A program made the position numbers and the translations under genes. DNA of 64,000 nt. Source: Nitrospirota bacterium (lineage in GTDB: Bacteria; JACPQY01). Below the pieces are notes generated by a model that did no database searches, was not told where the DNA came from, and saw nothing but the letters and a program-made list of their open reading frames with translations. The DNA lies in NCBI GenBank assembly GCA_016180645.1, contig JACPAV010000019.1, positions 118,481-182,480 on the forward strand, given 5' to 3'. Of the stretch, positions 1-64,000 are shown one piece after another; the first letter of the stretch is position 1; the number at the start of each line of letters is the position of its first letter.

Positions 1-2
1 CG

Positions 3-1247
3 GTCTTCATCGGCTTCCAAGCAGCGGACCGATTCACACACACCTCCACCGCAGACACCACCCACCCATTCGACCGCCTCGAAGCCTGGGTCAACTCCCA
101 CTCGGTGCAGGACTCGGGACCCCAACTTTCGGTCGGATACATCAGCTACGACACCAAGAACTTCCTCGCGGATTTCAGCCGTCGCCGCGGCTACGCGCCC
201 CTTTACCCCGAGATAACCTTTCTCCATTTCACCGAAGGCCTCTTTCTCGATACCGAAAAACAGGTCATGTATCTCCGCATCCCGTCCGAATCCAAACGCG
301 ATGAGATCGCCGCTCTCCTCCTCGCAACCGAAAATCCCCGCTCGGCCATTCCCTCCTCACCGACCGACGTCCGTTTCACCGCCTTCCCTGCCTACAGCGA
401 AAAAATCCGCCGCATACAGCACTACCTCCGCGAGGGCGATTCCTACGAGGTGAACCATACGGAGCGCTTCACGTTCAAGTATCGGGGCGCCGCGGGGCCA
501 CTCTTCGCGCGACTCCTCGCCGAATCCGACGCCCTCCGCGCCACGTGGATCCGCGATGACTCGCTGACGATCCTTTCCGCCACCCTCGAGGATTTTGTGG
601 CCGTCCGAGGTGAGAAAATCGAGAGCAAGCCCATGAAGGGAACCCGCGCCTCCGCGGGCCATAAACAACTTGACGACGCCCTCATCGAGGAACTTCGAAA
701 CAGTCGAAAGGATCGCGCGGAGCACGTCATGATCGTCGACGTCGTCCGGAATGACCTGGGACGCGTCTGCCGGCCGGGAACGGTGGCCGTTACCCGCCCC
801 TTCGAAGTGATCTCCTACCCCACCGTGCATCACATGGTTTCGACGATCGAAGGGCAACTCCGAACGGACACGCGCATGGCCGACATCCTTCGAGCCGTCT
901 TCCCCGCGGCCTCCGTCACCGGCGCCCCCAAAATTCGCGCCACCGAAATCATCGACGAACTGGAGGAAACGCCGCGCGGCATCTACACCGGCGCGATCGG
1001 ACTGATCGGCGGGCCGCAGGACTACGACCTCTCCATGGGCATCCGCACCCTCACCCTCCGCGGGGAAGATGCCGTTTACGGAACCGGCGGCGGCATCGTC
1101 ATCGATTCGGACCCCCGCGCCGAGTATGAGGAATGTTCGGCGAAGACCGAGGTCCTCCTCCGAGCCCTTTTCGGCGGATCTCCCGCCGCCCCCGATGAAG
1201 AAAACATCCATCTGCTGGGTCAACGGCCGCTATCTCGCCCAGCCTGA
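3..1247 (+). CDS. pabB: Aminodeoxychorismate synthase component I (5' end outside window)
   Basis: Chorismate-binding enzyme that aminates chorismate to 4-amino-4-deoxychorismate for folate synthesis, or the related anthranilate synthase component I. The frame is open from the first codon of the window, and upstream residues such as FIGFQ fit the family's N-terminal domain, so the true start lies outside; a GTG at 105 is only an internal candidate. The C-terminal catalytic domain is intact: ESKPMKGTR, IVDVVRNDLGR, VHHMVSTIEG, VTGAPKIRATEIIDELE and GTGGGIVIDSDP are all present. PabB is preferred over TrpE because a class IV aminotransferase of PabC type follows with a 53-nt overlap, implying translational coupling. 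Confidence 0.9.
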   Translation, partial: VFIGFQAADRFTHTSTADTTHPFDRLEAWVNSHSVQDSGPQLSVGYISYDTKNFLADFSRRRGYAPLYPEITFLHFTEGLFLDTEKQVMYLRIPSESKRDEIAALLLATENPRSAIPSSPTDVRFTAFPAYSEKIRRIQHYLREGDSYEVNHTERFTFKYRGAAGPLFARLLAESDALRATWIRDDSLTILSATLEDFVAVRGEKIESKPMKGTRASAGHKQLDDALIEELRNSRKDRAEHVMIVDVVRNDLGRVCRPGTVAVTRPFEVISYPTVHHMVSTIEGQLRTDTRMADILRAVFPAASVTGAPKIRATEIIDELEETPRGIYTGAIGLIGGPQDYDLSMGIRTLTLRGEDAVYGTGGGIVIDSDPRAEYEECSAKTEVLLRALFGGSPAAPDEENIHLLGQRPLSRPA

Positions 1248-2070
1248 AGCCCGCGTCTCTCCGTTCGACTCCGGATTCCTGTATGGCGACGGAGTGTACG
1301 ACACCCTGCGCGCCTACCGCGGCCGGATCTTCAAATTGGAGCAACATCTCGGGCGCCTCCGGGAGAACCTTCGCTTCGTGGACATTCCCTTCTCCAAGTT
1401 CGATCTGCTCCAACGAGTGTTCACGAAACTCATCGTCATGAACCACAGCCCGGACGCGGTTCTCCGGGCCCAAATAACGCGCGGCGTCCAGCGGGAATTT
1501 CCGCCATACCCCCGTTTCGATTCGCCTACGGTTCTTGTATCCCTTCGCCCCGTTCCGCGCTATGACCCCACCCACTACACGCGCGGTGTCGTCGTGACCC
1601 TGCTGGAGGCGCCGTTCGTTTTCGCCGGGCCGAAACCCAAATCGACCAACTTCCAGGCCAATCTACTCGCCCGCCTCCGCGCCGCTCGCGAAAAGGCGTT
1701 CGAAGCCGTTTTCATCTCCGGGAACCGAGTTCTCGAGGGGAGCATGTCGAACATCTTCTTCGTTCGCCGCGGACGACTCTTCACCCCGCGGCTTGACGGC
1801 ATCCTGCCCGGAATCACTCGATCCACGGTTCTCGGCCTGGCGCGGCAACTCCAAATCCCCGCGCACGAATCCGTGTGCACCGTCTCTCAACTCATGAAGG
1901 CCGATGAAGCCTTCCTCACCAGTACCACGCTGGAAGTCATGCCGATTTGCAAACTGCGGCGGCGTCGCCGCGCTCGCGCCTACGCCCGCCATCCCGTTGC
2001 GGATGCGTTGCGCGCTGCCTACCGGAAACGCGTGGAAGCCGACTGCTCTTCCCTGACCCCTGAACCCTGA
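1195..2070 (+). CDS. pabC: Class IV PLP aminotransferase, probable aminodeoxychorismate lyase
   Basis: 291 aa. Fold-type IV PLP enzyme; beside pabB the likely job is cleavage of aminodeoxychorismate to p-aminobenzoate and pyruvate. Family signatures are FLYGDGVYDTLRAY near residue 23, the PLP-lysine region KSTNFQANLLA near 148, and VLEGSMSNIFFV followed by DGILPGITRSTVL. The ATG at 1195 gives the normal family length; the frame is open further upstream but only as a shadow of pabB. It overlaps the pabB end by 53 nt. The C-terminus is unusually Arg-rich. D-alanine or branched-chain aminotransferase activity cannot be excluded from sequence alone. Confidence 0.8.
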   Translation: MKKTSICWVNGRYLAQPEARVSPFDSGFLYGDGVYDTLRAYRGRIFKLEQHLGRLRENLRFVDIPFSKFDLLQRVFTKLIVMNHSPDAVLRAQITRGVQREFPPYPRFDSPTVLVSLRPVPRYDPTHYTRGVVVTLLEAPFVFAGPKPKSTNFQANLLARLRAAREKAFEAVFISGNRVLEGSMSNIFFVRRGRLFTPRLDGILPGITRSTVLGLARQLQIPAHESVCTVSQLMKADEAFLTSTTLEVMPICKLRRRRRARAYARHPVADALRAAYRKRVEADCSSLTPEP

Positions 2071-2099
2071 CCCCCCTCCTCAGCCCTCTGGGTATAATA

Positions 2100-2144
2100 G
2101 GTGACAGTATCCTCTATTTGGCCTAATAATAGTATACTGTCACC
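2100..2144. terminator. Inverted repeat between convergent genes
   Basis: Perfect 11-bp arms, GGTGACAGTAT at 2100-2110 and its reverse complement at 2134-2144, separated by 23 nt of AT-rich sequence. It lies between the stop of pabC (2070) and the stop of the convergent acyl-CoA synthetase (2151), so a bidirectional terminator is the simplest role. There is no strong U-tract on either side. The length and symmetry would also fit a small mobile REP/MITE-type repeat. Confidence 0.5.
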
Positions 2145-2150
2145 GTTTAT

Positions 2151-3944
2151 TCATGTGTACATCGAGTCCAACACCGACTGGTACTTCTTCGTCACTTCCT
2201 TCCGACGGACCTTCAGCGTCGGCGTCAGCATGTTGTTCTCCTGCGTGAAGTCCTCCTGAACCAGCTTGAACTTCTTCACCTGCTCCCAGCTTCCCAGCTT
2301 GGAGTTCACCCCGTTCACCGCCTCCTGAACCCGGGCGACGAGCTTGTCGTTCTTGACGGCGTCCCCCATTTGTACCGATTCGCCCAACCCGTTCGACTTC
2401 GCAAATACCTTGACTTCATCCGGATTCAAGGTAATCAGCGCCGTGCAGAATGGACGTCGGTCGCCATGAACCATCGCCTGACTGATGATCGGATCCTTCG
2501 CCTTCAGCAGATTTTCCACGTACTGCGGTGCGACGTATTTTCCACCCGCGGTCTTGATGAGATCCTTCTTCCGATCGGTGATTCGAAGGAATCCATCCGC
2601 ATCGAACTCCCCGATGTCCCCGGTGGCGAACCAACCGTCGTCGAGAAACGCCTGTTTCGTCTCCTCCGCCAGTTTGTAATAGCCCTTCGCAATGTTCGGT
2701 CCCCGACCCAGGATCTCCCCGTCCTCCGCGATCCGGATTTCCACCCCGGGAATCGGCTTCCCCACGGTGCCGAACTTGAAATCTTCCACGCGGTTGATCG
2801 TCACCGCGGGACACGTCTCCGTCAGCCCGTAGCCTTCGATCACCAGAATCCCCGCGGCGTGGAAGAACTCCGCGATTTCACGCGAAAGCGGAGCACCACC
2901 CGAAATGCAAAACCGGATTCTCCCTCCCAGTTTCTCATGCAGCTTCGAAAACACCAGCTTGTGTGCCAGTTTCTTCTGGAGCCCCAGACTCAAAGGAATC
3001 GGCTCCTTCTTCTGAATCCTCCGGCTCACCTCCGTGCCCACGGCCACGGCCCAGTCGAAAATCTTCTTTTTCGCCGGAGAGGCCGCCGCGCCCGCAAGAA
3101 CTTTCCCGTACACTTTCTCGTACACCCGGGGCACGCTCGCAAAGATGGTCGGGTGCGACTCCATCAGATTCTCGCCGACCTTGTCGATGTTTTCCGCATA
3201 CCACGTCTCATAGCCAAGATGGATCCCGGCGTACTCTTCCGAACGCGCAAAGGAATGGGCCAGAGGCAGAAAGAGGAGATTGGAATCCCCCTCCCTGAAG
3301 TCACCGATGGTCCCGAGCATCCGCGCCATGCTGAGGTGATTGTCGTGGCTCTGCATGACGCCCTTCGGCACGCCGGTCGTCCCCGACGTGTAGACGATGG
3401 TCGCCAGATCGTCCGGCTTGATCGCGGAAATCCGCTTCTCCATCTCCCTCAAGTCGCCCTTCCGCCCGGCCTCGCACACCTCGCGGAGAGAAAGCACGCC
3501 TTTTCCCTTCTTGTCCTTCTCTTCCATCACGATGATGTGCTTCAACGTCTTGAGCTGGTCCCGCAGGGCCTGGATTTTCTCGACCTGCGCGGCATTTTCC
3601 GCAATCACGGCAACGGATTCCGAATCGTTGAAGATGTAAGCGGCCTGCTCCGGCGTGCTCGAAGGGTAGATCGGGATACTGATCCCGCCCGCGCTCATGA
3701 TGGCCACGTCCGCCCATACCCACTCCGCGCGGCTCGCGCTGAAAATGGCCACGGCGTCTTTCGGTTGCGCGCCCAGGCCGATCAAACCCAACGCCAGGTC
3801 GTCCACAATTTGGCGGATCTCCTGCCATGTACGCGTGTCCCACTTCCCGTCCTTCTTCGAATGCTGGGCGGGCCTGGGACCCGACTTGTTCACCCGCTCG
3901 CGGAAAAGCGCGGGAATGGTTCTCGCTTTCATCTCTTCAGCCAT
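2151..3944 (-). CDS. Long-chain acyl-CoA synthetase (AMP-forming)
   Basis: 597 aa. Adenylate-forming ligase that activates fatty acids to acyl-CoA through an acyl-AMP. The P-loop-like motif YTSGTTGVPKGVMQSHDN lies near residue 193, GYGLTETCP near 372, GEILGRGPNIAKGYY near 410, and TGDIGEFDADGFLRITDRKK carries the hinge. The start at 3944 is chosen over the longer frame because GGAGG stands 4 nt upstream of this ATG. Similar to FadD15/long-chain ligases that tolerate varied substrates. It is transcribed alone, convergent with pabC and divergent from the lipoprotein gene at 4247. No transport or beta-oxidation genes are nearby to fix its substrate. Confidence 0.9.
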   Translation of the reverse strand: MAEEMKARTIPALFRERVNKSGPRPAQHSKKDGKWDTRTWQEIRQIVDDLALGLIGLGAQPKDAVAIFSASRAEWVWADVAIMSAGGISIPIYPSSTPEQAAYIFNDSESVAVIAENAAQVEKIQALRDQLKTLKHIIVMEEKDKKGKGVLSLREVCEAGRKGDLREMEKRISAIKPDDLATIVYTSGTTGVPKGVMQSHDNHLSMARMLGTIGDFREGDSNLLFLPLAHSFARSEEYAGIHLGYETWYAENIDKVGENLMESHPTIFASVPRVYEKVYGKVLAGAAASPAKKKIFDWAVAVGTEVSRRIQKKEPIPLSLGLQKKLAHKLVFSKLHEKLGGRIRFCISGGAPLSREIAEFFHAAGILVIEGYGLTETCPAVTINRVEDFKFGTVGKPIPGVEIRIAEDGEILGRGPNIAKGYYKLAEETKQAFLDDGWFATGDIGEFDADGFLRITDRKKDLIKTAGGKYVAPQYVENLLKAKDPIISQAMVHGDRRPFCTALITLNPDEVKVFAKSNGLGESVQMGDAVKNDKLVARVQEAVNGVNSKLGSWEQVKKFKLVQEDFTQENNMLTPTLKVRRKEVTKKYQSVLDSMYT

Positions 3945-4208
3945 GTGTCCTCCAATTGGTAGTAGCACTCATATCATGGTTCCCAGCGGCATACGACCTT
4001 CTCGCCGTTCCCGCGAAGACGGGAACCCAGACTGGACCATGGTCCATGCCGCGCCATCCTGGGCGCGGCGACATTGCATGGTCCCGTGGCATCCTGGACA
4101 CGGGATACCTGCTTTCGCAGGAATCACGAAGCCCGTTGCTGAGGCCGGTATCGGCACAGCTAGGTCATCAATGTGGGCGATTCTACCCCGCTCTCCGCCA
4201 TTTTCAAC
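3945..4208. repeat. Intergenic cluster of GC-rich palindromes
   Basis: This 302-bp gap between divergent genes has no gene. It holds GTTCCC-8-GGGAAC at 4007-4026 (the layout of dRS3-like repeats), a 12-bp palindrome GGACCATGGTCC at 4034-4045, hairpin GCCGCGCC/GGCGCGGC at 4048-4069, hairpin TCCCGTG/CACGGGA at 4082-4105, and CCTGC-TTTC-GCAGG at 4108-4121. A 19-nt stretch (4037-4055) recurs inverted at 24122-24140, and the region around 4040-4085 resembles 13696-13742, so it is a dispersed composite repeat. Confidence 0.75.
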
Positions 4209-4236
4209 TTGACAATTCGTCCCATTTCTCTAATCT
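4209..4236 (+). promoter_or_regulatory. Sigma70-type promoter for the lipoprotein operon
   Basis: TTGACA at 4209-4214, a 16-nt spacer, then TAATCT at 4231-4236. Transcription would start at about 4243, only 3-4 nt before the ATG at 4247, so the mRNA would be leaderless or nearly so; no Shine-Dalgarno sequence fits in front of that ATG. Confidence 0.65.
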
Positions 4237-4246
4237 ACGCCCACCA

Positions 4247-6028
4247 ATGAGGTTTCAACCATCCACAAGAATCTTCCGCTTGGCGACCCCGGCCATCCTT
4301 GTTTGCGCGATTTCGCTATCGACGTGCGGCGGCTCCGCCGAAGAGAAAGCGCAATTGTGCCTGGACCAAGGCGACTGGGATTGCGTCATCACCGAATCCA
4401 ATAACGTCCTGACCGGGCTGGGCGGAAGCGCCACCCCTCCTGCGGACACCGAGGGGTATGCCTCCTGGGTCAACGCCAAACTGAATCTTGCAACGGCCTT
4501 TCTGGGTCAGGCCGGGTTCGACATGAGAAAATTTCTGCACGCTGCCGTGGACATCCAGAAGTCCAAGGACCCCACGAAAGATGCCTTCGATATCATTAAG
4601 AAGAAGGTTTTCGGCGTCGACACATCAAAATCCGAGGATATCTGGGTTCCCCAGTTGAATACCCAAATCATCAAGGTGTTTGCCGCGCAGAAGCAACTGG
4701 AAGAGCTCCTGTATGACAAGGGGAGTTTCGATGGGCGTTCGGGAACCGCCGCCGTGGAAGTGGACGACTCCGGCCTTCCGAAGCTCTCCGATTACGATTG
4801 CGGCAAGGCCACAGCAACCTCCGGCACGAGCTCGACCACAAAGACCAGCACCACCACCTCCACAGCGGCCACCACGGGGACCACTGCCAAGAAGCAGACC
4901 GGCACTGGAACAACGACCACGGGCGCCACGACGGGTACCACCGCCACAACGACCAGCAGCTCCGGGGCCAAACTCTGCCGGTCGTTCCCGACCGGAACGA
5001 CGGACCAAACTCGATATCTGATCGGCGACGGCGAATTCCTATTCGGCGCCGTTCTCCTTACGCGCACCATCATGCAGGCCTCGCTCATGGGGCTGGATAC
5101 GGTGCTCTCCAGCTCAGACGTTTCCGCCGCCATTAAGAAGGCCGCTCTGTGTTTGCAATATGAAGCCTCTTACGCAGAGTTTGAACCCTTCGGAACGAGC
5201 AAACGTTACACCCTCCAAAATGCTTTGGCGGACATCACGGGGGCATTTTCCTACGTCATTAATAGCGATCCCGCTTTATCAGACTCTTCGATCAAAACAA
5301 CCTTCGACAGCATCAAGACGTCGATTTCGGATACCAAATCAAAGGCCATCGATCCCGCGATTGAAAGCGCCTGCACACAAATCGACGGTATTGCCACGCA
5401 GGCCGAGACCCAGCTGAAAACTCTTACCAGCTCCGGCGCCTTGGCCGGCGCAACCGTCGCCTGCACGAAGGACACCGGCAATATCTCCTGTTCGGTCTCC
5501 GTCTCCCAGACCCTGCCCGCTCCCCTCAGCACCGCCGTCACCGTCAAGATTACCCTCCCCATCACCGTGGGAGACCCCAAGAAAGATTGCAAGGACGAGC
5601 TCAAGGAGGCTTTCGGGCCGACGGGTATCGACAAATTCCTCTGCAAGGTGGACGACGACGGGGACGGCAATCTGGACCTTCTGAGCGCCGCCACGCCCCG
5701 CGTATGCGACAAAGTCAGCACCTCCTGCCCGACGGCGGTCTCAACCGACATCAACCCGACCACGGTCCTCGGTCAGGACGTGAAGACACTGCTGGCTTCT
5801 TCCGGGCTCGTCGATGTGGACGCTCAACTCAAAGATCTTTCGTCCAAGTTCAATACCATTGTGTCGGAAGGTCTGGCTACCGTGAAAAAGACCCTCGATG
5901 AAGCGTTTGGCAAGCCGGTCACCCGCGGAGGAAAGCTTCCGGCCGGAGTGGGCACCAAGGTCACGGCCACAACTTCGACCACATCGACGACCTCTACAAG
6001 CAGCACAACCACCGGGAGCACAAAATGA
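4247..6028 (+). CDS. Thr-rich lipoprotein of unknown function
   Basis: 593 aa, not assigned to a family. The N-terminus is a lipoprotein signal with C27 in an LSTC-GG lipobox, so export and lipid anchoring are predicted. Residues about 184-240 are a Thr/Ser-rich linker, and the last 20 residues are again almost only Thr and Ser. Between them are predicted helical segments and an EF-hand-like calcium loop, DDDGDGNLD, near residues 470-478. Several cysteines (for example CSVS, CDKVSTSCP) could form disulphides. The ATG at 4247 is chosen because it gives the signal peptide; the frame is open far upstream, but that part runs through repeats. Its TGA overlaps the ATG of the barrel gene by 4 nt, so the two products probably work together at the outer membrane. 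Confidence 0.75.
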   Translation: MRFQPSTRIFRLATPAILVCAISLSTCGGSAEEKAQLCLDQGDWDCVITESNNVLTGLGGSATPPADTEGYASWVNAKLNLATAFLGQAGFDMRKFLHAAVDIQKSKDPTKDAFDIIKKKVFGVDTSKSEDIWVPQLNTQIIKVFAAQKQLEELLYDKGSFDGRSGTAAVEVDDSGLPKLSDYDCGKATATSGTSSTTKTSTTTSTAATTGTTAKKQTGTGTTTTGATTGTTATTTSSSGAKLCRSFPTGTTDQTRYLIGDGEFLFGAVLLTRTIMQASLMGLDTVLSSSDVSAAIKKAALCLQYEASYAEFEPFGTSKRYTLQNALADITGAFSYVINSDPALSDSSIKTTFDSIKTSISDTKSKAIDPAIESACTQIDGIATQAETQLKTLTSSGALAGATVACTKDTGNISCSVSVSQTLPAPLSTAVTVKITLPITVGDPKKDCKDELKEAFGPTGIDKFLCKVDDDGDGNLDLLSAATPRVCDKVSTSCPTAVSTDINPTTVLGQDVKTLLASSGLVDVDAQLKDLSSKFNTIVSEGLATVKKTLDEAFGKPVTRGGKLPAGVGTKVTATTSTTSTTSTSSTTTGSTK

Positions 6029-7299
6029 GCCGCCGCATTCTCGCCGCAGCCGTCGCCCTCATGACGATCGGCTACACCGTTGAGTCCGCACTGGCCAAAC
6101 CGATTCCCCGAACCTATCGGAGCGCCCGCGTCCTCTCGATGGGCGGCGCCCACACGGCCATCGCCGATGACGATGCCACCCTCTTCATGAATCCCGCAGG
6201 GCTGGCCCAAACCCGAAGCTTTGATTTCCCATTCCTGTTGGAGCTTGAGACCAACATGGCGACCGTGGAAACCGGATTGGGCGCGGCCGATATCGCAACC
6301 GGCGGCACGGATGAGCAGTTGGAGAACGTGGCGAACCTCGTGGATGATCGTTTCGGAGACTCGATTGGAATCACCACCCGACTCTTCCCCAATATCATTG
6401 TCGGTGGTTTCGGATTCGGCCTGCTCGTCGACATTCCCATCGCGGTGCAAATTGCCAACCCTACTCTCACGGAGGCCCGCCTCGGCACCACACCCCAGGT
6501 GGGAATGGCCCTGGGATATGGCCTGAGCTTTCTTGAAGAGGAATCCCTCCGAGTGGGTCTCGTGGCCAAGGGTATGCTCCGAGCCGCTTTGCAAGCGAAT
6601 GGACGGGTCAACCGTCTCATTGCGCTCACCGGCGAAGGCGAGAAAACGTGTGATTTCCTCGCGGAGGACGTACTCCCTGGAAGCCTCTGCCCCGATGCCC
6701 AGGGCGGCGTGGCGGCCAATGTCGATGTCGGAACGCTCTACAGCCTTCCCTCGTCGATGGGCGACCAGGTGGCCAAACTGAAACCGACGTTTGCCCTGGT
6801 GGCCCGGGACATTCCTGTCTGGGACCTCCCCGGCTCGAATTTTGCCGATGCCCTCAACCTCACCCTTTCTTCCGAAGAAACACCGGTCATCCCCTGGTCC
6901 ATCGGCCTCGGAGCCTCCATCTCCCCCTGGCTCGTTCCCTGGGACGAAGATTCCACCGGCAGCCGCTACATCCGCACAAAAGTCGGACTCGACATTGAAG
7001 ACGTGACCCTGCACACCACGGATGACGGTGATCTCCTGAAACGAACCCACCTTGGCGCCGAATTCCAATTCGGGCCGTTTTTCAAGCAGCGAAAGAAATT
7101 TTTCCGCAGCGATACCAAAGTGAAAGAAGTTCCCTTTTTCTCCCTCGAAGCCGGCCTCAATCAGCTTCAATGGACTGCCGGCTTCAACCTGAATATCTGG
7201 AAGCTGCTTCAGATCGGCGCGGCCACCTATGGAGAGGAATTGGGTTCGACGGTAGGCGACCAAGTTGACCGCCGCTTCGTCGTCCGGATCGCGCTGTAG
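6025..7299 (+). CDS. PorV/FadL-like outer-membrane beta-barrel protein
   Basis: 424 aa with a signal peptide ending near SALA-KP (residue 24). The segment SMGGAHTAIADDDATLFMNPAGLA, seen here at about residues 38-60, is the hallmark of PorV/FadL/UPF0164-type barrels, whose N-terminus plugs the barrel. The rest alternates short hydrophobic strands with turns and ends on a hydrophobic strand, FVVRIAL. It is translationally coupled to the preceding lipoprotein through ATGA. Function could be transport of hydrophobic molecules or service of a secretion system; the sequence does not decide. No type IX secretion genes are visible nearby. Confidence 0.7.
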   Translation: MSRRILAAAVALMTIGYTVESALAKPIPRTYRSARVLSMGGAHTAIADDDATLFMNPAGLAQTRSFDFPFLLELETNMATVETGLGAADIATGGTDEQLENVANLVDDRFGDSIGITTRLFPNIIVGGFGFGLLVDIPIAVQIANPTLTEARLGTTPQVGMALGYGLSFLEEESLRVGLVAKGMLRAALQANGRVNRLIALTGEGEKTCDFLAEDVLPGSLCPDAQGGVAANVDVGTLYSLPSSMGDQVAKLKPTFALVARDIPVWDLPGSNFADALNLTLSSEETPVIPWSIGLGASISPWLVPWDEDSTGSRYIRTKVGLDIEDVTLHTTDDGDLLKRTHLGAEFQFGPFFKQRKKFFRSDTKVKEVPFFSLEAGLNQLQWTAGFNLNIWKLLQIGAATYGEELGSTVGDQVDRRFVVRIAL

Positions 7300-7313
7300 C
7301 TCGTAAGTCGTAG

Positions 7314-7414
7314 GAGCCTCTAACAGAATGCCGACACGTAGGGGAGCATCTTCAGATGCTCCCTCTTGTCGGGAGGGTCTGAAGACCCTCCCCTACGCAT
7401 TCTATTAGAGGCGC
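7314..7414. repeat. MITE-like element with two internal hairpins
   Basis: About 101 bp between the barrel gene and larB. Imperfect terminal inverted repeats of 18 bp (7314-7331 and 7397-7414, two mismatches) enclose two hairpins: GGGAGCATC-TTCA-GATGCTCCC (7342-7363) and GGGAGGGTC-TGAA-GACCCTCCC (7371-7392), flanked by GTAGG and CCTAC. The two tetraloops are complementary. A relative with changed stems sits at 16283-16335, and an identical 20-nt start of another copy is at 63981-64000. Confidence 0.75.
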
Positions 7415-7441
7415 TGATGGCTGACCGCTGAAAGCTGACCG

Positions 7442-8191
7442 CTACATCCTGTTAATCACCGCCGCCAGGTATCCGGCGCCGAATCCGTTATCGATGTTCA
7501 CCACCCCGATTCCAGGGGCGCAGGAAGTCATCATCGCCAGAAGGGCCGTCAATCCGCTGAAACTGGCGCCGTAGCCCACGCTCGTCGGCACCGCGATCAC
7601 CGGGGCAGAAACCAGCCCCCCAACAACGCTGGGCAAAGCCCCCTCCATTCCCGCCACCACAATCACGACCCGCGCCTTCATAATCGCCGGCGCCCGCCGA
7701 AGCAGCCGGTGCACCCCCGCCACGCCGACGTCGAAATGCCGCTCCACGTCGTTTCCCATGAAATGAGCCGTCACCGCAGCCTCCTCGGCCACCGGAAGAT
7801 CCGAAGTGCCCGCCGCTACCACGGCAACGACGCCTCTCCCCATTCTCCTCCAGTGGTTCAATCGCAACGTCAGGACCCGCGCAACCTTGTCGTACGATAC
7901 GCCGGCCACCCGGCGTCGAACGGCGACCGCCTTCTTCGGATCCACCCGGGTCACCAGTGCGTCGTGCCGATGCTCCTGGTACGCTCGCAGCAGGCGGACG
8001 ATCTGCTCCGCCGTCTTCCCCGCCCCCCAAATGACCTCCGGGAATCCTTTCCGGATCGCCCGGTGCGTGTCGATCTGCGCAAACCCAAGATCCCGGATCG
8101 GCATCGCCCCAAACTCATGGACAGCCTTCTCCACCGACATCTTCCCGCCACGAACACGCCGCAGGAGGGCCTCGAGCTTTTCCCTGTCCAT
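7442..8191 (-). CDS. larB: Nickel-pincer cofactor biosynthesis protein LarB
   Basis: 249 aa. LarB carboxylates and hydrolyses nicotinic acid adenine dinucleotide, the first step to the nickel-pincer cofactor of lactate racemase and related enzymes. The C-terminal half is PurE-like: AAGTSDLPVAEEAA near residue 130, DVGVAGVHRLL, VVAGMEGALPSVVGGLV, PTSVGYGASFSGLTALLAMM and a GIGVVNIDNGFGAGYLAA end typical of LarB rather than PurE. The start at 8191 is preferred over 8206 because GGAG stands 6 nt upstream of it. larC, larE and a racemase are not in this window, so it is an orphan here. Confidence 0.9.
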   Translation of the reverse strand: MDREKLEALLRRVRGGKMSVEKAVHEFGAMPIRDLGFAQIDTHRAIRKGFPEVIWGAGKTAEQIVRLLRAYQEHRHDALVTRVDPKKAVAVRRRVAGVSYDKVARVLTLRLNHWRRMGRGVVAVVAAGTSDLPVAEEAAVTAHFMGNDVERHFDVGVAGVHRLLRRAPAIMKARVVIVVAGMEGALPSVVGGLVSAPVIAVPTSVGYGASFSGLTALLAMMTSCAPGIGVVNIDNGFGAGYLAAVINRM

Positions 8192-8200
8192 TATTGACTC

Positions 8201-8217
8201 CAGCATTGATAATGCTG
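8201..8217 (-). promoter_or_regulatory. larB: Small hairpin at the larB ribosome binding site
   Basis: CAGCATT-3-AATGCTG forms a perfect 7-bp stem with a 3-nt loop in the leader. Its 3' arm abuts the GGAG of the larB Shine-Dalgarno sequence (8198-8201 region). A stem here could limit ribosome access. That is inference only. Confidence 0.4.
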
Positions 8218-8233
8218 TACCAGTTGAAACCTC

Positions 8234-8352
8234 CGCTCATGGTTCGACAAGCCCTTCGGCAAGCTCAGGACCTCATCAGGCCCTGAGTCAATCGAAGGGC
8301 TCACCACGAGCGGAAAGCAATCCGCTCGTCCTGAGCCTGTCGAAGGACGAAG
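8234..8352. repeat. Palindromic intergenic repeat
   Basis: The gap between larB and rlmN contains a complex repeat built of TTCGACAAG, AAGCTCAGGAC and their inverted forms (GTCCTGAGCCTGTCGAA at 8328-8344), plus a perfect hairpin ACGAGCGG-8-CCGCTCGT at 8306-8329. Sequences of this type are widespread as short dispersed repeats in environmental bacteria. No gene is seen in 8218-8380. Confidence 0.65.
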
Positions 8353-8380
8353 TTGCATGGGCAATGCGGGCATCAATAGT

Positions 8381-9523
8381 TCATCCGCCGATCTTGAGAC
8401 TTTCCTGTTGACCCGATGACTCCATCGTCCCATGACCAGATTCCGCCATCACGGCCAACTGCCCGCAGGCCGCCAGGATATCCCGGCCCCGGCTCTTCCT
8501 CACCAGCGCGCGCACACCTCCCTGAGTTACGCCGTAGGAAAAACGCGCCAACTCGTCGTCCGTCGGCCTCTCGAAAGGAAGATCCGGCGACGAATTGAAC
8601 GGGATGATATTGACCCTTGCCCGAACCTGCCCGGCGATCTCCCCCAGGGCCCTCGCATCCTGATCGCTGTCGTTGATTCCCCGCAGCAGAACGTATTCGA
8701 ACGTCAGCCTGGCGCGCGACTGCTCCCGGAATCTCCTCGCGGCCGTGAGGAGTTCGGCCAGCGGATATTTCTTGTCCACCGGCATGAGCCGACTCCTCAG
8801 ATCATCCCTTACGGCATTGATGGATAGCGCCACGTTCACCTTCACATCCGACAGCCACTCCAGCGCGGGAACCACTCCAACGGTTGAAACGGTGATCCTC
8901 CGGGGCGAAAGGCCGACTCCCTCCTTATGAACAAGATTCAGAATGGCGCGCCGCACCGCATCCCAATTGTCCGTGGGCTCTCCCATCCCCATGAACACCA
9001 GGTTGAGTCCCTCGAACCCCGTCTTCGCCGCCGCCTTGTCCTCAACCGCAGTGAAAACCTGCGCCACAATTTCTCCGGCCGTCAGGCTTCGTTTGAGCCC
9101 CATCAGCCCCGTGCGGCAGAACACACAGCCAAACGCGCATCCCACCTGGCTTGAAAGGCACAACGTCCGGCGCGGTTCTCGATCAGGACTCCTCTCGCCG
9201 CCTGCGGGGAGAAGCGAAGCGGGGCTCCGATCCTCCTCGGGAATGCAGACCGACTCGATGGCCTCCCCATCGGTCAACTCCAAAAGCCACTTCACCGTCC
9301 CATCGGATGCCACGCGCTTCTCCCGCACTTTGAGCCGCTGGATCCGGTACGCGGCGTCCAAACTCTCGCGAAACGAGGCAGGGAGGTTGCTCATCTCTTC
9401 GAATCGCCGGGCCCCACGCGCATAGATCCATTGCCAGACCTGCCGCGCACGGTACGCGGGCTGCCCCAGGGAGGCCAGCGCGGCCGTCAGTTCCTCCATA
9501 CCGAGATCCAGGATGTTGTGCAT
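8381..9523 (-). CDS. rlmN: 23S rRNA/tRNA adenine C2-methyltransferase RlmN
   Basis: 380 aa radical-SAM enzyme that methylates C2 of A2503 in 23S rRNA and A37 in some tRNAs. The [4Fe-4S] motif CAFGCVFC (C-x3-C-x2-C) lies near residue 125. Other family segments are GQPAYRARQVWQWIY at the N-terminus, LVFMGMGEPTDN, STVGVVPAL, VNVALSINA and INIIPFNSS-type VNIIPFNSSPD; a conserved Cys occurs in the C-terminal region (ILAACGQL). The start at 9523 is where the family begins; no SD precedes it but TATAAT lies 9 nt upstream. Between IPEEDR and TLCLSSQVGC there is an extra 20-residue stretch (9167-9226) absent from typical RlmN, encoded by a palindromic GC-rich sequence. Confidence 0.92.
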   Translation of the reverse strand: MHNILDLGMEELTAALASLGQPAYRARQVWQWIYARGARRFEEMSNLPASFRESLDAAYRIQRLKVREKRVASDGTVKWLLELTDGEAIESVCIPEEDRSPASLLPAGGERSPDREPRRTLCLSSQVGCAFGCVFCRTGLMGLKRSLTAGEIVAQVFTAVEDKAAAKTGFEGLNLVFMGMGEPTDNWDAVRRAILNLVHKEGVGLSPRRITVSTVGVVPALEWLSDVKVNVALSINAVRDDLRSRLMPVDKKYPLAELLTAARRFREQSRARLTFEYVLLRGINDSDQDARALGEIAGQVRARVNIIPFNSSPDLPFERPTDDELARFSYGVTQGGVRALVRKSRGRDILAACGQLAVMAESGHGTMESSGQQESLKIGG

Positions 9524-9532
9524 GGGGAGGGG

Positions 9533-9538
9533 ATTATA
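9533..9538 (-). promoter_or_regulatory. rlmN: -10 element of rlmN
   Basis: Perfect TATAAT on the minus strand, 9 nt before the rlmN ATG. A start site 6-7 nt downstream would place the 5' end within 0-3 nt of the ATG, suggesting a leaderless message. The -35 region is weak (TTCCTT at 17 nt). Confidence 0.5.
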
Positions 9539-9572
9539 ATCCGTCCTCCTCTCCAAAGGAACATACGCGGAC

Positions 9573-9601
9573 TTGACCCCACATCGATCCTCCGCTACAT
9601 A
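9573..9601 (+). promoter_or_regulatory. Promoter for the PfpI-transketolase operon
   Basis: TTGACC at 9573-9578, a 17-nt spacer, TACATA at 9596-9601. The predicted start, about 9608, is 3 nt before the ATG at 9611. GAGGGG at 9602-9607 could act as Shine-Dalgarno only if transcription began further upstream. Confidence 0.6.
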
Positions 9602-9610
9602 GAGGGGCAA

Positions 9611-10141
9611 ATGAACCCGAGCTCATGCCGCGCCGCCATCCTGGTCGAGGATCTCTACCAGGACCAGGAAGTCTGGTATCCGCTCTTCCGGCTCAGAGAG
9701 GCCGGCGCCAAAGTCAGCGTCCTCGGAACCGGCTCGAAGACCACCTACGCCAGCAAGCACGGCTACCCCATTCAGGTGGACGGCAAAGTGGATGACGCCA
9801 AGGCCGGCGATTTTCAATGCGTCATTATTCCCGGCGGGTACGCACCCGACATCCTCCGCCGCTACGAAGGGGTCCTCCGATTTGTTCGAGACGCGGATCA
9901 ACGGGAAGCCGCCATCGGTTCCATCTGTCATGGACCCTGGGTCCTCTGCTCCGCGAACGTCCTCAAGGGACGCCGCGCGACGTGCTTCCACGCCATCAAG
10001 GACGACGTGGTGAACGCCGGCGCCACGTACTCCGATGAAGAAGTCGTTGTGGACCGCAATCTGGTCACGTCCCGAAAGCCCGAAGATCTTCCGGCCTTCA
10101 TGAGAGAGATCCTCAAGCTCCTGGAAACGAGGAAATCATGA
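9611..10141 (+). CDS. DJ-1/PfpI family protein
   Basis: 176 aa. Class I glutamine amidotransferase-like fold. The nucleophile elbow is SICHGPWVL near residue 104 with Cys as nucleophile; VIIPGGYAPD near 76 and ILVEDLYQDQEVWYPLFRLREAG at the N-terminus are typical of the PfpI branch (intracellular protease/deglycase). The start at 9611 gives the family length; the frame is open to 9431 but that part is antisense to rlmN. Its TGA overlaps the ATG of the transketolase gene (ATGA). A role in repairing or clearing glycation damage near sugar metabolism is possible but not shown. Confidence 0.88.
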   Translation: MNPSSCRAAILVEDLYQDQEVWYPLFRLREAGAKVSVLGTGSKTTYASKHGYPIQVDGKVDDAKAGDFQCVIIPGGYAPDILRRYEGVLRFVRDADQREAAIGSICHGPWVLCSANVLKGRRATCFHAIKDDVVNAGATYSDEEVVVDRNLVTSRKPEDLPAFMREILKLLETRKS

Positions 10142-11031
10142 GCGCGCCATCCCTTTCGCTGTCCGCCGTCCCCACGCCGCCCTCCTCTCATCGCCTGTCT
10201 CCACAGGATCTGGCCCTGCTGAAGAAAACCGCATACGAGCTCCGGAAGGATGTCGTCACCATGGTCTATCGCGCGAAGTCCGGCCATCCCGGCGGAGCGC
10301 TGGGGCATCTGGACGTGCTCTGGGTCCTCTTCGCCAAGTTTATGCGTCACGATCCGCGCAATCCCAAGTGGCCCGACCGTGACCGGTTTGTCCTCTCGAA
10401 CGGCCACACCTGTCCCGGCATCTACTCGGTTCTCGCGCACTTCGGATACTTCCCACGCGAGGACCTCTGGACCTTTCGCAAAATGGGCAGTCATGTCCAG
10501 GGCCACATCTCCAGCAAGCACACGCCCGGCGTGGAGACCGACGGCGGATCCCTCGGCATGGGTCTCTCGCAGGGAAAGGGAATCGCCATGGCCACAAGGC
10601 TCGATGGACGGCCCTCCCGCGTCTACGTCCTCATGAGCGACGGGGAACAACAGGAGGGCCAGACGTGGGAAGCGGCCATGGGCGCCGCCCACTACAAAGT
10701 GGACAACCTGTGCGGGATCGTCGACTACAATCGCATTCAGATCGACGGCCCTCTTCCTCAGATCAAGGACGTCGCGCCCCTCGCCGCCAAGTACAAAGCC
10801 TTCGGATGGGAAGTGTTCGACATTGATGGGCACGACTACGAACAAATCTATGATGCCCTCTCCCGCTGCGGGGAGGTGCGCGGTCGCCCCTCCGTGATCA
10901 TCTCCAACAACATCCCCGGTAAAGGAGTCTCCTACATGGAGAACACCTACAAGTGGCACCACGGCAGCCCCACGCCGGAGCAGTACGAACAGGCCATGAA
11001 GGAGCTCGATGCAGTTATCCATTCCCTCTAA
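10138..11031 (+). CDS. Transketolase, N-terminal subunit
   Basis: 297 aa, the thiamine-diphosphate binding half of a split transketolase of the non-oxidative pentose phosphate pathway. Seen are KSGHPGGALGHLDVLWVLF near residue 44, DRFVLSNGH, the GSLGMGLSQGKGIA segment near 140, and the ThDP/metal motif MSDGEQQEGQTWEAAMGAAHYKVDNL with its GDG-like SDGE...N pattern. The partner follows with a 23-nt overlap, so the two chains are made stoichiometrically. Split transketolases are common in archaea and many anaerobic or environmental bacteria. Confidence 0.93.
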   Translation: MSAPSLSLSAVPTPPSSHRLSPQDLALLKKTAYELRKDVVTMVYRAKSGHPGGALGHLDVLWVLFAKFMRHDPRNPKWPDRDRFVLSNGHTCPGIYSVLAHFGYFPREDLWTFRKMGSHVQGHISSKHTPGVETDGGSLGMGLSQGKGIAMATRLDGRPSRVYVLMSDGEQQEGQTWEAAMGAAHYKVDNLCGIVDYNRIQIDGPLPQIKDVAPLAAKYKAFGWEVFDIDGHDYEQIYDALSRCGEVRGRPSVIISNNIPGKGVSYMENTYKWHHGSPTPEQYEQAMKELDAVIHSL

Positions 11032-11971
11032 GGAACAGGCCTTCACACGCGATGCCTACGGCGACGCCCTCGCCGAAGTCGGCGCCCTTTACAAAGACGT
11101 CGTCGCTCTGGATGCGGATCTCTCCTCCTCCACCAAAACCGCCATCTTTGGAAAGAAGTTTCCCGAGCGGTTCTTCAACATGGGCGTCTCCGAAGCCGAT
11201 CTCATGTCCACGGCGGCCGGCATGGCCCGATCCGGGAAGATCCCTTTCGCCAGCACGTTCGCCATCTTCGGCGCCGGCAAGGCGTGGGAAATGATCCGCC
11301 AGTCCATCGCCTATTCCTCGCTGCCCGTACGGATCGTCCTGACCCACGCCGGGGTGACCGTCGGAGAAGACGGCGCCTCCCATCAAATGTTGGAGGATCT
11401 CGCCTTGATGCGCGCCCTCCCGAACATGACCGTGATCGTTCCAGCCGATGCCGTGGAAACCCGGAAGGTCATCCACGCCGTGGTCGATCTCCCCGGCCCG
11501 GCGTACGTCCGCCTCTCCCGCAACAAATCGCCCGTGTTCCTTCCCGCCGACTACGATTTCCACATCGGCAAAGCCACGGTCCTCCGGGAGGGCCGCGACG
11601 TCAGCCTCATCGCCTGCGGACAGCTCGTGTACCCCGCTCTGGAAGCCGCGGAAATCCTCCACTCGCAGGGTATCCAAGCACGTGTGGTCAATATGTCCAC
11701 CCTCAAGCCCATCGATGCGGACACGATCGCAACCTGCGCCCGGGAAACGCGCGGAATCGTCACCTTGGAGGAGCACAACGTCATCGGCGGGCTCGCCGAA
11801 GCGGTATCGCGCGTGCTTGCCGCACGACAACCGGCCCGACTCCATCCCATTGCCGTGCAGGACCGATTCGGCCTCTCCGGCACGGCCGAGGAGCTTCTGG
11901 CCTTCTTCGGCTTCACGAAGGAAAAGATCGCCGAACAGACCCGCGCGTTCGTCGCCTCTTTGGGCGCCTGA
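11009..11971 (+). CDS. Transketolase, C-terminal subunit
   Basis: 320 aa. Holds the pyrimidine-binding and C-terminal domains: VALDADLSSSTKT near residue 30, FFNMGVSEADLMSTAAGMARSG near 55, HAGVTVGEDGASHQMLEDLALMRALP near 112, VYVRLSRNKSP-type AYVRLSRNKSP, and EEHNVIGGLAEAV near 252. AAGGAG stands 4 nt before the ATG at 11009 inside the end of the upstream subunit gene. It completes a three-gene operon with the PfpI protein. Confidence 0.93.
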   Translation: MQLSIPSKEQAFTRDAYGDALAEVGALYKDVVALDADLSSSTKTAIFGKKFPERFFNMGVSEADLMSTAAGMARSGKIPFASTFAIFGAGKAWEMIRQSIAYSSLPVRIVLTHAGVTVGEDGASHQMLEDLALMRALPNMTVIVPADAVETRKVIHAVVDLPGPAYVRLSRNKSPVFLPADYDFHIGKATVLREGRDVSLIACGQLVYPALEAAEILHSQGIQARVVNMSTLKPIDADTIATCARETRGIVTLEEHNVIGGLAEAVSRVLAARQPARLHPIAVQDRFGLSGTAEELLAFFGFTKEKIAEQTRAFVASLGA

Positions 11972-11982
11972 AGCGCGTTTGC

Positions 11983-12036
11983 GTGTCATGCTGAATTCGT
12001 TTCAGCATCCGGAAACATCCTGAAACAAATTCGGGA
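11983..12036. repeat. Imperfect palindromic repeat before ftsE
   Basis: GTCATGCTGAATTCGTTTCAG at its left and CTGAAACAAATTCGGGACGAC at its right form an imperfect inverted repeat of about 20 bp with a short centre. It resembles dispersed GTCATGCTGAA..-type repeats found in many bacterial genomes. It may also act as an attenuator or terminator between the transketolase and ftsE genes. Confidence 0.55.
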
Positions 12037-12047
12037 CGACACCCAAC

Positions 12048-12707
12048 ATGGTCCAACTCCACCACGTCTTCGCAGGATACGGAAAAGATTCTCCCGCCCT
12101 GCACGATCTCACCTTCAAGCTCGAAAAAGGGGAGTTTGTCTTTCTGACCGGACCGAGCGGCGCCGGGAAGACCACTCTCCTCCGGATCCTGTACGGCGAT
12201 GTCCGACCCGCCGCGGGACAAGTCCTCGTGGGCGGCCGAAACCTGGGCCGGATTCCGCCTCGTGAAATTCCCTACCTCCGCCGCACGATCGGTGTGGTTT
12301 TCCAGGATTTCCAGTTGCTCCCGCATCGAACGGTCTTCGACAACGTGGCCCTCCCTCTCGAGATCCGAAGCTTCCCCCAAAGGGAAATCCATAGGCGCGT
12401 CACCGGAATCCTGAAGGTCGTGGGGCTCGCCCACCGTATGGAAGCTCCCGCGGAAAAACTCTCCGGAGGGGAACAGCAACGCACCGCCATCGCCCGAGCC
12501 ATCGTCGGGGAGCCTTCACTTGTCCTCGCCGACGAGCCGACCGGCAATCTGGATGACGCGCTGGCCGCAGAAATCATGGAGCTCTTCGAGCGAATCAACT
12601 TCAAGGGCTCCAGCGTCATCGTGGCCACACACAACCGCTGGCTTCTTCAGGAATATCCCCGCCGGACGCTGACCCTGGACAAGGGCCGCCTCGAGGCCGA
12701 GAGCTGA
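12048..12707 (+). CDS. ftsE: Cell-division ATP-binding protein FtsE
   Basis: 219 aa ABC ATPase that with FtsX controls septal peptidoglycan hydrolysis. Walker A GPSGAGKTTLL near residue 35, Q-loop VFQDFQLLPHRTVFDNV, signature LSGGEQQR near 139, Walker B LVLADEPTGNLD near 157, H-loop ATHNR near 192. The Q-loop and NVALPLE pattern are FtsE-type. ftsX follows 5 nt after its stop, and envC comes next, giving the complete FtsEX-EnvC module. Confidence 0.95.
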   Translation: MVQLHHVFAGYGKDSPALHDLTFKLEKGEFVFLTGPSGAGKTTLLRILYGDVRPAAGQVLVGGRNLGRIPPREIPYLRRTIGVVFQDFQLLPHRTVFDNVALPLEIRSFPQREIHRRVTGILKVVGLAHRMEAPAEKLSGGEQQRTAIARAIVGEPSLVLADEPTGNLDDALAAEIMELFERINFKGSSVIVATHNRWLLQEYPRRTLTLDKGRLEAES

Positions 12708-12712
12708 AGATC

Positions 12713-13606
12713 ATGGAGCGACTCCTATACTTCCTCGGGCGGACGTGGAGGCAACTCCGCTCGGCTACGGCCCTCAACCTTCTCAGCCTCCTGACCTTCG
12801 CGATCAGCATGACGATCCTCTCCGTCTACGCCCTGCTCTTCACCAACTTGTCCGAACTCACCCAGGTGTGGAACCGCCGGATCCAGATCCACGCTTACCT
12901 CAAGGACGGCCTCAAACCCGACGACGCTGAAGCCATACGCCACACCCTCCTCACCCTCCCGGGCGTGCGGGAGGCCGCCTACATCTCCAAGGATGAGGCC
13001 ATCCGGGAGGTCCGGTCAAACCTCGGCGATTCGGCCAGCTTCCTCGAAGGGATCGAATCGAATCCATTTCCGGCCTCCTTTCAAGTCTCCCTCGAGCCCC
13101 GCTACCGGCATCCCGATCGCATTCGAGAGATCGTCGACCGCATCCGGCGCATGGAGGGAATCGAGGACGTCGAGTACGGTGAGTCCTGGGTCCGCAAGTT
13201 TTCCTCGATCCTCTCCATTCTGCGCGTGGGGGGTTATCTCCTCGGAGCGGCCCTCTTCATTGCCGTCGTCTTCATCGTCTCCAATACCATTCGCTTGTCC
13301 TTCCTTTCAAGAATGGACGAGATATCGGTCATGAAGCTCGTCGGCGCCACACCGACCTTCATCAAGATCCCTTTCTACCTCGAAGGGACCCTCCTCGGAC
13401 TTGTCGGCGGTCTTTTGGGCCTGCTTTTCGCCTACGCCTTCTACGTGGCGACCAGTAATCGCATCGATGTCTCCCTCTTTCTTCTCCTGGGCGGTGAAAC
13501 CTTCAGCTTCTTCACTCCCACAGGGCTGTCGGGCATACTCCTTCTGTCTTCCGGGCTGGGACTTCTCGGCAGCGCGCTCTCCCTCGCCCGCGCCCTGAAG
13601 TACTAG
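12713..13606 (+). CDS. ftsX: Cell-division membrane protein FtsX
   Basis: 297 aa integral membrane partner of FtsE. An N-terminal TM (LLSLLTFAISMTILSVYALLF) is followed by the periplasmic loop of about residues 50-160, which binds the hydrolase activator, and three further TM segments (about 172-195, 218-245, 262-290). PFPASFQVSLEP and YGESWVRKFSSI are typical of the large periplasmic loop and its end. ATP-driven movement of FtsE is transmitted through this loop to EnvC, encoded next. Confidence 0.93.
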   Translation: MERLLYFLGRTWRQLRSATALNLLSLLTFAISMTILSVYALLFTNLSELTQVWNRRIQIHAYLKDGLKPDDAEAIRHTLLTLPGVREAAYISKDEAIREVRSNLGDSASFLEGIESNPFPASFQVSLEPRYRHPDRIREIVDRIRRMEGIEDVEYGESWVRKFSSILSILRVGGYLLGAALFIAVVFIVSNTIRLSFLSRMDEISVMKLVGATPTFIKIPFYLEGTLLGLVGGLLGLLFAYAFYVATSNRIDVSLFLLLGGETFSFFTPTGLSGILLLSSGLGLLGSALSLARALKY

Positions 13607-13758
13607 GAACATGTAACGAAATGGATATTCAGCCCAAGTCGTTCGCAGGCTTAAGCCTGCGCCTACCTCGGATCCACCTCTTGGGTAGCCGCGGGCCATG
13701 TTCAACGCCGCGCCATCCGTGGCGCGGCGACATATCATGGTCCCATACCCTCCGTGGC
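13607..13758. repeat. Intergenic hairpin cluster between ftsX and envC
   Basis: Three palindromes: CGCAGGC-TTAA-GCCTGCG at 13644-13661 followed by CCTACC; CGCCGCGCC-ATCCGT-GGCGCGGCG at 13706-13729, a 9-bp perfect stem; and CCCATACC-CTCCGT-GGCATGGG from 13742, running into GGGC-TTCA-GCCC at 13762-13773. The 13696-13742 part resembles 4030-4086. The frame of envC is open through this region, but the repeat origin makes it unlikely to be coding. Confidence 0.75.
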
Positions 13759-14934
13759 ATGGGGCTTCAGCCCGCGTCCTCCAGGAATCTCTTGCAGACG
13801 TCATTCAACGCGGGACTATTCATGGCTCTCCTCGCCGTCTCAACGCCTCTCCAAGCCGAGCCGCCATCACGCACTCTTTCGGAACTGCAACGGGTCCAGA
13901 ACGAAATGAAGGAGGTCCAGGACGTCCTCGGCCGAATCAATAGGGACGAAACGCGCATCCTCAAGGAACTGGAGGATATCGATCGGCGCGTCCAGACGAC
14001 CCGCCGCGACCTTACACGCCTTCAGGGCGAATTGCGGCGCCGCACCCGCGAGGTGGCCGGGCTGAAGAAGGACCGGGAGAACCTTCGCAAAGGGCTCAGG
14101 CGAAAGGAAGTCGAGCTCACCCTCCGATTGCGGGCGTTCTACAAGTTTGGTAGGATGAGTTGGATCAAGATGATCCTCAATCCTTCCGATCTGGAGGTGA
14201 TTCCTCGCCAAGTCAAATATATGGTTTCGCTCGCCGAGTACGACTCCAGCCGAATCCGGGGCTATCAGAAGGATCTGACCGTTCTCCGACGCAAGGAAGC
14301 CCGTCTGGAAGAGGCCAAGCAGGTGGTTGTCGTCCGCCTGGGCGAGCTTCAGCAGGAACAGAAGAAGCTCGACGCCGATCGGCGGAAGAAGGTTGCCATT
14401 CGCTCCGAACTCTCCGCCCAGAAGGAACTGAACCAGAAGCTGCTCAGTGAGTTGGAAAAGGCCGCACAAGAACTGCAACACATGTTCGATGTGTTCGACG
14501 CGCAGCCTCGTCGCGACACCGGATGCGACCTGGCCCAGGCCAAGGGCCGGCTCACCTGGCCCGTTCACGGCAGCATCGTCACCGGCTTCGGACCTCGATT
14601 CGATTCGTCCGCCGGTGTAACCCTTCATTCCAACGGCATCGAGATCGCCGCCGCCGCGGGCACCCAGGTTCGCGCCGTCTGCGACGGCCAGGTGATTTTC
14701 GCCGACTGGTTCCGCGGCTACGGACAACTCGTCATTCTTTCCCACGGAGACCACTACTACTCCGTCTATGGGCATGCCTCGGAACTCCTCAAGCAGAAAG
14801 GCGACCTGGTCGTGCAGGGCGAACCTCTGGCCATCACCGGAGAGAGCGGTAGCGCGTCCACGACGGGCGTCTACTTCGAAGTCCGCCACCGGAATTCCGC
14901 CATGGATCCGCTCGATTGGCTCACGGCGCCATGA
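13759..14934 (+). CDS. envC: Septal murein hydrolase activator EnvC-like protein
   Basis: About 391 aa: signal peptide (hydrophobic stretch AGLFMALLAVS, cleavage near PLQA-EPP), long coiled coil (about residues 40-250, rich in Glu, Arg, Lys and Leu) and a C-terminal LytM/M23 domain (about 262-391). The zinc site is degenerate: the HxxxD motif reads HSNGIE, and the usual HLH before FEVR is replaced by VY (GVYFEVRH), as in E. coli EnvC, so it should activate amidases rather than cut itself. Position after ftsEX supports this. The start is uncertain: ATG 13759 lies in a repeat; TTG 13792 with AGGA five nt upstream is an alternative. Confidence 0.85.
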   Translation: MGLQPASSRNLLQTSFNAGLFMALLAVSTPLQAEPPSRTLSELQRVQNEMKEVQDVLGRINRDETRILKELEDIDRRVQTTRRDLTRLQGELRRRTREVAGLKKDRENLRKGLRRKEVELTLRLRAFYKFGRMSWIKMILNPSDLEVIPRQVKYMVSLAEYDSSRIRGYQKDLTVLRRKEARLEEAKQVVVVRLGELQQEQKKLDADRRKKVAIRSELSAQKELNQKLLSELEKAAQELQHMFDVFDAQPRRDTGCDLAQAKGRLTWPVHGSIVTGFGPRFDSSAGVTLHSNGIEIAAAAGTQVRAVCDGQVIFADWFRGYGQLVILSHGDHYYSVYGHASELLKQKGDLVVQGEPLAITGESGSASTTGVYFEVRHRNSAMDPLDWLTAP

Positions 14935-14994
14935 CCCCGCAACTCCGATGAAATCTCAAATCTCCAATCTGAAATCCCCGCTGCGGGGTGCACC

Positions 14995-16248
14995 TTGACC
15001 TCCCGTCGCGCCCTCTTCACGGTATTCATCCTTGCCGTGGGTCTCACCATGGCGCTCACTCCCGCGTGGATCGGTCCCTCCTTCCTCCGCGCGAAGGAAG
15101 ACGACCACTACCAGAAACTCAAGATCTTCTCCGAAGCCCTCGACTATGTGGAGAAGAACTACGTCGAGGAAGTCGAGTTCGACAAACTCGTGGGCGGCGC
15201 CATCGACGGCATGCTCCGTTCCCTCGATCCCCACAGCTCCTTCATGAGCAAGGACATGTACCAGGAGATGCAGATTGAAACATCCGGCCAGTTCGGGGGA
15301 CTCGGTATGGAAATCACCATGCGCGACGGCATCCTCACGGTCGTTTCACCCATCGAGGAAACACCCGCCTTCCGGGCCGGAATCCAGGCCGGCGATCGAA
15401 TCCTGCTCATCGATAATGAGTCGACGGCCCAAATGAGCCTCATGGACGCGCTGAGAAAGTTGAGAGGGCCAAAAGGGGCAAAAGTCTCCCTCAGCATCAT
15501 CCGAGAGGGCGTCGATGAGCCCAAGGCGTATACGCTCACCCGGGACATCATCAAAATCCAGAGCGTGAAATGGGCCGACCTCAACGACGGATACGGGTAC
15601 CTCCGGGTTCGTTCTTTTCAGGAGGGCACGAGCAAGGAAATCGAGGCCGCACTGACCAAAATCGAGAAGAGTCCCACTCCACTGAGGGGCGTCATTCTCG
15701 ATTTGCGCAACAATCCCGGCGGCCTGCTTGAGGAGGCGGTGAACGTCAGCGACCTGTTCCTTGAGGCCGGGGACATCGTGACGATCAAAGGGAGGCGCGT
15801 CGCCAAGAAGACGTACACGGCTAAGAACGACGGCAAGCATCCCGCCTTCCTCATGATCGTTCTCGTCAACAAGGGCTCCGCCAGCGCCTCGGAGATCGTG
15901 GCTTCCGCCCTGAGGGAGAACAACCGTGCCCTGCTTCTGGGGGCTCAGACCTTCGGGAAAGGCTCGGTACAGACCATCGTCCCCTTGGAAGACGGTTCCG
16001 CCATCCGCGTCACCACCGCCTTGTATTACACGCCCAAAGAACACTCGCTCCAGAACAAAGGGGTGATCCCGGACATTCAGGTGGACGAAAAGGAGCTGTA
16101 TGCGAAGGCCGCCGGGGCCGATGGCAAGGGGCAGGATCAGGACGTCGTCCGCGCTTACGATCCCGCGCACGACCCGGTCGTGGGCAGGGCTCTGGAGCTC
16201 ATCAAGAGCTGGGAGATCTTTTCAGCCGCTCTGAAGAAAGACAGTTGA
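14995..16248 (+). CDS. ctpA: Carboxy-terminal processing protease (S41)
   Basis: 417 aa periplasmic serine protease of the CtpA/Prc family. An N-terminal signal or anchor (FTVFILAVGLTMAL), a helical region with LRSLDPHSSFMS, a PDZ domain (about residues 93-175: GGLGMEI, AGIQAGDRIL) and the protease core. The Ser/Lys dyad is in NKGSASASEIVA and TFGKGSVQT; DLRNNPGGLLEEAV is conserved. The start is a TTG at 14995 with GGGGTG upstream. It lies between envC and a yibQ-like gene, so it probably trims envelope or peptidoglycan-hydrolase proteins. The 60-nt gap before it has an AAATCTCAAATCTCC-type dispersed repeat. Confidence 0.93.
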   Translation: MTSRRALFTVFILAVGLTMALTPAWIGPSFLRAKEDDHYQKLKIFSEALDYVEKNYVEEVEFDKLVGGAIDGMLRSLDPHSSFMSKDMYQEMQIETSGQFGGLGMEITMRDGILTVVSPIEETPAFRAGIQAGDRILLIDNESTAQMSLMDALRKLRGPKGAKVSLSIIREGVDEPKAYTLTRDIIKIQSVKWADLNDGYGYLRVRSFQEGTSKEIEAALTKIEKSPTPLRGVILDLRNNPGGLLEEAVNVSDLFLEAGDIVTIKGRRVAKKTYTAKNDGKHPAFLMIVLVNKGSASASEIVASALRENNRALLLGAQTFGKGSVQTIVPLEDGSAIRVTTALYYTPKEHSLQNKGVIPDIQVDEKELYAKAAGADGKGQDQDVVRAYDPAHDPVVGRALELIKSWEIFSAALKKDS

Positions 16249-16282
16249 CCCCACCACCTGGAACGCCGCGCGAAGCGTGCAG

Positions 16283-16335
16283 GGGAGCAGCTTTAGCTGC
16301 TCCCAAGCAGGGAGGACCTGAAGGTCCTCCCCTAC
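16283..16335. repeat. Double hairpin repeat
   Basis: GGGAGCAGC-TTTA-GCTGCTCCC at 16283-16304 and GGGAGGACC-TGAA-GGTCCTCCC at 16310-16331, then CCTAC. It has the same two-hairpin design as 7342-7392 but different, compensated stem bases. It sits between ctpA and the yibQ-like gene. Confidence 0.7.
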
Positions 16336-16385
16336 AGCAGGTGAGTATTGGGACGCACTCGGATCCCAACCCCCGGAGGGGCCCG

Positions 16386-17276
16386 ATGACCGGCGGAAAG
16401 CCGATTCTCGCGCTGGGCATCATTATCGGGATCGCCGCGGGTGCCATTGGGGCACTGGCCCTCCATCGTCTTCTCGAACAACGGGAAGATCCCATCTCGG
16501 ATTTCTCCTACCTGTTCGATCAGGATGAAGGGCCGCAGAGCACCGAGCTTCTGTTCGAGGGGTTCCAGGCGAGAGCCGAGACATGGTCCGCCCGCGCACC
16601 GAAGCCCGGATGGGCTTCCCCGCCTCTCCTTCGCCTCGTCGTCGATGACGTCGGTTACAACATCGATGCCGTTGATGTGCTCCTGAGCGCTTCCAATCAG
16701 ATAACTCTGGCCGTCCTGCCCAATGCCCCGTTCCGTTCGGCGGCCGTCGATCGCGCCACCCGCGCGGGCGCATCCGTTCTCCTCCATATGCCCATGGAGG
16801 CCCATGATCGTTCGAAAAACCGCGAGCGGCCCATGCTCCTGACCTCCATGGAGGACCATGTGTTGGCCTCCGTTCTGGAGAAGTCCATCGCCGATCTCGG
16901 TCCGATCCAGGGTGTGTCCAACCACATGGGGTCACGCTTCACGGAAAACCGCCGGTCCCTGTCCCCCGTCATGGATGTCATCTATGCCCATCAGTTCTAC
17001 TTCCTGGACAGTGTCACCTCGTCGCGAACCATCGCCTTCCAGGCGGCCCGCGCCCGGGGCATTCCTGCGGCCGCACGCGACATCTTCCTGGACGCCGATC
17101 ACACCCCCGACGGCGTGCGCCGCGCATGGTCGGTGGCCATGCGAATTGCCCAGATCAAGGGAGATACCGTGGCCATCTATCATCCCCATCCGGCCACCCT
17201 CCACACGATGGCTCAGCTTCTCCGCCAATCTTCATCTCAAGTATCATATGCTCTTATTACGCCAACTCCTCATTAG
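16386..17276 (+). CDS. Divergent polysaccharide deacetylase (YibQ/DUF610 family)
   Basis: 296 aa. N-terminal TM/signal (ILALGIIIGIAAGAIGALAL), then a NodB-like deacetylase fold of the divergent family. Seen are LRLVVDDVGYN near residue 82 (metal Asp), LAVLPNAPF, LLHMPMEAHD near 135, NHMGSRFT near 180, FYFLDSVTS and YHPHPATLHTM near 265. GGAGGGG lies 6 nt before the ATG. In E. coli yibQ follows envC; here ctpA is interposed, so an envelope role tied to septal hydrolysis is likely though the substrate of the family is not established. Confidence 0.85.
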   Translation: MTGGKPILALGIIIGIAAGAIGALALHRLLEQREDPISDFSYLFDQDEGPQSTELLFEGFQARAETWSARAPKPGWASPPLLRLVVDDVGYNIDAVDVLLSASNQITLAVLPNAPFRSAAVDRATRAGASVLLHMPMEAHDRSKNRERPMLLTSMEDHVLASVLEKSIADLGPIQGVSNHMGSRFTENRRSLSPVMDVIYAHQFYFLDSVTSSRTIAFQAARARGIPAAARDIFLDADHTPDGVRRAWSVAMRIAQIKGDTVAIYHPHPATLHTMAQLLRQSSSQVSYALITPTPH

Positions 17277-18189
17277 TTCGTCGTTAACCGTCATCCTATT
17301 CGCCGGTTGTACAACCCACGGCCCGGGCAAGGACCGCTCACAGGAAGCCCTCGCGTGGGTCAACGACCAACCCATCCTGAAGCAACGCCTGATCCACGAG
17401 GTGGCTCAGGCGGGATTCAGGTCCCCCGACGAAATCGAAAAGATTCTTCGAAACCAAGCCTACGTCAACCAAGTCATCGCGAACCTGATCACCGAGGAGT
17501 TGCTCTATCAGGAGGCCGTGCGTCGATCGATTCGCCCCACACCCACCATGCCGCAATTGGCCGCTCAGGCGGACGCCTCAAAGGCGGCCCGGCCGAACGG
17601 GAATTCCCCGCCAACCCAGGCGAAGGGAAAAAAACGAGCCCCCAAGGGAGAGGAGGACGAGGTCAACATGCGGCGGCGGCTCATCGCCGCCCTCGTCGAG
17701 CAGGCTGTCGATCCGAAGATCCTCGTCTCGGACGGTGAGATCTACGCGAATTACACCGAGCACCTCGATGAATTTCGCCGCCCCGGCACCGTGCGGGCCC
17801 GGCAAATCCTCGTCTCTACACGCGAAGAGGCCCTGGAAATTCTCCAGACTCTGAAGTCCGGAATGGATTTCGCATCCGTCGCCCGCGAGAGGTCCATCTC
17901 CCCGGACGCGGAAACGGGCGGCGACCTCGGCTACTTCAGCGCGGATGAGACGCAGCCCGAAATTGCCCGGGCCTGCTTCGATCTCCCCGTCGGTGGAATC
18001 AGTCGCGAGGTGGAGTCCCCGTACGGATTCCATCTCTTCCAGGTGGTGGATAAAGTGCCTCCTCGAACTCTTCCCCTCGATGAGGTTCGCGAATCCATCA
18101 CAACCCGCCTCCGGAAGCAGAAGCGGGAAACCATCTACCGAAACTGGCTGTCCGATCTGAGGAAAAAGGCGAAGATTACGCTGAAGTAG
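17248..18189 (+). CDS. Parvulin-type peptidyl-prolyl isomerase lipoprotein
   Basis: 313 aa. Lipoprotein signal LTVILFAGC places Cys21 as the lipidated residue. A SurA/PrsA-like N-terminal region is interrupted by a Lys/Pro-rich low-complexity stretch (about residues 95-130), and the parvulin domain spans about 180-275: VRARQILVST, FASVARERSISPDAETGGDLGYF, EVESPYGFHLFQVVDK. It probably folds outer-membrane or secreted proteins in the periplasm. The gene overlaps the end of the yibQ-like gene by 29 nt and closes the ftsEX-envC-ctpA run. Confidence 0.88.
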   Translation: MLLLRQLLISSSLTVILFAGCTTHGPGKDRSQEALAWVNDQPILKQRLIHEVAQAGFRSPDEIEKILRNQAYVNQVIANLITEELLYQEAVRRSIRPTPTMPQLAAQADASKAARPNGNSPPTQAKGKKRAPKGEEDEVNMRRRLIAALVEQAVDPKILVSDGEIYANYTEHLDEFRRPGTVRARQILVSTREEALEILQTLKSGMDFASVARERSISPDAETGGDLGYFSADETQPEIARACFDLPVGGISREVESPYGFHLFQVVDKVPPRTLPLDEVRESITTRLRKQKRETIYRNWLSDLRKKAKITLK

Positions 18190-18208
18190 ACCGCCTCCCG
18201 AGCTTCGC

Positions 18209-18274
18209 GCAGCCTGAAGGCCGCGGCTACCGGATGGGGAGAGGATCCTTGGTAGGCGCACCCTTTAGGGTGCG
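18209..18274. repeat. Two hairpins after the parvulin gene
   Basis: GCAGCC-TGAA-GGCCGC (18209-18224, one mismatch) followed by GGCTACC, then GGTAGG and CGCACCC-TTTA-GGGTGCG (18257-18274). Same loop pair as the elements at 7342 and 16283 but in the other order. It separates convergent transcripts and could serve as a terminator in both directions. Confidence 0.65.
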
Positions 18275-18289
18275 TCTTGGGATAATGCC

Positions 18290-20599
18290 CTAACGCGGCG
18301 GAACCGCCCCCTGCGTCTCCGGAATGATCCCTTCCGCCTTCATCTTTTCCACGAACCGCGCCGCGCGGTTGTATCCGATCCGGAGTCTCCGCTGAATAAA
18401 TGAGGTCGAAACGTATCCGGCCTCCTTTACGATCTGCACCGCCCGCTCGTAAAGCTCCACGTCCTTGTCGTCCAAATCGTCCTCAAACATTTCCTCCTCA
18501 TCCGCGGCCGGCCCGAACGATTCGGTAATGTACTGCGGCTCGCCCTGCTTCTTGAGAAAATGAGTGACTTCCTTGATTTCCTTGTCCGTTACGAGGGCGC
18601 CGTGGATACGGTGGACCTTCCCCCCCGTGGGCGGCTGATAGAGCATGTCGCCATGCCCCAGAAGATGCTCCGCGCCGCCCGAATCCATGATGGTCCGCGC
18701 ATCCACCCGCGAGGTCACCTGAAAAGCAATGCGAGACGTGAAGTTGTTTTTGATGACCCCGGTGATGACGTCCACCGATGGACGTTGTGTAGCCACAATG
18801 AGATGAATGCCGGCCGCCCTCGACATCTGGGCCAGCCTTCCGATGCAATCTTCCACATCCTTCGCCGCGACAGCCATCAAGTCGGCCAGTTCGTCCACCA
18901 GGACGACAATGAACGGCAGGGGCTCAGGCTGCGCCGCGCCGTCCAGCTCCAACGACAACTGCTTGCCGCCTTTCCGGACCTTCTGGTTGTACGCCTCCAG
19001 ATTCCGAACGCCCAGCTTTGCCAACAGGATGTACCGGCGCTCCATTTCGCGCACGGCCCACATCAATGCGAATTTCGCCCGCTTGGGCTCCGTGACCACC
19101 GGCGCCACAAGATGCGGGATTCCGTTGTAGCAGGAGAATTCCAACACTTTCGGATCGATCAGAAGCAGCCGCAAATCCTCCGGCGTCGCCTTGGCCAGCA
19201 TGCTGAGAATCATGACGTTCAGGGAAACGCTCTTGCCTGCGCCCGTGGCTCCGGCCACGAGGAGATGCGGCATCTTCGCCAGATCCGCAACAAAAGGCTC
19301 GCCCACAATGTCCTTCCCGAGGGCCATCGTCATCGGGGAGGAGGCATTCTTGAACGCCTCCGACTCCAACATTTCACGCAGGTACACCGTCTGCCTCTGA
19401 TGATTCGGGACCTCGATGCCGACGACGCCTTTCCCCGGTATCGGCGCCACGATGCGCACGTTCCCGCCACGAAGCGCCAAGGCAAGATCGTCCGCCAGCG
19501 CGGCAATTTGCGAAATCTTCACCCCCGGAGCCGGCTCGAATTCGTACATGGAAATAACGGGCCCCGGCTCGACGTGGACCACTCTGCCCTTGACCCCAAA
19601 ATCCCTCAGTTTGTCCTCCAACAACTTCGAACTGGCCTCCAGAACCTTGGTGTCCACCTTCGCGGCATCGCCTCCGGGAGGCTCCAACAACTCCACCGGA
19701 GGCGCGGCATAGTTCCGGGCGACGGCCAAGCGCAGATGCTTCCTCTGCTTTGCGGGCTTCGGTTCCTCCCCGTCAACCTCCTCGCCTTCCGAATCGAAAG
19801 AAGATCCGCCCTCAACCGTGGGTTCTTCTCCTTCCATCGCGGACTCCTGCGCGACCGGCTCCCCTTCGGGGACGGCGTCTACGGTGGGCGACAGAGCGCC
19901 CTCCGGCTGAGCCAGAAGCTCCGTCGGCAGCTTGATGGACGGTCCCTGGGTCTTTTTCATCACCCCTCGCAGGGACCGCAGACCTTCCCACAGACGCCCC
20001 CCCACGGGCCTCGCCCCCTTCAACGCGCCGATCAGCATCACCACCGGGGAAACGCGCAAGTTCATCATCAGCGTCAGGGAACCGAGAAAAACGGTCAGCA
20101 GGATCGTCCCTGCCCGGTTGAGATAGTGTTCGAAAAATCGGCCCAGTCCATAGCCCAGCAATCCGGCGGGGAGGTCCATCCCCAGGAAAGGCGTTTTCAA
20201 GAGGGGCGTCATCAGATAGAGGCCCAGTGACAGCGAAAGAACCAGAAGCGTCAGCCCCCCCAAGGAGCCCGCCTGTGCCCGAAAACTGGAATTCAATACG
20301 AGCCGCAGGCCGCTCGTCACCAGCATGAGCGGGAGGATGTACGAAGACAGTCCGAAAAACTGCGCCAGAAGGTCCGCCCACGTCGCACCGACGATCCCCC
20401 CCCAGTTCAAGGCCTGCTCACGAAGAAATACCGGTGTGCTGGAGGAGAACGCAAACAACGAAGGGTCATAAGAGTCGTAGGAGGCCAACGCGATCAGAGT
20501 AAACGCTCCCGTGAGTATAAGGCCGACGCCCAGGATATTGCGCCGCAAGTCGAAGCCGCCCTCGGCGGCCCTTTTCTTCTTTGACCGATCCTCGCTCAT
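18290..20599 (-). CDS. ftsK: DNA translocase FtsK/SpoIIIE
   Basis: 769 aa. N-terminal membrane domain with about four TM segments (residues 20-185), an acidic Glu-rich linker (about 235-280), the motor domain with Walker A GATGAGKSVSL near residue 420 and Walker B FIVVLVDELADL near 528, and a C-terminal winged-helix gamma domain (QRRLRIGYNRAARFVEKMK) that reads KOPS-type sequences. It pumps chromosome DNA at the septum. The start at 20599 overlaps the uppP stop by 4 nt (ATGA). Shorter linker than E. coli FtsK. Confidence 0.95.
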   Translation of the reverse strand: MSEDRSKKKRAAEGGFDLRRNILGVGLILTGAFTLIALASYDSYDPSLFAFSSSTPVFLREQALNWGGIVGATWADLLAQFFGLSSYILPLMLVTSGLRLVLNSSFRAQAGSLGGLTLLVLSLSLGLYLMTPLLKTPFLGMDLPAGLLGYGLGRFFEHYLNRAGTILLTVFLGSLTLMMNLRVSPVVMLIGALKGARPVGGRLWEGLRSLRGVMKKTQGPSIKLPTELLAQPEGALSPTVDAVPEGEPVAQESAMEGEEPTVEGGSSFDSEGEEVDGEEPKPAKQRKHLRLAVARNYAAPPVELLEPPGGDAAKVDTKVLEASSKLLEDKLRDFGVKGRVVHVEPGPVISMYEFEPAPGVKISQIAALADDLALALRGGNVRIVAPIPGKGVVGIEVPNHQRQTVYLREMLESEAFKNASSPMTMALGKDIVGEPFVADLAKMPHLLVAGATGAGKSVSLNVMILSMLAKATPEDLRLLLIDPKVLEFSCYNGIPHLVAPVVTEPKRAKFALMWAVREMERRYILLAKLGVRNLEAYNQKVRKGGKQLSLELDGAAQPEPLPFIVVLVDELADLMAVAAKDVEDCIGRLAQMSRAAGIHLIVATQRPSVDVITGVIKNNFTSRIAFQVTSRVDARTIMDSGGAEHLLGHGDMLYQPPTGGKVHRIHGALVTDKEIKEVTHFLKKQGEPQYITESFGPAADEEEMFEDDLDDKDVELYERAVQIVKEAGYVSTSFIQRRLRIGYNRAARFVEKMKAEGIIPETQGAVPPR

Positions 20600-21396
20600 G
20601 ACGGCGAAAACGAATAATCCCAAATCAGGACGGCGGGAACGAGCGCCCACAGGTAGTAGCTGAACGCCTTCAATCGAGCGCGATGCGCGATCGCGTAAAC
20701 CATCGCAATGCTCCCCACTCCAACCACAAACGCGGCCGTGGCCCCGGCCGCGTATACCGTTCCCTGTCCGGATCGGAAAACCGCGGCGAGGCTGGATGCG
20801 TGAAACACGTTGGCCCCCAGAATCGCGGGAATTGCCAGAAGAAAGGAAAAACTGACCGCCAAATCCGCTTCCAGTCCGAGGAGCAGTCCCGAAGCCAGCG
20901 TCATCCCCGAGCGCGACACACCCGGCAACAGGGCTACGGCCTGCGCCGTCCCGATGATCATGCTGTCCATCCACCTGACTTCAATTCGTCCGGCTTGAAG
21001 TTGCCGGCGATCGGCCAAAAACAGGACAGCTCCGGTGAATACGAATCCCCCCAGGACAACGCCCAGCGAGCTGAAAGCCGCCTCCACGCGTTCCCCCCAC
21101 AGGAGGAACACAACTCCCGCCGGCACACACCCCAGGGCCAATTTCGCGCCGAACGTCCATCCCTGTTGCATGAACGCTTTGGAGCGCCTCCAACTGAAGA
21201 TTCCGAAAAAGAGTAGGAGAGACAGAAGCGTGCCCAGATGGAGAAGGACCTCAAACTCGATCCCCCCGGATCCCCGTGAGAGGAAAAACAGTCGCTCCAC
21301 CACCACGAGATGGCCGCTGCTGGAGACAGGGAGGAATTCGGTCAGGCCCTGGACTGCGCCCAACCAGACCGATTGAGAGTATGACATCACGTCCAT
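20596..21396 (-). CDS. uppP: Undecaprenyl-diphosphatase
   Basis: 266 aa multi-pass membrane enzyme that recycles the lipid carrier undecaprenyl diphosphate for cell-wall synthesis (BacA family). EFLPVSSSGHL near residue 20 and LLPGVSRSGMTLASGLLLG near 160 are the two active-site regions; hydrophobic segments run throughout. The ATG at 21396 (or 21387) is used rather than the longer open frame. It shares an operon with ftsK. Confidence 0.94.
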   Translation of the reverse strand: MDVMSYSQSVWLGAVQGLTEFLPVSSSGHLVVVERLFFLSRGSGGIEFEVLLHLGTLLSLLLFFGIFSWRRSKAFMQQGWTFGAKLALGCVPAGVVFLLWGERVEAAFSSLGVVLGGFVFTGAVLFLADRRQLQAGRIEVRWMDSMIIGTAQAVALLPGVSRSGMTLASGLLLGLEADLAVSFSFLLAIPAILGANVFHASSLAAVFRSGQGTVYAAGATAAFVVGVGSIAMVYAIAHRARLKAFSYYLWALVPAVLIWDYSFSPS

Positions 21397-21437
21397 GATG
21401 ATACGGTGTTCTTCCTTAGTGCGCCCTCTGGGAGAAG

Positions 21438-21466
21438 AGTGTACCACACCCCCCCCGGAGCGTCAA
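21438..21466 (-). promoter_or_regulatory. Promoter for uppP-ftsK
   Basis: On the minus strand TTGACG (21466-21461), a 17-nt spacer containing a run of eight G, and TACACT (21443-21438). The start site would be near 21431, giving a leader of about 35 nt before the uppP ATG. It lies just downstream of the acyltransferase stop (21483). Confidence 0.65.
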
Positions 21467-21482
21467 ATAAATTTCGCTTTGA

Positions 21483-22787
21483 TTACCCGAAGAAGATCGA
21501 CTTGCGGCGCTGGAGACGGTAGATGATCATGTTCTGGATCGCCGCGCGGACGCGCTCACTCTGGCGGTTCACAAACAGGTCATCGTCCACTGAGGCCTTT
21601 CCCCCGCTTGTCACGTCCACCTCCTCGCCGAAATCGATGGTCCACTTCGTGGGAAGCGGCACCAGGCCCAGTACGCCCAGCCACGGGAACGTGATCGTGA
21701 TCGGGAAATACGGCACCCGCAGCAGCTTGGCCATGAAAGTCGACTTCGTGATGATCGGCGCCGTTTCCTCCGCGCCCACGACCGAAACGGGGAGGATCGG
21801 CGCGCGCGAGCGAATGCACAACTTGATGAATCCGCCGCGCCCGAATCGGGCGAGCTGGTACCGGTGCTTGTACGGTTTGCCGAGGCCCTTTACGCCCTCC
21901 GGATAGACCGCCACGAGTTGGTCGTGCTCCAGGAGCCGTTGAGCGTTTTCTTGACAAGCCCTCACGCCTCCAAACCGCGTAATGCCCGAACTCACGAATG
22001 GAAAATAGAATACGAAATCCTCGACGAGGAACCTCACCTCGCGCTGGGCCGGATGTTCCTTCCGGACGGCCAGCTTGGTCATCGCGCCGTCGAAGGGAAG
22101 CGTGCCCGAGTGGTTCGACACGAGCAGCGCGCGGCCCGTGCTCGGTATGTTCTTCACTCCGAAGGAATCGATCCGCCACCACCGATGGTAGAAGAAGTCC
22201 AGAACCGGCATCGCCAGATCCTCGAACACCGGATCCATGCCGAATTCATCCACCTCCTCGGAACGACCGATCATGCGCGCCTCGCGAAGGAACTGGCGCG
22301 CCGCGGAGAAAAGGTTGAATCGCGCCCCCTTGCGCGCCACGGAGATGATGCCATCCAGGAATCCCAGCCGCTTCTTGCGATCGCTCACCGGCTCCTGTTT
22401 CAATGTCCCCCGAACTTCCTCCGCGAGACGGTCCACCCGCTGCCGTACTTCCTTCTCCTTCTCCTGGACCTCCTCCTCCCAGCGGTGCCCATCCATCGCT
22501 TTCCGGAGCTGGCTCTCCAACCGGCCAAGGCGATTCAGAACATCCTGCTCGACCGTTTTCAGCTTCTGATCGAGCTTCCGGTCGATGACCTCGACGACTT
22601 TCTCGCCCTCCACCAAGGGCTCCAGCGAAAAGGAAGCGACGCCTGCCCTACCGGCGGCCGCGTTGCGGCCGTGCCCGTCGGACTTGTGCAACGGGCCTGC
22701 TCTCCGCCGAAACTCACGAATCGACTCCAGCGGACGTGCCGGTTCCGCCTGCACGGTCCCACGCCTCGCCCCTTCCGCTCGCGCCAT
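21483..22787 (-). CDS. PlsC-like lysophospholipid acyltransferase with coiled-coil N-terminus
   Basis: 434 aa. Residues about 45-160 are charged and probably coiled coil (KVVEVIDRKLDQKLK, EEEVQEKEKEVRQRVDRL). The acyltransferase domain follows, with the catalytic HX4D motif as NHSGTLPFD near residue 228 and the phosphate-binding VYPEGVKGLG near 295. It should acylate a lysophospholipid or related acceptor at the inner membrane. The gene starts 8 nt after the SDR stop, so the pair is co-transcribed; SDR/acyltransferase pairs of this kind recur in deltaproteobacterial genomes. The open frame extends upstream into the SDR gene and is not used. Confidence 0.85.
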   Translation of the reverse strand: MARAEGARRGTVQAEPARPLESIREFRRRAGPLHKSDGHGRNAAAGRAGVASFSLEPLVEGEKVVEVIDRKLDQKLKTVEQDVLNRLGRLESQLRKAMDGHRWEEEVQEKEKEVRQRVDRLAEEVRGTLKQEPVSDRKKRLGFLDGIISVARKGARFNLFSAARQFLREARMIGRSEEVDEFGMDPVFEDLAMPVLDFFYHRWWRIDSFGVKNIPSTGRALLVSNHSGTLPFDGAMTKLAVRKEHPAQREVRFLVEDFVFYFPFVSSGITRFGGVRACQENAQRLLEHDQLVAVYPEGVKGLGKPYKHRYQLARFGRGGFIKLCIRSRAPILPVSVVGAEETAPIITKSTFMAKLLRVPYFPITITFPWLGVLGLVPLPTKWTIDFGEEVDVTSGGKASVDDDLFVNRQSERVRAAIQNMIIYRLQRRKSIFFG

Positions 22788-22795
22788 GGATGGAG

Positions 22796-23827
22796 CTACT
22801 GGACCAGGTGGACGCGCCGAAGACGCTCGACACCCGCAAAAGCGAGCGCGGCGTCCTTGGTGGAGTACTTGGGAACAAACGACAATTTCTCCTCCGCCTT
22901 CGCGCCATCCGCCACACAGAGGTATCGATGATAATCGAGATGTTGGGCGGGAATGTCGGACATCCCGGAGATCCAAAGCGTATTGACCAGCGGATAGGCG
23001 GCGAAGTGGCTCACCGGAAAGTTGACCCGGCCCAGAAGCCGGATCACCGTCGACAAGGGCAGCACACCCTTACCCACAATGTTGTAGATGCCCGGCGCAT
23101 CGATATCCACCACTCGGTTGAAGGCCTCGATCACATCCTCCTCGTGCACAAACTGCATAAGCGGGTCATAGCCGAGAAGCGTCATGATCACGAGACGCCG
23201 ATAGTACTGCGTGATGAAATACTTGATCGTCGGCCCAAGGATCGGACAGTTGCGGAGGATCGTGACGCATTTGGAGGGGTTTTTCCGGACGAAGCGCGCC
23301 ACCTGGCGCTCGACGTCCACCTTGTCCGACACGAACCTGTACCCCGGATTCGCTTGAAGCGGATGTTCTTCCGTCAGGTAGTTGGGATTCTTGGGATGGG
23401 CGCCGTACGCGAGGGTGCTGCCGCCCACGATCAGCTTCTCCACACCCTTCACCGCCGAACACGCGTGAAGGACATACATCGTGCCCACGCTCTCCAGTTC
23501 GTGACCGTAGGCCGTATTGTGCGCGGGGCTTCCCAGGAACGCCAGATGGACGAAGGTGTCGGCCCTCTCTTCCTCGAGGATCTCCGCCAACTTCGCGTCG
23601 GCCAGCGGCTCCGTCAGGTCCACCTTGTGGTAGCGCGCCTTCACACTCGTGGAGGGTGCGGGTTGCACATCGATCGCCACAATGCGTGAAATTGAGGGGT
23701 CAAGGTTGAGCCTCTGAAACAGGTTGGAGCCGATGAAGCCGTTGACTCCGGTGATCGCAACGACGCGGTTCCTGTGTTTCCTGCTCCGACCGGCGAGCTT
23801 GTGCTTCGCCTTGTGCGACTGATCCAT
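22796..23827 (-). CDS. NAD-dependent epimerase/dehydratase (extended SDR)
   Basis: 343 aa. Rossmann motif ITGVNGFIGSNLFQRL near residue 24 (GxxGxxG), VAIDVQP at the end of beta-2, and a shifted active site: GGSTLAYGA near 132 and YRFVSDKVDVER near 160, where the usual YxxxK is replaced by RFVSDK, so the catalytic tyrosine is not in its standard setting. LRNCPILGPTIK and VHEEDVIEAFNRVV are typical of UDP-sugar epimerase-like proteins. Together with the downstream acyltransferase it may modify a lipid or glycolipid. Substrate unknown. Confidence 0.82.
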   Translation of the reverse strand: MDQSHKAKHKLAGRSRKHRNRVVAITGVNGFIGSNLFQRLNLDPSISRIVAIDVQPAPSTSVKARYHKVDLTEPLADAKLAEILEEERADTFVHLAFLGSPAHNTAYGHELESVGTMYVLHACSAVKGVEKLIVGGSTLAYGAHPKNPNYLTEEHPLQANPGYRFVSDKVDVERQVARFVRKNPSKCVTILRNCPILGPTIKYFITQYYRRLVIMTLLGYDPLMQFVHEEDVIEAFNRVVDIDAPGIYNIVGKGVLPLSTVIRLLGRVNFPVSHFAAYPLVNTLWISGMSDIPAQHLDYHRYLCVADGAKAEEKLSFVPKYSTKDAALAFAGVERLRRVHLVQ

Positions 23828-24211
23828 GGAAGTGAGTTTCTCCGTCCCTCTTGTTGACGAACCTGTTCCCAGCCTTTCTTTCCAGCTATCAGGTTTGTAA
23901 CGGTCCGTCAAATCGAGCCGTTCAGACCGGAACGTGGCGGCACGTCGGACCCCTTCACCCTCCGCAGGACCGTGTCTGCCCATTCCGGTAGGCGCGGGCT
24001 TCACGCCCCGTGCCACGGATGGTACGGGGCCATGCGATGCCGTGCGACATGCGGCCCATCCGTGGGCCGCTTCCGCTCACGGTACCGCGCCATCCTTGGC
24101 TGGTGTCGCCAGGCCCAGGAAGGCGCGGCATGGACCATGGCCCGCGTCTTTTGCGCAGGCTAAAGCCTGCGACTACCGCGCATCACCAAACTATGCTATG
24201 ACCGCCAAAGA
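23828..24211. repeat. 384-bp intergenic region with hairpin repeats
   Basis: No gene is seen. Contents: a minus-strand TTGACG at 23906-23911 that may belong to the SDR promoter (no good -10); hairpin CCCCGTGCC-ACGGAT-GGTACGGGG at 24006-24029; hairpin GCGGCCC-ATCCGT-GGGCCGC at 24051-24070; a weak third with loop ATCCTT near 24092; a 19-nt block at 24122-24140 that is the exact inverse of 4037-4055; and GCAGGC-TAAA-GCCTGC around 24155-24170. parS-like sites for the adjacent parAB were looked for and not recognised. Confidence 0.75.
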
Positions 24212-25060
24212 ATGACTCCCGCCGCGCAAGAGAACGCCGCACCTGCTCCCACGACGACGCTCTCGCGCCGAATTTTCGCCGTAGCCAATCAAAAAGGAGG
24301 CGTGGGGAAGACGACCACCTCCATCAACCTGGGCGCCGCCCTCGCCCAGCAAGGCGTTCCCACCCTTATCATCGATACGGACCCACAAGGAAACACCACC
24401 AGCGGCCTCGGCATCGACAAGTCGGTCGCCCGAGATCACAACCTTTACCACGCCATCTGCGGACAACAGGACATCAACAACCTCATCGTCGAAACGGGAA
24501 TCCCCGGCCTCGGATTGATTCCCTCCAACTCGGACCTCATCGGCGCCGAGGTGGAATTGGTCAATCAACTGGCCCGGGAAAAAATCCTGGGAAAACTCCT
24601 CGATCAACTTGCGGGCCCCTTCGCGTACGTCCTGATCGACTGCCCCCCCTCCCTGGGCCTCCTGACGGTGAACGCGCTCACCGCCGCCGGGTCGGTGATC
24701 ATCCCCCTCCAGTGCGAATACTACGCGCTTGAGGGCCTCGCCCAGCTCCTGCGCACGATCAAACTCGTTCGCGAACACCTGAACCCGCGGCTCGACATCG
24801 AAGGCGTTCTCCTCACCATGTACGATGCGCGCACGAACATCGCCGATCAGGTGGTGCAGGAAGTGCGCGAGCATTTCAAGGGATATGTGTTCAACACGGT
24901 GATCCCGCGCAACGTGCGGCTGGCCGAGGCCCCCAGCCACGGCAAACCCGTGATGGCGTACGACGCGGCCAGCACGGGCGCCAAGTCGTATCTGGCTCTC
25001 GCCGCTGAAGTTCTGTCCAAGAACGGTGTCGGCTCCCATACGCATGAAGGACGAATCTAA
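24212..25060 (+). CDS. parA: Chromosome-partitioning ATPase ParA/Soj
   Basis: 282 aa. Deviant Walker A NQKGGVGKTTTSINLGAALA near residue 27, IIDTDPQGNTTSGLG near 50, Walker B VLIDCPPSLGLLTVNAL near 135, and the RNVRLAEAPSHGKPV segment near 232. An ATP-dependent dimer that moves on the nucleoid and drives origin segregation with ParB. The first 18 residues are an Ala/Pro-rich extension. parB overlaps its end by 17 nt. Placement before bactofilin and ATP synthase genes is the deltaproteobacterial type of arrangement. Confidence 0.95.
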   Translation: MTPAAQENAAPAPTTTLSRRIFAVANQKGGVGKTTTSINLGAALAQQGVPTLIIDTDPQGNTTSGLGIDKSVARDHNLYHAICGQQDINNLIVETGIPGLGLIPSNSDLIGAEVELVNQLAREKILGKLLDQLAGPFAYVLIDCPPSLGLLTVNALTAAGSVIIPLQCEYYALEGLAQLLRTIKLVREHLNPRLDIEGVLLTMYDARTNIADQVVQEVREHFKGYVFNTVIPRNVRLAEAPSHGKPVMAYDAASTGAKSYLALAAEVLSKNGVGSHTHEGRI

Positions 25061-25928
25061 ATCCAGACCCGCCCGCGGCCTCGGCCGGGGCTTGGGCGCC
25101 CTCATCTCCGAGACCGACACCGAGGCTGGAGTCCGGCCTTCGCCGTCCGCATCGCCCCCTGCTTCCCCGGAGAGCGGCGTTTTCGCATGCCCCATCGGGC
25201 GAATCCGGCTCAACCCGCTCCAGCCCCGCGAGACCTTCGACCGCACGGCCCTCGGCGAGCTCACGCAAAGCATCAAAGACAAAGGCGTCCTCCAGCCTGT
25301 GCTTCTTCGGGCGAAGGACGACGGCTATCAGCTCATCGCGGGCGAGCGAAGGTACCGCGCCTCCGTCGAGGCCGGGCTCACGCACATCCCCGCGGTGGTG
25401 AAGGATGTGAGCGACCGTGAATCGCTCGAACTCGCCCTCATCGAGAATCTTCAGCGCGTCGACCTCAACCCCATCGAGGAAGCCCAAGGCTACCAGACCC
25501 TCATGGACGATTTCAGCCTCACGCAGGAAGACGTGGCCGGGCGGGTCGGGAAGGATCGCACGACGGTGGCGAACATGCTTCGACTGCTCAGGCTCCCCAT
25601 CGAGATTCAGCAGGATCTCCGATCCGGCGCCCTGCAGGTGGGCCACGCGAAAGCCCTTCTCTCTCTTTCCTCAGCCGAAGATATGCTGCGGCTTCGTGAC
25701 CGGATCCTGCAAGGCCGCGCCTCCGTTCGCCAGGCGGAACGTCTTGCGCGAAAGAAGAAACCGGCCGCGGCCGAGGGCGACCCGAACCTCAAGCAACTCG
25801 AAACCGATTTGCGGAACCACTTCGGAACGAAGGTGCGCATCGAAGACCGGAATCAGAAAGGTACCGTCGTCATCGAATATTACAGTTGGAATAATCTGCA
25901 CAATATAGTAAAGAAGATACTCGCTTAG
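25044..25928 (+). CDS. parB: Chromosome-partitioning protein ParB/Spo0J
   Basis: 294 aa CTPase-type DNA clamp. N-terminal ARGLGRGLGALI, then the ParB core with IRLNPLQPRETFD near residue 60, the nucleotide-binding GERRYRASVEAGL near 100, ENLQRVDLNPIEEAQGYQ near 135, a helix-turn-helix (LTQEDVAGRVGKDRTTVANMLRLL) and a C-terminal dimerisation domain (GTVVIEYYSWNNLHNIVKKIL). The ATG at 25044 is preferred; a GTG at 25026 would add six residues. Confidence 0.95.
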   Translation: MKDESKSRPARGLGRGLGALISETDTEAGVRPSPSASPPASPESGVFACPIGRIRLNPLQPRETFDRTALGELTQSIKDKGVLQPVLLRAKDDGYQLIAGERRYRASVEAGLTHIPAVVKDVSDRESLELALIENLQRVDLNPIEEAQGYQTLMDDFSLTQEDVAGRVGKDRTTVANMLRLLRLPIEIQQDLRSGALQVGHAKALLSLSSAEDMLRLRDRILQGRASVRQAERLARKKKPAAAEGDPNLKQLETDLRNHFGTKVRIEDRNQKGTVVIEYYSWNNLHNIVKKILA

Positions 25929-25970
25929 CGCCCGGGACCGGATGCGGAACCGGGGAAGGAGGTAGCGTCC

Positions 25971-26393
25971 ATGTTTGCAAAAAAAGAGCCCACCAAACCC
26001 GCTACGGCGGATGAGTTCAACGCCCTGCTCGGCCGGGGCAGCGAGTTCGAAGGCAAGCTGGCCTTCTCCGGGACGGTCCGTCTCGATGGAAAGTTCACCG
26101 GCCAGGTCTTCAGCGAGGGGTTTCTGATCATCGGTGAGGAAGCCGTGGTCAAAGGCGATATCCGCGTCGATACCGCCATCGTCAGCGGCCAGGTGGAGGG
26201 AAATATCACCGCCCGAAGCCGCGTGGAGCTTCGCGGACCCGCCCGGCTCAGCGGCGACGTGGCGACGCCGGTCTTCGTCGTCGAAGAAGGCGTCACGTTC
26301 GACGGCCACTGCCAGATGACCGGAGGCAAGGCCAAAAAACACATGACGCTCATCGAAGGCCAGTCCCAGGAGAAGCTCACCGAAGCGAAGTAG
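25971..26393 (+). CDS. Bactofilin (polymer-forming cytoskeletal protein)
   Basis: 140 aa. Repeating short beta segments (LAFSGTVRLDGKFTGQVF, LIIGEEAVVKGDI, GQVEGNI, VELRGPARLSGDV) form the right-handed beta-helix of DUF583. The N-terminus is short and charged, the C-terminus hydrophilic, as in other bactofilins. A strong GGAAGGAGGT precedes the ATG by about 7 nt. Next to parAB it may position the segregation machinery, as reported for Myxococcus bactofilins that organise ParAB; that role here is inference. Confidence 0.92.
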   Translation: MFAKKEPTKPATADEFNALLGRGSEFEGKLAFSGTVRLDGKFTGQVFSEGFLIIGEEAVVKGDIRVDTAIVSGQVEGNITARSRVELRGPARLSGDVATPVFVVEEGVTFDGHCQMTGGKAKKHMTLIEGQSQEKLTEAK

Positions 26394-26402
26394 CAACAGA
26401 CT

Positions 26403-26837
26403 GTGCTCGATCTCAACCTCCATCTCTTTCTGACGCAGTCCCTTCCGGCAGCCGTTCTCTTTCTGCTGCTCATGTTCCTCCTGCGCCGGTTGCTCTTCAC
26501 CCCCGCGCTCCACGCCTTGCACAAGCAGGACGACGCCCTTTCCACCCTTCGTCGCCAGGCGGAGGAGTCGCGACAAACCGCTCTTCGCCTTCAGGAGGAA
26601 ATGCAGGGCGCATGGAGCCGCGCGAAAGCCGAAGCCTCTCAAGCCCGCGAGAAGCGACTCATCGAGGCGGGCACCCAAGCGGAAGCTGTCATCGAAACCG
26701 CCAAGGAGCAGGTGAAAGCGATCACCGTCGAGGCCCACGATCGAGCCGAGCGCGAGTCGGCCGGCATCCGATCCTCGCTCATGCCCCAGGTGGACTCTTG
26801 GGTGGGTCGCGTCATCGAACGGCTCCTCAATCCCTAG
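26403..26837 (+). CDS. atpF': ATP synthase F0 subunit b'
   Basis: 144 aa. One TM helix at the N-terminus (LPAAVLFLLLMFLLRRLLFTP) followed by a long amphipathic Ala/Glu/Arg/Lys helix, the form of peripheral-stalk subunits. It starts with GTG at 26403; a second b-type gene follows, so the pair forms a heterodimeric stalk. No Shine-Dalgarno sequence is obvious; it begins 9 nt after the bactofilin stop and may depend on coupled translation. Confidence 0.82.
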   Translation: MLDLNLHLFLTQSLPAAVLFLLLMFLLRRLLFTPALHALHKQDDALSTLRRQAEESRQTALRLQEEMQGAWSRAKAEASQAREKRLIEAGTQAEAVIETAKEQVKAITVEAHDRAERESAGIRSSLMPQVDSWVGRVIERLLNP

Positions 26838-26842
26838 CGCCC

Positions 26843-27355
26843 ATGGAGCACGAATCCAGCTCGTTCGCCCCGTTCATCTTTCACGCGGTCAATCTCATCA
26901 TCCTCGTGGGGCTGTTTGTCTACTTCTATCTCAAGAAGGGCCGCGTCGCGGTGGCCGACGCGATCGCCAAAGCCGAGGCGGAAATGCTCCAGGCCGAGGA
27001 GGAGCTCCGCAAGGCCCGCGCGGAACTTGAGATCCACCAGAAAGAACACTCGGCCCTGCCGGCACGAACGGCGGATCTGCACAAGTCCTCCCGGGAGGCC
27101 GCTGAGCGCGAAGCCGCCCGAGTCCTCGAATCCGGCCGCGTCACCGCCGACTACCTCGTGGCCGAAGCGCGGCAGCACGGCGAATACCTTTCGCAACAGG
27201 CCGTCGACCAAGTCTTCCGAGAGGTGGCGGATGCGCTCGTCGAAGGAACCCGCAAGCGCCTCGGACCCGCGCTCACGCCGGAAGCCCAATCGCGCTTGGA
27301 CGGATTCTTCCTCCGGCAACTTCCCAAACAGGCGGGACAGGCATGGACTTTGTAG
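26843..27355 (+). CDS. atpF: ATP synthase F0 subunit b
   Basis: 170 aa. N-terminal TM (FAPFIFHAVNLIILVGLFVYFYL) with the typical xFxxNLxILxxxL pattern, then a long charged coiled coil (AIAKAEAEMLQAEEELRKARAEL) and a C-terminal part contacting the delta subunit. The ATG at 26843 is used, as the longer frame overlaps atpF'. Its end overlaps atpH by 13 nt. Confidence 0.9.
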   Translation: MEHESSSFAPFIFHAVNLIILVGLFVYFYLKKGRVAVADAIAKAEAEMLQAEEELRKARAELEIHQKEHSALPARTADLHKSSREAAEREAARVLESGRVTADYLVAEARQHGEYLSQQAVDQVFREVADALVEGTRKRLGPALTPEAQSRLDGFFLRQLPKQAGQAWTL

Positions 27356-27897
27356 CCGCCACCCGCTACGCGCGCGCGATTTTTCAGGCCGCAGAACGGG
27401 CGGGCCGGCTGGACCGCGTTGCGGAAGACTTCGACCGCCTTCAGGCCCATCTGGACCAGGATTCCCGCACCCAGTTCCTGCTCGTCTCTCCCATGATCCA
27501 GTCCAAGGCCAAGGAGAAGATCACCGATCTCCTCGGGGAGAAGCTCGGACTTGACTCCACCTCCGTTCGAAGTTTGAAGGTGGTGGCCGGCCACGGGCGC
27601 GCCGCGCTGCTGCCGCTCATCCTTTCCAAGTTCCGGAAAATGCGCGACCAACACGACAACCGCGTGAGGGTCGATGCGGCCTTCGCCCATGAACCCACCC
27701 CGGAGTCCGTGAAAAGTCTGTCCGCGGCGCTCGAGGGCGTTCTCAAGAAACACGTCGTTTGCGAGACCCGCGTGGATCCCGACCTTCTCGGCGGGATCCG
27801 GCTCAAGATAGAAGACACGATCATCGACGGCAGTCTGCGGTACCAACTGTCCCGTCTGCGGCAGGAGGTGGAATCGCGCCGGCTTCCCGCCGGATAG
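27343..27897 (+). CDS. atpH: ATP synthase F1 subunit delta
   Basis: 184 aa. OSCP/delta family: [21 protein letters not shown] at the N-terminus, and the C-terminal [19 protein letters not shown] and [30 protein letters not shown], whose [20 protein letters not shown] pattern is the family signature. Links the peripheral stalk to the alpha3beta3 head. Confidence 0.93.
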
Positions 27898-27938
27898 CCC
27901 CACCCGCACCGCGCCTCAATACCGCTCGGAGGATTCTC

Positions 27939-29447
27939 ATGGAAATCAAAGCAACGGAGATCAGTCGGATTCTGAAGGAACAGATCGAAGGGTTCGCCCC
28001 GGAAATCGATCTGGCCGAAACGGGCACGATTCTGACCGTGGGTGACGGCATCGCCAAGATCTACGGCCTCCAGAAAGCGATGGCGGGCGAACTCCTCCAG
28101 TTCCCTCACGGGCTCATGGGACTCGTGCTCAACCTGGAAGAAGACACCGTTAGCGCCGCCGTCTTCGGTGAAGTGACCCATCTGAAGGAGAACGATCTCG
28201 TCCGCCGGACCGGTCAAATCGCCTCCGTACCCGTGGGCGATCAATTATTGGGGCGCGTGGTGGATCCGCTCGGGCAGCCGCTGGACGGAGGCCCGGCCAT
28301 CTCCACTAAGGAAATTCGGCGCATCGAGCTGAAGGCGCCGGGCATTGTTCAGCGCCAGGGGGTCAAGGAGCCGCTCCAGACGGGGATCAAAGCCATCGAC
28401 GCCATGATCCCCATTGGTCGCGGCCAGCGCGAACTGGTCATCGGCGATCGGCAGACGGGGAAGACCGCGCTTCTCGTCGACACGATCGTCAACCAGAAAA
28501 ACGAGGACGTAAAGTGCATCTACGTGGCCATCGGTCAGAAACGGTCCACCGTCGCCCAACTGGTGGACAAGCTGAAAAAGTTCGGCGCCATGTCCTACAC
28601 CACGATTGTCTCCGCGACCGCCAGTGATCCGGCGCCGCTCCAGTTCCTGTCGCCTTACTCCGGCTGCGCGATGGGAGAGTATTACCGCGATTCCGGTCGC
28701 CACGCCCTGTGCATCTACGACGACCTGTCGAAGCACGCCGTGGCATATCGCCAGTTGTCGCTTCTCGTCCGCCGGCCGCCCGGACGCGAGGCCTTCCCCG
28801 GCGATGTGTTCTATCTCCATTCACGGCTCCTCGAGCGTGCCGCAAAGCTCAGCCAGGCGAAAGGCGGAGGATCCTTGACCGCCCTCCCCGTCATCGAGAC
28901 GCAGGCCGGCGACGTCGCCGCCTACATTCCCACAAACGTCATTTCGATCACCGACGGTCAGATCTATCTGGAGCCGGACCTCTTCTATGCGGGCGTCCGC
29001 CCCGCCGTAAACGTCGGCATCTCCGTCTCCCGCGTCGGCGGTAGCGCCCAGAACAAGGCCATGCGAAAAGTGGCCGGCGGTCTCCGGCTCGAACTCGCCC
29101 AGTACCGCTCGCTCGAAGCCTTCGCTCAATTCGGCTCGGACCTCGACAAGGCCACGATGGCGACGCTGAATCGGGGGCGTCGGCTGGTGGAAATCCTGAA
29201 GCAAGGCCAATACGAACCCCTCTCGGTCGAGCGCCAGATCCTGATCCTCTATGCCGGAACCAAGGGCTTTTCCGACAACGTTCCCGTGGACCAGGTCGCG
29301 AGATACGAAAGAGAGCTCTACAGCTACGTGGAAACGAAGCATCCCGATGTGCTGCCCGAGATCAAGCAGAAGAGGGATCTGGACGAAAGCCTGAGCAAGA
29401 AACTCGACGCCGCGCTCGGCGAATTCACGAAATCCTTCCTGGCGTAG
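27939..29447 (+). CDS. atpA: ATP synthase F1 subunit alpha
   Basis: 502 aa, normal family length. The N-terminus [19 protein letters not shown] is typical; Walker [16 protein letters not shown] near residue 170, [24 protein letters not shown] region near 265, the [22 protein letters not shown] segment near 283 and [17 protein letters not shown] near 360 are intact. GGAGGA stands 6 nt upstream of the ATG. Regulatory, non-catalytic nucleotide-binding subunit of the F1 head. Confidence 0.97.
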
Positions 29448-29456
29448 CGGAGGAAC

Positions 29457-31791
<2,335 letters not shown>

Positions 31792-31889
31792 CCCGACACG
31801 ATTCACGTTTATCCCGGTACCGGAACCTGCTCGCCACGGGCACCAACCCCGGCCCGTTCCCGGCGAATTCAGCGCGAGCAACCCCGCGG

Positions 31890-34016
31890 CTACTTGCCGG
31901 GGCGATCAGACCATTCGAGTCCGGCCCAGATGAGGCGGCCGGGAAGTGAGGTCGTATCCACTCTCCCCGGACGCGTGGCGATGTACTGAATTCCGTCATT
32001 GAAGAGATTCTTGGCTCCCACGCGGAGGCTTAGCCGGTCCGCCAGAAAAGCGCGAGCGAGGCTCACGTCGAATGTGCTGTATCCGTCTCCCAGCCCCCGC
32101 TTCGCAATCTGATTGAAGCGAAGGCCCAGCGTCGTCTTCCGGATGGGGGTCAGCCACGCTGCAACATCGTACATCCAGGGCGGAGCGATCTCGCCCTCGC
32201 TTGCGAGCCGGGAGTCCTTCACACCGGCCCAAGCACCGTTCACCGTCGCTTTGAGCCACCACAGGATCTGCTGGCTCCATTCCACCTCGGCGCCCAGGGA
32301 CCGCGCCCAGGCGCTGTTTTCGAATCCGGGAGATGTGGGCGACGGCACTCGGTAGACCATGTCCCGGATGCGGGAGTAGAAACCGGTGGCGCGGCCCACC
32401 ATGTTGGGCCGCCGGAAGACGTACGCCAACTCCCCCGTGCCCACGACTTCGAAATCGAGCGGATCGGCGGGGTTCTGTTCCGCCAACTCGAAGAAGGTCG
32501 GCGCCCGATAGCCCTCGCTGTACTGGCTTTTCAGGATATGATGTTCAGTCAGCCTCCAGACGAGGCTCAAACGGGGAGTGAGCCGCCAGTCCACATCGGA
32601 GAAATGATCGAAGCGGAGGCCGGGGGTCAGCGCCCATCGTTCACCGAGAGTGATGGAATCCTGAACGAAGAGCGATTCGACAAACCGCCTTTCATCTTTG
32701 ACGAGCACGTCCGGCGGGGGCGTGGGAACCTGATTGGCCGCCGGGTCGCCGCCGCTCCCCGGCGGTCCCGCTTCTCCACCCGCCCCGCCCTCGGCCCCCC
32801 CACCTTGCCTCCTCGGCGCGGGCGGCCCGGATCCGCCGGGGCCGGTCTCCGGTCCTCCCGCCGGCTGAGCCGTGGCCCCGCCGGCGGCTCCGGCCGCGGC
32901 CGGCAGCGGCGGCCGGCGGTGGTTCGCTTCCCCAATGAGCGCCGTGGTGTGTTCGAATCCTGCGACGAGGGCGTGTCGGTGGGACGGTTCCCACCGCGCG
33001 TCGATCCCCGCGCGGAGGAGATTTCCGGCGAAATCGTCGCCGCCGCCGGCCATCGTGTTGCGGAGGAATCCTCCGCGGACGTTGACGTGAAAATCGGACG
33101 ACACCTCCCGCGCATAGGACAGTTCAATGGAGCCGTCCGTCTCCGCCACCTCATCGGGAAGCGACTGCCCTTCGCCCCGGGCTTCCGGGGTGATGGCCTC
33201 GCGGAAAAGCTGTCCGGTGAGTGACCCTCCGCGCCAACCGAGCCCGAACACCCCCGTGGCCGCCTGCTCGTCCCCCTTGACGCCGTCCAGGAACGATGCC
33301 GACCGACCGCCGGTGCCCGACACATTGGCAAACATCCTGATCGGCTCCTCACCGCCGGAGGACCACGCCGCCCGCCCCCCGCCCACGGCCCGCCGCTCGG
33401 TCTCCCCGCGAGTGAACAGTCCGAAGTCGTCTTTTTTCGTGACAATGTTGATCAGGCCCATGAAGGCGAAATCGCCATGGACCACCGAGCCCGGCCCTCG
33501 AATGAATTCGATGCGATCGACCTGCTCGATCGGCATGCCCAGAATGAACGGATTGATCCCCGCGCTCTCGCGGCTGAGCGGCACGGAATCCACCAGGATC
33601 TTGATGTTCCCGGCGTTGAACGGAAAATAGAGCCCGCGCACGATCACCGACGGCCGGGCGAGCGAATCCCGCACCGGCTGAACCCCGGGCACCCGCGACA
33701 ACGCCTCCCAAACATTGCGCGCACCCAATCCCTTGAGCTCGCCCGCGTCCAGCACCGTCACCACGCCCGGCACGAAGTCCGCGTTCATGCGGGTTCGTGT
33801 GGCAATCTCCGTCTCCTCTTCGATGAGGCTCAGCAGCTCCTCCATCTCCGGCTGATCTTCGCCCGCGGAGGCGGGGCTTGCCGCCGGGCCCGAATCCATC
33901 TCCCCGCCGTCCATCCTCTCGGCACCCCGGTCCCGCGCCGGCTCTCCGGCGGCATGCGCCTGCTCCACGGCCACCAACAGCATCACAACGATTCCCCATG
34001 CCCATCTTCCGATCAT
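31890..34016 (-). CDS. TonB-dependent outer-membrane receptor
   Basis: 708 aa. Signal peptide ends near QAHA-AGE (residue 23). A plug domain spans about 70-190: PGVVTVLDAGELKGLGARNVWEALSRVPGV-type text with VRGLYFPFNAGNIKILVDSVPL and VDRIEFIRGPGSVVHGD. The 22-strand barrel follows and ends in the family-style ILRAGLEWSDRPGK region, without a terminal aromatic residue. A Pro/Gly/Ala-rich insert (encoded around 32710-32930) lies in one presumed surface loop. It is the last gene of the four-gene module and overlaps the cyclase gene by 4 nt (ATGA). Ligand unknown; the context suggests a signal receptor rather than plain nutrient uptake. Confidence 0.88.
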   Translation of the reverse strand: MIGRWAWGIVVMLLVAVEQAHAAGEPARDRGAERMDGGEMDSGPAASPASAGEDQPEMEELLSLIEEETEIATRTRMNADFVPGVVTVLDAGELKGLGARNVWEALSRVPGVQPVRDSLARPSVIVRGLYFPFNAGNIKILVDSVPLSRESAGINPFILGMPIEQVDRIEFIRGPGSVVHGDFAFMGLINIVTKKDDFGLFTRGETERRAVGGGRAAWSSGGEEPIRMFANVSGTGGRSASFLDGVKGDEQAATGVFGLGWRGGSLTGQLFREAITPEARGEGQSLPDEVAETDGSIELSYAREVSSDFHVNVRGGFLRNTMAGGGDDFAGNLLRAGIDARWEPSHRHALVAGFEHTTALIGEANHRRPPLPAAAGAAGGATAQPAGGPETGPGGSGPPAPRRQGGGAEGGAGGEAGPPGSGGDPAANQVPTPPPDVLVKDERRFVESLFVQDSITLGERWALTPGLRFDHFSDVDWRLTPRLSLVWRLTEHHILKSQYSEGYRAPTFFELAEQNPADPLDFEVVGTGELAYVFRRPNMVGRATGFYSRIRDMVYRVPSPTSPGFENSAWARSLGAEVEWSQQILWWLKATVNGAWAGVKDSRLASEGEIAPPWMYDVAAWLTPIRKTTLGLRFNQIAKRGLGDGYSTFDVSLARAFLADRLSLRVGAKNLFNDGIQYIATRPGRVDTTSLPGRLIWAGLEWSDRPGK

Positions 34017-34981
34017 GCGGCCTCCTTCTGTACGCCCTGCACGATGTTTTCCTTCCGCCTCGTCACTCCATCCATATGAACAAACCGGTTCCGCCCTCCG
34101 GTCTTCGCCTCGTAGAGAAGCCGGTCGGCCGCCTCGAGGGCGGCGAGGGCCGATTCTCCCGACCCGGGCATCAGGGTGACCGCCCCGCCGCTGACCGTCA
34201 CGCGGTCGGCGCACTCGGATGCCGCATGTCGGAGATCGAGCGCCGCGATGGCATCGAGAACGTGGGCCAGGAGGATTCGCGTGGACCTCGCATCCGCCGC
34301 CGGCAGAACGAGGGCGAACTCCTCGCCGCCGTATCGGGCCAGGAGGTCCCCCGGCCGCCGCGCGAAGCCGGCCACGGCCCTGACCACGGATCGCAGGCAC
34401 TCATCGCCGCGGGCATGGCCGTACGTGTCGTTGTATTTCTTGAAGTAGTCCACATCGAGGATGCCCACGGAAAAGACGGAACTCTGGCGAACGGCCCTCG
34501 ACCATTCGGATTGAAGAGCCTCGTCGAAACGCCCGCGATTGGCAACCCCCGTGAGGGGATCGATCGACGCCATCCGCTCCAGAAGGTCCCGCGTCCCCTT
34601 CAGTTCGAGGTGGGTGCGAACGCGGGCGCGGACGACGGAGGGCCGGATGGGTTTGGTGATGTAGTCCACCCCGCCGAGGTCGAAACCCAGGGTTTCATCC
34701 TCATCGCCGTCGATGGCCGTCACGAAGATGACCGGGATGTGCCGGGTCCGATCGTCGGATTTGAGCCGGCGGCACACCTCGAATCCACCGAGATCGGGCA
34801 TCACCACATCGAGCAGGATCAGATCCACGCGATTGGCTGCCGCCAGGCTCATCGCCGTTTCGCCCGACGTGGCGAAATAGAGTTCGTATTCGTGCCCGAG
34901 GGACTCGGCCAGAATCTGGATGTTGGAGGGTTGGTCGTCCACGATGAGGACCCGGCGCCTGGCCAGACAATCGAGGCTCAC
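34013..34981 (-). CDS. Response regulator with diguanylate cyclase output (REC-GGDEF)
   Basis: 322 aa. REC domain (about residues 9-125) with phospho-acceptor D58 in LILLDVVMPDLGG and Lys in TKPI. The GGDEF domain (about 140-305) has an intact active site GGEEF at 218-222, so c-di-GMP synthesis from two GTP is expected, and an RPGD I-site five residues before it for product inhibition. It starts with GTG at 34981 overlapping the hybrid-kinase stop by 4 nt, and its own stop overlaps the TonB receptor start. Phosphotransfer from the HPt domain of the upstream kinase is the likely input. Confidence 0.93.
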   Translation of the reverse strand: MSLDCLARRRVLIVDDQPSNIQILAESLGHEYELYFATSGETAMSLAAANRVDLILLDVVMPDLGGFEVCRRLKSDDRTRHIPVIFVTAIDGDEDETLGFDLGGVDYITKPIRPSVVRARVRTHLELKGTRDLLERMASIDPLTGVANRGRFDEALQSEWSRAVRQSSVFSVGILDVDYFKKYNDTYGHARGDECLRSVVRAVAGFARRPGDLLARYGGEEFALVLPAADARSTRILLAHVLDAIAALDLRHAASECADRVTVSGGAVTLMPGSGESALAALEAADRLLYEAKTGGRNRFVHMDGVTRRKENIVQGVQKEAA

Positions 34982-37900
34982 GTCGCGCCCTCCGGCGTGA
35001 GGCCCAGCTCGCTTATGAGCGCTTCCAGATGGGCGGAGGCGGACTGAAAGTCAAGCCTGTCGATGGCCGCTCCCAGCCGGACCAGACTTTCGCTCGTGGT
35101 CCCTCCGAGCTCCCGCTGAATCTCCGCAAACTGTTCCAAAGCGCCGAGATGGTTTCTCCGGAGATGCTCCTTCATGAGGTCGATCAGGGGAAGGATCCGG
35201 ACGGTTCCGCCGTTCGAGCCGTTGGGACCGGGCGGGCGGGACGGCGCCTCGGGAATCCGCTTGATGACGGCCGCGGACGATTCGACCTCGGCCAGGGCCG
35301 ATTCCAAGCCGTCCAACGAGACCTCCCCCGAGGCGGGGTCTCGCAAGTGCCGTTCCGCTTCGGCGGCGGCCGCCGCCACGCGGTGGGCTCCGAGCGTCGC
35401 CGCCGAGCCTTTGAGCGTGTGCAGGAGGGCCATGGCACCCGCACGATCGCCCGACCCCAGCAGGCCCAGAAGTCGATCCACCGCCTTCCGGTTCTCGAGA
35501 ACGAATTCCGGAATCAGCCGCCGGTAAAGCGAGACGTTACCGCTCACCCTTCGCAAGCCGTCCTCCATTTTGAGGCCGGGGAGCTCCGGTGGGAGCGGCC
35601 CCGTGGAGAGGGGCGCCGGCGTGGACGTCCCGCCCGCGCGCACTTTCAGCCAGCGGGCCATGACTCCCACAAGGTTCTTTTCATCGATCGGTTTTGGGAG
35701 ATAGTCGCTCATCCCCGCCTTGAGGAACCGCTCGCGGTCGCCCATCATCGCGTGGGCCGTAAGGGCGATCACCGGGAGAGCCTCCAGCCGCGGCTGGAGG
35801 CGCATCCGACGCACGGTTTCCAAGCCGTCCATCTCCGGCATTTGAACATCCATCATCACGGCGTCGAACCGTCCTTTTTCGAGAGCGTCCAGCGCCTCGA
35901 AACCGTTGCGCGCCTCGGCCACCTCCAGGCCAAGCCCGCCCAGCATCTCCCGAGCGACTTCACGATTGATGGCATTGTCCTCCACGAGGAGAACCGATTG
36001 GCCGGGTACGAACTGAATCGTGGAAGGGGCGGGCGCCGCCGGCATGGCCTCGTCCGTCGGATGGAGAACTTTCATGATGGCGTCGTGCATGGAGGACGGA
36101 CTGATCGGTTTGTGGAGCACCACCTCGATGCCCGCCTGCCGCGCGAGGCGTTCCGCTTCGTCCCGATCGTAGGCGGTGACCAGGATCACGGGCAGCCGGG
36201 TCGGCGCCGTCAATCGGGCCAATTCGCGCGCGGTCTCGGTTCCGTCCAAGTCCGGCATTCGCCAATCGAGAACCGCCACGCGGAAGGGCGCTCCCTGCTG
36301 GAGGGCGCGTTTCGTCTCTTCCACAGCCTCGGGACCCGACGACACGATGGTGGCCCGGCACAAGAGGGAGCGAAGCATTTCGCCCATGACCGCGCGCGCG
36401 TTCGCATTGTCGTCGGCCACCAGAACGGGCAGGTTCCGGAACTCATCCGCCAGACGGCGGGGACCCACGGGGCCGCGGGGGAGGTCGAACGTCGCCGTGA
36501 AACTGAAGGTGCTCCCCTTCCCCGGCTCGCTCTCGACGTGCATCTCGCCTCCCATCATGGAGACGAGGCGGCGACTGATGGCCAGCCCGAGGCCGAGGCC
36601 GCCGAACCGGCGCGTCATGGACGTATCGGCCTGCGTGAACGGCTCGAACATGGCCTTCAGGAGCTCGGGGGCGATGCCGGGTCCCGTATCGCGGACGGAG
36701 AATTTCAGGATGGCATGATCACGGCGCAGTTCACCGCAATCGACCTTGACCACGATCTCCCCCTGCTCGGTGAACTTCAGGGCATTGCCCATCAGATTGA
36801 GGAGAACCTGTTTGAGCCGCACGGAATCGCCCCGGAGGCGGCGCGGGACGTCGGGGGCGGTGGAAAACAAGATCTCGAGATTCTTGTCTGCCGCCTTCAA
36901 TCCGATGACATCCGCCAACTCGGAAAGCAGGTCGTCGAAATCGAAATCGATCCGCTGGATTTCCAGGCGCGAGGCCTCGATCCGGGACAGGTCGAGGATG
37001 TCTTCGACCAATTCGATCAGCAGGTGGGCCGACGCCTGGGCCTTGGCCAGGTAGCCGCGCACCTTCGGCTGCGCCTCGCCGGCGCGCAGGGCAAGCGACG
37101 TGAAACCGACCACCCCGTTCAACGGCGTGCGGAGCTCGTGGCTCATGTTGGCCAGGAAAAGGCTCTTGGCGCGGTTGGCCGATTCCGCCTCATCCTTCGC
37201 GTGGCGCAGCTCCTCCTGCACGTGGCGCTGCGCGGTGACGTCGCGGGCGATGCCGTCGTATCCCGTCACTCTCTTGAGCTCGTTCCGGAGGGTCACTTCG
37301 GAGAATTCGATGTGATGCGGATGACCCCCTTCGTCGGCAAGGTCGACCTCGAAGGTGCGCTCCGGTGAGGAGGAGCCGTCCGCCGGAGCGACCGGCTTGC
37401 TCAGCAGCTCCCGATGGCGCGCGATGAAGTCATCGGGCGAAAATCCAAGGACACCGCGGACCGACTCGCTCGCGGACGTGAGGCGGCCCTTTTCGTCTTT
37501 GGTGTAGACAAACGTATTGCTCAGGCTGTTGACAAGGCGGTTGTACCGCTTCTCCTGCTGCCACAGTTCGCGTTCGGCCCGTTCCCGCTGTGCGCGCTGC
37601 CGGTCCAGCCGGCGGAAGGAAAGGAGGGAGAGGGTCGAGACCAGGAGGAGCAGCGCCAAGCCGCCTATCGAAACGCCCCACATGCTTCGGCGGACGTCCT
37701 GGGAAAGTCTCCGGTACGGCCGATCGTCAACCTGGACGTACGCCACTCCCAGGAGCTCGCTGCTGCCGGGGTTGTAGAGCGCGACCTCGACTCGAAATCC
37801 CGAGCCGCCGAGCGCCCCTCGGCGCAGGTCCAGGGTGCCCTCCACGGCCTTGACCACCTCATAATCCACCTGGAGTTCGACGCTCAGAAAAAAGGGCGTA

Positions 37901-38193
37901 TCGGTCTTCGAGTCGCGAAGGAGGAGGAGCTCGTCCAGCATCCCCACGAGATTGCGCACGCGCGCCTCGCCCTCGCCGCTGAGAAGCGAGGAGGCGATCG
38001 CGTTCGCCTGGGAGCGGGCGAGGACCTCGGCCTGCATCGCGGCCTCCCGCTTCAGCCTCGGTTGCAGGATCCCCTTCCAGGAAATGAGCATGACCCCGAG
38101 TAGAAGGAGCGCCAGCACGACGAACGCTCCCGAAAGAAGCACGTACGCCCCGCGCTCGTTCGTGGCCCATTCGCGTCCGGCGGGAGAAGTCAT
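34978..38193 (-). CDS. Hybrid sensor histidine kinase with two REC domains and HPt
   Basis: 1071 aa. Two TM helices (about residues 17-38 and 174-194) enclose a periplasmic sensor of about 135 residues; then a PAS-like region (220-320), HisKA with H352 in [11 protein letters not shown], HATPase (about 455-570: NLMGNALKFT, GLGLGLAISRRL), REC1 (about 587-705, acceptor in VAVLDWRMPD), REC2 (about 730-850, acceptor in VMMDVQMPEMDG) and a C-terminal HPt domain with H925 in LLHTLKGSAA. All key residues are present. It is coupled by 4-nt overlaps to the YfiR-like gene upstream and the cyclase downstream, so it probably relays a periplasmic signal to c-di-GMP synthesis. Confidence 0.93.
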   Translation of the reverse strand: MTSPAGREWATNERGAYVLLSGAFVVLALLLLGVMLISWKGILQPRLKREAAMQAEVLARSQANAIASSLLSGEGEARVRNLVGMLDELLLLRDSKTDTPFFLSVELQVDYEVVKAVEGTLDLRRGALGGSGFRVEVALYNPGSSELLGVAYVQVDDRPYRRLSQDVRRSMWGVSIGGLALLLLVSTLSLLSFRRLDRQRAQRERAERELWQQEKRYNRLVNSLSNTFVYTKDEKGRLTSASESVRGVLGFSPDDFIARHRELLSKPVAPADGSSSPERTFEVDLADEGGHPHHIEFSEVTLRNELKRVTGYDGIARDVTAQRHVQEELRHAKDEAESANRAKSLFLANMSHELRTPLNGVVGFTSLALRAGEAQPKVRGYLAKAQASAHLLIELVEDILDLSRIEASRLEIQRIDFDFDDLLSELADVIGLKAADKNLEILFSTAPDVPRRLRGDSVRLKQVLLNLMGNALKFTEQGEIVVKVDCGELRRDHAILKFSVRDTGPGIAPELLKAMFEPFTQADTSMTRRFGGLGLGLAISRRLVSMMGGEMHVESEPGKGSTFSFTATFDLPRGPVGPRRLADEFRNLPVLVADDNANARAVMGEMLRSLLCRATIVSSGPEAVEETKRALQQGAPFRVAVLDWRMPDLDGTETARELARLTAPTRLPVILVTAYDRDEAERLARQAGIEVVLHKPISPSSMHDAIMKVLHPTDEAMPAAPAPSTIQFVPGQSVLLVEDNAINREVAREMLGGLGLEVAEARNGFEALDALEKGRFDAVMMDVQMPEMDGLETVRRMRLQPRLEALPVIALTAHAMMGDRERFLKAGMSDYLPKPIDEKNLVGVMARWLKVRAGGTSTPAPLSTGPLPPELPGLKMEDGLRRVSGNVSLYRRLIPEFVLENRKAVDRLLGLLGSGDRAGAMALLHTLKGSAATLGAHRVAAAAAEAERHLRDPASGEVSLDGLESALAEVESSAAVIKRIPEAPSRPPGPNGSNGGTVRILPLIDLMKEHLRRNHLGALEQFAEIQRELGGTTSESLVRLGAAIDRLDFQSASAHLEALISELGLTPEGAT

Positions 38194-38801
38194 GGATAGG
38201 CCTTCGTGACTTTCATGAAAAACGGCTTGAGCGAGATACGTGAGGCTTCGAGAGTCCGCGTGTTGATGTAGGGCCGGACCTGCGCCTCCACGGACACCCC
38301 GCCGAGCACGCCGCTCTCCACGTCACCCTCGAACGGGGAGTAGACGATGAGGCCGTTCCGGATCCCATATTGGATGACGGACCTCAGCCTTGCGGGATCC
38401 AATGCCTCCGCGATGAAGATCCCCACTGGGGCCCTCCCTTCGTAGGCATTGAACGCGGAATCGGAATGGATTTCCGCCAGGACCGGCAACCCTCGGATCG
38501 CTTCGCCGCCGGATGGGCCGCCAACGTTCAGGCCATCCGCCAACTCGCGCGCCCGGCTCTTTTCACGTTGATAGAAGAAGACGATCAGGAGCCGGCCGTC
38601 GTCCGCAACCTTGTGCTCCAGTCCGACGTCCGCCGCCACAAGCGCCCGAAAGAGCCGTAGGCCGGCGCGAATGCGTGTTTCATCGCTCCCGGCCGCTGCG
38701 CTCCGGCCGAGATCCACCGCGGCCATCAAGCCGAACGCCGCCGCCACGCGGGCCGTGCGACTCAGAATGCCGGAGCTACCGTGCGGAACATGACGCTCCA
38801 C
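38190..38801 (-). CDS. YfiR-like (DUF4154) periplasmic protein
   Basis: 203 aa. N-terminal signal peptide (ARVAAAFGLMAAVDLGRSAAAG). The body matches the YfiR/DUF4154 layout: RIRAGLRLFRALVAAD, GRLLIVFFYQ, GIFIAEALDPARLRSVIQYG, a NGLIVYSPFEG segment, GGVSVEAQVRPYINTRTLEASRISL and PFFMKVTKAYP, the last being the usual LLxLAKxx end. In Pseudomonas YfiR is a periplasmic inhibitor of a membrane cyclase. The GTG start at 38801 has GGGGAGG six nt upstream; the open frame begins at a TTG (38822). First gene of the coupled four-gene module. The family match is by pattern only. Confidence 0.72.
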   Translation of the reverse strand: MERHVPHGSSGILSRTARVAAAFGLMAAVDLGRSAAAGSDETRIRAGLRLFRALVAADVGLEHKVADDGRLLIVFFYQREKSRARELADGLNVGGPSGGEAIRGLPVLAEIHSDSAFNAYEGRAPVGIFIAEALDPARLRSVIQYGIRNGLIVYSPFEGDVESGVLGGVSVEAQVRPYINTRTLEASRISLKPFFMKVTKAYP

Positions 38802-38945
38802 GGACAACCTCCCCAGGTCCAATGGCCACCATTCAACTCGCTTTCTCCGCCTTCATCGCAACGTGCATTATAGACCGCCCCTGTCTACAATCAAAGCCCA
38901 ATTCCGCTTGGCGCTTATGCGCATCCCACAGTCAAATGCCGGGGA

Positions 38946-39029
38946 TACGACGAACTGCCCGAGCCGGCCTTCTACATGGTGGGTTCCATCGAGGAGACGG
39001 AGCAGAAGGCCAAGCAGTTGATGCAGTAA
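38946..39029 (+). pseudogene. atpD: Relic copy of the atpD 3' end
   Basis: 84 bp that align without gaps to the last 28 codons of atpD (31708-31791), stop included, in the same orientation 7238 bp further on. There are six differences, all transitions; five are silent (one of them TAG to TAA) and one changes Ala to Thr. Similarity stops abruptly at both ends. The fragment has no start and is not translated from any visible ORF. The 291-bp gap it sits in (38802-39092) has nothing else recognisable. Confidence 0.9.
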
Positions 39030-39092
39030 GAGCCGGCTCTATTGAGGCCGAAGCTCGATAGCGGCTATCGTGTTTCGGCCTCGAATCATCCG

Positions 39093-39590
39093 TCAGAAAT
39101 AGTACCGGGCGCCGAGCCCACCCTGGAGATCGAACGACGTCTCGGGGACAAGCCTCATGCCGGGCACGATCTCGAGGAAAACGTCCACCGGCGCCCGGTG
39201 GAACAGATAGGTAAGCCCGATGGGCACCCGCACGCCGGCCTCGATGTCCTCCTCTCGAACACTGAGCCGTCCGCCTGCTCCTGCATAGACCGGAAACATC
39301 CCCATCGCCTCCGCCCCCGGTCCCGCTTCACGCCGCTTCCGACGATCCAAGAGATCGGCGACGGTCCACAGATAGTCCGCCTGAACCTGGAAAAACTCCC
39401 GTCGAAGTGAGTAGGCCGCTCCCCCCTGAATCGCCTGGTTGGAGTGGATCCAGTATTTCGCGCTTATTCCGGTGGGCTCCCCCACCATGATCCCCAGTCC
39501 TGCGGGCCTGGAATCGACGTCAAACGCCCACGATCCCCGGCAGCCTGCCCAGGTAAGAACAAGCGCCATGCTCACCAAGATAGTCTTCAT
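39093..39590 (-). CDS. Small outer-membrane beta-barrel protein
   Basis: 165 aa. Signal peptide MKTILVSMALVLTWAGC followed by RGSWA-FD; a lipoprotein reading of WAGC is possible. The mature part begins LGIMVGEPTGISAKYWIHSNQAIQG, a pattern seen in DUF3996/BAPKO_0422-type small barrels, and ends QGGLGARYYF with the terminal Phe expected for outer-membrane insertion. GGAG stands 7 nt before the ATG. Monocistronic as far as can be seen, downstream of the NarL-type regulator operon in the same direction. Function unknown. Confidence 0.7.
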   Translation of the reverse strand: MKTILVSMALVLTWAGCRGSWAFDVDSRPAGLGIMVGEPTGISAKYWIHSNQAIQGGAAYSLRREFFQVQADYLWTVADLLDRRKRREAGPGAEAMGMFPVYAGAGGRLSVREEDIEAGVRVPIGLTYLFHRAPVDVFLEIVPGMRLVPETSFDLQGGLGARYYF

Positions 39591-39604
39591 CCTCTTGCTC
39601 CGGC

Positions 39605-39772
39605 TTCCCGAGGCTAAACCCCGTGCCATGGAGGGTACGGGGCTCAGCCTCTAACTCATCCCACCCCGGCACGAGCCATTTTCCCAGCTTTTCGTTTTTA
39701 GACGCAGCGTCCATTCGCTCACCCTACTCTCGGCGCAGGGGCCCGCCAATGGGCATCCCACCCCAAATGGGG
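39605..39772. repeat. Hairpin repeats upstream of the small barrel gene
   Basis: CCCCGTGCC-ATGGAG-GGTACGGGG at 39619-39642 is nested inside GAGGCT/CAGCCTC arms and matches the hairpin at 24006-24029. A second small palindrome CCCC-AAAT-GGGG lies near 39760. The 203-bp gap has no gene; the promoter of the barrel gene should lie here but no clear one is seen. Confidence 0.6.
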
Positions 39773-39793
39773 AGGGAGCGACTACCCCCCCCT

Positions 39794-40462
39794 TCAGTTC
39801 GGTCGTGCAGTCAGGCCGCGCTCCATGGCGTAGCGTGTCAGTCCGGCGATGGTGTGAATCTCCAGCTTGTTCATCACGCTCTGCCGGTGCTTCTCAATCG
39901 TCTTCACGCTGATCGACAATTCCGTGGCCATTTCTTTGTTGCTGTATCCCTCGGCCACGAGCTGCAACACCTCCCGCTCCCGTTGGGTCAGCGCGTGCGG
40001 CTGCCCGTTTCCGGGGCCGCCTCCCCGCGCCTGCGATCGGAAATCCCCCACGAGGAACTTGTTCACGGCGGGGCTGAAGTAGGCGTTTCCCTTCGCCACT
40101 TCCCGGATCGCCGTGAGAAGCTCCGATACCGCCCGGTGCTTGATGAGATACGCCGAAGCGCCCGCTTCCACGGCGCGGTGGACGTATTCCATCTCGGCAT
40201 GCATGGACAACAGGACCGTGGCGGTACCGGGGCACGTCCTCCGGATCTGCGCCACGGCATCGATCCCGTTCAGGAGCGGCATCGCGATGTCCAGCACGGC
40301 CACATCCGGATGGATCTTGCTCGCCGCGCCTACCGCCGCCCGGCCCGTGTCGACATCCGCCACCACCTCCATGTCTTTCTCGCCGCTGATGAGGGATTTC
40401 AGGCCTTCCCTCACGATGGTGTGATCATCCGCCACCAGGACCGTAATCTTTCTTGAAGTCAT
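39794..40462 (-). CDS. NarL/LuxR-family response regulator
   Basis: 222 aa. REC domain with VLVADDHTIVREGL, acceptor Asp in VAVLDIAMPLLNG (near residue 58) and Lys in ISSK-like AYLIKHRAV, then a LuxR-type HTH (about 150-210): LTQREREVLQLVAEGYSNKEMATELSISVKTIEKHRQSVMNKL. DNA-binding transcription regulator; its cognate kinase is the HisKA_3 protein encoded immediately upstream (4-nt overlap). It also has its own AAGGAGG in front of the ATG. Last gene of the seven-gene signalling run. Confidence 0.94.
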   Translation of the reverse strand: MTSRKITVLVADDHTIVREGLKSLISGEKDMEVVADVDTGRAAVGAASKIHPDVAVLDIAMPLLNGIDAVAQIRRTCPGTATVLLSMHAEMEYVHRAVEAGASAYLIKHRAVSELLTAIREVAKGNAYFSPAVNKFLVGDFRSQARGGGPGNGQPHALTQREREVLQLVAEGYSNKEMATELSISVKTIEKHRQSVMNKLEIHTIAGLTRYAMERGLTARPN

Positions 40463-41667
40463 GGTTTCCTCCTTCTCTTCGTTTCCGCCGGTTGGGGCGA
40501 TCGGACGGGCACCGTCACCCTCAGCGAACGTCCCCCGCCGGGTCGTCGTATCCAGAGGGCTTTTCCCCCGGCCAGAGTCACCCGCTCCTCAATTCCCACA
40601 ATCCCCAATCCACCGCCTAAGCGGACACGTTTGCCCCCCTTTGAATACCTGCCGTTCCGGCCATCGTCCGCGACGGTCAAAATCGCCTCCCGAGGCCAGA
40701 CGTCCAAAGTCAATCGGGCCTCATGCGCTTTGGCGTGCTTCATTACGTTCGTCAGCGCCTCCTGCACCACCCGAAGGAGCGTCGTCTCGGTCTCCCGGCT
40801 CAGCCGACGCGCCGCTCCCGAGGATCTGACCCGCACACGCACTCCCGACATCGCCGATACCTGGCGCGCCACCGCCCTCAAAGCCGGGGCCAGAGACATG
40901 TGGTCGAGCAGCTCCGGGCGCAGGCCGTGGGCGATCCGGTGGATCGATTCCAACCCCTCGCGAACGGCATTCTGCAGAACGACGATTTTCCCCATGTTCC
41001 CGTCCAAGCGCCCCGCCGCTTTCTTCAGCCGCTCCAACCCCAGGTCCACGCCCGTCAGCACCTGACCGAGACCGTCGTGCAATTCCCGACTAATTCTTTT
41101 CCGCTCCTCCTCCTGCACGTGGATGAGTTCCCGTGAAACCCTTCGGAGGGCCCGTTCCGCCGTGCTGGCCTTCCGAAAAGCGCGCTTGTAGTGATTCTCG
41201 CTTTTCCCCAAGGCATCCGTAACTCGTTCCTTCTCCTCCGTCAGATGCCGGTGCTCGATGGCCATCCGGACGGACTGCCCCAGTTTCTCCAGTCGGTCCT
41301 TCAAAACGTAGTCGTAGGCGCCGTGCCGGATGGCCGACGCCGCCAAGTCCTCCCCAACCGCCCCCGACACGAGGATCAGCGGCACGCGCAGTCCCTTCTC
41401 CTTCAACAGATCGAGTGCCCGGAGGCCGTCGAATCCCGGCAGGCGGTAGTCCGCCAATATCACATCGAGGTCCGGGGACAACTTCGCCAGATAATCTTTT
41501 TCCGTCTCGGCGCGAATCGCCTCCGGAGCGAAGCCCGCCCGCCGGAGCCACTCGACGCAGAAGTGCGCGTCGTCCTCGGAATCCTCCAAGAGGAGTACGC
41601 GAAGCGGCTTCCGCGCGCGAAGGGACGGGACGATGGCTCCCAAGCTTGCCGCGGCTGCTGAGGTCAC
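40459..41667 (-). CDS. REC-HisKA_3 histidine kinase (NarX/DegS type)
   Basis: 402 aa, soluble. N-terminal REC (about residues 22-140: VLLLEDSEDDAHF, acceptor in ILADYRLPGFDG), coiled coil, HisKA_3 dimerisation domain with the phospho-His in RISRELHDGLGQVL near 215, and HATPase with VVQEALTNVMKHAKA near 310 and GGGLGIVGIEERV. GTG 41667 is chosen because GGGGGAG lies 6 nt upstream and it leaves a 22-nt gap to the previous gene; ATG 41733 would overlap that gene. Having a receiver at its N-terminus, it can itself be controlled by phosphorylation from another kinase of the cluster. Confidence 0.88.
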   Translation of the reverse strand: MTSAAAASLGAIVPSLRARKPLRVLLLEDSEDDAHFCVEWLRRAGFAPEAIRAETEKDYLAKLSPDLDVILADYRLPGFDGLRALDLLKEKGLRVPLILVSGAVGEDLAASAIRHGAYDYVLKDRLEKLGQSVRMAIEHRHLTEEKERVTDALGKSENHYKRAFRKASTAERALRRVSRELIHVQEEERKRISRELHDGLGQVLTGVDLGLERLKKAAGRLDGNMGKIVVLQNAVREGLESIHRIAHGLRPELLDHMSLAPALRAVARQVSAMSGVRVRVRSSGAARRLSRETETTLLRVVQEALTNVMKHAKAHEARLTLDVWPREAILTVADDGRNGRYSKGGKRVRLGGGLGIVGIEERVTLAGGKALWIRRPGGGRSLRVTVPVRSPQPAETKRRRKP

Positions 41668-41689
41668 TTCCTGCTCCCCCTTTTCCGAA

Positions 41690-42163
41690 TCAGGACGAAA
41701 GTTTCCGCCCCATTTTTCCGCCACGATGGCCATTCCCGGGTACGCGGCTTACCCGGCTCCAGTATTCCAGGAATTTCTTGACCATCCACTCCAAATCCGT
41801 CAGCCGTGTCGGCTTGACGAGATACGACACGACTCCCTGTTCGTAGGAACGCACCATGTCTTCCTCGCGGGAACTTGTGGTCAGGATCGCCACGGGGATG
41901 TGGCGGTACCTTGGGTCCCCCTTGAGCTGCCGGAGCACTTCGAATCCATCCGCCTTCGGCATCCGGATGTCCAGCACGATTAGATTCGGAGTGCCGGCCT
42001 TGGCGTGGGGGCCTTCACGCCGCAGGAATTGGATGGCCTCCTCCCCGTCGCGGGCAACGCCCAGGAGTCGCGCGTACCGGGTTTTTTCAAGAACTTCACG
42101 AAAGAGGAACGCATCGTCCTCGTTGTCTTCCACGTAAAGGAGGTCCAGCGCCGGAACGGTCAC
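41690..42163 (-). CDS. Stand-alone receiver protein (Rcp1-like)
   Basis: 157 aa single REC domain with no output: DLLYVEDNEDDAFLFREVLE, acceptor in IVLDIRMPKADGFEVL near residue 63, Thr in ILTTSS and Lys in LVKPT. The ED-DAFL style and the insert-rich loop are typical of Rcp1-type partners of bacteriophytochrome-like kinases, and such a kinase is encoded just upstream. The GTG at 42163 overlaps the kinase stop by 4 nt (GTGA) and has GGGGGG 5 nt upstream; the longer frame is rejected. Confidence 0.9.
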   Translation of the reverse strand: MTVPALDLLYVEDNEDDAFLFREVLEKTRYARLLGVARDGEEAIQFLRREGPHAKAGTPNLIVLDIRMPKADGFEVLRQLKGDPRYRHIPVAILTTSSREEDMVRSYEQGVVSYLVKPTRLTDLEWMVKKFLEYWSRVSRVPGNGHRGGKMGRKLSS

Positions 42164-43428
42164 ATGCCCCCCTTCATCGGAACGCTGAACCGGAAGGTCG
42201 CCCCACGGCCCGGCTCTGATTCCACCCATAATTTACCTCCATGTCTTTCGACGATTCGCTTGCAGATCGTCAGGCCCATGCCGTTTCCCGGATAGTCCGA
42301 AGAAGGATGCAGCCTCTGAAAAATGACGAAGATCCGATCGAAGTAGCGCGGATCGATCCCGATCCCGTTGTCCCGCACGGAAAAGATCCACTCCGAGTCC
42401 CGCCGGTCGGCGGAGACATGGATCTGCGGGGCCGCCTTTTCCTGGAACTTCACGCCATTCTGAATGAGATTCTGAAGCAACTCCTGCATCCGCATCGAAT
42501 TGGCCCACACGGAGGGCAACGGATCGTGCGTGACCACCGCCCCCGTGCTCTTGATCATGGCATCCAGGTTCGACACCGCGGATTCCAGCACGCTTTCCAT
42601 CTCGATGGTTTCAAACGGGCTCTCCCCGGTCGACACCCGCGAGTAGTTGAGGAGGTCCCGGATCAGGCTGTGCATCCGATCCGCGCCTTCGAGGATTTTT
42701 TCCAGATACTTCCGGCCCTTGGGATCGAGTTTTCGCCGCCCTGCACGCTCCAAGAGCTGCGCGTAGTTGCCCACTTTCCGGAGCGGCTCCTGGAGATCGT
42801 GAGAGGCGACGTAGGCGAACTGCTCGAGCTCTTCATTCGATCGGGCCAATTCCTTCGCATTCATCTCGAGTTCACGGGCGTACCGTTGCACCTCGACCAG
42901 TCGCTTCTCCTGCTCCCTCCGGATGATTTCCTGAAACTGCATCTCCTGGATCTCCCGGGCCTGCCTCCGCACCTGCTCCGATTTCCTGAAGAGTTCGACA
43001 AATACCGATACCTTCGAGCGCAGAATTTCCGGCGGAAAGGGCTTCAGGATGTAGTCGACCGCCCCCAGCGAATACCCACGGGAAACGTGCTCCATCTCCG
43101 TATTGACGGCAGTGACGAAGATGATCGGGATGTGCCTGCATTTGTCCCTGGACCGGATCAGGGCCGCCGTCTCGAAGCCGTCCATCCGCGGCATTCTCAC
43201 ATCCAGGAGGATGAGGGCGATTTCCCTCTCCAACAGATGCTTGAGCGCCGCCTCACCGGATGCCGCCCGCAGCATGTTCAGGTCCATGTCACCCAGCACG
43301 GCTTCCAGGGCGAGGAGGTTTTCCGCGCGATCATCCACCAGGAGAACGGTCGGCCGCCGCTCCCCGGCCTCCATGTAGGTTTGCGGGCCGTTCGGCTTGA
43401 CCAGCGGCCCGGGTTGAAGTTCAAACAT
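42160..43428 (-). CDS. REC-HisKA hybrid histidine kinase
   Basis: 422 aa, soluble. REC (about residues 26-145: VLLVDDRAENLLAL, acceptor in LILLDVRMPRMDG, Lys in ILKPF), a charged coiled coil (REQEKRLVEVQRYARELEMNAKEL), HisKA of the phytochrome-like type with the phospho-His in YVASHDLQEPLRKVGNY near 212, and HATPase (NLIQNGVKFQ, DNGIGIDPRYFDRIF, GNGMGLTICKRIV). ASHDLQEPL-type kinases commonly pair with Rcp1-like receivers; here the receiver gene follows with a 4-nt overlap. Starts 6 nt after the CheR-like stop. Confidence 0.92.
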   Translation of the reverse strand: MFELQPGPLVKPNGPQTYMEAGERRPTVLLVDDRAENLLALEAVLGDMDLNMLRAASGEAALKHLLEREIALILLDVRMPRMDGFETAALIRSRDKCRHIPIIFVTAVNTEMEHVSRGYSLGAVDYILKPFPPEILRSKVSVFVELFRKSEQVRRQAREIQEMQFQEIIRREQEKRLVEVQRYARELEMNAKELARSNEELEQFAYVASHDLQEPLRKVGNYAQLLERAGRRKLDPKGRKYLEKILEGADRMHSLIRDLLNYSRVSTGESPFETIEMESVLESAVSNLDAMIKSTGAVVTHDPLPSVWANSMRMQELLQNLIQNGVKFQEKAAPQIHVSADRRDSEWIFSVRDNGIGIDPRYFDRIFVIFQRLHPSSDYPGNGMGLTICKRIVERHGGKLWVESEPGRGATFRFSVPMKGGM

Positions 43429-43434
43429 CGTTCG

Positions 43435-44256
43435 TCACGCTACCCTTCGGTATGTGTGCGGGGCGCCCTCCATCGGCTGGTAGGAGTACTTTCCGAACTC
43501 GGGCGGCGGGGCCTCGGCGTTCCCCAACGCGATCACCCCGGACAGGCACAGGCTTGCATGAAACACCCCGAAGATTCTCCGCTTGTAGGACTCGCTGAAG
43601 GGCTCCAGCACGCCCCGGGCCACGATGAGCACGAATTCGTTGAACGAGCTGTCGGTGGCGAGATGGTGCGATACGCGCACGATTCGGTCTTTCAGATCCG
43701 AGTCGAGAACCGCTCTCTGCCGAACGATCTTGAAATAGTCCGGTAGTTTCGCTCGACCTCCGGAGGCCGCATAGGCGGAGTCCGAGGCTTTCATCACCCC
43801 GACGGGGACGGTACGCGAGTCTTCCGGCGCGCCCGCCACGCCTGTTCGGCGGGAGACATAGATCGTGGATCGATCCGCCAGACCCGCCTCCCTCAGAACG
43901 ATGGCCAGGGACTCCGCTTCGAACCCGCCCTCCACCAACTGCCAGATCCGGATGAAGGGAAAGGTGCGCAGATAGGGCGCGATGGACTTCCGGACGGTTC
44001 GGAAGAATTCCGGAGGTTCGAACAGCCGGCGTCCGTTGCCGGACACATCCTGCATGAGCCGGTTGAAGCAGGGACCCTCCCGGAGCAGCTTTTCCTGGAG
44101 ACCTGAAATGCTGCGAACCTTTTCCTCTCGCACCCGTTTCCGGATGCGTGGACCCAACCAGGCCGGATCGTAGGAGCGCAGATCGAAGCCGTAGCGGGCG
44201 AAGATGCCCTGCAGCAGAAGCTGCATCTCCACCGACTCCGTTTCGCCGCCCGACAC
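43435..44256 (-). CDS. CheR-like protein lacking the SAM-binding motif
   Basis: 273 aa, the usual length for CheR chemoreceptor methyltransferases. The fold is recognisable along its whole length: LLLQGIFARYGFDLRSY, FNRLMQDVSGN, PEFFRTVRKSIAPYLRTFPFIRIW, SHHLATDSSFNEFVLI, RRIFGVFHASLCLSGVIALG. But the SAM motif expected after RIW (AGCSTGEEVYS) reads QLVEGGFEAES, the ATD of motif II reads VSR, and CRNVLIYF reads ARGVLEPF. It is therefore probably a catalytically dead paralogue kept as a binding or scaffold protein. Start GTG 44256 has GGGAG 5 nt upstream. Located between the poly-HAMP kinase and a REC-kinase in one operon. Confidence 0.82.
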   Translation of the reverse strand: MSGGETESVEMQLLLQGIFARYGFDLRSYDPAWLGPRIRKRVREEKVRSISGLQEKLLREGPCFNRLMQDVSGNGRRLFEPPEFFRTVRKSIAPYLRTFPFIRIWQLVEGGFEAESLAIVLREAGLADRSTIYVSRRTGVAGAPEDSRTVPVGVMKASDSAYAASGGRAKLPDYFKIVRQRAVLDSDLKDRIVRVSHHLATDSSFNEFVLIVARGVLEPFSESYKRRIFGVFHASLCLSGVIALGNAEAPPPEFGKYSYQPMEGAPHTYRRVA

Positions 44257-44273
44257 CGTGGCTCCCGCGCCCG

Positions 44274-47200
44274 TTATCGATCCAGCGACACGCGCAGGAG
44301 CGACAGGAGCTGGTCCGGGTCCACCGGCTTGGCGATGTAGTCGGACGCCCCCGCCTCGATACATTTCTCACGGTCTCCTTTCATGGCCTTCGCGGTCAGC
44401 GCGAGGATCGGCAGGCTCTTGAATTGCCTGTCCTTCCGGATCTCGCGCATCGTTTCGTACCCGTCCATTTCGGGCATCATGATGTCCATCAGCACCACGT
44501 CCACATCCGGGGTGTCCTTCAACAGCCGGATGCCCTCGCGGCCGTCCCCGGCGTGGAGCACGTTCATCTTCTGCGTCTCAAGGATGCTCGTGACGGCGTA
44601 GATGTTCCGGATGTCGTCGTCCACCACGAGCACCTTCTTTCCCTGGAGAACCCGGTCCACCTGCTGCACCTGGCGGATCATCTGGCGCTTGGACAGCGGA
44701 AGATCCGCCATGCGCTGGTGCAGGTAGAGTGCGGTTTCGGCCAGGAGCCGTTCGGGCGACTCCGCATCCTTCACGATGATGGATTGCGCGAAGCGGCGCA
44801 GTTTCCGCTCTTCCTTCGGGCTCAGGTCCTTCCCGGTGTAGACGATCACGGGAATGTGCCGGAGGCCGGCCTCCTTTTCCGCTTTCTCAAGGAATTCGAT
44901 GCCGCTCAGGCCGGGAAGCCGCAGATCCAGAATGGCGCAGTCGATGGCCCCCGATGAGAGCGCGGGGAGCGCCTCTTCGGCCGAGGCGACGGCCACGACG
45001 TCCACGTTCGGATCGCTCAGGAGCTCCGTCAGACTCTGCCGCTCCGTCGCATTGTCCTCGATGACCAGGACGCGTTTTTTGCGCTTCTCAACCGAGCCCC
45101 GGATTTGATCGAAGACCGCTGCCAGGGCCGATCGGTTGGGCACTTTCTCCATGCATCCGGCGGCCCCCAGCCGGTAACCCCGGTCCCGATCCTCGGTGGC
45201 GGTGATGATGTACACCGGGATGTGGCGCGTTTCCGCATCGTGCTTGAGCCGGTCCAGAATGGACCACCCGTCCATGTCCGGCAACCGGATGTCCAAGGTC
45301 ACGGCGTCCGGCTTGAAGCGCCTCGCCAGGGCCATCCCTTCCTCCCCTCGCTCCGCCACCACGCCCTTGAAGCCTTTTTCATGGGCCAGGTCCCAAAGGA
45401 TGTGACCGAAGCTGGGGTCGTCGTCCACGATCAGCACCAGGCGATCGCCAGGCTCCACCAACTCCCGGTCATCGACCAGCTCCCGCCTCGCAAACGAAGC
45501 GATTTGGATTTCCGAAACGTCCGCGCCTCGCTCCTGCACGGACGCGGCCGCTTCCGCCGCGCGGATTTCGGCTGCCACGCCAATCGTTTTAGGGAAGCGG
45601 GCCGGGAGGTAGAGCGTGAACACGCTCCCCGCTCCCGGTGTGCTGACCACCCCGATTTCGCCGCACAGGAGCCGGCTGAGTTCGCGGCTGATCGAGAGGC
45701 CCAGACCCGTTCCGCCGTATTTCCGGCTCGTGCCCCCCTCGGCCTGTTGGAACGCTTCGAAGATGATTTTCTGCTTGTCCAGCGGGATACCGATGCCCGT
45801 GTCGATCACCGAGAACGCCAGCACGCTTTCCGCGCCCGTGAGGAAGGACTGGTCACCCGTCCATCCCTCGCGCGCCGCATCGATGCGCAGGAGAACCTTG
45901 CCGCGCGCCGTGAATTTGAACGCGTTGGACAGGAGGTTCTTCAGAACCTGCTGGAGCCGCTTCGCGTCCGTCTGGACGAACTTCGGAAGCGATTCGCCCA
46001 GCTCGATGGAAAACTCCAGGGATTTCTGGACGGCGACCTGCCGGAAACCGCGTTCGACGTAGTCCTTGAGATCGTCGAAGTAGACGTCCGCCACGTCCAC
46101 CGTCATCTTGCCTGCCTCGATCTTGGAGAGGTCCAATATGTCGTTGATGAGGTTCAGGAGGTCCGTGCCCGAACCGTGGATGGTGCGGGAGAACTCCACC
46201 TGTTTGTCCGTGAGGTTCCGGTCCGAATTCTCCGAAAGCATCTTGGCGAGAATGAGGAGGCTGTTGAGGGGTGTCCGGAGTTCATGGGACATGTTGGCCA
46301 GGAATTCCGATTTGTACTTGGAAGTGAGGGAAAGTTGTTCCGCCTTTTCTTCGAGGGCTTTTCGGGCCAGCTCCACCTCGCGGTTTTTCCGTTCCACTTC
46401 CGTCTTCTGTTCCGCGAGTTGATGGGCCTTTTCGGCCAGTTCTTCGTTGGTCTTCTTGAGTTCGAGCTGTTGTCCCTGAAGCTCCTGCGCCAACGCCTGG
46501 GATTTCTGGAGCAGCTCCTCCGTGCGCATGGTGGCCGCGATGGTGTTGATCATGATCCCGATGCTTTCCGCGAGCTGATCGATGAAGGTGAGGTGGATTT
46601 CGCTGAAGGGGTCGAACGAGGCCAGTTCAATGACCGCCCGGGTTTCGCCCTCGAACAGGATGGGGAGAACCACGACGCTGCGGGGTTGCGCCTTGCCCAA
46701 GGCGGAGGCGATCTGCACGAACCCCGCCGGCACGTTGGCCAGCAGAATGCGCTTTTTCTCCAGGGCGCACTGTCCGATGAGTCCCTCGCCCAGTTGGAAA
46801 CGTTCCAGCGAGCCGGACTCCGGACGGTGCGCGTAGCTGGCCAGGGGACTGAGGTATGAACCGTTGTCCGTTCGCGCGTGGATGTAGAACACCCCCTGCT
46901 GCGCGTTCAGGAGCGCGGCCAACTCCGACATGATGAGCCGGGAGACCGTGACGAGGTCGCGTTGGCCCTGGATCATGGCGGCGAACCGCGCGAGGTTGGT
47001 CTTGAGCCAATCCTGCTGCGTGTTCTTCTCCGTCGTCTCCTTGAGGTTCCGGATCATTTCGTTGATGTTGTTCTTCAGCGCCTCCACCTCGCCGCGGGTT
47101 TCGACGGCGATCGAGCGGGTCAGATCGCCCTTCGTCACGGCGGTGGCCACGTCGCCGATGGCGCGCACCTGAGTGGTCAGGTTGGCGGCCAGTTGGTTCA

Positions 47201-49517
47201 CGTTTTCCGTGAGATCTTTCCAGATGCCCGCGGCGCCGGGAACGCGGGCCTGACCGCCGAGCCGGCCCTCCACGCCCACTTCGCGCGCCACGGTGGTCAC
47301 CTGGTCGGCGAAGATCGCGAGCGTGTCGATCATTTCGTTGATCGTGTCGGCCAGCGAGGCGATTTCTCCTTTGACTTCGAAGGCCACCTTCTTCTTGAGG
47401 TCGCCCGTGGCCACGGCGGTCACGACTTTCGCGATGCCGCGCACCTGGTCCGTGAGGTTCGCCGCCATCTGGTTCACGTTGTCCGTGAGGTCTTTCCACG
47501 TGCCGGACACACCCTTCACATCGGCCTGACCGCCGAGTTTTCCTTCCGTACCGACATCGCGGGCCACGCGTGTGACTTCCGAAGCGAAGGCGCTGAGCTG
47601 GTCCACCATCGTATTGATCGTGTTCTTGAGGGTGAGGATTTCGCCTTTGACGTCGACCGTGATTTTACGGGAGAGATCGCCTTTGGCCACGGCGGTGGTC
47701 ACTTCGGCGATGTTTCGCACCTGGCCGGTGAGGTTGGCCGCCATACGGTTCACGTTGTCCGTGAGGTCTTTCCACGTGCCGGACACGCCTTTCACGTCGG
47801 CCTGGCCACCCAGCTTTCCTTCCGTGCCCACCTCGCGGGCCACGCGGGTCACTTCCGAAGCGAACGCGCCGAGCTGGTCCACCATGGTATTGATGGTGCT
47901 CTTGAGGGCGAGAATTTCCCCCTTCACGTCCACCGTGATCTTGCGGGAGAGGTCGCCTTTGGCCACGGCCACGGTGACTTCGGCGATGTTTCGAACTTGG
48001 CCCGTGAGGTTCGCGGCCATGCGGTTCACGTTGTCCGTGAGATCTTTCCAGGTGCCGGACACGCCCTTCACCCGCGCCTGTCCGCCGAGCTTCCCTTCCG
48101 TGCCCACCTCACGGGCGACACGGGTCACTTCCGAGGCGAACCCGCTGAGCTGGTCCACCATGACGTTGATCGTGTTCTTGAGGGCAAGAATTTCGCCCTT
48201 TACGTCCACCGTGATCTTCCGGGAGAGGTCGCCTTTCGCCACGGCGGTCGTCACTTCGGCGATGTTTCGAACTTGTCCCGTGAGGTTTGCCGCCATGCGG
48301 TTCACGTTGTCCGTGAGGTCCTTCCACGTGCCGGACACGCCCTTCACACGCGCCTGCCCGCCGAGTTTCCCTTCCGTGCCCACTTCGCGGGCTACACGCG
48401 TAACTTCGGAAGCGAACGCGCCGAGCTGGTCCACCATGACGTTGATCGTGTTCTTGAGGGCGAGAATTTCTCCCTTCACGTCCACCGTGATCTTGCGGGA
48501 GAGGTCGCCCTTCGCCACGGCGGTCGTCACCTCGGCGATGTTTCGGACTTGTCCCGTGAGGTTCGCCGCCATGCGGTTCACGTTGTCGGTCAAGTCCTTC
48601 CACGTGCCGGATACGCCTTTCACGTCCGCTTGTCCGCCGAGTTTTCCTTCGGTGCCCACCTCGCGGGCCACACGCGTGACTTCCGAAGCGAACGCGCCGA
48701 GCTGGTCCACCATCGTGTTGATGGTGTTCTTGAGGGCGAGAATTTCCCCCTTCACGTCCACCGTGATCTTGCGGGAGAGGTCGCCCTTGGCCACGGCGGT
48801 CGTCACTTCGGCGATGTTTCGAACTTGTCCCGTCAGGTTCGCCGCCATGCGGTTCACGTTGTCCGTGAGGTCCTTCCACGTGCCGGACACGCCTCTCACG
48901 TCGGCCTGTCCGCCCAGTTTTCCTTCCGTGCCCACTTCGCGGGCCACGCGGGACACTTCCGATGCGAACGCGCTGAGCTGCTGCACCATCGTATTGATCG
49001 TGGTGGCGGCGCGAAGGTATTCGCCTTTCAGCGGACGATCCTCGATTTTGACTTTCATGGTTTGCGAGAGGTCGCCCTGCGCCACGGCGCCGATGACGCG
49101 GATGACTTCGGCCGTGGGCTGAATGAGGTCGCCGATGATGGCGTTCAGCGAGTCGACGCTGTCCTGCCAGGATCCTTTGGCTTCCGGAAGAGCCGCGCGC
49201 TGGGTCAGTTTTCCTTCGCGGCCTACGACCCTACGGATTCGTTCGAACTCGCGGGCCATCCCGGCGTTCAATCCGATCACGCCGTTCAGCAGGGAGGCCA
49301 GCTCCCCACCGGTGCCGTTCCCGTGCACCCTCATCCGCGCTTTGAAGTTTCCTTTGCTCAATTCGCGCACGACGCGGAGCACTTCCTTAATCAAGACTTC
49401 GGGCTTATCCGTTTCCGCGCGACCGGGTGAGGGGGGCTTGACCGACCAGGCGACGTGATGAGGGACCTCCCCGGTCACCAATCGGTCCTCAGGAACCCCT
49501 TCTTCTCTGTCTTTCAT
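44274..49517 (-). CDS. Soluble poly-HAMP hybrid histidine kinase with GAF and three REC domains
   Basis: 1747 aa, no TM segment. Residues about 45-820 are HAMP-type modules: two diverged N-terminal ones, then seven 92-residue units each with [16 protein letters not shown] and [11 protein letters not shown], the first five nearly identical. A GAF domain (about 839-995) and coiled coil precede HisKA with H1078 in [11 protein letters not shown], HATPase (about 1190-1310: [24 protein letters not shown]), then REC1 (about 1358-1470), REC2 (1482-1600) and REC3 (1628-1745), all with their Asp. Architecture recalls fungal group III (Nik1) osmosensing kinases. GGGGAGG is 4 nt before the ATG at 49517. 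It probably heads the cluster's phosphorelay. Confidence 0.94.
47100..49030 (-). repeat. Tandem 276-bp coding repeat (HAMP modules)
   Basis: Seven in-frame units of 276 bp (92 codons); the same landmark (ccgtgag..tctttcca) recurs at 47209, 47485, 47761, 48037, 48313, 48589 and 48865, exactly 276 bp apart. Units at 47761-48865 are highly similar at the DNA level including silent sites; 47209 and 47485 are more diverged. Recombination between units should be able to change copy number. Confidence 0.93.
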
Positions 49518-49551
49518 GATACCTCCCCTTTGTACGCTGACTACCGGGACC

Positions 49552-50163
49552 TTAAGGCGGAGCCGGCAATGACACGCCGGCCGATCGTGTTCCAACCTCC
49601 ACGTGCGTGTATTGAAGAATTATGGACACCAAATGATCGGCATCCACGGGTTTCTTGACGAACGTGGTGGCCCCGGCCGCCATGACCTTGTCCTGAAGAC
49701 CTTTGCCTTCGTATCCCGTGATGGCGATGACCACGGTATCCTTGAGTTCGGACCTGGAGCGGATTTGTTCACAGACTTCGATCCCGTCCATCCCCGGCAT
49801 CAGGATGTCCAGAATGACGACATCCGGCCTCAGTTGCGCAATCTTGTAAACTCCCTCGAACCCGCTCGATGCGGTTTCCACAAGCAGCTTACGCGCGGTC
49901 AATCGGCGTCTCAGGTTCTTCGTCATTTCTTCGTCGTCATCGACCACCAACACCGTCGGTCGATGAAGATCCAACCCTTCGGGTGCTTCCATCTTGTGGG
50001 CGTCGAGAAACGATCGAAGGTCGGCCGGCCGGACCCGCCGGTGCCCACCGACGGTGCGAAAGGCGATCAGATGGCCGCCATCGATCCAGTCGGCCACCGT
50101 CGAGGGATACACATGAAAGAGATCCGCGATTTCCGACGTGCTGTAGAACTTTTTCTCCTTCAT
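49552..50163 (-). CDS. HTH (MerR/excisionase-like)-REC regulator
   Basis: 203 aa. The N-terminal DNA-binding domain (about residues 5-55: [38 protein letters not shown]) is a MerR/HTH_17 type winged helix; the REC domain (about 70-185) has [14 protein letters not shown], acceptor in [13 protein letters not shown] and Lys in FVKKPVD. This order, HTH before REC, is the reverse of most response regulators. Start ATG 50163; a GTG at 50190 is in frame. It is the first gene of the run that continues with the poly-HAMP kinase 34 nt later, so it may control this operon. Confidence 0.88.
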
Positions 50164-50194
50164 GATCCGGGGTCTTCTTTCCTCCTCCACATAA

Positions 50195-50200
50195 ATTATA
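50195..50200 (-). promoter_or_regulatory. -10-like element for the signalling operon
   Basis: TATAAT on the minus strand in a short AT-rich stretch, placing a start near 50188 and a leader of about 25 nt before the ATG at 50163. A perfect TTGACA exists on the same strand but 27 nt upstream, too far for an ordinary sigma70 spacer, so the -35 is unclear. Confidence 0.4.
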
Positions 50201-50229
50201 TCCCCCTTTTACAGGAATCACCGCTTTTG

Positions 50230-53200
50230 TCAAGCTTCCGAGGATTGATCGCCCCGGGGCCGGTGCTTGCCGACGCCCCGCTCGGTGGCATCCGGCCATT
50301 CGCGGGACGGCTTTGCCTTCCTGGCGCCGCCCCGCTCGGTGGCATCCGGCCATTCGCGGGACGGCTTTGCCTTCCTGGCGCCGCCCCGCTCGGTGGCATC
50401 CGGCCATTCGCGGGACGGCTTTGCCCTCCTGGCGCCGCCCCCCTTGAGCCTCCACTTCTTGACCCATCCGGACAGAAGCGAGCGGTTCACGCCCAAGTCC
50501 ACTGCCGCCAGGGAGATGTTCCCTCCCGTCCGCAGGAGAGCGTCTCGGATCGACCGCACCTGCACCTCCTCCAGAACGTCCTTCAATTTATAGGCGCCCG
50601 ATCCCTTCTTCACGGGGCTTCCTCCCACGAGATCCAGCTTGTGACGGAAATCCTGAACCTCCAACCGGGCGGTGGCGCACACGACATAGGCATTCCGCAA
50701 TGTATTCTCCAGTTCGCGCACGTTTCCCGGCCAGCGGTAAGCCGAGAGAAGCGCAAGCGCATCGCCCGCGATCGATTTCGGCGCCCCACCCTCCTCCCGG
50801 GCGATTTCCTTTAGAAAGGCATCGACCAGAAGCGGGATGTCCCCTCCGCGTTCCCGGAGCGGCGGGACCGGCACATGGAAAACACACAATCGGTAGTACA
50901 AATCCTCCCGGAACTGCCCGCGCTCGATCAATTCCCGGAGGTCCTTGTTCGTGGCGGCGACGATTCGGACATCCAGTTGGATTTCGCCCGTCCCTCCCAC
51001 GGGCCGGACGGCCCGTTCCTCCAGCGCCCGGAGCAGCTTCACTTGAAGGCCCAGGGGCATCTCCCCGATTTCATCCAGAAAGAGCGTGCCCCCGTGTGCC
51101 ACCTCGAATAGGCCGGGCTTGTTGCGATCGGCTCCCGTGAACGCTCCTTTGACGTGACCGAACAATTCAGACTCGAAAAGATCATACGGCACAGCCGCGC
51201 AGTTCAGCGGCACAAACGGCTTGTCCTTGCGCGCGGAGTTGAAGTGGATCGCCCGCGCGAGCAGCTCCTTGCCCGTGCCGCTCTCGCCCTCGATGAGAAC
51301 CGGCACACGGCTGTCGACCGCCCGGTCGAGGAGACTCAAGACACGGCGGATGGCCGGACTCGTTCCGACGATTCGATCGTACCGGTACTTCGGCTGCTCA
51401 TCCTGAATGAGCACACTCAGGCGCTCGCGGGCGCCGTCCAACTCCTTTTCCTGCTGGGTGACTTTTTCCCGCAATTTCCCGTTGGCCTCCTCGAGATCCG
51501 CGGCCAACTCCTCGATCCGGCCCTTCGACTCGTTCAATTCGCGAACGGTTTTCCTCAGCTCACGCTGGTCTCGAATGTTCTGCGCGATGAGTTGGGCCTT
51601 GTAGATCGCAAGCGCAGTCAGCTCGCTGAGGCCGGAAAGGAGGGGACCATCCTCCTCCATGAAATGGCCCTGATCGAGCTGGGTATCGAGGTACAACGCC
51701 CCGATGGGCTTCCCCTTCATCAGGAAAAGCGGGATGCCCAGGACCGACCGGATGCCCAGTTGCGTGACGCTGGCGGACCGGTTGAAGCGGGGGTCCGCCG
51801 TTGCGTCGATCACAAAGAGGGGTTGACCCTGGGCGAGAGTTTCTTGAGCCACCGACAAGCTGAAACTTTCCTCCGGATCCCGGATTTCCCGGCGTTCCCG
51901 CGATCGAGCCACACGTACTTTGAGCTGTCCCTCCTCCAGAAGAAGGAGGAAGCCACGCTCCGCCTTGTTGAAGGCAACAAGAGAATCGACAATCTCCACC
52001 AGCGTTTCCTGGAAGTCGATGGGGGAGTTGATCTTCCGCAGGAGATCGAGGAGCGAGAGCGTTTCGGCATCCGTGCGACGGCGCCGCGGTGGGCCAAGGG
52101 TCGGAGCCGGACCGGCTGAAATGCCCTTTCGGGGTGCATCCACTCCGGAGGCGGCGAGGGTGGGCTCATCCTGATTGGAAGCAGCCGCCATCCTCCCATC
52201 CCCCCCTTTCTGAAATGGGGGCAGCGCCGGGATTTGTCCCTCCTTGCGGTGGGTGAGGACCTGCGACCGGAGCGAGTGAAACCGGACCTCCAATTCCCGA
52301 CTCCCCTGGCGCATCACGGCCTCCTCGTATTCGCCGAGCGCCGTTTCCACCCCTCCGACTTCACCGACCCTCAGACGGATCTCCAAATTCACCAGTTTGG
52401 CTTCAAGCACGTTGGGCTCCATCCCCAATCCTTCGAAGAGCGCCTGCGAGCCCTCGCTCTCATCCTTCGCTTCCTGGAGACGCCCCCGCGTGAGGAAACA
52501 CACCGCCCTCTCGAGGCGCACCCGGGCCTGGAGATGCGTCATCCCGTGGAGGGACGACAGCTTCAAGGCTTCCGAAAAGCTTTCCTCCGCGCCCTCCAGA
52601 TTGCCCGACGACATGCGGAGAAGGCCGAGATTGAACAGGGCCCTCGCGCGATCCGCTTCAGCGCCGATCTGGCGGAAGACCACCAATGCTTTTTCGTAGT
52701 GGGTTTCGGAGGCCGGGGCGTTCCCGCTTTTCTGGTAGGACACGCCCAGATTGAGGTTCGCGAGGGCCGTGCCACGCAGGTCTCCGATCTCCTGACTGAG
52801 CGTGGCGCACGAATGGAGCGATTCGATGGCCTCCGGCGTGGCGTCTTTCGCCAGGTAGGCCGCACCGAGCGCATTCAGGGAGAGAGCGTATCGCGCCATG
52901 CGTCCTGAACGCCGCCCTTCCGCGCAGTTTTGCTTGAACAGCTCGATCGCCCGGTCCGTTTCCTTCTGATAGAAGTGAACTTTTGCCAGGACGTGTCGGA
53001 ACGCCATCAATTCGTCAGGGTCGCAGAGCCGTTTCCCCTCCAAATAGGCGCGGCTGATCGCCGCCGCCTCACCGTAGCGGGCCTGCTCCAGGACAACATC
53101 GGCGTAGAGCGAATCGAGCCGCGGGAGCATCCTTTCGCCTTCGGGCGAGCGCTCCTTGAATTCGCGGATGGTTCGAGCCGCCTCCTCCAGCTTCCCGCCG

Positions 53201-55602
53201 AATCGGAGCGCGCGGGAGAGATGGACCACCAGTTCCGCCTGCTCATCCGGTCCCGATGCGCCGGTGAGGAGCACCCGATACGCTTCGATGGCGCCGGTGA
53301 AATCGGCCGTCGCGAGGAGGGATTGAGCGAGCAGGAGATCGTAGGCGCGGGCGGCAGGGGAGGCCAACTCCAACGCGCGATCCCGATGGGTCGTGAGAAA
53401 ATCCGCCACGGGCGCCGGTTGATTCAGCCGCAGCATCATCTGGAGTTCCGATCTCGCCAGAGCAAAGGCCCGCGCGGCCTCCCCTCCAAGGAAGAACTGC
53501 TCCGCTTGGAGCAGGGCCGATCCGGTTTCGCGCCGCGAAGCGGAAAGAGAATCCCAGGCCTCGCCGAGGGCGCGGTGCATCTGTGTTCGTCGTTCAGAAT
53601 CGAGGGCCTTGAGCACCGTGTCCCGCCGAAGACGGCTGGCAAACTGGAAACCACCCGCACCCTCGGCCAGCCAGCCCCGATCCACCAGCCGGCGCAGCGC
53701 CCGAGCCGCTTCGGATGCCGGCGCAACATCGAGGGCCGCCAGGTCCGAAGCATCCAATTCTAGAGGAAACAGGCAGGTCCACTCGAGCAGGGTACGCTCG
53801 TCCGTCTCCAAGCCTCGAAGGTCTTCGGCGTACCAGGAGGAGAGGTCCGGCCTCTCGTCGAGCCTTCTCCAATCCAACATCTCCATCTGCGCGGCAATGT
53901 CTTCTCCGGGGCGGAGGAGGCGATCCACCAGGAAGCGAACGACCTCGACGACGAGACCGGGCATGCCCTCCGTTTGGGCCATGAGTTTCTGGAGAAAGCC
54001 ATGAGGCACCTCTTCGATTCCCAGTAGGCTTCCCACAGCGCGGGAGACTTCTTCCTTGGACCAGCTCCGCAGCTCCAACGTCCGATCGGGCGTCATCGAC
54101 GAGGGTGGAAGGTCGGACGCGCCGAGCAGGATGAGCACCTTCATGTCGGCGTGATGGGATTCACCCCCGGGCTCCTCGGCGCGAACGGCGGCCGCGGCCG
54201 AGGCGAGCAACTCGGCCAGTTCGGGCTTCCGGTCGACATCGTCCGCCACCACGACCACGGGACGGTCGCGCACGAGGAGACGGAAGGCTTCTCCGCACAT
54301 GGCCATGGCCCGCGCCTTCTGCAAATCCGGGCTGGTGTCAAGCACCGTCGGATCGGGGACCTCGGCGAATCGGGCCGGGAGGAATGCCTTGAGGAAGGGG
54401 GCATACAGATCGATTTCGGGATCTTTCGCCCCCGCCAGGAGGGGTTCGAACAACTCCGTCCCGCCCTCTTCCATTCGCATGAGACCGATGACGGAGAGAT
54501 CCTTCATCTCGGCCCATCGCCGAAACTCGTCGAGAACGGCGGATTTTCCGCTCTGCGATTTTCCACGGACCAGGGCCACCGAAAGGGCGTTCGTCGACTG
54601 TTCGGCCTGCTGTGCCCATTGCGTCAACTCCTGGATTTCGCGGGTTCGACCGGCGGAGACGGCCGTGGACTTATCGGGGATGCGGAGCCGTCCGGGTTCG
54701 AGAGGATCGTGCCGACCGAGCCTCGCGTTGAGCCGGCGGATGACTTCGTTGGCCGACCAGAAACGTCGCCGGGGATTGGGATCCAGGAGCGTAATCAGGA
54801 TGTCGCGAAAGGCTTCCGGAACGTCGGGCAGGAAATCGCCCGGCCGGGGGGAGGTCCGGGCGCGCGTTTCTCGGATGAGTTCATCCAGGGAAGTTTCATC
54901 GGCTTTCGTTGTGGGAGCGTCCGGGCGGCCCGGCCTCGCCTCCTCCACTCCCTCTCGGGTGAGCTTCGGCTTTCCGGGCCTCCGATGCGGCAGGCTGAAC
55001 GCATCGAAGAAAACCATCGCAAGCGAGTAAAGGTCGGCGCGTCCATCCACATGCTCCTGCCCGGCCACTTCCGGCGCCATGTACGGAAACGTGCCTGCGA
55101 TGCGCCCCCGCAGATCGAACTTGCCTATTTCATCGGCCACTCCGAAATCCAGGATTTTGGCCGCCGGCTCGTCCTTGCCCGATTCGTTCGCCGCGGACAT
55201 GCGCACGTTGGAGGGCTTGATGTCCAGATGGATGAGACCGCGGCTGTGCAGATATTCGAGTCCCGCGAGGAGCTGGACAAAGACCCGCAGCCGGTCGTCC
55301 CACATCGCGCGTTTCAGAAATTCGGACAAGCCCTCCCCTTCCACATACTCCTGTGTCAAGTACCTCGTTCCTGTGGCGGGATCGGTGACCAAATCGAAAA
55401 CTTTGACGAACGCCGGGTGATCGAGGTGCGAGAGGAATTCCATCTCGCGTTTTGAACTCGGATCGAGAAGCTCCGTGGTCTGTTCGAGAAACTGTTTGAC
55501 GGCCACCGTGCGCTTTTGAACGCGGTCATGGGCAAGAACGACGCGACCGAAACTGCCCTCACCCAGCTCTTTCAGCACCTCGAACCGATCGATCCAAATC
55601 AT
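50230..55602 (-). CDS. Ser/Thr kinase-ATPase-TPR-GAF-sigma54 activator fusion
   Basis: 1790 aa. In order: eukaryotic-like protein kinase (about 1-270: [36 protein letters not shown]), a predicted NTPase of STAND/AAA type (about 310-560, degenerate P-loop [16 protein letters not shown]), a TPR-like helical region (about 640-1130), GAF (about 1190-1340), coiled coil, sigma54-interaction AAA+ domain (about 1385-1620: [38 protein letters not shown]) and a Fis-type HTH ([25 protein letters not shown]). The HLD replaces HRD in the kinase catalytic loop. The tail carries three 18-residue repeats. It should bind enhancers and activate sigma54 promoters under control of its kinase/GAF parts. ATG 55602 is used since it starts the kinase domain. 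Confidence 0.92.
50281..50442 (-). repeat. Three 54-bp tandem repeats in the C-terminal tail
   Basis: Three almost identical 54-bp units (starting 50281, 50335, 50389) encode [18 protein letters not shown] three times after the HTH domain. The basic first half of each unit could touch DNA. Repeat number is likely to vary. Confidence 0.9.
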
Positions 55603-55723
55603 CCCCACGGACGAAGTGTGGCATATGTGGACTTGTGTTGTCAATAACGACAGTAGTGTCGCTGCTACGAACAAATATGAGATTGCCATCGGCGAGTGGA
55701 TTTTGCCAGACGTGTATTAATAG
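55603..55723. promoter_or_regulatory. Divergent intergenic region between two sigma54-type genes
   Basis: 121 bp. On the minus strand TTGACA at 55639-55644 could serve the large kinase-activator gene with a weak CACACT at 18 nt; its start would be about 6 nt from the ATG. On the plus strand TTGCCA occurs twice and TATTAA precedes the 55724 ATG. No GG-N10-GC sigma54 site was found. Confidence 0.35.
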
Positions 55724-56947
55724 ATGCCTAATATAGAGTTGTTATACGATTCATCCGCGGCGGTGGACAGGTTGGTACGATCGTTGCGCCCTGCGGTCAA
55801 CATGGACACACATGGTCAACTTGAAAACTCACCGCCGGTGCAGCCACCGCCGATTCGTTCGTCCTCCCAGGCGGTAGATTCCCCGGAGTTGGATCGTTTT
55901 CTGGCGAAGTGCCTGCCGGGGAAGTTTCTTGGGACGGTACGCGAATCGATTTCCCTCTTCTGCGCCTCCGAGGTTCTGCCCAGCTTGTTGGTAACGGGGA
56001 GGCCGGGAAGCGGGAAGACGTATCTCGCCCGCATCATCGCGGCCGCCGCGAAGTGGTCGCAACTCTCCGACGCCGAGCAGGAATCCTACCTCTCGTTCAC
56101 CGACCCCGTCGGGCCGCTGAGCACGGGGCGCGTCGGATGCGTCGAAATTCCCGGCATCCCCGACACGCTCGTGGAGAGCGAGCTCTTCGGATACAAGAAG
56201 GGCGCGTTTACCGGCGCGGAACAGAACAAGCCGGGATTAGTGGACACGCCCTGCCCCGTCGTCCTCCTCGACGAAATCGCCGATGCCAGTCCGTTCATGC
56301 AGGCGAAGCTGCTTCGACTCGTGCAAGACCATACGTTCCGCCCGATCGGGGCCAAGCTGGACGAAGTACACGCCTATGAGGGGAAACTGATCTGGGCCAC
56401 GAACAAGAACCTGCCGACGCTCGTCGCCGAGGGGAAATTCCGCGAGGACCTTTTCCAACGCCTCAACACCTTTCACATTGAAATGCCCGATCTCCACGCC
56501 GACCCGGAATACATCCGGTTCGCGCTCGAATTCATGCTCGAAAAACTCTCCCACCAGGCGCCCGCTGCGCTTCGCGGCGGCGGACACGGCCGACTCTCTC
56601 CCGAGGACGAAGAATGGGCCTTGCGCTACGGCTGGCCGGGGAACTTCCGACAACTGGAGTCGGTCACCCGCAAGTGGTTCGCGATGGGTTGTCCCAAGGG
56701 CCGGTTCCACGAATGCGCGGGCGAGCCCGAGCACCTTGCGGACGATTTCGAGCACGGACGCGGAGTTCGATTCGGAGAGTTCCGCAGAATCCTCCACGCC
56801 CGCGTCGACCATTTTCTCTACGAAGAGATCCGCCGGCTCGACGATGCCGCTTTCGAATCGCTGTTTCCCGGGTCCCGGCGGACATCCGCCCTCGCCATCA
56901 CGCGTCGCCGGGTCCGCCGGGATTCCAACCCGCCGTCCACCCACTAG
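55724..56947 (+). CDS. Sigma54-interaction AAA+ ATPase without DNA-binding domain
   Basis: 407 aa. Central AAA+ domain of enhancer-binding-protein type: Walker A TGRPGSGKTYLARII near residue 90, ESELFGYKKGAFTGAEQNKPG near 150 with the sigma54-contacting GAFTGA, Walker B VVLLDEIADASPFMQAKLLRLVQ near 178, sensor WATNKNLP, and Arg finger region FREDLFQRLN near 237, then WPGNFRQLESVTRKW. No REC or other sensor at the N-terminus and no Fis HTH at the C-terminus. It may act from solution or by joining hexamers with the divergent 1790-aa protein. The start is uncertain (ATG 55724 or 55802; neither has an SD). Confidence 0.85.
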   Translation: MPNIELLYDSSAAVDRLVRSLRPAVNMDTHGQLENSPPVQPPPIRSSSQAVDSPELDRFLAKCLPGKFLGTVRESISLFCASEVLPSLLVTGRPGSGKTYLARIIAAAAKWSQLSDAEQESYLSFTDPVGPLSTGRVGCVEIPGIPDTLVESELFGYKKGAFTGAEQNKPGLVDTPCPVVLLDEIADASPFMQAKLLRLVQDHTFRPIGAKLDEVHAYEGKLIWATNKNLPTLVAEGKFREDLFQRLNTFHIEMPDLHADPEYIRFALEFMLEKLSHQAPAALRGGGHGRLSPEDEEWALRYGWPGNFRQLESVTRKWFAMGCPKGRFHECAGEPEHLADDFEHGRGVRFGEFRRILHARVDHFLYEEIRRLDDAAFESLFPGSRRTSALAITRRRVRRDSNPPSTH

Positions 56948-57212
56948 ATTCATGGCCACCCGCTCCCCCAACCGCCCGGCCCATTCTTTCGAAACGGACT
57001 CCTCTGTCCGCGCCGGCGAACCGCTCCGTCCAGCCCTCAGAATCCCGATTCCCTCACCCTGGGGAGTTTCTCCCATGGCGATGTGGCGCCACCGTCCCAA
57101 ATCTCGAAACATCGCAGTTGGCCGAGGAGTAGGAGCCCATCCAGCCGGGCGTCATCCCGGCGATCCCTCCTCCAATTCTCCCACTGGCCCCAGCCTTGCT
57201 CCCTTGTCGGGC
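56948..57212. other. 265-bp gap, no gene seen
   Basis: Apart from GGGAG-TTT-CTCCC near 57062-57074 and GCCGGG-6-CCCGGC at 57144-57161 nothing is recognised. The open frame of the lipoprotein continues through it, but without signal-like or conserved sequence. Confidence 0.5.
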
Positions 57213-58001
57213 ATGGACAACCCAAGCCCTCGACGCCGAATTCCCATCGCGTGGATTCTTGTCCTCCTGTGGCTTGCGTTCTTCATCGCCGTGGCCTTCT
57301 TCGGCTGCACACGAAAGATCGAGGATGAGACTCCACCCCCCAATATCAATCTTCTCCTGCATCCTCTCCTTCCCTCCGTCTCTCTGACCCTGGAACCTTC
57401 CGGAAGCCGCCCTCCTTTCCGCTGGGAGTTTCTCCAACCCACGTCACGGGGCTTCGCCACCACGCAGTACCGCTGGATCCGAAATGCAGAGGTTTCCGGC
57501 ATCCTTTTCGCCGAGGATTCAGTGGCCCAGGGGGGAAGCGGCAATCTGATCTTGGCCACCGAGGAGGGACTCCTCATCGCCCTCGGCCGAATCAGGGATG
57601 GCCGCACTCTCATCATGGACGGTTATTTTTTCAAGTTTCCGGCCCAGCTAGGCGAGACCTATGAAATGAATTCCTACATCACGAAATGGACGGGAGGACG
57701 CCGCGGCCTGGGCCAGGCGTCCACTCCCCGAGGCGCACCCGAGCCAGTGGTCAAAGTCTCGCGCGAAAAGATCGATACGGCGCGCGGTGAGCAGGAGGTG
57801 GTGGTCTACTCGCTCATGCGCCACGACCCCGAGCAGGGCGACTACGAATCGAAATGGTATTTCCACGTCGGCGAAGGGCTCGTGCGGGCCGTGAACTCCG
57901 ATCACCTCGGTCAGATCCTCGTGCAAAAGGGATTCGAATCCCCCGCCGAGCTCGGCCAACGCGCCGCGATTCGGAAGGCGTCCCATCCCAACCGGCCCTG
58001 A
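57213..58001 (+). CDS. Membrane-anchored protein or lipoprotein of unknown function
   Basis: 262 aa, not recognised. After a short basic start there is one hydrophobic segment (IPIAWILVLLWLAFFIAVAFFGC) ending in a Cys that could be lipidated. The mature part is a mainly beta protein: ISGILFAEDS-like GILFAEDSVAQGG, GLLIALGRIRDGRTLIMDGYFFKFP and ESKWYFHVGEGLVRAVNSD, reminiscent of periplasmic beta-domain proteins. The start at ATG 57213 gives the signal; it follows a 265-bp gap. It ends 11 nt before the GH9-like gene, so it may be a partner of that secreted enzyme. Confidence 0.55.
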   Translation: MDNPSPRRRIPIAWILVLLWLAFFIAVAFFGCTRKIEDETPPPNINLLLHPLLPSVSLTLEPSGSRPPFRWEFLQPTSRGFATTQYRWIRNAEVSGILFAEDSVAQGGSGNLILATEEGLLIALGRIRDGRTLIMDGYFFKFPAQLGETYEMNSYITKWTGGRRGLGQASTPRGAPEPVVKVSREKIDTARGEQEVVVYSLMRHDPEQGDYESKWYFHVGEGLVRAVNSDHLGQILVQKGFESPAELGQRAAIRKASHPNRP

Positions 58002-58012
58002 CTGGAGGCATC

Positions 58013-61000
58013 ATGATTCACCCCATCTCGTATCTGATCCTGTCGCTTCTCATCCTCCTCCCCGCATCGCTCGCGCGCGCCCAATCCGCTCCAAACCCGA
58101 TCGATCTCGTCAGGCTCACCGTGCGTGTCACCGCCATCAACGCCGAGGACACGGACGGCGGGATGTGCCCAAACGAAGTTTATTTCGTCGGTTGCGTGCG
58201 ACCGAAACCGTCCGGGGCGACGCCGGCCGGATGGACGTGCATGAGCACGAAAAACGAGCCGGTTCCCGTAACCTGCGGCGACGCCGGGGATGGACTCGAT
58301 CCCAGCCGGCTGAGCGGCCTCGACGTGCGTTTCGAACCCGCCGTTCCCAAGGGACCGGACATCCAGATCGTTATTCAGGCCTGGGAGGCGGACCCGATCA
58401 GTTACGATCAGTGGGATCTCGATCCCACCGGTGGGGATCGGGATATGAATCTGGACCTCACGTACAACACCGATACTCGAAAGTGGTCCGGTGATACCTC
58501 GGAATCGTTCTTCGGTCCGGGCGATTCGCCCTCGATCTGGCGGCGGGCCAAGGTCTGGTTCACTATCTCTTCGCCCGCGGAAACGCCCGCCACCGCCGAG
58601 CCGCCCGTCATCGATCCGACGATCGTCATGGAGGAGCCGCCCCCGCCTGCGCCGGACATCCAGGTTCCGCCTCCCCCACCCACGATGCCCGATTTCGACG
58701 CGGAATCCGCCTACACGTATTCGTCTCCGATTCTTGCCCAGCCCACATTCGGATATGACCCATCGCAGTTGTCCACCGCGCCATCCACGCCGCCTCCACC
58801 GCCCGCCCAGGGCGAGGAACCGACGACACCACAGCCCCCGGACACCGAACCGGCGGACGATGCGATCCTCGGCGAAGAACCGCCGGCCAAGGACGAGGAA
58901 CCGCCGCTCACGATCCCCGACGGACTCGGCGTGGCCCGCGCGACATCCAATTCCGTGATTCTTCATCTCCCCGCTCCCTCCTCCGTGATTTTGGTTCCGG
59001 AACCCGGGGCAGCGGAGGGGGTCCTCGTGGCGCAGGGTGAGGGCCTACAGGTCGTCACGGGGCTCGCCCCCTCCGCGGACTATTTCTTTCGCGTCGATGA
59101 AGCGGTGCTCCACGCCCGCACCGTGGGCGGCCCTCGCGCCAAGCTCGACACAACCGTCCGCGAGGTCCACGGCTACGCCCCCAACATCCTGATGATCGTC
59201 GTGGCCAATCCAGGGGCCGCCTACAGGAGCGACAAGCTCCAGGGCAATCTCGGTCCCCTCTGGCAGGCCGGACCGTGGACCGTGAAGCGCCGGGACGGTT
59301 CGGCGATCAAGGTCCTGCGCGTCCATCGCCATTCCATAACCGTGAGTCAGCCTGACTACAAGGTAGGCTATTCGCTAGACAGCGACATCAACATCGTTGA
59401 CGTCGACCACCGCCTTTTCCTGGTCCTCGAACAGGCCATCGGCAGCCCGGACATTCTCGAAATCAGCGGCCCAATGGGTCTGCATTTTGTCCTGCCGTTC
59501 AGCGACCGTTACCTGGAAACGCCCGTCATCCAGCTTAACCAGGTGGGCTACAGCCCTCGCGCCACCGAGCGATACGCGTACGTCTCCGGCTGGATGGGCA
59601 ACGGTGGGCCTCTTTCGCTCGCGAATTTCCCTGCCTCGGCCGAAATGATATCGGACTCGGGCAGCGTCACCCCGCTCGCCCTCGAGCCGCGGGCCGCTCG
59701 CGACTCCGACGCCGGCACCGAGGTCCACCAAATCTCTCTCGCCTCGGTTCCCCCCGCCGAGGGCGTGCGTTATCGCGTACGGATCCCCGGCGTGGGCGTC
59801 TCATGGCCGACGCAGGTCAGCGAGACCGCCGTGTTCAAGTCGTTCTACACCGTCATGCGAGGGCTGACGTACAACCGATGGGGGCGAAAGCTCGATGCCT
59901 CGTGGACGGAGTTCGGCCCCCGGCCGTCCGACCATCCGACCGTGTTCACTTCGGACACCGCGAACTGGACCGACTTCCATCGTGAGAACACGCCCCAAAC
60001 CGGCGAGCGTGCCATGGTGGGGGGGCACCACGACGCCGGCGATTTCGACATCCGTCCCTCGCACACCATCGTCGGCCTGTTCCTCATGCGCGCGTTCGAG
60101 AATCATCCGGACTTTTTCCCTGATCGCCAGCTCACGATTCCCGAGAGCGGCAACGGCATCCCCGATCTTCTGGACGAGGCGCTCTGGAGCCTCGCCGGGT
60201 GGGAGCATCTCCAGGAGGCGGACGGCGGCGTTCGGCAAGGCGTGGAGTCCTACCGGCATCCCTGGGGCATCTACTATGCCGACACTGAGCCGCTCCCATA
60301 CTGGACGTATTCGCGGGAGGCCAACCACACCATGCGCGTCGCCGGCCTCTTCGCCCAGGCCTCGCGACTGATTCAACCCTATGACGAGAAGCGGGCGGCC
60401 ATGCTCCGGGCGCGCGCGCTGGCGGCGTGGAGTTGGGCCGTCACGCACGGGGCAAGCGCCGGTCCGAAGTTCTACGCCGCGGGCGAACTCTACCGCCTCA
60501 CCGGCGAACTGTCCTTCCGCAACATCTACGACACGCTGTGGATGTTGAGCGACTGGAGCTCAGCCGTCATCACGGCGTCCGTCTTTCCATGGTTCAGCTC
60601 CTACATGATCCCGGTGCAGCCGGCCCTGATCGATTACCTCCTGGGGTACATGGGCGGGGCCGCTCCCAAGGCGAGCATCGTGGCCGAGATCCTGGCGAAC
60701 CTCACCAAGCGCGCGAATGATTCCGCGGCGGCCGTCAACGGACTCCATGCCCACCGTAACGGACGTCCCGCCTCCTATGGCACGGACTGGGGCGCGGGCA
60801 CGGCCGTCGGAGAGTACGTCATACCCGCCATCCAGCGACTTCAATTCGGCGGGCTTTCCACCGTCGAGGAACAGAGTTACATCAATGCCCTCAGTCTTTC
60901 GGCGGACTACATCCTTGGAGCCAATCCGAATGGAATGGTCTGGATGACCGCGTTGGGATCGCACTATCCGCGGGAACCGCTTCACCTGGATACCCTCAGC

Positions 61001-61294
61001 TTCCTGAAGGACGGCCAAGGGCTCTTGCCGGGCATTCCCGTGTACGGGCCGATCGTTTCCGCGCCGATGGTCTGGTACTACGAAGCCCCCAAAGCCGGAT
61101 TCTATCCCGATTTCGGCGATCAGCCCCTGGGCCGACGTTTCGTGGACAGCCGCACGTTCGTCAACACGAGCGAATTTGACAACACGGTTCAGGCCCGCCA
61201 CGCCGAGCTGTTCGCCGCATTGCTCGGTGCTCCCACGATGCCGCCCGCTTCCTGGCTGCCCGGCGGGAGCGACCACAAGAGCACACTTCCTTAA
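58013..61294 (+). CDS. Secreted glycoside hydrolase family 9-like protein
   Basis: 1093 aa. Signal peptide (LILSLLILLPASLARA), an N-terminal beta domain with four Cys (about 25-190), a Pro/Glu-rich linker (about 215-310), an Fn3-like part (about 310-370), a CelD_N-type Ig domain (LNQVGYSPRATERYAYVSG near 506) and the alpha6/alpha6 catalytic domain (about 600-1080). Catalytic features fit GH9: D674 and D677 in HHDAGDFD, NPNGMVWMTALGSHYPREP near 970 and E1054 in NTSEFDN. It should cut beta-glucans or a related glycan outside the cytoplasm. GGAGG is 5 nt before the ATG. Divergent from classical cellulases. Confidence 0.8.
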   Translation: MIHPISYLILSLLILLPASLARAQSAPNPIDLVRLTVRVTAINAEDTDGGMCPNEVYFVGCVRPKPSGATPAGWTCMSTKNEPVPVTCGDAGDGLDPSRLSGLDVRFEPAVPKGPDIQIVIQAWEADPISYDQWDLDPTGGDRDMNLDLTYNTDTRKWSGDTSESFFGPGDSPSIWRRAKVWFTISSPAETPATAEPPVIDPTIVMEEPPPPAPDIQVPPPPPTMPDFDAESAYTYSSPILAQPTFGYDPSQLSTAPSTPPPPPAQGEEPTTPQPPDTEPADDAILGEEPPAKDEEPPLTIPDGLGVARATSNSVILHLPAPSSVILVPEPGAAEGVLVAQGEGLQVVTGLAPSADYFFRVDEAVLHARTVGGPRAKLDTTVREVHGYAPNILMIVVANPGAAYRSDKLQGNLGPLWQAGPWTVKRRDGSAIKVLRVHRHSITVSQPDYKVGYSLDSDINIVDVDHRLFLVLEQAIGSPDILEISGPMGLHFVLPFSDRYLETPVIQLNQVGYSPRATERYAYVSGWMGNGGPLSLANFPASAEMISDSGSVTPLALEPRAARDSDAGTEVHQISLASVPPAEGVRYRVRIPGVGVSWPTQVSETAVFKSFYTVMRGLTYNRWGRKLDASWTEFGPRPSDHPTVFTSDTANWTDFHRENTPQTGERAMVGGHHDAGDFDIRPSHTIVGLFLMRAFENHPDFFPDRQLTIPESGNGIPDLLDEALWSLAGWEHLQEADGGVRQGVESYRHPWGIYYADTEPLPYWTYSREANHTMRVAGLFAQASRLIQPYDEKRAAMLRARALAAWSWAVTHGASAGPKFYAAGELYRLTGELSFRNIYDTLWMLSDWSSAVITASVFPWFSSYMIPVQPALIDYLLGYMGGAAPKASIVAEILANLTKRANDSAAAVNGLHAHRNGRPASYGTDWGAGTAVGEYVIPAIQRLQFGGLSTVEEQSYINALSLSADYILGANPNGMVWMTALGSHYPREPLHLDTLSFLKDGQGLLPGIPVYGPIVSAPMVWYYEAPKAGFYPDFGDQPLGRRFVDSRTFVNTSEFDNTVQARHAELFAALLGAPTMPPASWLPGGSDHKSTLP

Positions 61295-61304
61295 AGGAGG
61301 TTTC

Positions 61305-62330
61305 ATGAATCTTGGAGAGAACACACCGCCGATTCCCGGCTCGACTCCGGAGTCCGTCCCCATGGGGCGAATCCTGGCCCTCCACGATGAGGGTCGTGCG
61401 CACACTCCGCTCACCCTCGCGCTGAACCGGGCCGGCTACGGCATCGATTTCTCATATTCACTCCTGGAAGCGATCGATCGGATCCGGAGTCTCCAGCCGG
61501 ATCTGGTGCTCATCGATTCCAAGCAGGAAAGAAGAAGGTGTCCGGGAATCTTTTCCGAATTGAGGACGGCCGCGGACAACCGCCTGCTCCCCATCATCGC
61601 CCTGTTCGAGGAAGAGGTTCAGGACGAACACCTCCACGCCCTCGAACTCGGGCTCACGGAAATGATGACCAAGCCCGTGCCCGTGTTTGAAGTGCTCCTG
61701 CGTGCGCAATCCCTGGTCCGGTTGAAATGTATCGCCAAGGATCTCGATCCCTCCGAGGCCATCATCATCACCTTCGCCAAGATGGTGGACAATCGAAGCC
61801 CGTACACCGCCCGCCACAGCGCGCGCGTCGCCCACTACGCGGGACTGCTCGCCGAGCGGATCGGTCTCCCGGACCGGCATTGCCGGGCCGTGCGACAGGG
61901 ATGCCTCTTCCACGATATCGGAAAGATCGCGGTCCGCGATCTCATTGTCCACAAGCCCTCCGAGCTGACCCCGCTCGAATATGAAGAAATGAAGCGCCAT
62001 CCGAAATACGGTCGCGATTTGCTCCAGCACCTTCGCGCCGTGACCTACGCGATACCCGTGGTCTACCACCATCATGAGCACTACGACGGATCGGGCTACC
62101 CCGACGGACTCGCCGGTGACGCGATTCCCATCGCGGCGCGCGTCACGGCCATCGCGGACGTCTTCGATGCCCTCACCGCGCCGAGAAACTATCGGCAACC
62201 TCTTTCGCAGGCGGACGCCCTGGATCTGATGACCCGCGAAGCCCGTATCGGGCTTTGGGATCCAAGGCTCCTCAATGAATTCCTCGGCGCCCTACAGTGG
62301 GACTCCCCAATGCAGGCCGCGTCGCGATGA
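61305..62330 (+). CDS. HD-GYP cyclic-di-GMP phosphodiesterase with REC-like N-terminus
   Basis: 341 aa. The N-terminal domain (about 20-135) is receiver-like: LVLIDSK keeps an Asp and MTKPV the Lys, but the acidic pair at the start reads ALHDEGR, so phosphorylation is possible yet unsure. The HD-GYP domain (about 150-335) is complete: YTARHSARVAHYAGLLAE, CLFHDIGKIAV, HHEHYDGSGYPDGLAGDAIP and ADVFDALTAPRNYR, giving hydrolysis of c-di-GMP. AAAGGAGG precedes the ATG at 61305. It follows the GH9-like gene by 10 nt, suggesting co-expression of a secreted glycosidase with a c-di-GMP-lowering enzyme. Confidence 0.92.
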   Translation: MNLGENTPPIPGSTPESVPMGRILALHDEGRAHTPLTLALNRAGYGIDFSYSLLEAIDRIRSLQPDLVLIDSKQERRRCPGIFSELRTAADNRLLPIIALFEEEVQDEHLHALELGLTEMMTKPVPVFEVLLRAQSLVRLKCIAKDLDPSEAIIITFAKMVDNRSPYTARHSARVAHYAGLLAERIGLPDRHCRAVRQGCLFHDIGKIAVRDLIVHKPSELTPLEYEEMKRHPKYGRDLLQHLRAVTYAIPVVYHHHEHYDGSGYPDGLAGDAIPIAARVTAIADVFDALTAPRNYRQPLSQADALDLMTREARIGLWDPRLLNEFLGALQWDSPMQAASR

Positions 62331-62493
62331 ACCCTCAACGGACAGATTCAGAGCTACATTGTACGGAACGGTCCGCGGATCTTCGGCATTTGAATGTGCC
62401 ACCTCGCAGGAACCGACAACGGCTTGACTCTCTTAGCCTTTCAGAATGGCCGTGACCGTCGAATGGCCTAATTCTTGCGTTTCGCTAATAGAC
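62331..62493. other. 163-bp gap before the last gene
   Basis: TTGACT at 62424-62429 could be a -35, but no convincing -10 follows at 16-18 nt. Nothing else is recognised. Confidence 0.35.
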
Positions 62494-63771
62494 ATGAAAC
62501 ACATGATTACCTACAATTACTCGAAACAGATTGCCCGCGCTTTCGCGCTGATTGTGATCGCGTTCCCCTGCGGGTTCCGCCCGCTCCTCGCCGCGGAGTG
62601 GGCCTTCGCCGACCGCGAGCCGGACACCACCCGCGTCCTCATCGTCAATGGCACGGGCGTGGAGGGAACGGCCAGGGAATTCGCCGTCTGGCTCCAGCGA
62701 AAGGGTTTCCGTGAGGTGAGCGCCGTGCCCATGTCGGCGGCTCCGACCAATTCTTCAGAGATCCATTACCGCCCCTCTCGTTGGCTGGAGGCGGAGAAGA
62801 TTCTTAACTGGCTTCCACCTAGTAGCCAGGTTCAGACTCTGGCATGGAAGAGCAAATTTGATGTTGTAGCCGTCCTTGGCAGAGACGCCGTTGCAAAACG
62901 TGCGGTGTCATTCGCCCAGCGCACCCTTCCGGCCCCCGCCGCCATGGAGCGTGGCGCACAGATCCTTCGGCCCGCGGAAATGTGCCCTGCGGAATCCAAA
63001 GACCTCACGGCAGCCTCCGGTGCCTTCCCATCGGGGCCTTTGAGCCGCCCCGCCCAGGAATCTCCGGCCGCTGTGACCGTGACGGCGGTTCACCCCGCCG
63101 CCGATCCCGCTCCCGCGCCCCCGCCTGAGGACGCGCTCACACCCAAAGTGCAGAAGCAGGAACGGGAGATCGCCCGGCTCTCGCAGGAGCTCACGGAACT
63201 GCGGAACCGGCCGCTGCAGAACGCTTTTTCAACGGACGCGGACCTGCCCACCCTGCCCAACAGCTTCCGGCCATTCCGCGCGGGCATTCACGCAGCCGCG
63301 CTTACACCTTTTGGCAAGACCGGCCAGGCGTTTGGACAGACCTTCGGCGGCCAAGCCACGCTTGGCTATGGGATCTCGGAGCCATGGAAGATCGAGCTCG
63401 CCGCGGGTGGCTTTTACAGCGCCGTACGGGTCACTCGCAAAGACAACACCACCGCCAACGGTTCCCTACTCCTCGCCCCCGCCAGCCTCTGCATTCTCCA
63501 CGATTTCGGACGCGCCCGGATCAGGCCATTCGTGGGCGCCGGCCCCGCTCTCCAGTTCGCCAAGATCAGCAACAAGGCCGTTCTCCAGCCCGATCTCTCC
63601 GGCGCCAATTCGGCCGTGGGCTTCGGCTATGAACTTCGACTGGGAATGAGATATGCGCTCGGCCGAACATCCAAGCTCCTCGCGGAAGTGGGATGGATGG
63701 GCGCCGAGTACGAGATGGCCGGCGCGCGCGAAGGCTCCGGCCTCCGATTCTCCCTCGGCATCGGGCTGTAA
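62494..63771 (+). CDS. LytR_C domain-outer membrane beta-barrel fusion
   Basis: 425 aa. Signal peptide (IARAFALIVIAFPCGFRPLLAA). Residues about 40-135 resemble the LytR_C domain: VLIVNGTGVEGTAREFAVWLQRKGF and HYRPSRWLEAEKILNWLPPSSQV, with DVVAVLGRDA. A Pro/Ala-rich linker and a short coiled coil (KVQKQEREIARLSQELTEL) follow, then an eight-strand barrel of OmpA-like type (about 255-425: GIHAAALTPFG, ATLGYGISEPWKIELAAGGFYS, PFVGAGPALQFA, FGYELRLGMRYAL, end LRFSLGIGL). LytR_C is a periplasmic, probably peptidoglycan-related domain, so the protein may tie wall and outer membrane. ATG 62494 is chosen for the signal; no SD is seen. Confidence 0.7.
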   Translation: MKHMITYNYSKQIARAFALIVIAFPCGFRPLLAAEWAFADREPDTTRVLIVNGTGVEGTAREFAVWLQRKGFREVSAVPMSAAPTNSSEIHYRPSRWLEAEKILNWLPPSSQVQTLAWKSKFDVVAVLGRDAVAKRAVSFAQRTLPAPAAMERGAQILRPAEMCPAESKDLTAASGAFPSGPLSRPAQESPAAVTVTAVHPAADPAPAPPPEDALTPKVQKQEREIARLSQELTELRNRPLQNAFSTDADLPTLPNSFRPFRAGIHAAALTPFGKTGQAFGQTFGGQATLGYGISEPWKIELAAGGFYSAVRVTRKDNTTANGSLLLAPASLCILHDFGRARIRPFVGAGPALQFAKISNKAVLQPDLSGANSAVGFGYELRLGMRYALGRTSKLLAEVGWMGAEYEMAGAREGSGLRFSLGIGL

Positions 63772-64000
63772 GCTCCCCTAACTCCCAAGCGGACGCCATC
63801 TCCCTGTCCCAACGGGCTCGCCACAAAGGCACCGCCTGTTCTCCTTCCTTCTACTCACCAAGAGACGGCCGCCTCTTAGCTCGACTTTTGCCATTTTTCC
63901 ATTCCGGTCTCGTTTCAAAATTCATCGCTCAGAATCTCGCTCGGATGGGAAGGCATCTTCAGACACCGCTCAAGCGATTCGTAGGGGAGCATCTTCAGAT
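63772..64000. repeat. Terminal non-coding stretch with the start of a hairpin repeat
   Basis: No gene is seen. The last 20 nt (63981-64000) are identical to 7338-7357, the first arm of the GTAGGGGAGCATC-TTCA hairpin, and the copy is cut by the window edge. Confidence 0.7.

Follow-up and report, generated by a model that had tools for sequence, protein, structure and literature searches.

When e14 or phage 21 enters icd, the 3' end of the gene is replaced by a similar end and the old end comes to lie on the far side of the insert; the process requires an integrase as well as a fixed target. Insertion with long target duplication, with long direct repeats around the inserted restriction-modification genes, is described for Helicobacter pylori (Nobusato et al. 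2000, as cited in the accessible parts of PMC1643837, PMC4978471 and PMC3154945). According to the accessible text of a third study, an E. coli conjugation assay in which homology-facilitated illegitimate recombination was sought, re-ligated linear DNA with one gene end entered by a single crossover, giving Lac+ cells at 4.2e-6; among 60 rarer Lac- clones, 56 had part of the gene end duplicated (109-950 bp in the 14 clones that were sequenced) and four were of the illegitimate type (PMC3240628). The duplications were put down to partial degradation, re-circularisation and a single crossover, and all 56 clones were without lacZ function, the gene being whole only in the Lac+ class (PMC3240628).

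Here we describe a duplicated gene end at the atp operon of a Nitrospirota bacterium, in a stretch of 64,000 nt, hereafter called the window. The complete atpD (30412..31791, plus strand), coding for 459 aa, is the last gene of this operon. A repeat search of the window found its 3' end again downstream, in direct orientation (31708-31790 and 38946-39028, 94% identity, start-to-start spacing 7238), and in both copies the next base completes a stop codon, TAG in atpD and TAA in the copy. The original prediction, namely that the last 28 codons of atpD recur 7238 bp downstream in direct orientation, is correct to the base. The copy (38946..39029, plus strand), which we call a relic, is a 5'-truncated second atpD 3' end with 93% identity over 84 nt to the end of the complete gene (31708..31791, plus strand); its frame is open to the TAA, and the similarity ends at the stop codon. 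Reading of the sequence also bore out the claim of six differences, all of them transitions and five silent (stop codon counted), the sixth being non-synonymous: GCT/GCC, GGC/GGT, GAA/GAG, GCG/ACG (Ala/Thr), AAA/AAG and TAG/TAA. A search of the organism's own genome with a 261-nt query over the copy region gave two matches at E <= 1, atpD and the copy itself (E 3.6e-30 for the copy). The left edge of the relic is an abrupt non-homologous joint, and neither the DNA 5' of the relic nor the DNA downstream of the two ends has a similar counterpart. The intervening DNA is thus set between direct copies of a resident gene segment, with one copy of the gene complete, as in additive homologous integration; a long direct repeat around an insert is likewise the layout of insertion with long target duplication.

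The longest exact run common to the two ends is 23 nt, which is short for misleading an assembler at usual word lengths, and a false join made by the assembler at this repeat is therefore unlikely. As the genome is a draft in 65 contigs, an assembly artefact or the leftover of an old tandem atpD duplication has to be considered, but we think this extremely improbable: besides the short exact match, the DNA following the two copies is dissimilar, short 3' ends were found at eight genes with none inverted (see below), and a similar layout is present in another genome. A mis-assembly at atpD would be unlikely given so short a match and the presence of the layout at further genes and in another genome, although this is an argument rather than proof.

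The insert bracketed by the two ends (31792..38945) is 7154 nt long, has a G+C content of 66% versus 62% in its surroundings, and contains four genes on the minus strand. Domain searches identified a TonB-dependent receptor with plug and barrel (31890..34028, minus strand), a response regulator with receiver and GGDEF domains (34013..34981, minus strand), and a hybrid histidine kinase with HisKA, HATPase, two receivers and Hpt (34978..38193, minus strand). Of the YfiR-kinase-GGDEF-TonB module that had been claimed for this insert, the last three members are thereby supported; the fourth gene, a small ORF (38190..38822, minus strand), has no Pfam family even at E 5 and no significant match in a PDB sequence search, so its putative identity as "YfiR" is a matter of position and resemblance only. 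Its sole other match among 145 genomes (own genome included) is weak, at 31%, and lies beside a TonB receptor in genome G064; in the same-family genome G001 (84% complete), neither the small ORF nor the TonB receptor of the insert found a match. A promoter-like site pointing to the small ORF (38867..38894, minus strand; 10 of 12) is a consensus match only, one being found where 0.6 would be expected by chance. Elsewhere in the window, 276-nt tandem repeats (47122-49002; 82-88% alike) lie within a 1773-aa sensor kinase ORF (44274-49595), and a 54-nt tandem repeat, 98-99% alike, is found at 50274-50441.

A strong stem-loop of 43 nt (39042..39084, plus strand) is predicted by folding directly past the stop codon of the relic, where the original atp operon may have ended. 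For the 67-nt stretch 39029-39095 the folding energy is -33.5 kcal/mol (z -4.9), with 0/200 shuffles as good, while the same test 3' of the complete atpD gave z +0.55 and hence no strong hairpin. Since the hairpin follows the relic and not the complete gene, the operon probably ended originally at the relic, and the complete atpD would now carry the end of a donor. The next gene past the relic (39093..39629, minus strand; 178 aa, no confident family) is presumed to be the former neighbour of atpD. As a general mark of the old operon end the hairpin had to be given up, being absent or reversed at the other loci tested: among nine loci (atpD, the seven other host genes introduced below, with hsdS taken at its last relic, and an inositol monophosphatase gene of G001) it is clear only at atpD, and at the thioesterase locus a strong hairpin lies 3' of the complete gene instead.

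G001 is the only same-family genome that we found. In G001, atpD is followed convergently by a truncated copy of an inositol monophosphatase gene; the complete gene and this truncated, internally deleted copy (94% over 213 nt) bracket an RND efflux pump region beside atpD (L033 10368-17017). Displacement of atpC by the insert was ruled out (loci L036; L141; L139; L140), as atpC lies away from atpD in both family genomes, in a common cluster whose other members are, by resemblance, presumably ruvC, ruvA, tatA and tatC; in the genomes G021 and G045, atpC directly follows atpD. No donor was found: a search with 8000 scored candidates of 5.8 billion clustered proteins gave as the next atpD after the organism's own that of G001, with 83% over the last 60 residues. 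An empty site was not found in these comparisons: at eno, G001 (84% complete) has no enolase match, and the gene on the far side of the eno relic has only weak matches there.

Gene-end relics were searched for over 1.98 of the 4.72 Mb of the own genome (42%), with 1325 crude gene calls, using blastn and tblastn within 30 kb and considering only copies outside called genes. Sequences that recur on two or more other contigs were dropped before the count, among them inverted and upstream ones. Repeats of this dispersed kind, about 60-130 nt long, occur in the window at 7314-7400, 13684-13778 and 63923-64000; they are present on several contigs and at contig ends, where breaks in the assembly may be due to them. 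A palindrome, GGTGACAGTATACT...AGTATACTGTCACC, that may be a small mobile hairpin element recurs just after position 118218 of G000:C3 and at G000:C2:277593-277652 and 282037-282096 (G000 being the own genome and C its contigs).

After filtering, 20 local copies were left, 12 of which (in 10/1325 genes) belong to the class that was sought, i.e. direct, downstream and derived from the 3' end. The other eight comprise three direct upstream 5' copies, the mirror class (one being the start of hsdM in the restriction locus described below), three direct upstream 3' copies, one direct downstream 5' copy and one internal copy, with no inverted copy at all; two of the three upstream 3' copies are nearly full-length at about 46% and were taken for uncalled neighbouring genes. 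Once the count was complete, two cases were taken off the strict list: C10 17209 (a short ORF with a 45% amino-acid match) and C6 112486 (63% over 287 nt, perhaps a paralogue). The strict list thus has ten relics of eight genes, encoding AtpD, enolase, a 4HBT thioesterase, a LarA-like protein, two proteins without a Pfam family, HsdS (three relics) and HsdR. Called genes lie between the host gene and the relic at six of the eight host genes; at the remaining two, C6 90535 and C7 115931, there are none, and these relics bracket little or nothing. Longer truncated copies inside called genes were seen once in this family, in the second genome, and twice in control loci.

As a first control we used 80 loci of up to about 21 kb with 1134 crude genes, for which the gene calls are poor, having been trained on small samples, and obtained two direct downstream 3' matches: L090, within a spurious ORF with a palindromic repeat, and L095, a 68-nt copy 98 nt past an atpG-like gene. 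Two contiguous controls, 700 kb each of pSymB and of the C. metallidurans megaplasmid (981 crude genes, no dispersed-repeat filter), gave a single match of 46% identity that is nearly full-length and looks like a gene missed by the caller, and 50 kb of MG1655 with 41 genes gave none of this class. Counts of 10 and 8 of 1325 correspond to Fisher P values of 0.007 and 0.025 against 2/1723, and of 0.030 and 0.088 against 1/981; with the second genome added (10/1566), the latter comparison gives 0.060. An enrichment of gene-end relics in this lineage over the control replicons is therefore no more than suggestive.

Enolase and its 3' relic bracket defence genes of the Dnd phosphorothioation type, namely DndC, DndD and a DndE/HerA-like protein (G000:C2:319618-331875; L191, L192); a putative cysteine desulfurase gene, also between eno and the relic, may be DndA-like, judging by the start of its sequence. 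Downstream of the thioesterase gene, a PIN-domain protein (toxin) and a DUF5647 protein are encoded. A type I restriction locus (G000:C7:165000-183300; L258) carries serial cargo with 3' relics of hsdS or hsdR behind it, in the order hsdR, Fic, hsdR relic, hsdS, PDC-M30A-like, relic, DUF1828/1829, relic, HEC-01A-like ATPase, relic, SoFic and hsdM. The three hsdS relics have 82-87% identity to hsdS and only 77-82% among themselves, which speaks for their having come from separate donors. A 66-nt copy of the hsdM start adjoins the second hsdS relic, so that this site has a more complex history. Bracketing by gene ends at atpD is thus one of a series and is not tied to a signalling module.

How the relics diverged bears on their origin. 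The pN/pS ratio is 0.06 for the atpD pair, a value that comes from only six changes, 0.00-0.38 for the ten strict pairs, and 0.32 when all 14 examined pairs, weak ones included, are pooled. For the ten strict pairs the count of premature stops in aligned codons was zero, and length changes are confined to two of the strict relics (1 and 4 nt). Six of the ten (atpD, eno, C4, C6 90535, C7 115931 and hsdR) have kept a stop at the homologous place, and in four of these six it is of another type (TAG/TAA, TAA/TGA, TGA/TAA and TAG/TAA). On either side of the repeat, 40 nt ahead of the relic and 40 nt past the stop, identity is at background (0.07-0.38; 11 pairs). Had the copies been identical at first and one of them decayed, the relic branch should approach a pN/pS of 1 and lose its stops; the low ratios, and stops that are kept or swapped for other stops, argue that most of the divergence likely predates the event. 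Two functional gene ends of different lineages have therefore likely been joined at one locus, the differences between them being mostly older than the joining. It had been proposed that the second atpD copy once evolved under selection as a real atpD, and this is probably so, given its pN/pS of 0.06, a stop type that changed yet still is a stop, and the same trend in the ten well-supported relics.

These observations also weigh on the idea that an insertion process of another kind copied about 0.1 kb of its target, the copies being identical at the outset and diverging later. The geometry is that of the H. pylori restriction-modification genes (in the accessible parts of PMC1643837 and PMC4978471), and part of the cargo here consists of defence genes. 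Moreover, the two usable pairs of the second genome, at 94% identity, have pN/pS values of 0.57 and 0.96, the outcome to be expected had the copies started out alike at insertion and decayed thereafter. In the own genome, however, most of the divergence is silent and four stops were exchanged for other stops, a pattern not predicted by neutral decay of a single copy, and in the ten strict pairs the similarity stops at the stop codon and in none runs on into intergenic DNA. We regard duplication of the target as unlikely.

The reading we prefer for atpD, with a probability of roughly 0.55, is that the relic was left when DNA of a related lineage, comprising its own atpD end and the four genes, was added by homologous recombination within atpD. 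The donor fragment would first have been trimmed and re-circularised by ligation of its ends; a single crossover within the ~0.1 kb of gene end still left would then insert this circle, leaving atpD whole, the cargo next to it and a short gene end at the far side, in front of the old operon terminator. Insertions of this kind would keep the gene complete and under its own promoter, which may be why the relics are mostly 3' ends, and repeated rounds would build serial arrays such as hsdS-cargo-relic-cargo-relic-cargo-relic. The similar relics at other genes are likely scars of relatives' DNA added in the same way, by ordinary homologous recombination and without a dedicated mobile-element enzyme.

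The main rival, which we consider possible but less than likely, is homology-facilitated illegitimate recombination: a linear donor would pair within atpD on its left side and be joined by chance on its right within the last 84 nt of the resident atpD, thereby duplicating that end. A single crossover gives the same map as one homologous plus one illegitimate junction, and the two are indistinguishable here. An illegitimate junction has been proposed, in the accessible text on Vibrio, to account for effector modules that are displaced serially and leave an effector 3' end behind (PMC5361080), and the own genome has one competence gene of the ComEC type. On the other hand, recipient DNA of about the size of the insert is generally deleted in such events, as stated in the accessible part of PMC3240628, and the mechanism requires a chance joint in the last ~160 nt of the gene at eight genes, for hsdS repeatedly. 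In the strict pairs the gene tail from relic start to stop measures 75-160 nt, in genes of 0.5-2.8 kb; with a breakpoint uniform over gene length, a tail of <=160 nt at all eight genes has a probability of 9.6e-8, a figure that leaves aside later erosion, by which long relics could have been shortened as well.

A decayed integrative element is a further candidate: a tyrosine or serine integrase would have targeted the 3' end of atpD and supplied a replacement end, with later loss of the integrase gene. This layout, a gene end exchanged for one that differs mainly at silent sites, is known from e14 and phage 21 in icd, and the own genome has 16 matches to the tyrosine recombinase family PF00589, one pair of them on C6 about 9 kb from a gene with a relic. 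Yet no integrase is found among the four genes of the insert, as had already been remarked, and none of the 16 matches lies on C19, the contig of atpD, or on C2, C3, C4 or C7, the five contigs carrying seven of the eight host genes. The host genes also differ, so that several integrases would have to have been lost; with the genome-wide search covering tyrosine recombinases, a decayed element of this kind is very unlikely. The original prediction had offered two options, an element that inserts at the end of a gene and brings a replacement end, or recombination between strain variants; the second, in the form of recombination between lineages, fits better, while an element with its own enzyme agrees poorly with an insert without integrase and with eight different host genes. 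What all cases have in common is homology to the host gene itself.

The homologous addition that we favour could be taken one step further. Cargo plus ~0.1 kb of a housekeeping 3' end might behave as a cassette free of any recombinase, which circularises via its two gene ends and re-enters any genome that has the gene. We think this rather unlikely; if true, the ends of essential genes would serve universally as sites at which genes for defence and signalling dock and serial arrays grow. The arrival of such genes without integrase or transposase is hard to reconstruct, and a truncated gene end left downstream would be a legible trace that names the anchor gene and the order of events, with silent changes hinting at a diverged donor. 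Anchors such as atpD and eno are common to all relatives, so the same search is usable on many genomes to measure the amount of cargo that comes in by this route, and the serial hsdS array suggests repeat events at one gene.

A limited search of open-access text found no description of gene-3'-end relics as a genome-wide series. The following comparisons hold as far as the accessible parts of the cited papers go. The atpD locus and its counterparts resemble the single-crossover products of the E. coli lacZ assay (PMC3240628) in having an insert bordered by a duplicated part of a gene end (109-950 bp in the sequenced clones there), with no dedicated recombinase; that assay used an engineered substrate and lacZ function was lost in the sequenced duplications, whereas here the donors look diverged, the genes are complete and the events serial. 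With insertion by long target duplication they have in common accessory genes, often of restriction-modification, between long direct repeats; they differ in that the repeat ends at the stop of the upstream gene, the copies look diverged before the event, and the atpD cargo is not a defence system. In Vibrio effector displacement (PMC5361080), too, a new module is placed beside a conserved upstream anchor, and the old 3' end and its neighbours are pushed downstream, serially; here, in contrast, the upstream gene is intact, and the cargo at atpD and eno has no relation to it. Finally, unlike with e14 and phage 21 in icd, neither an integrase nor a fixed target is seen.
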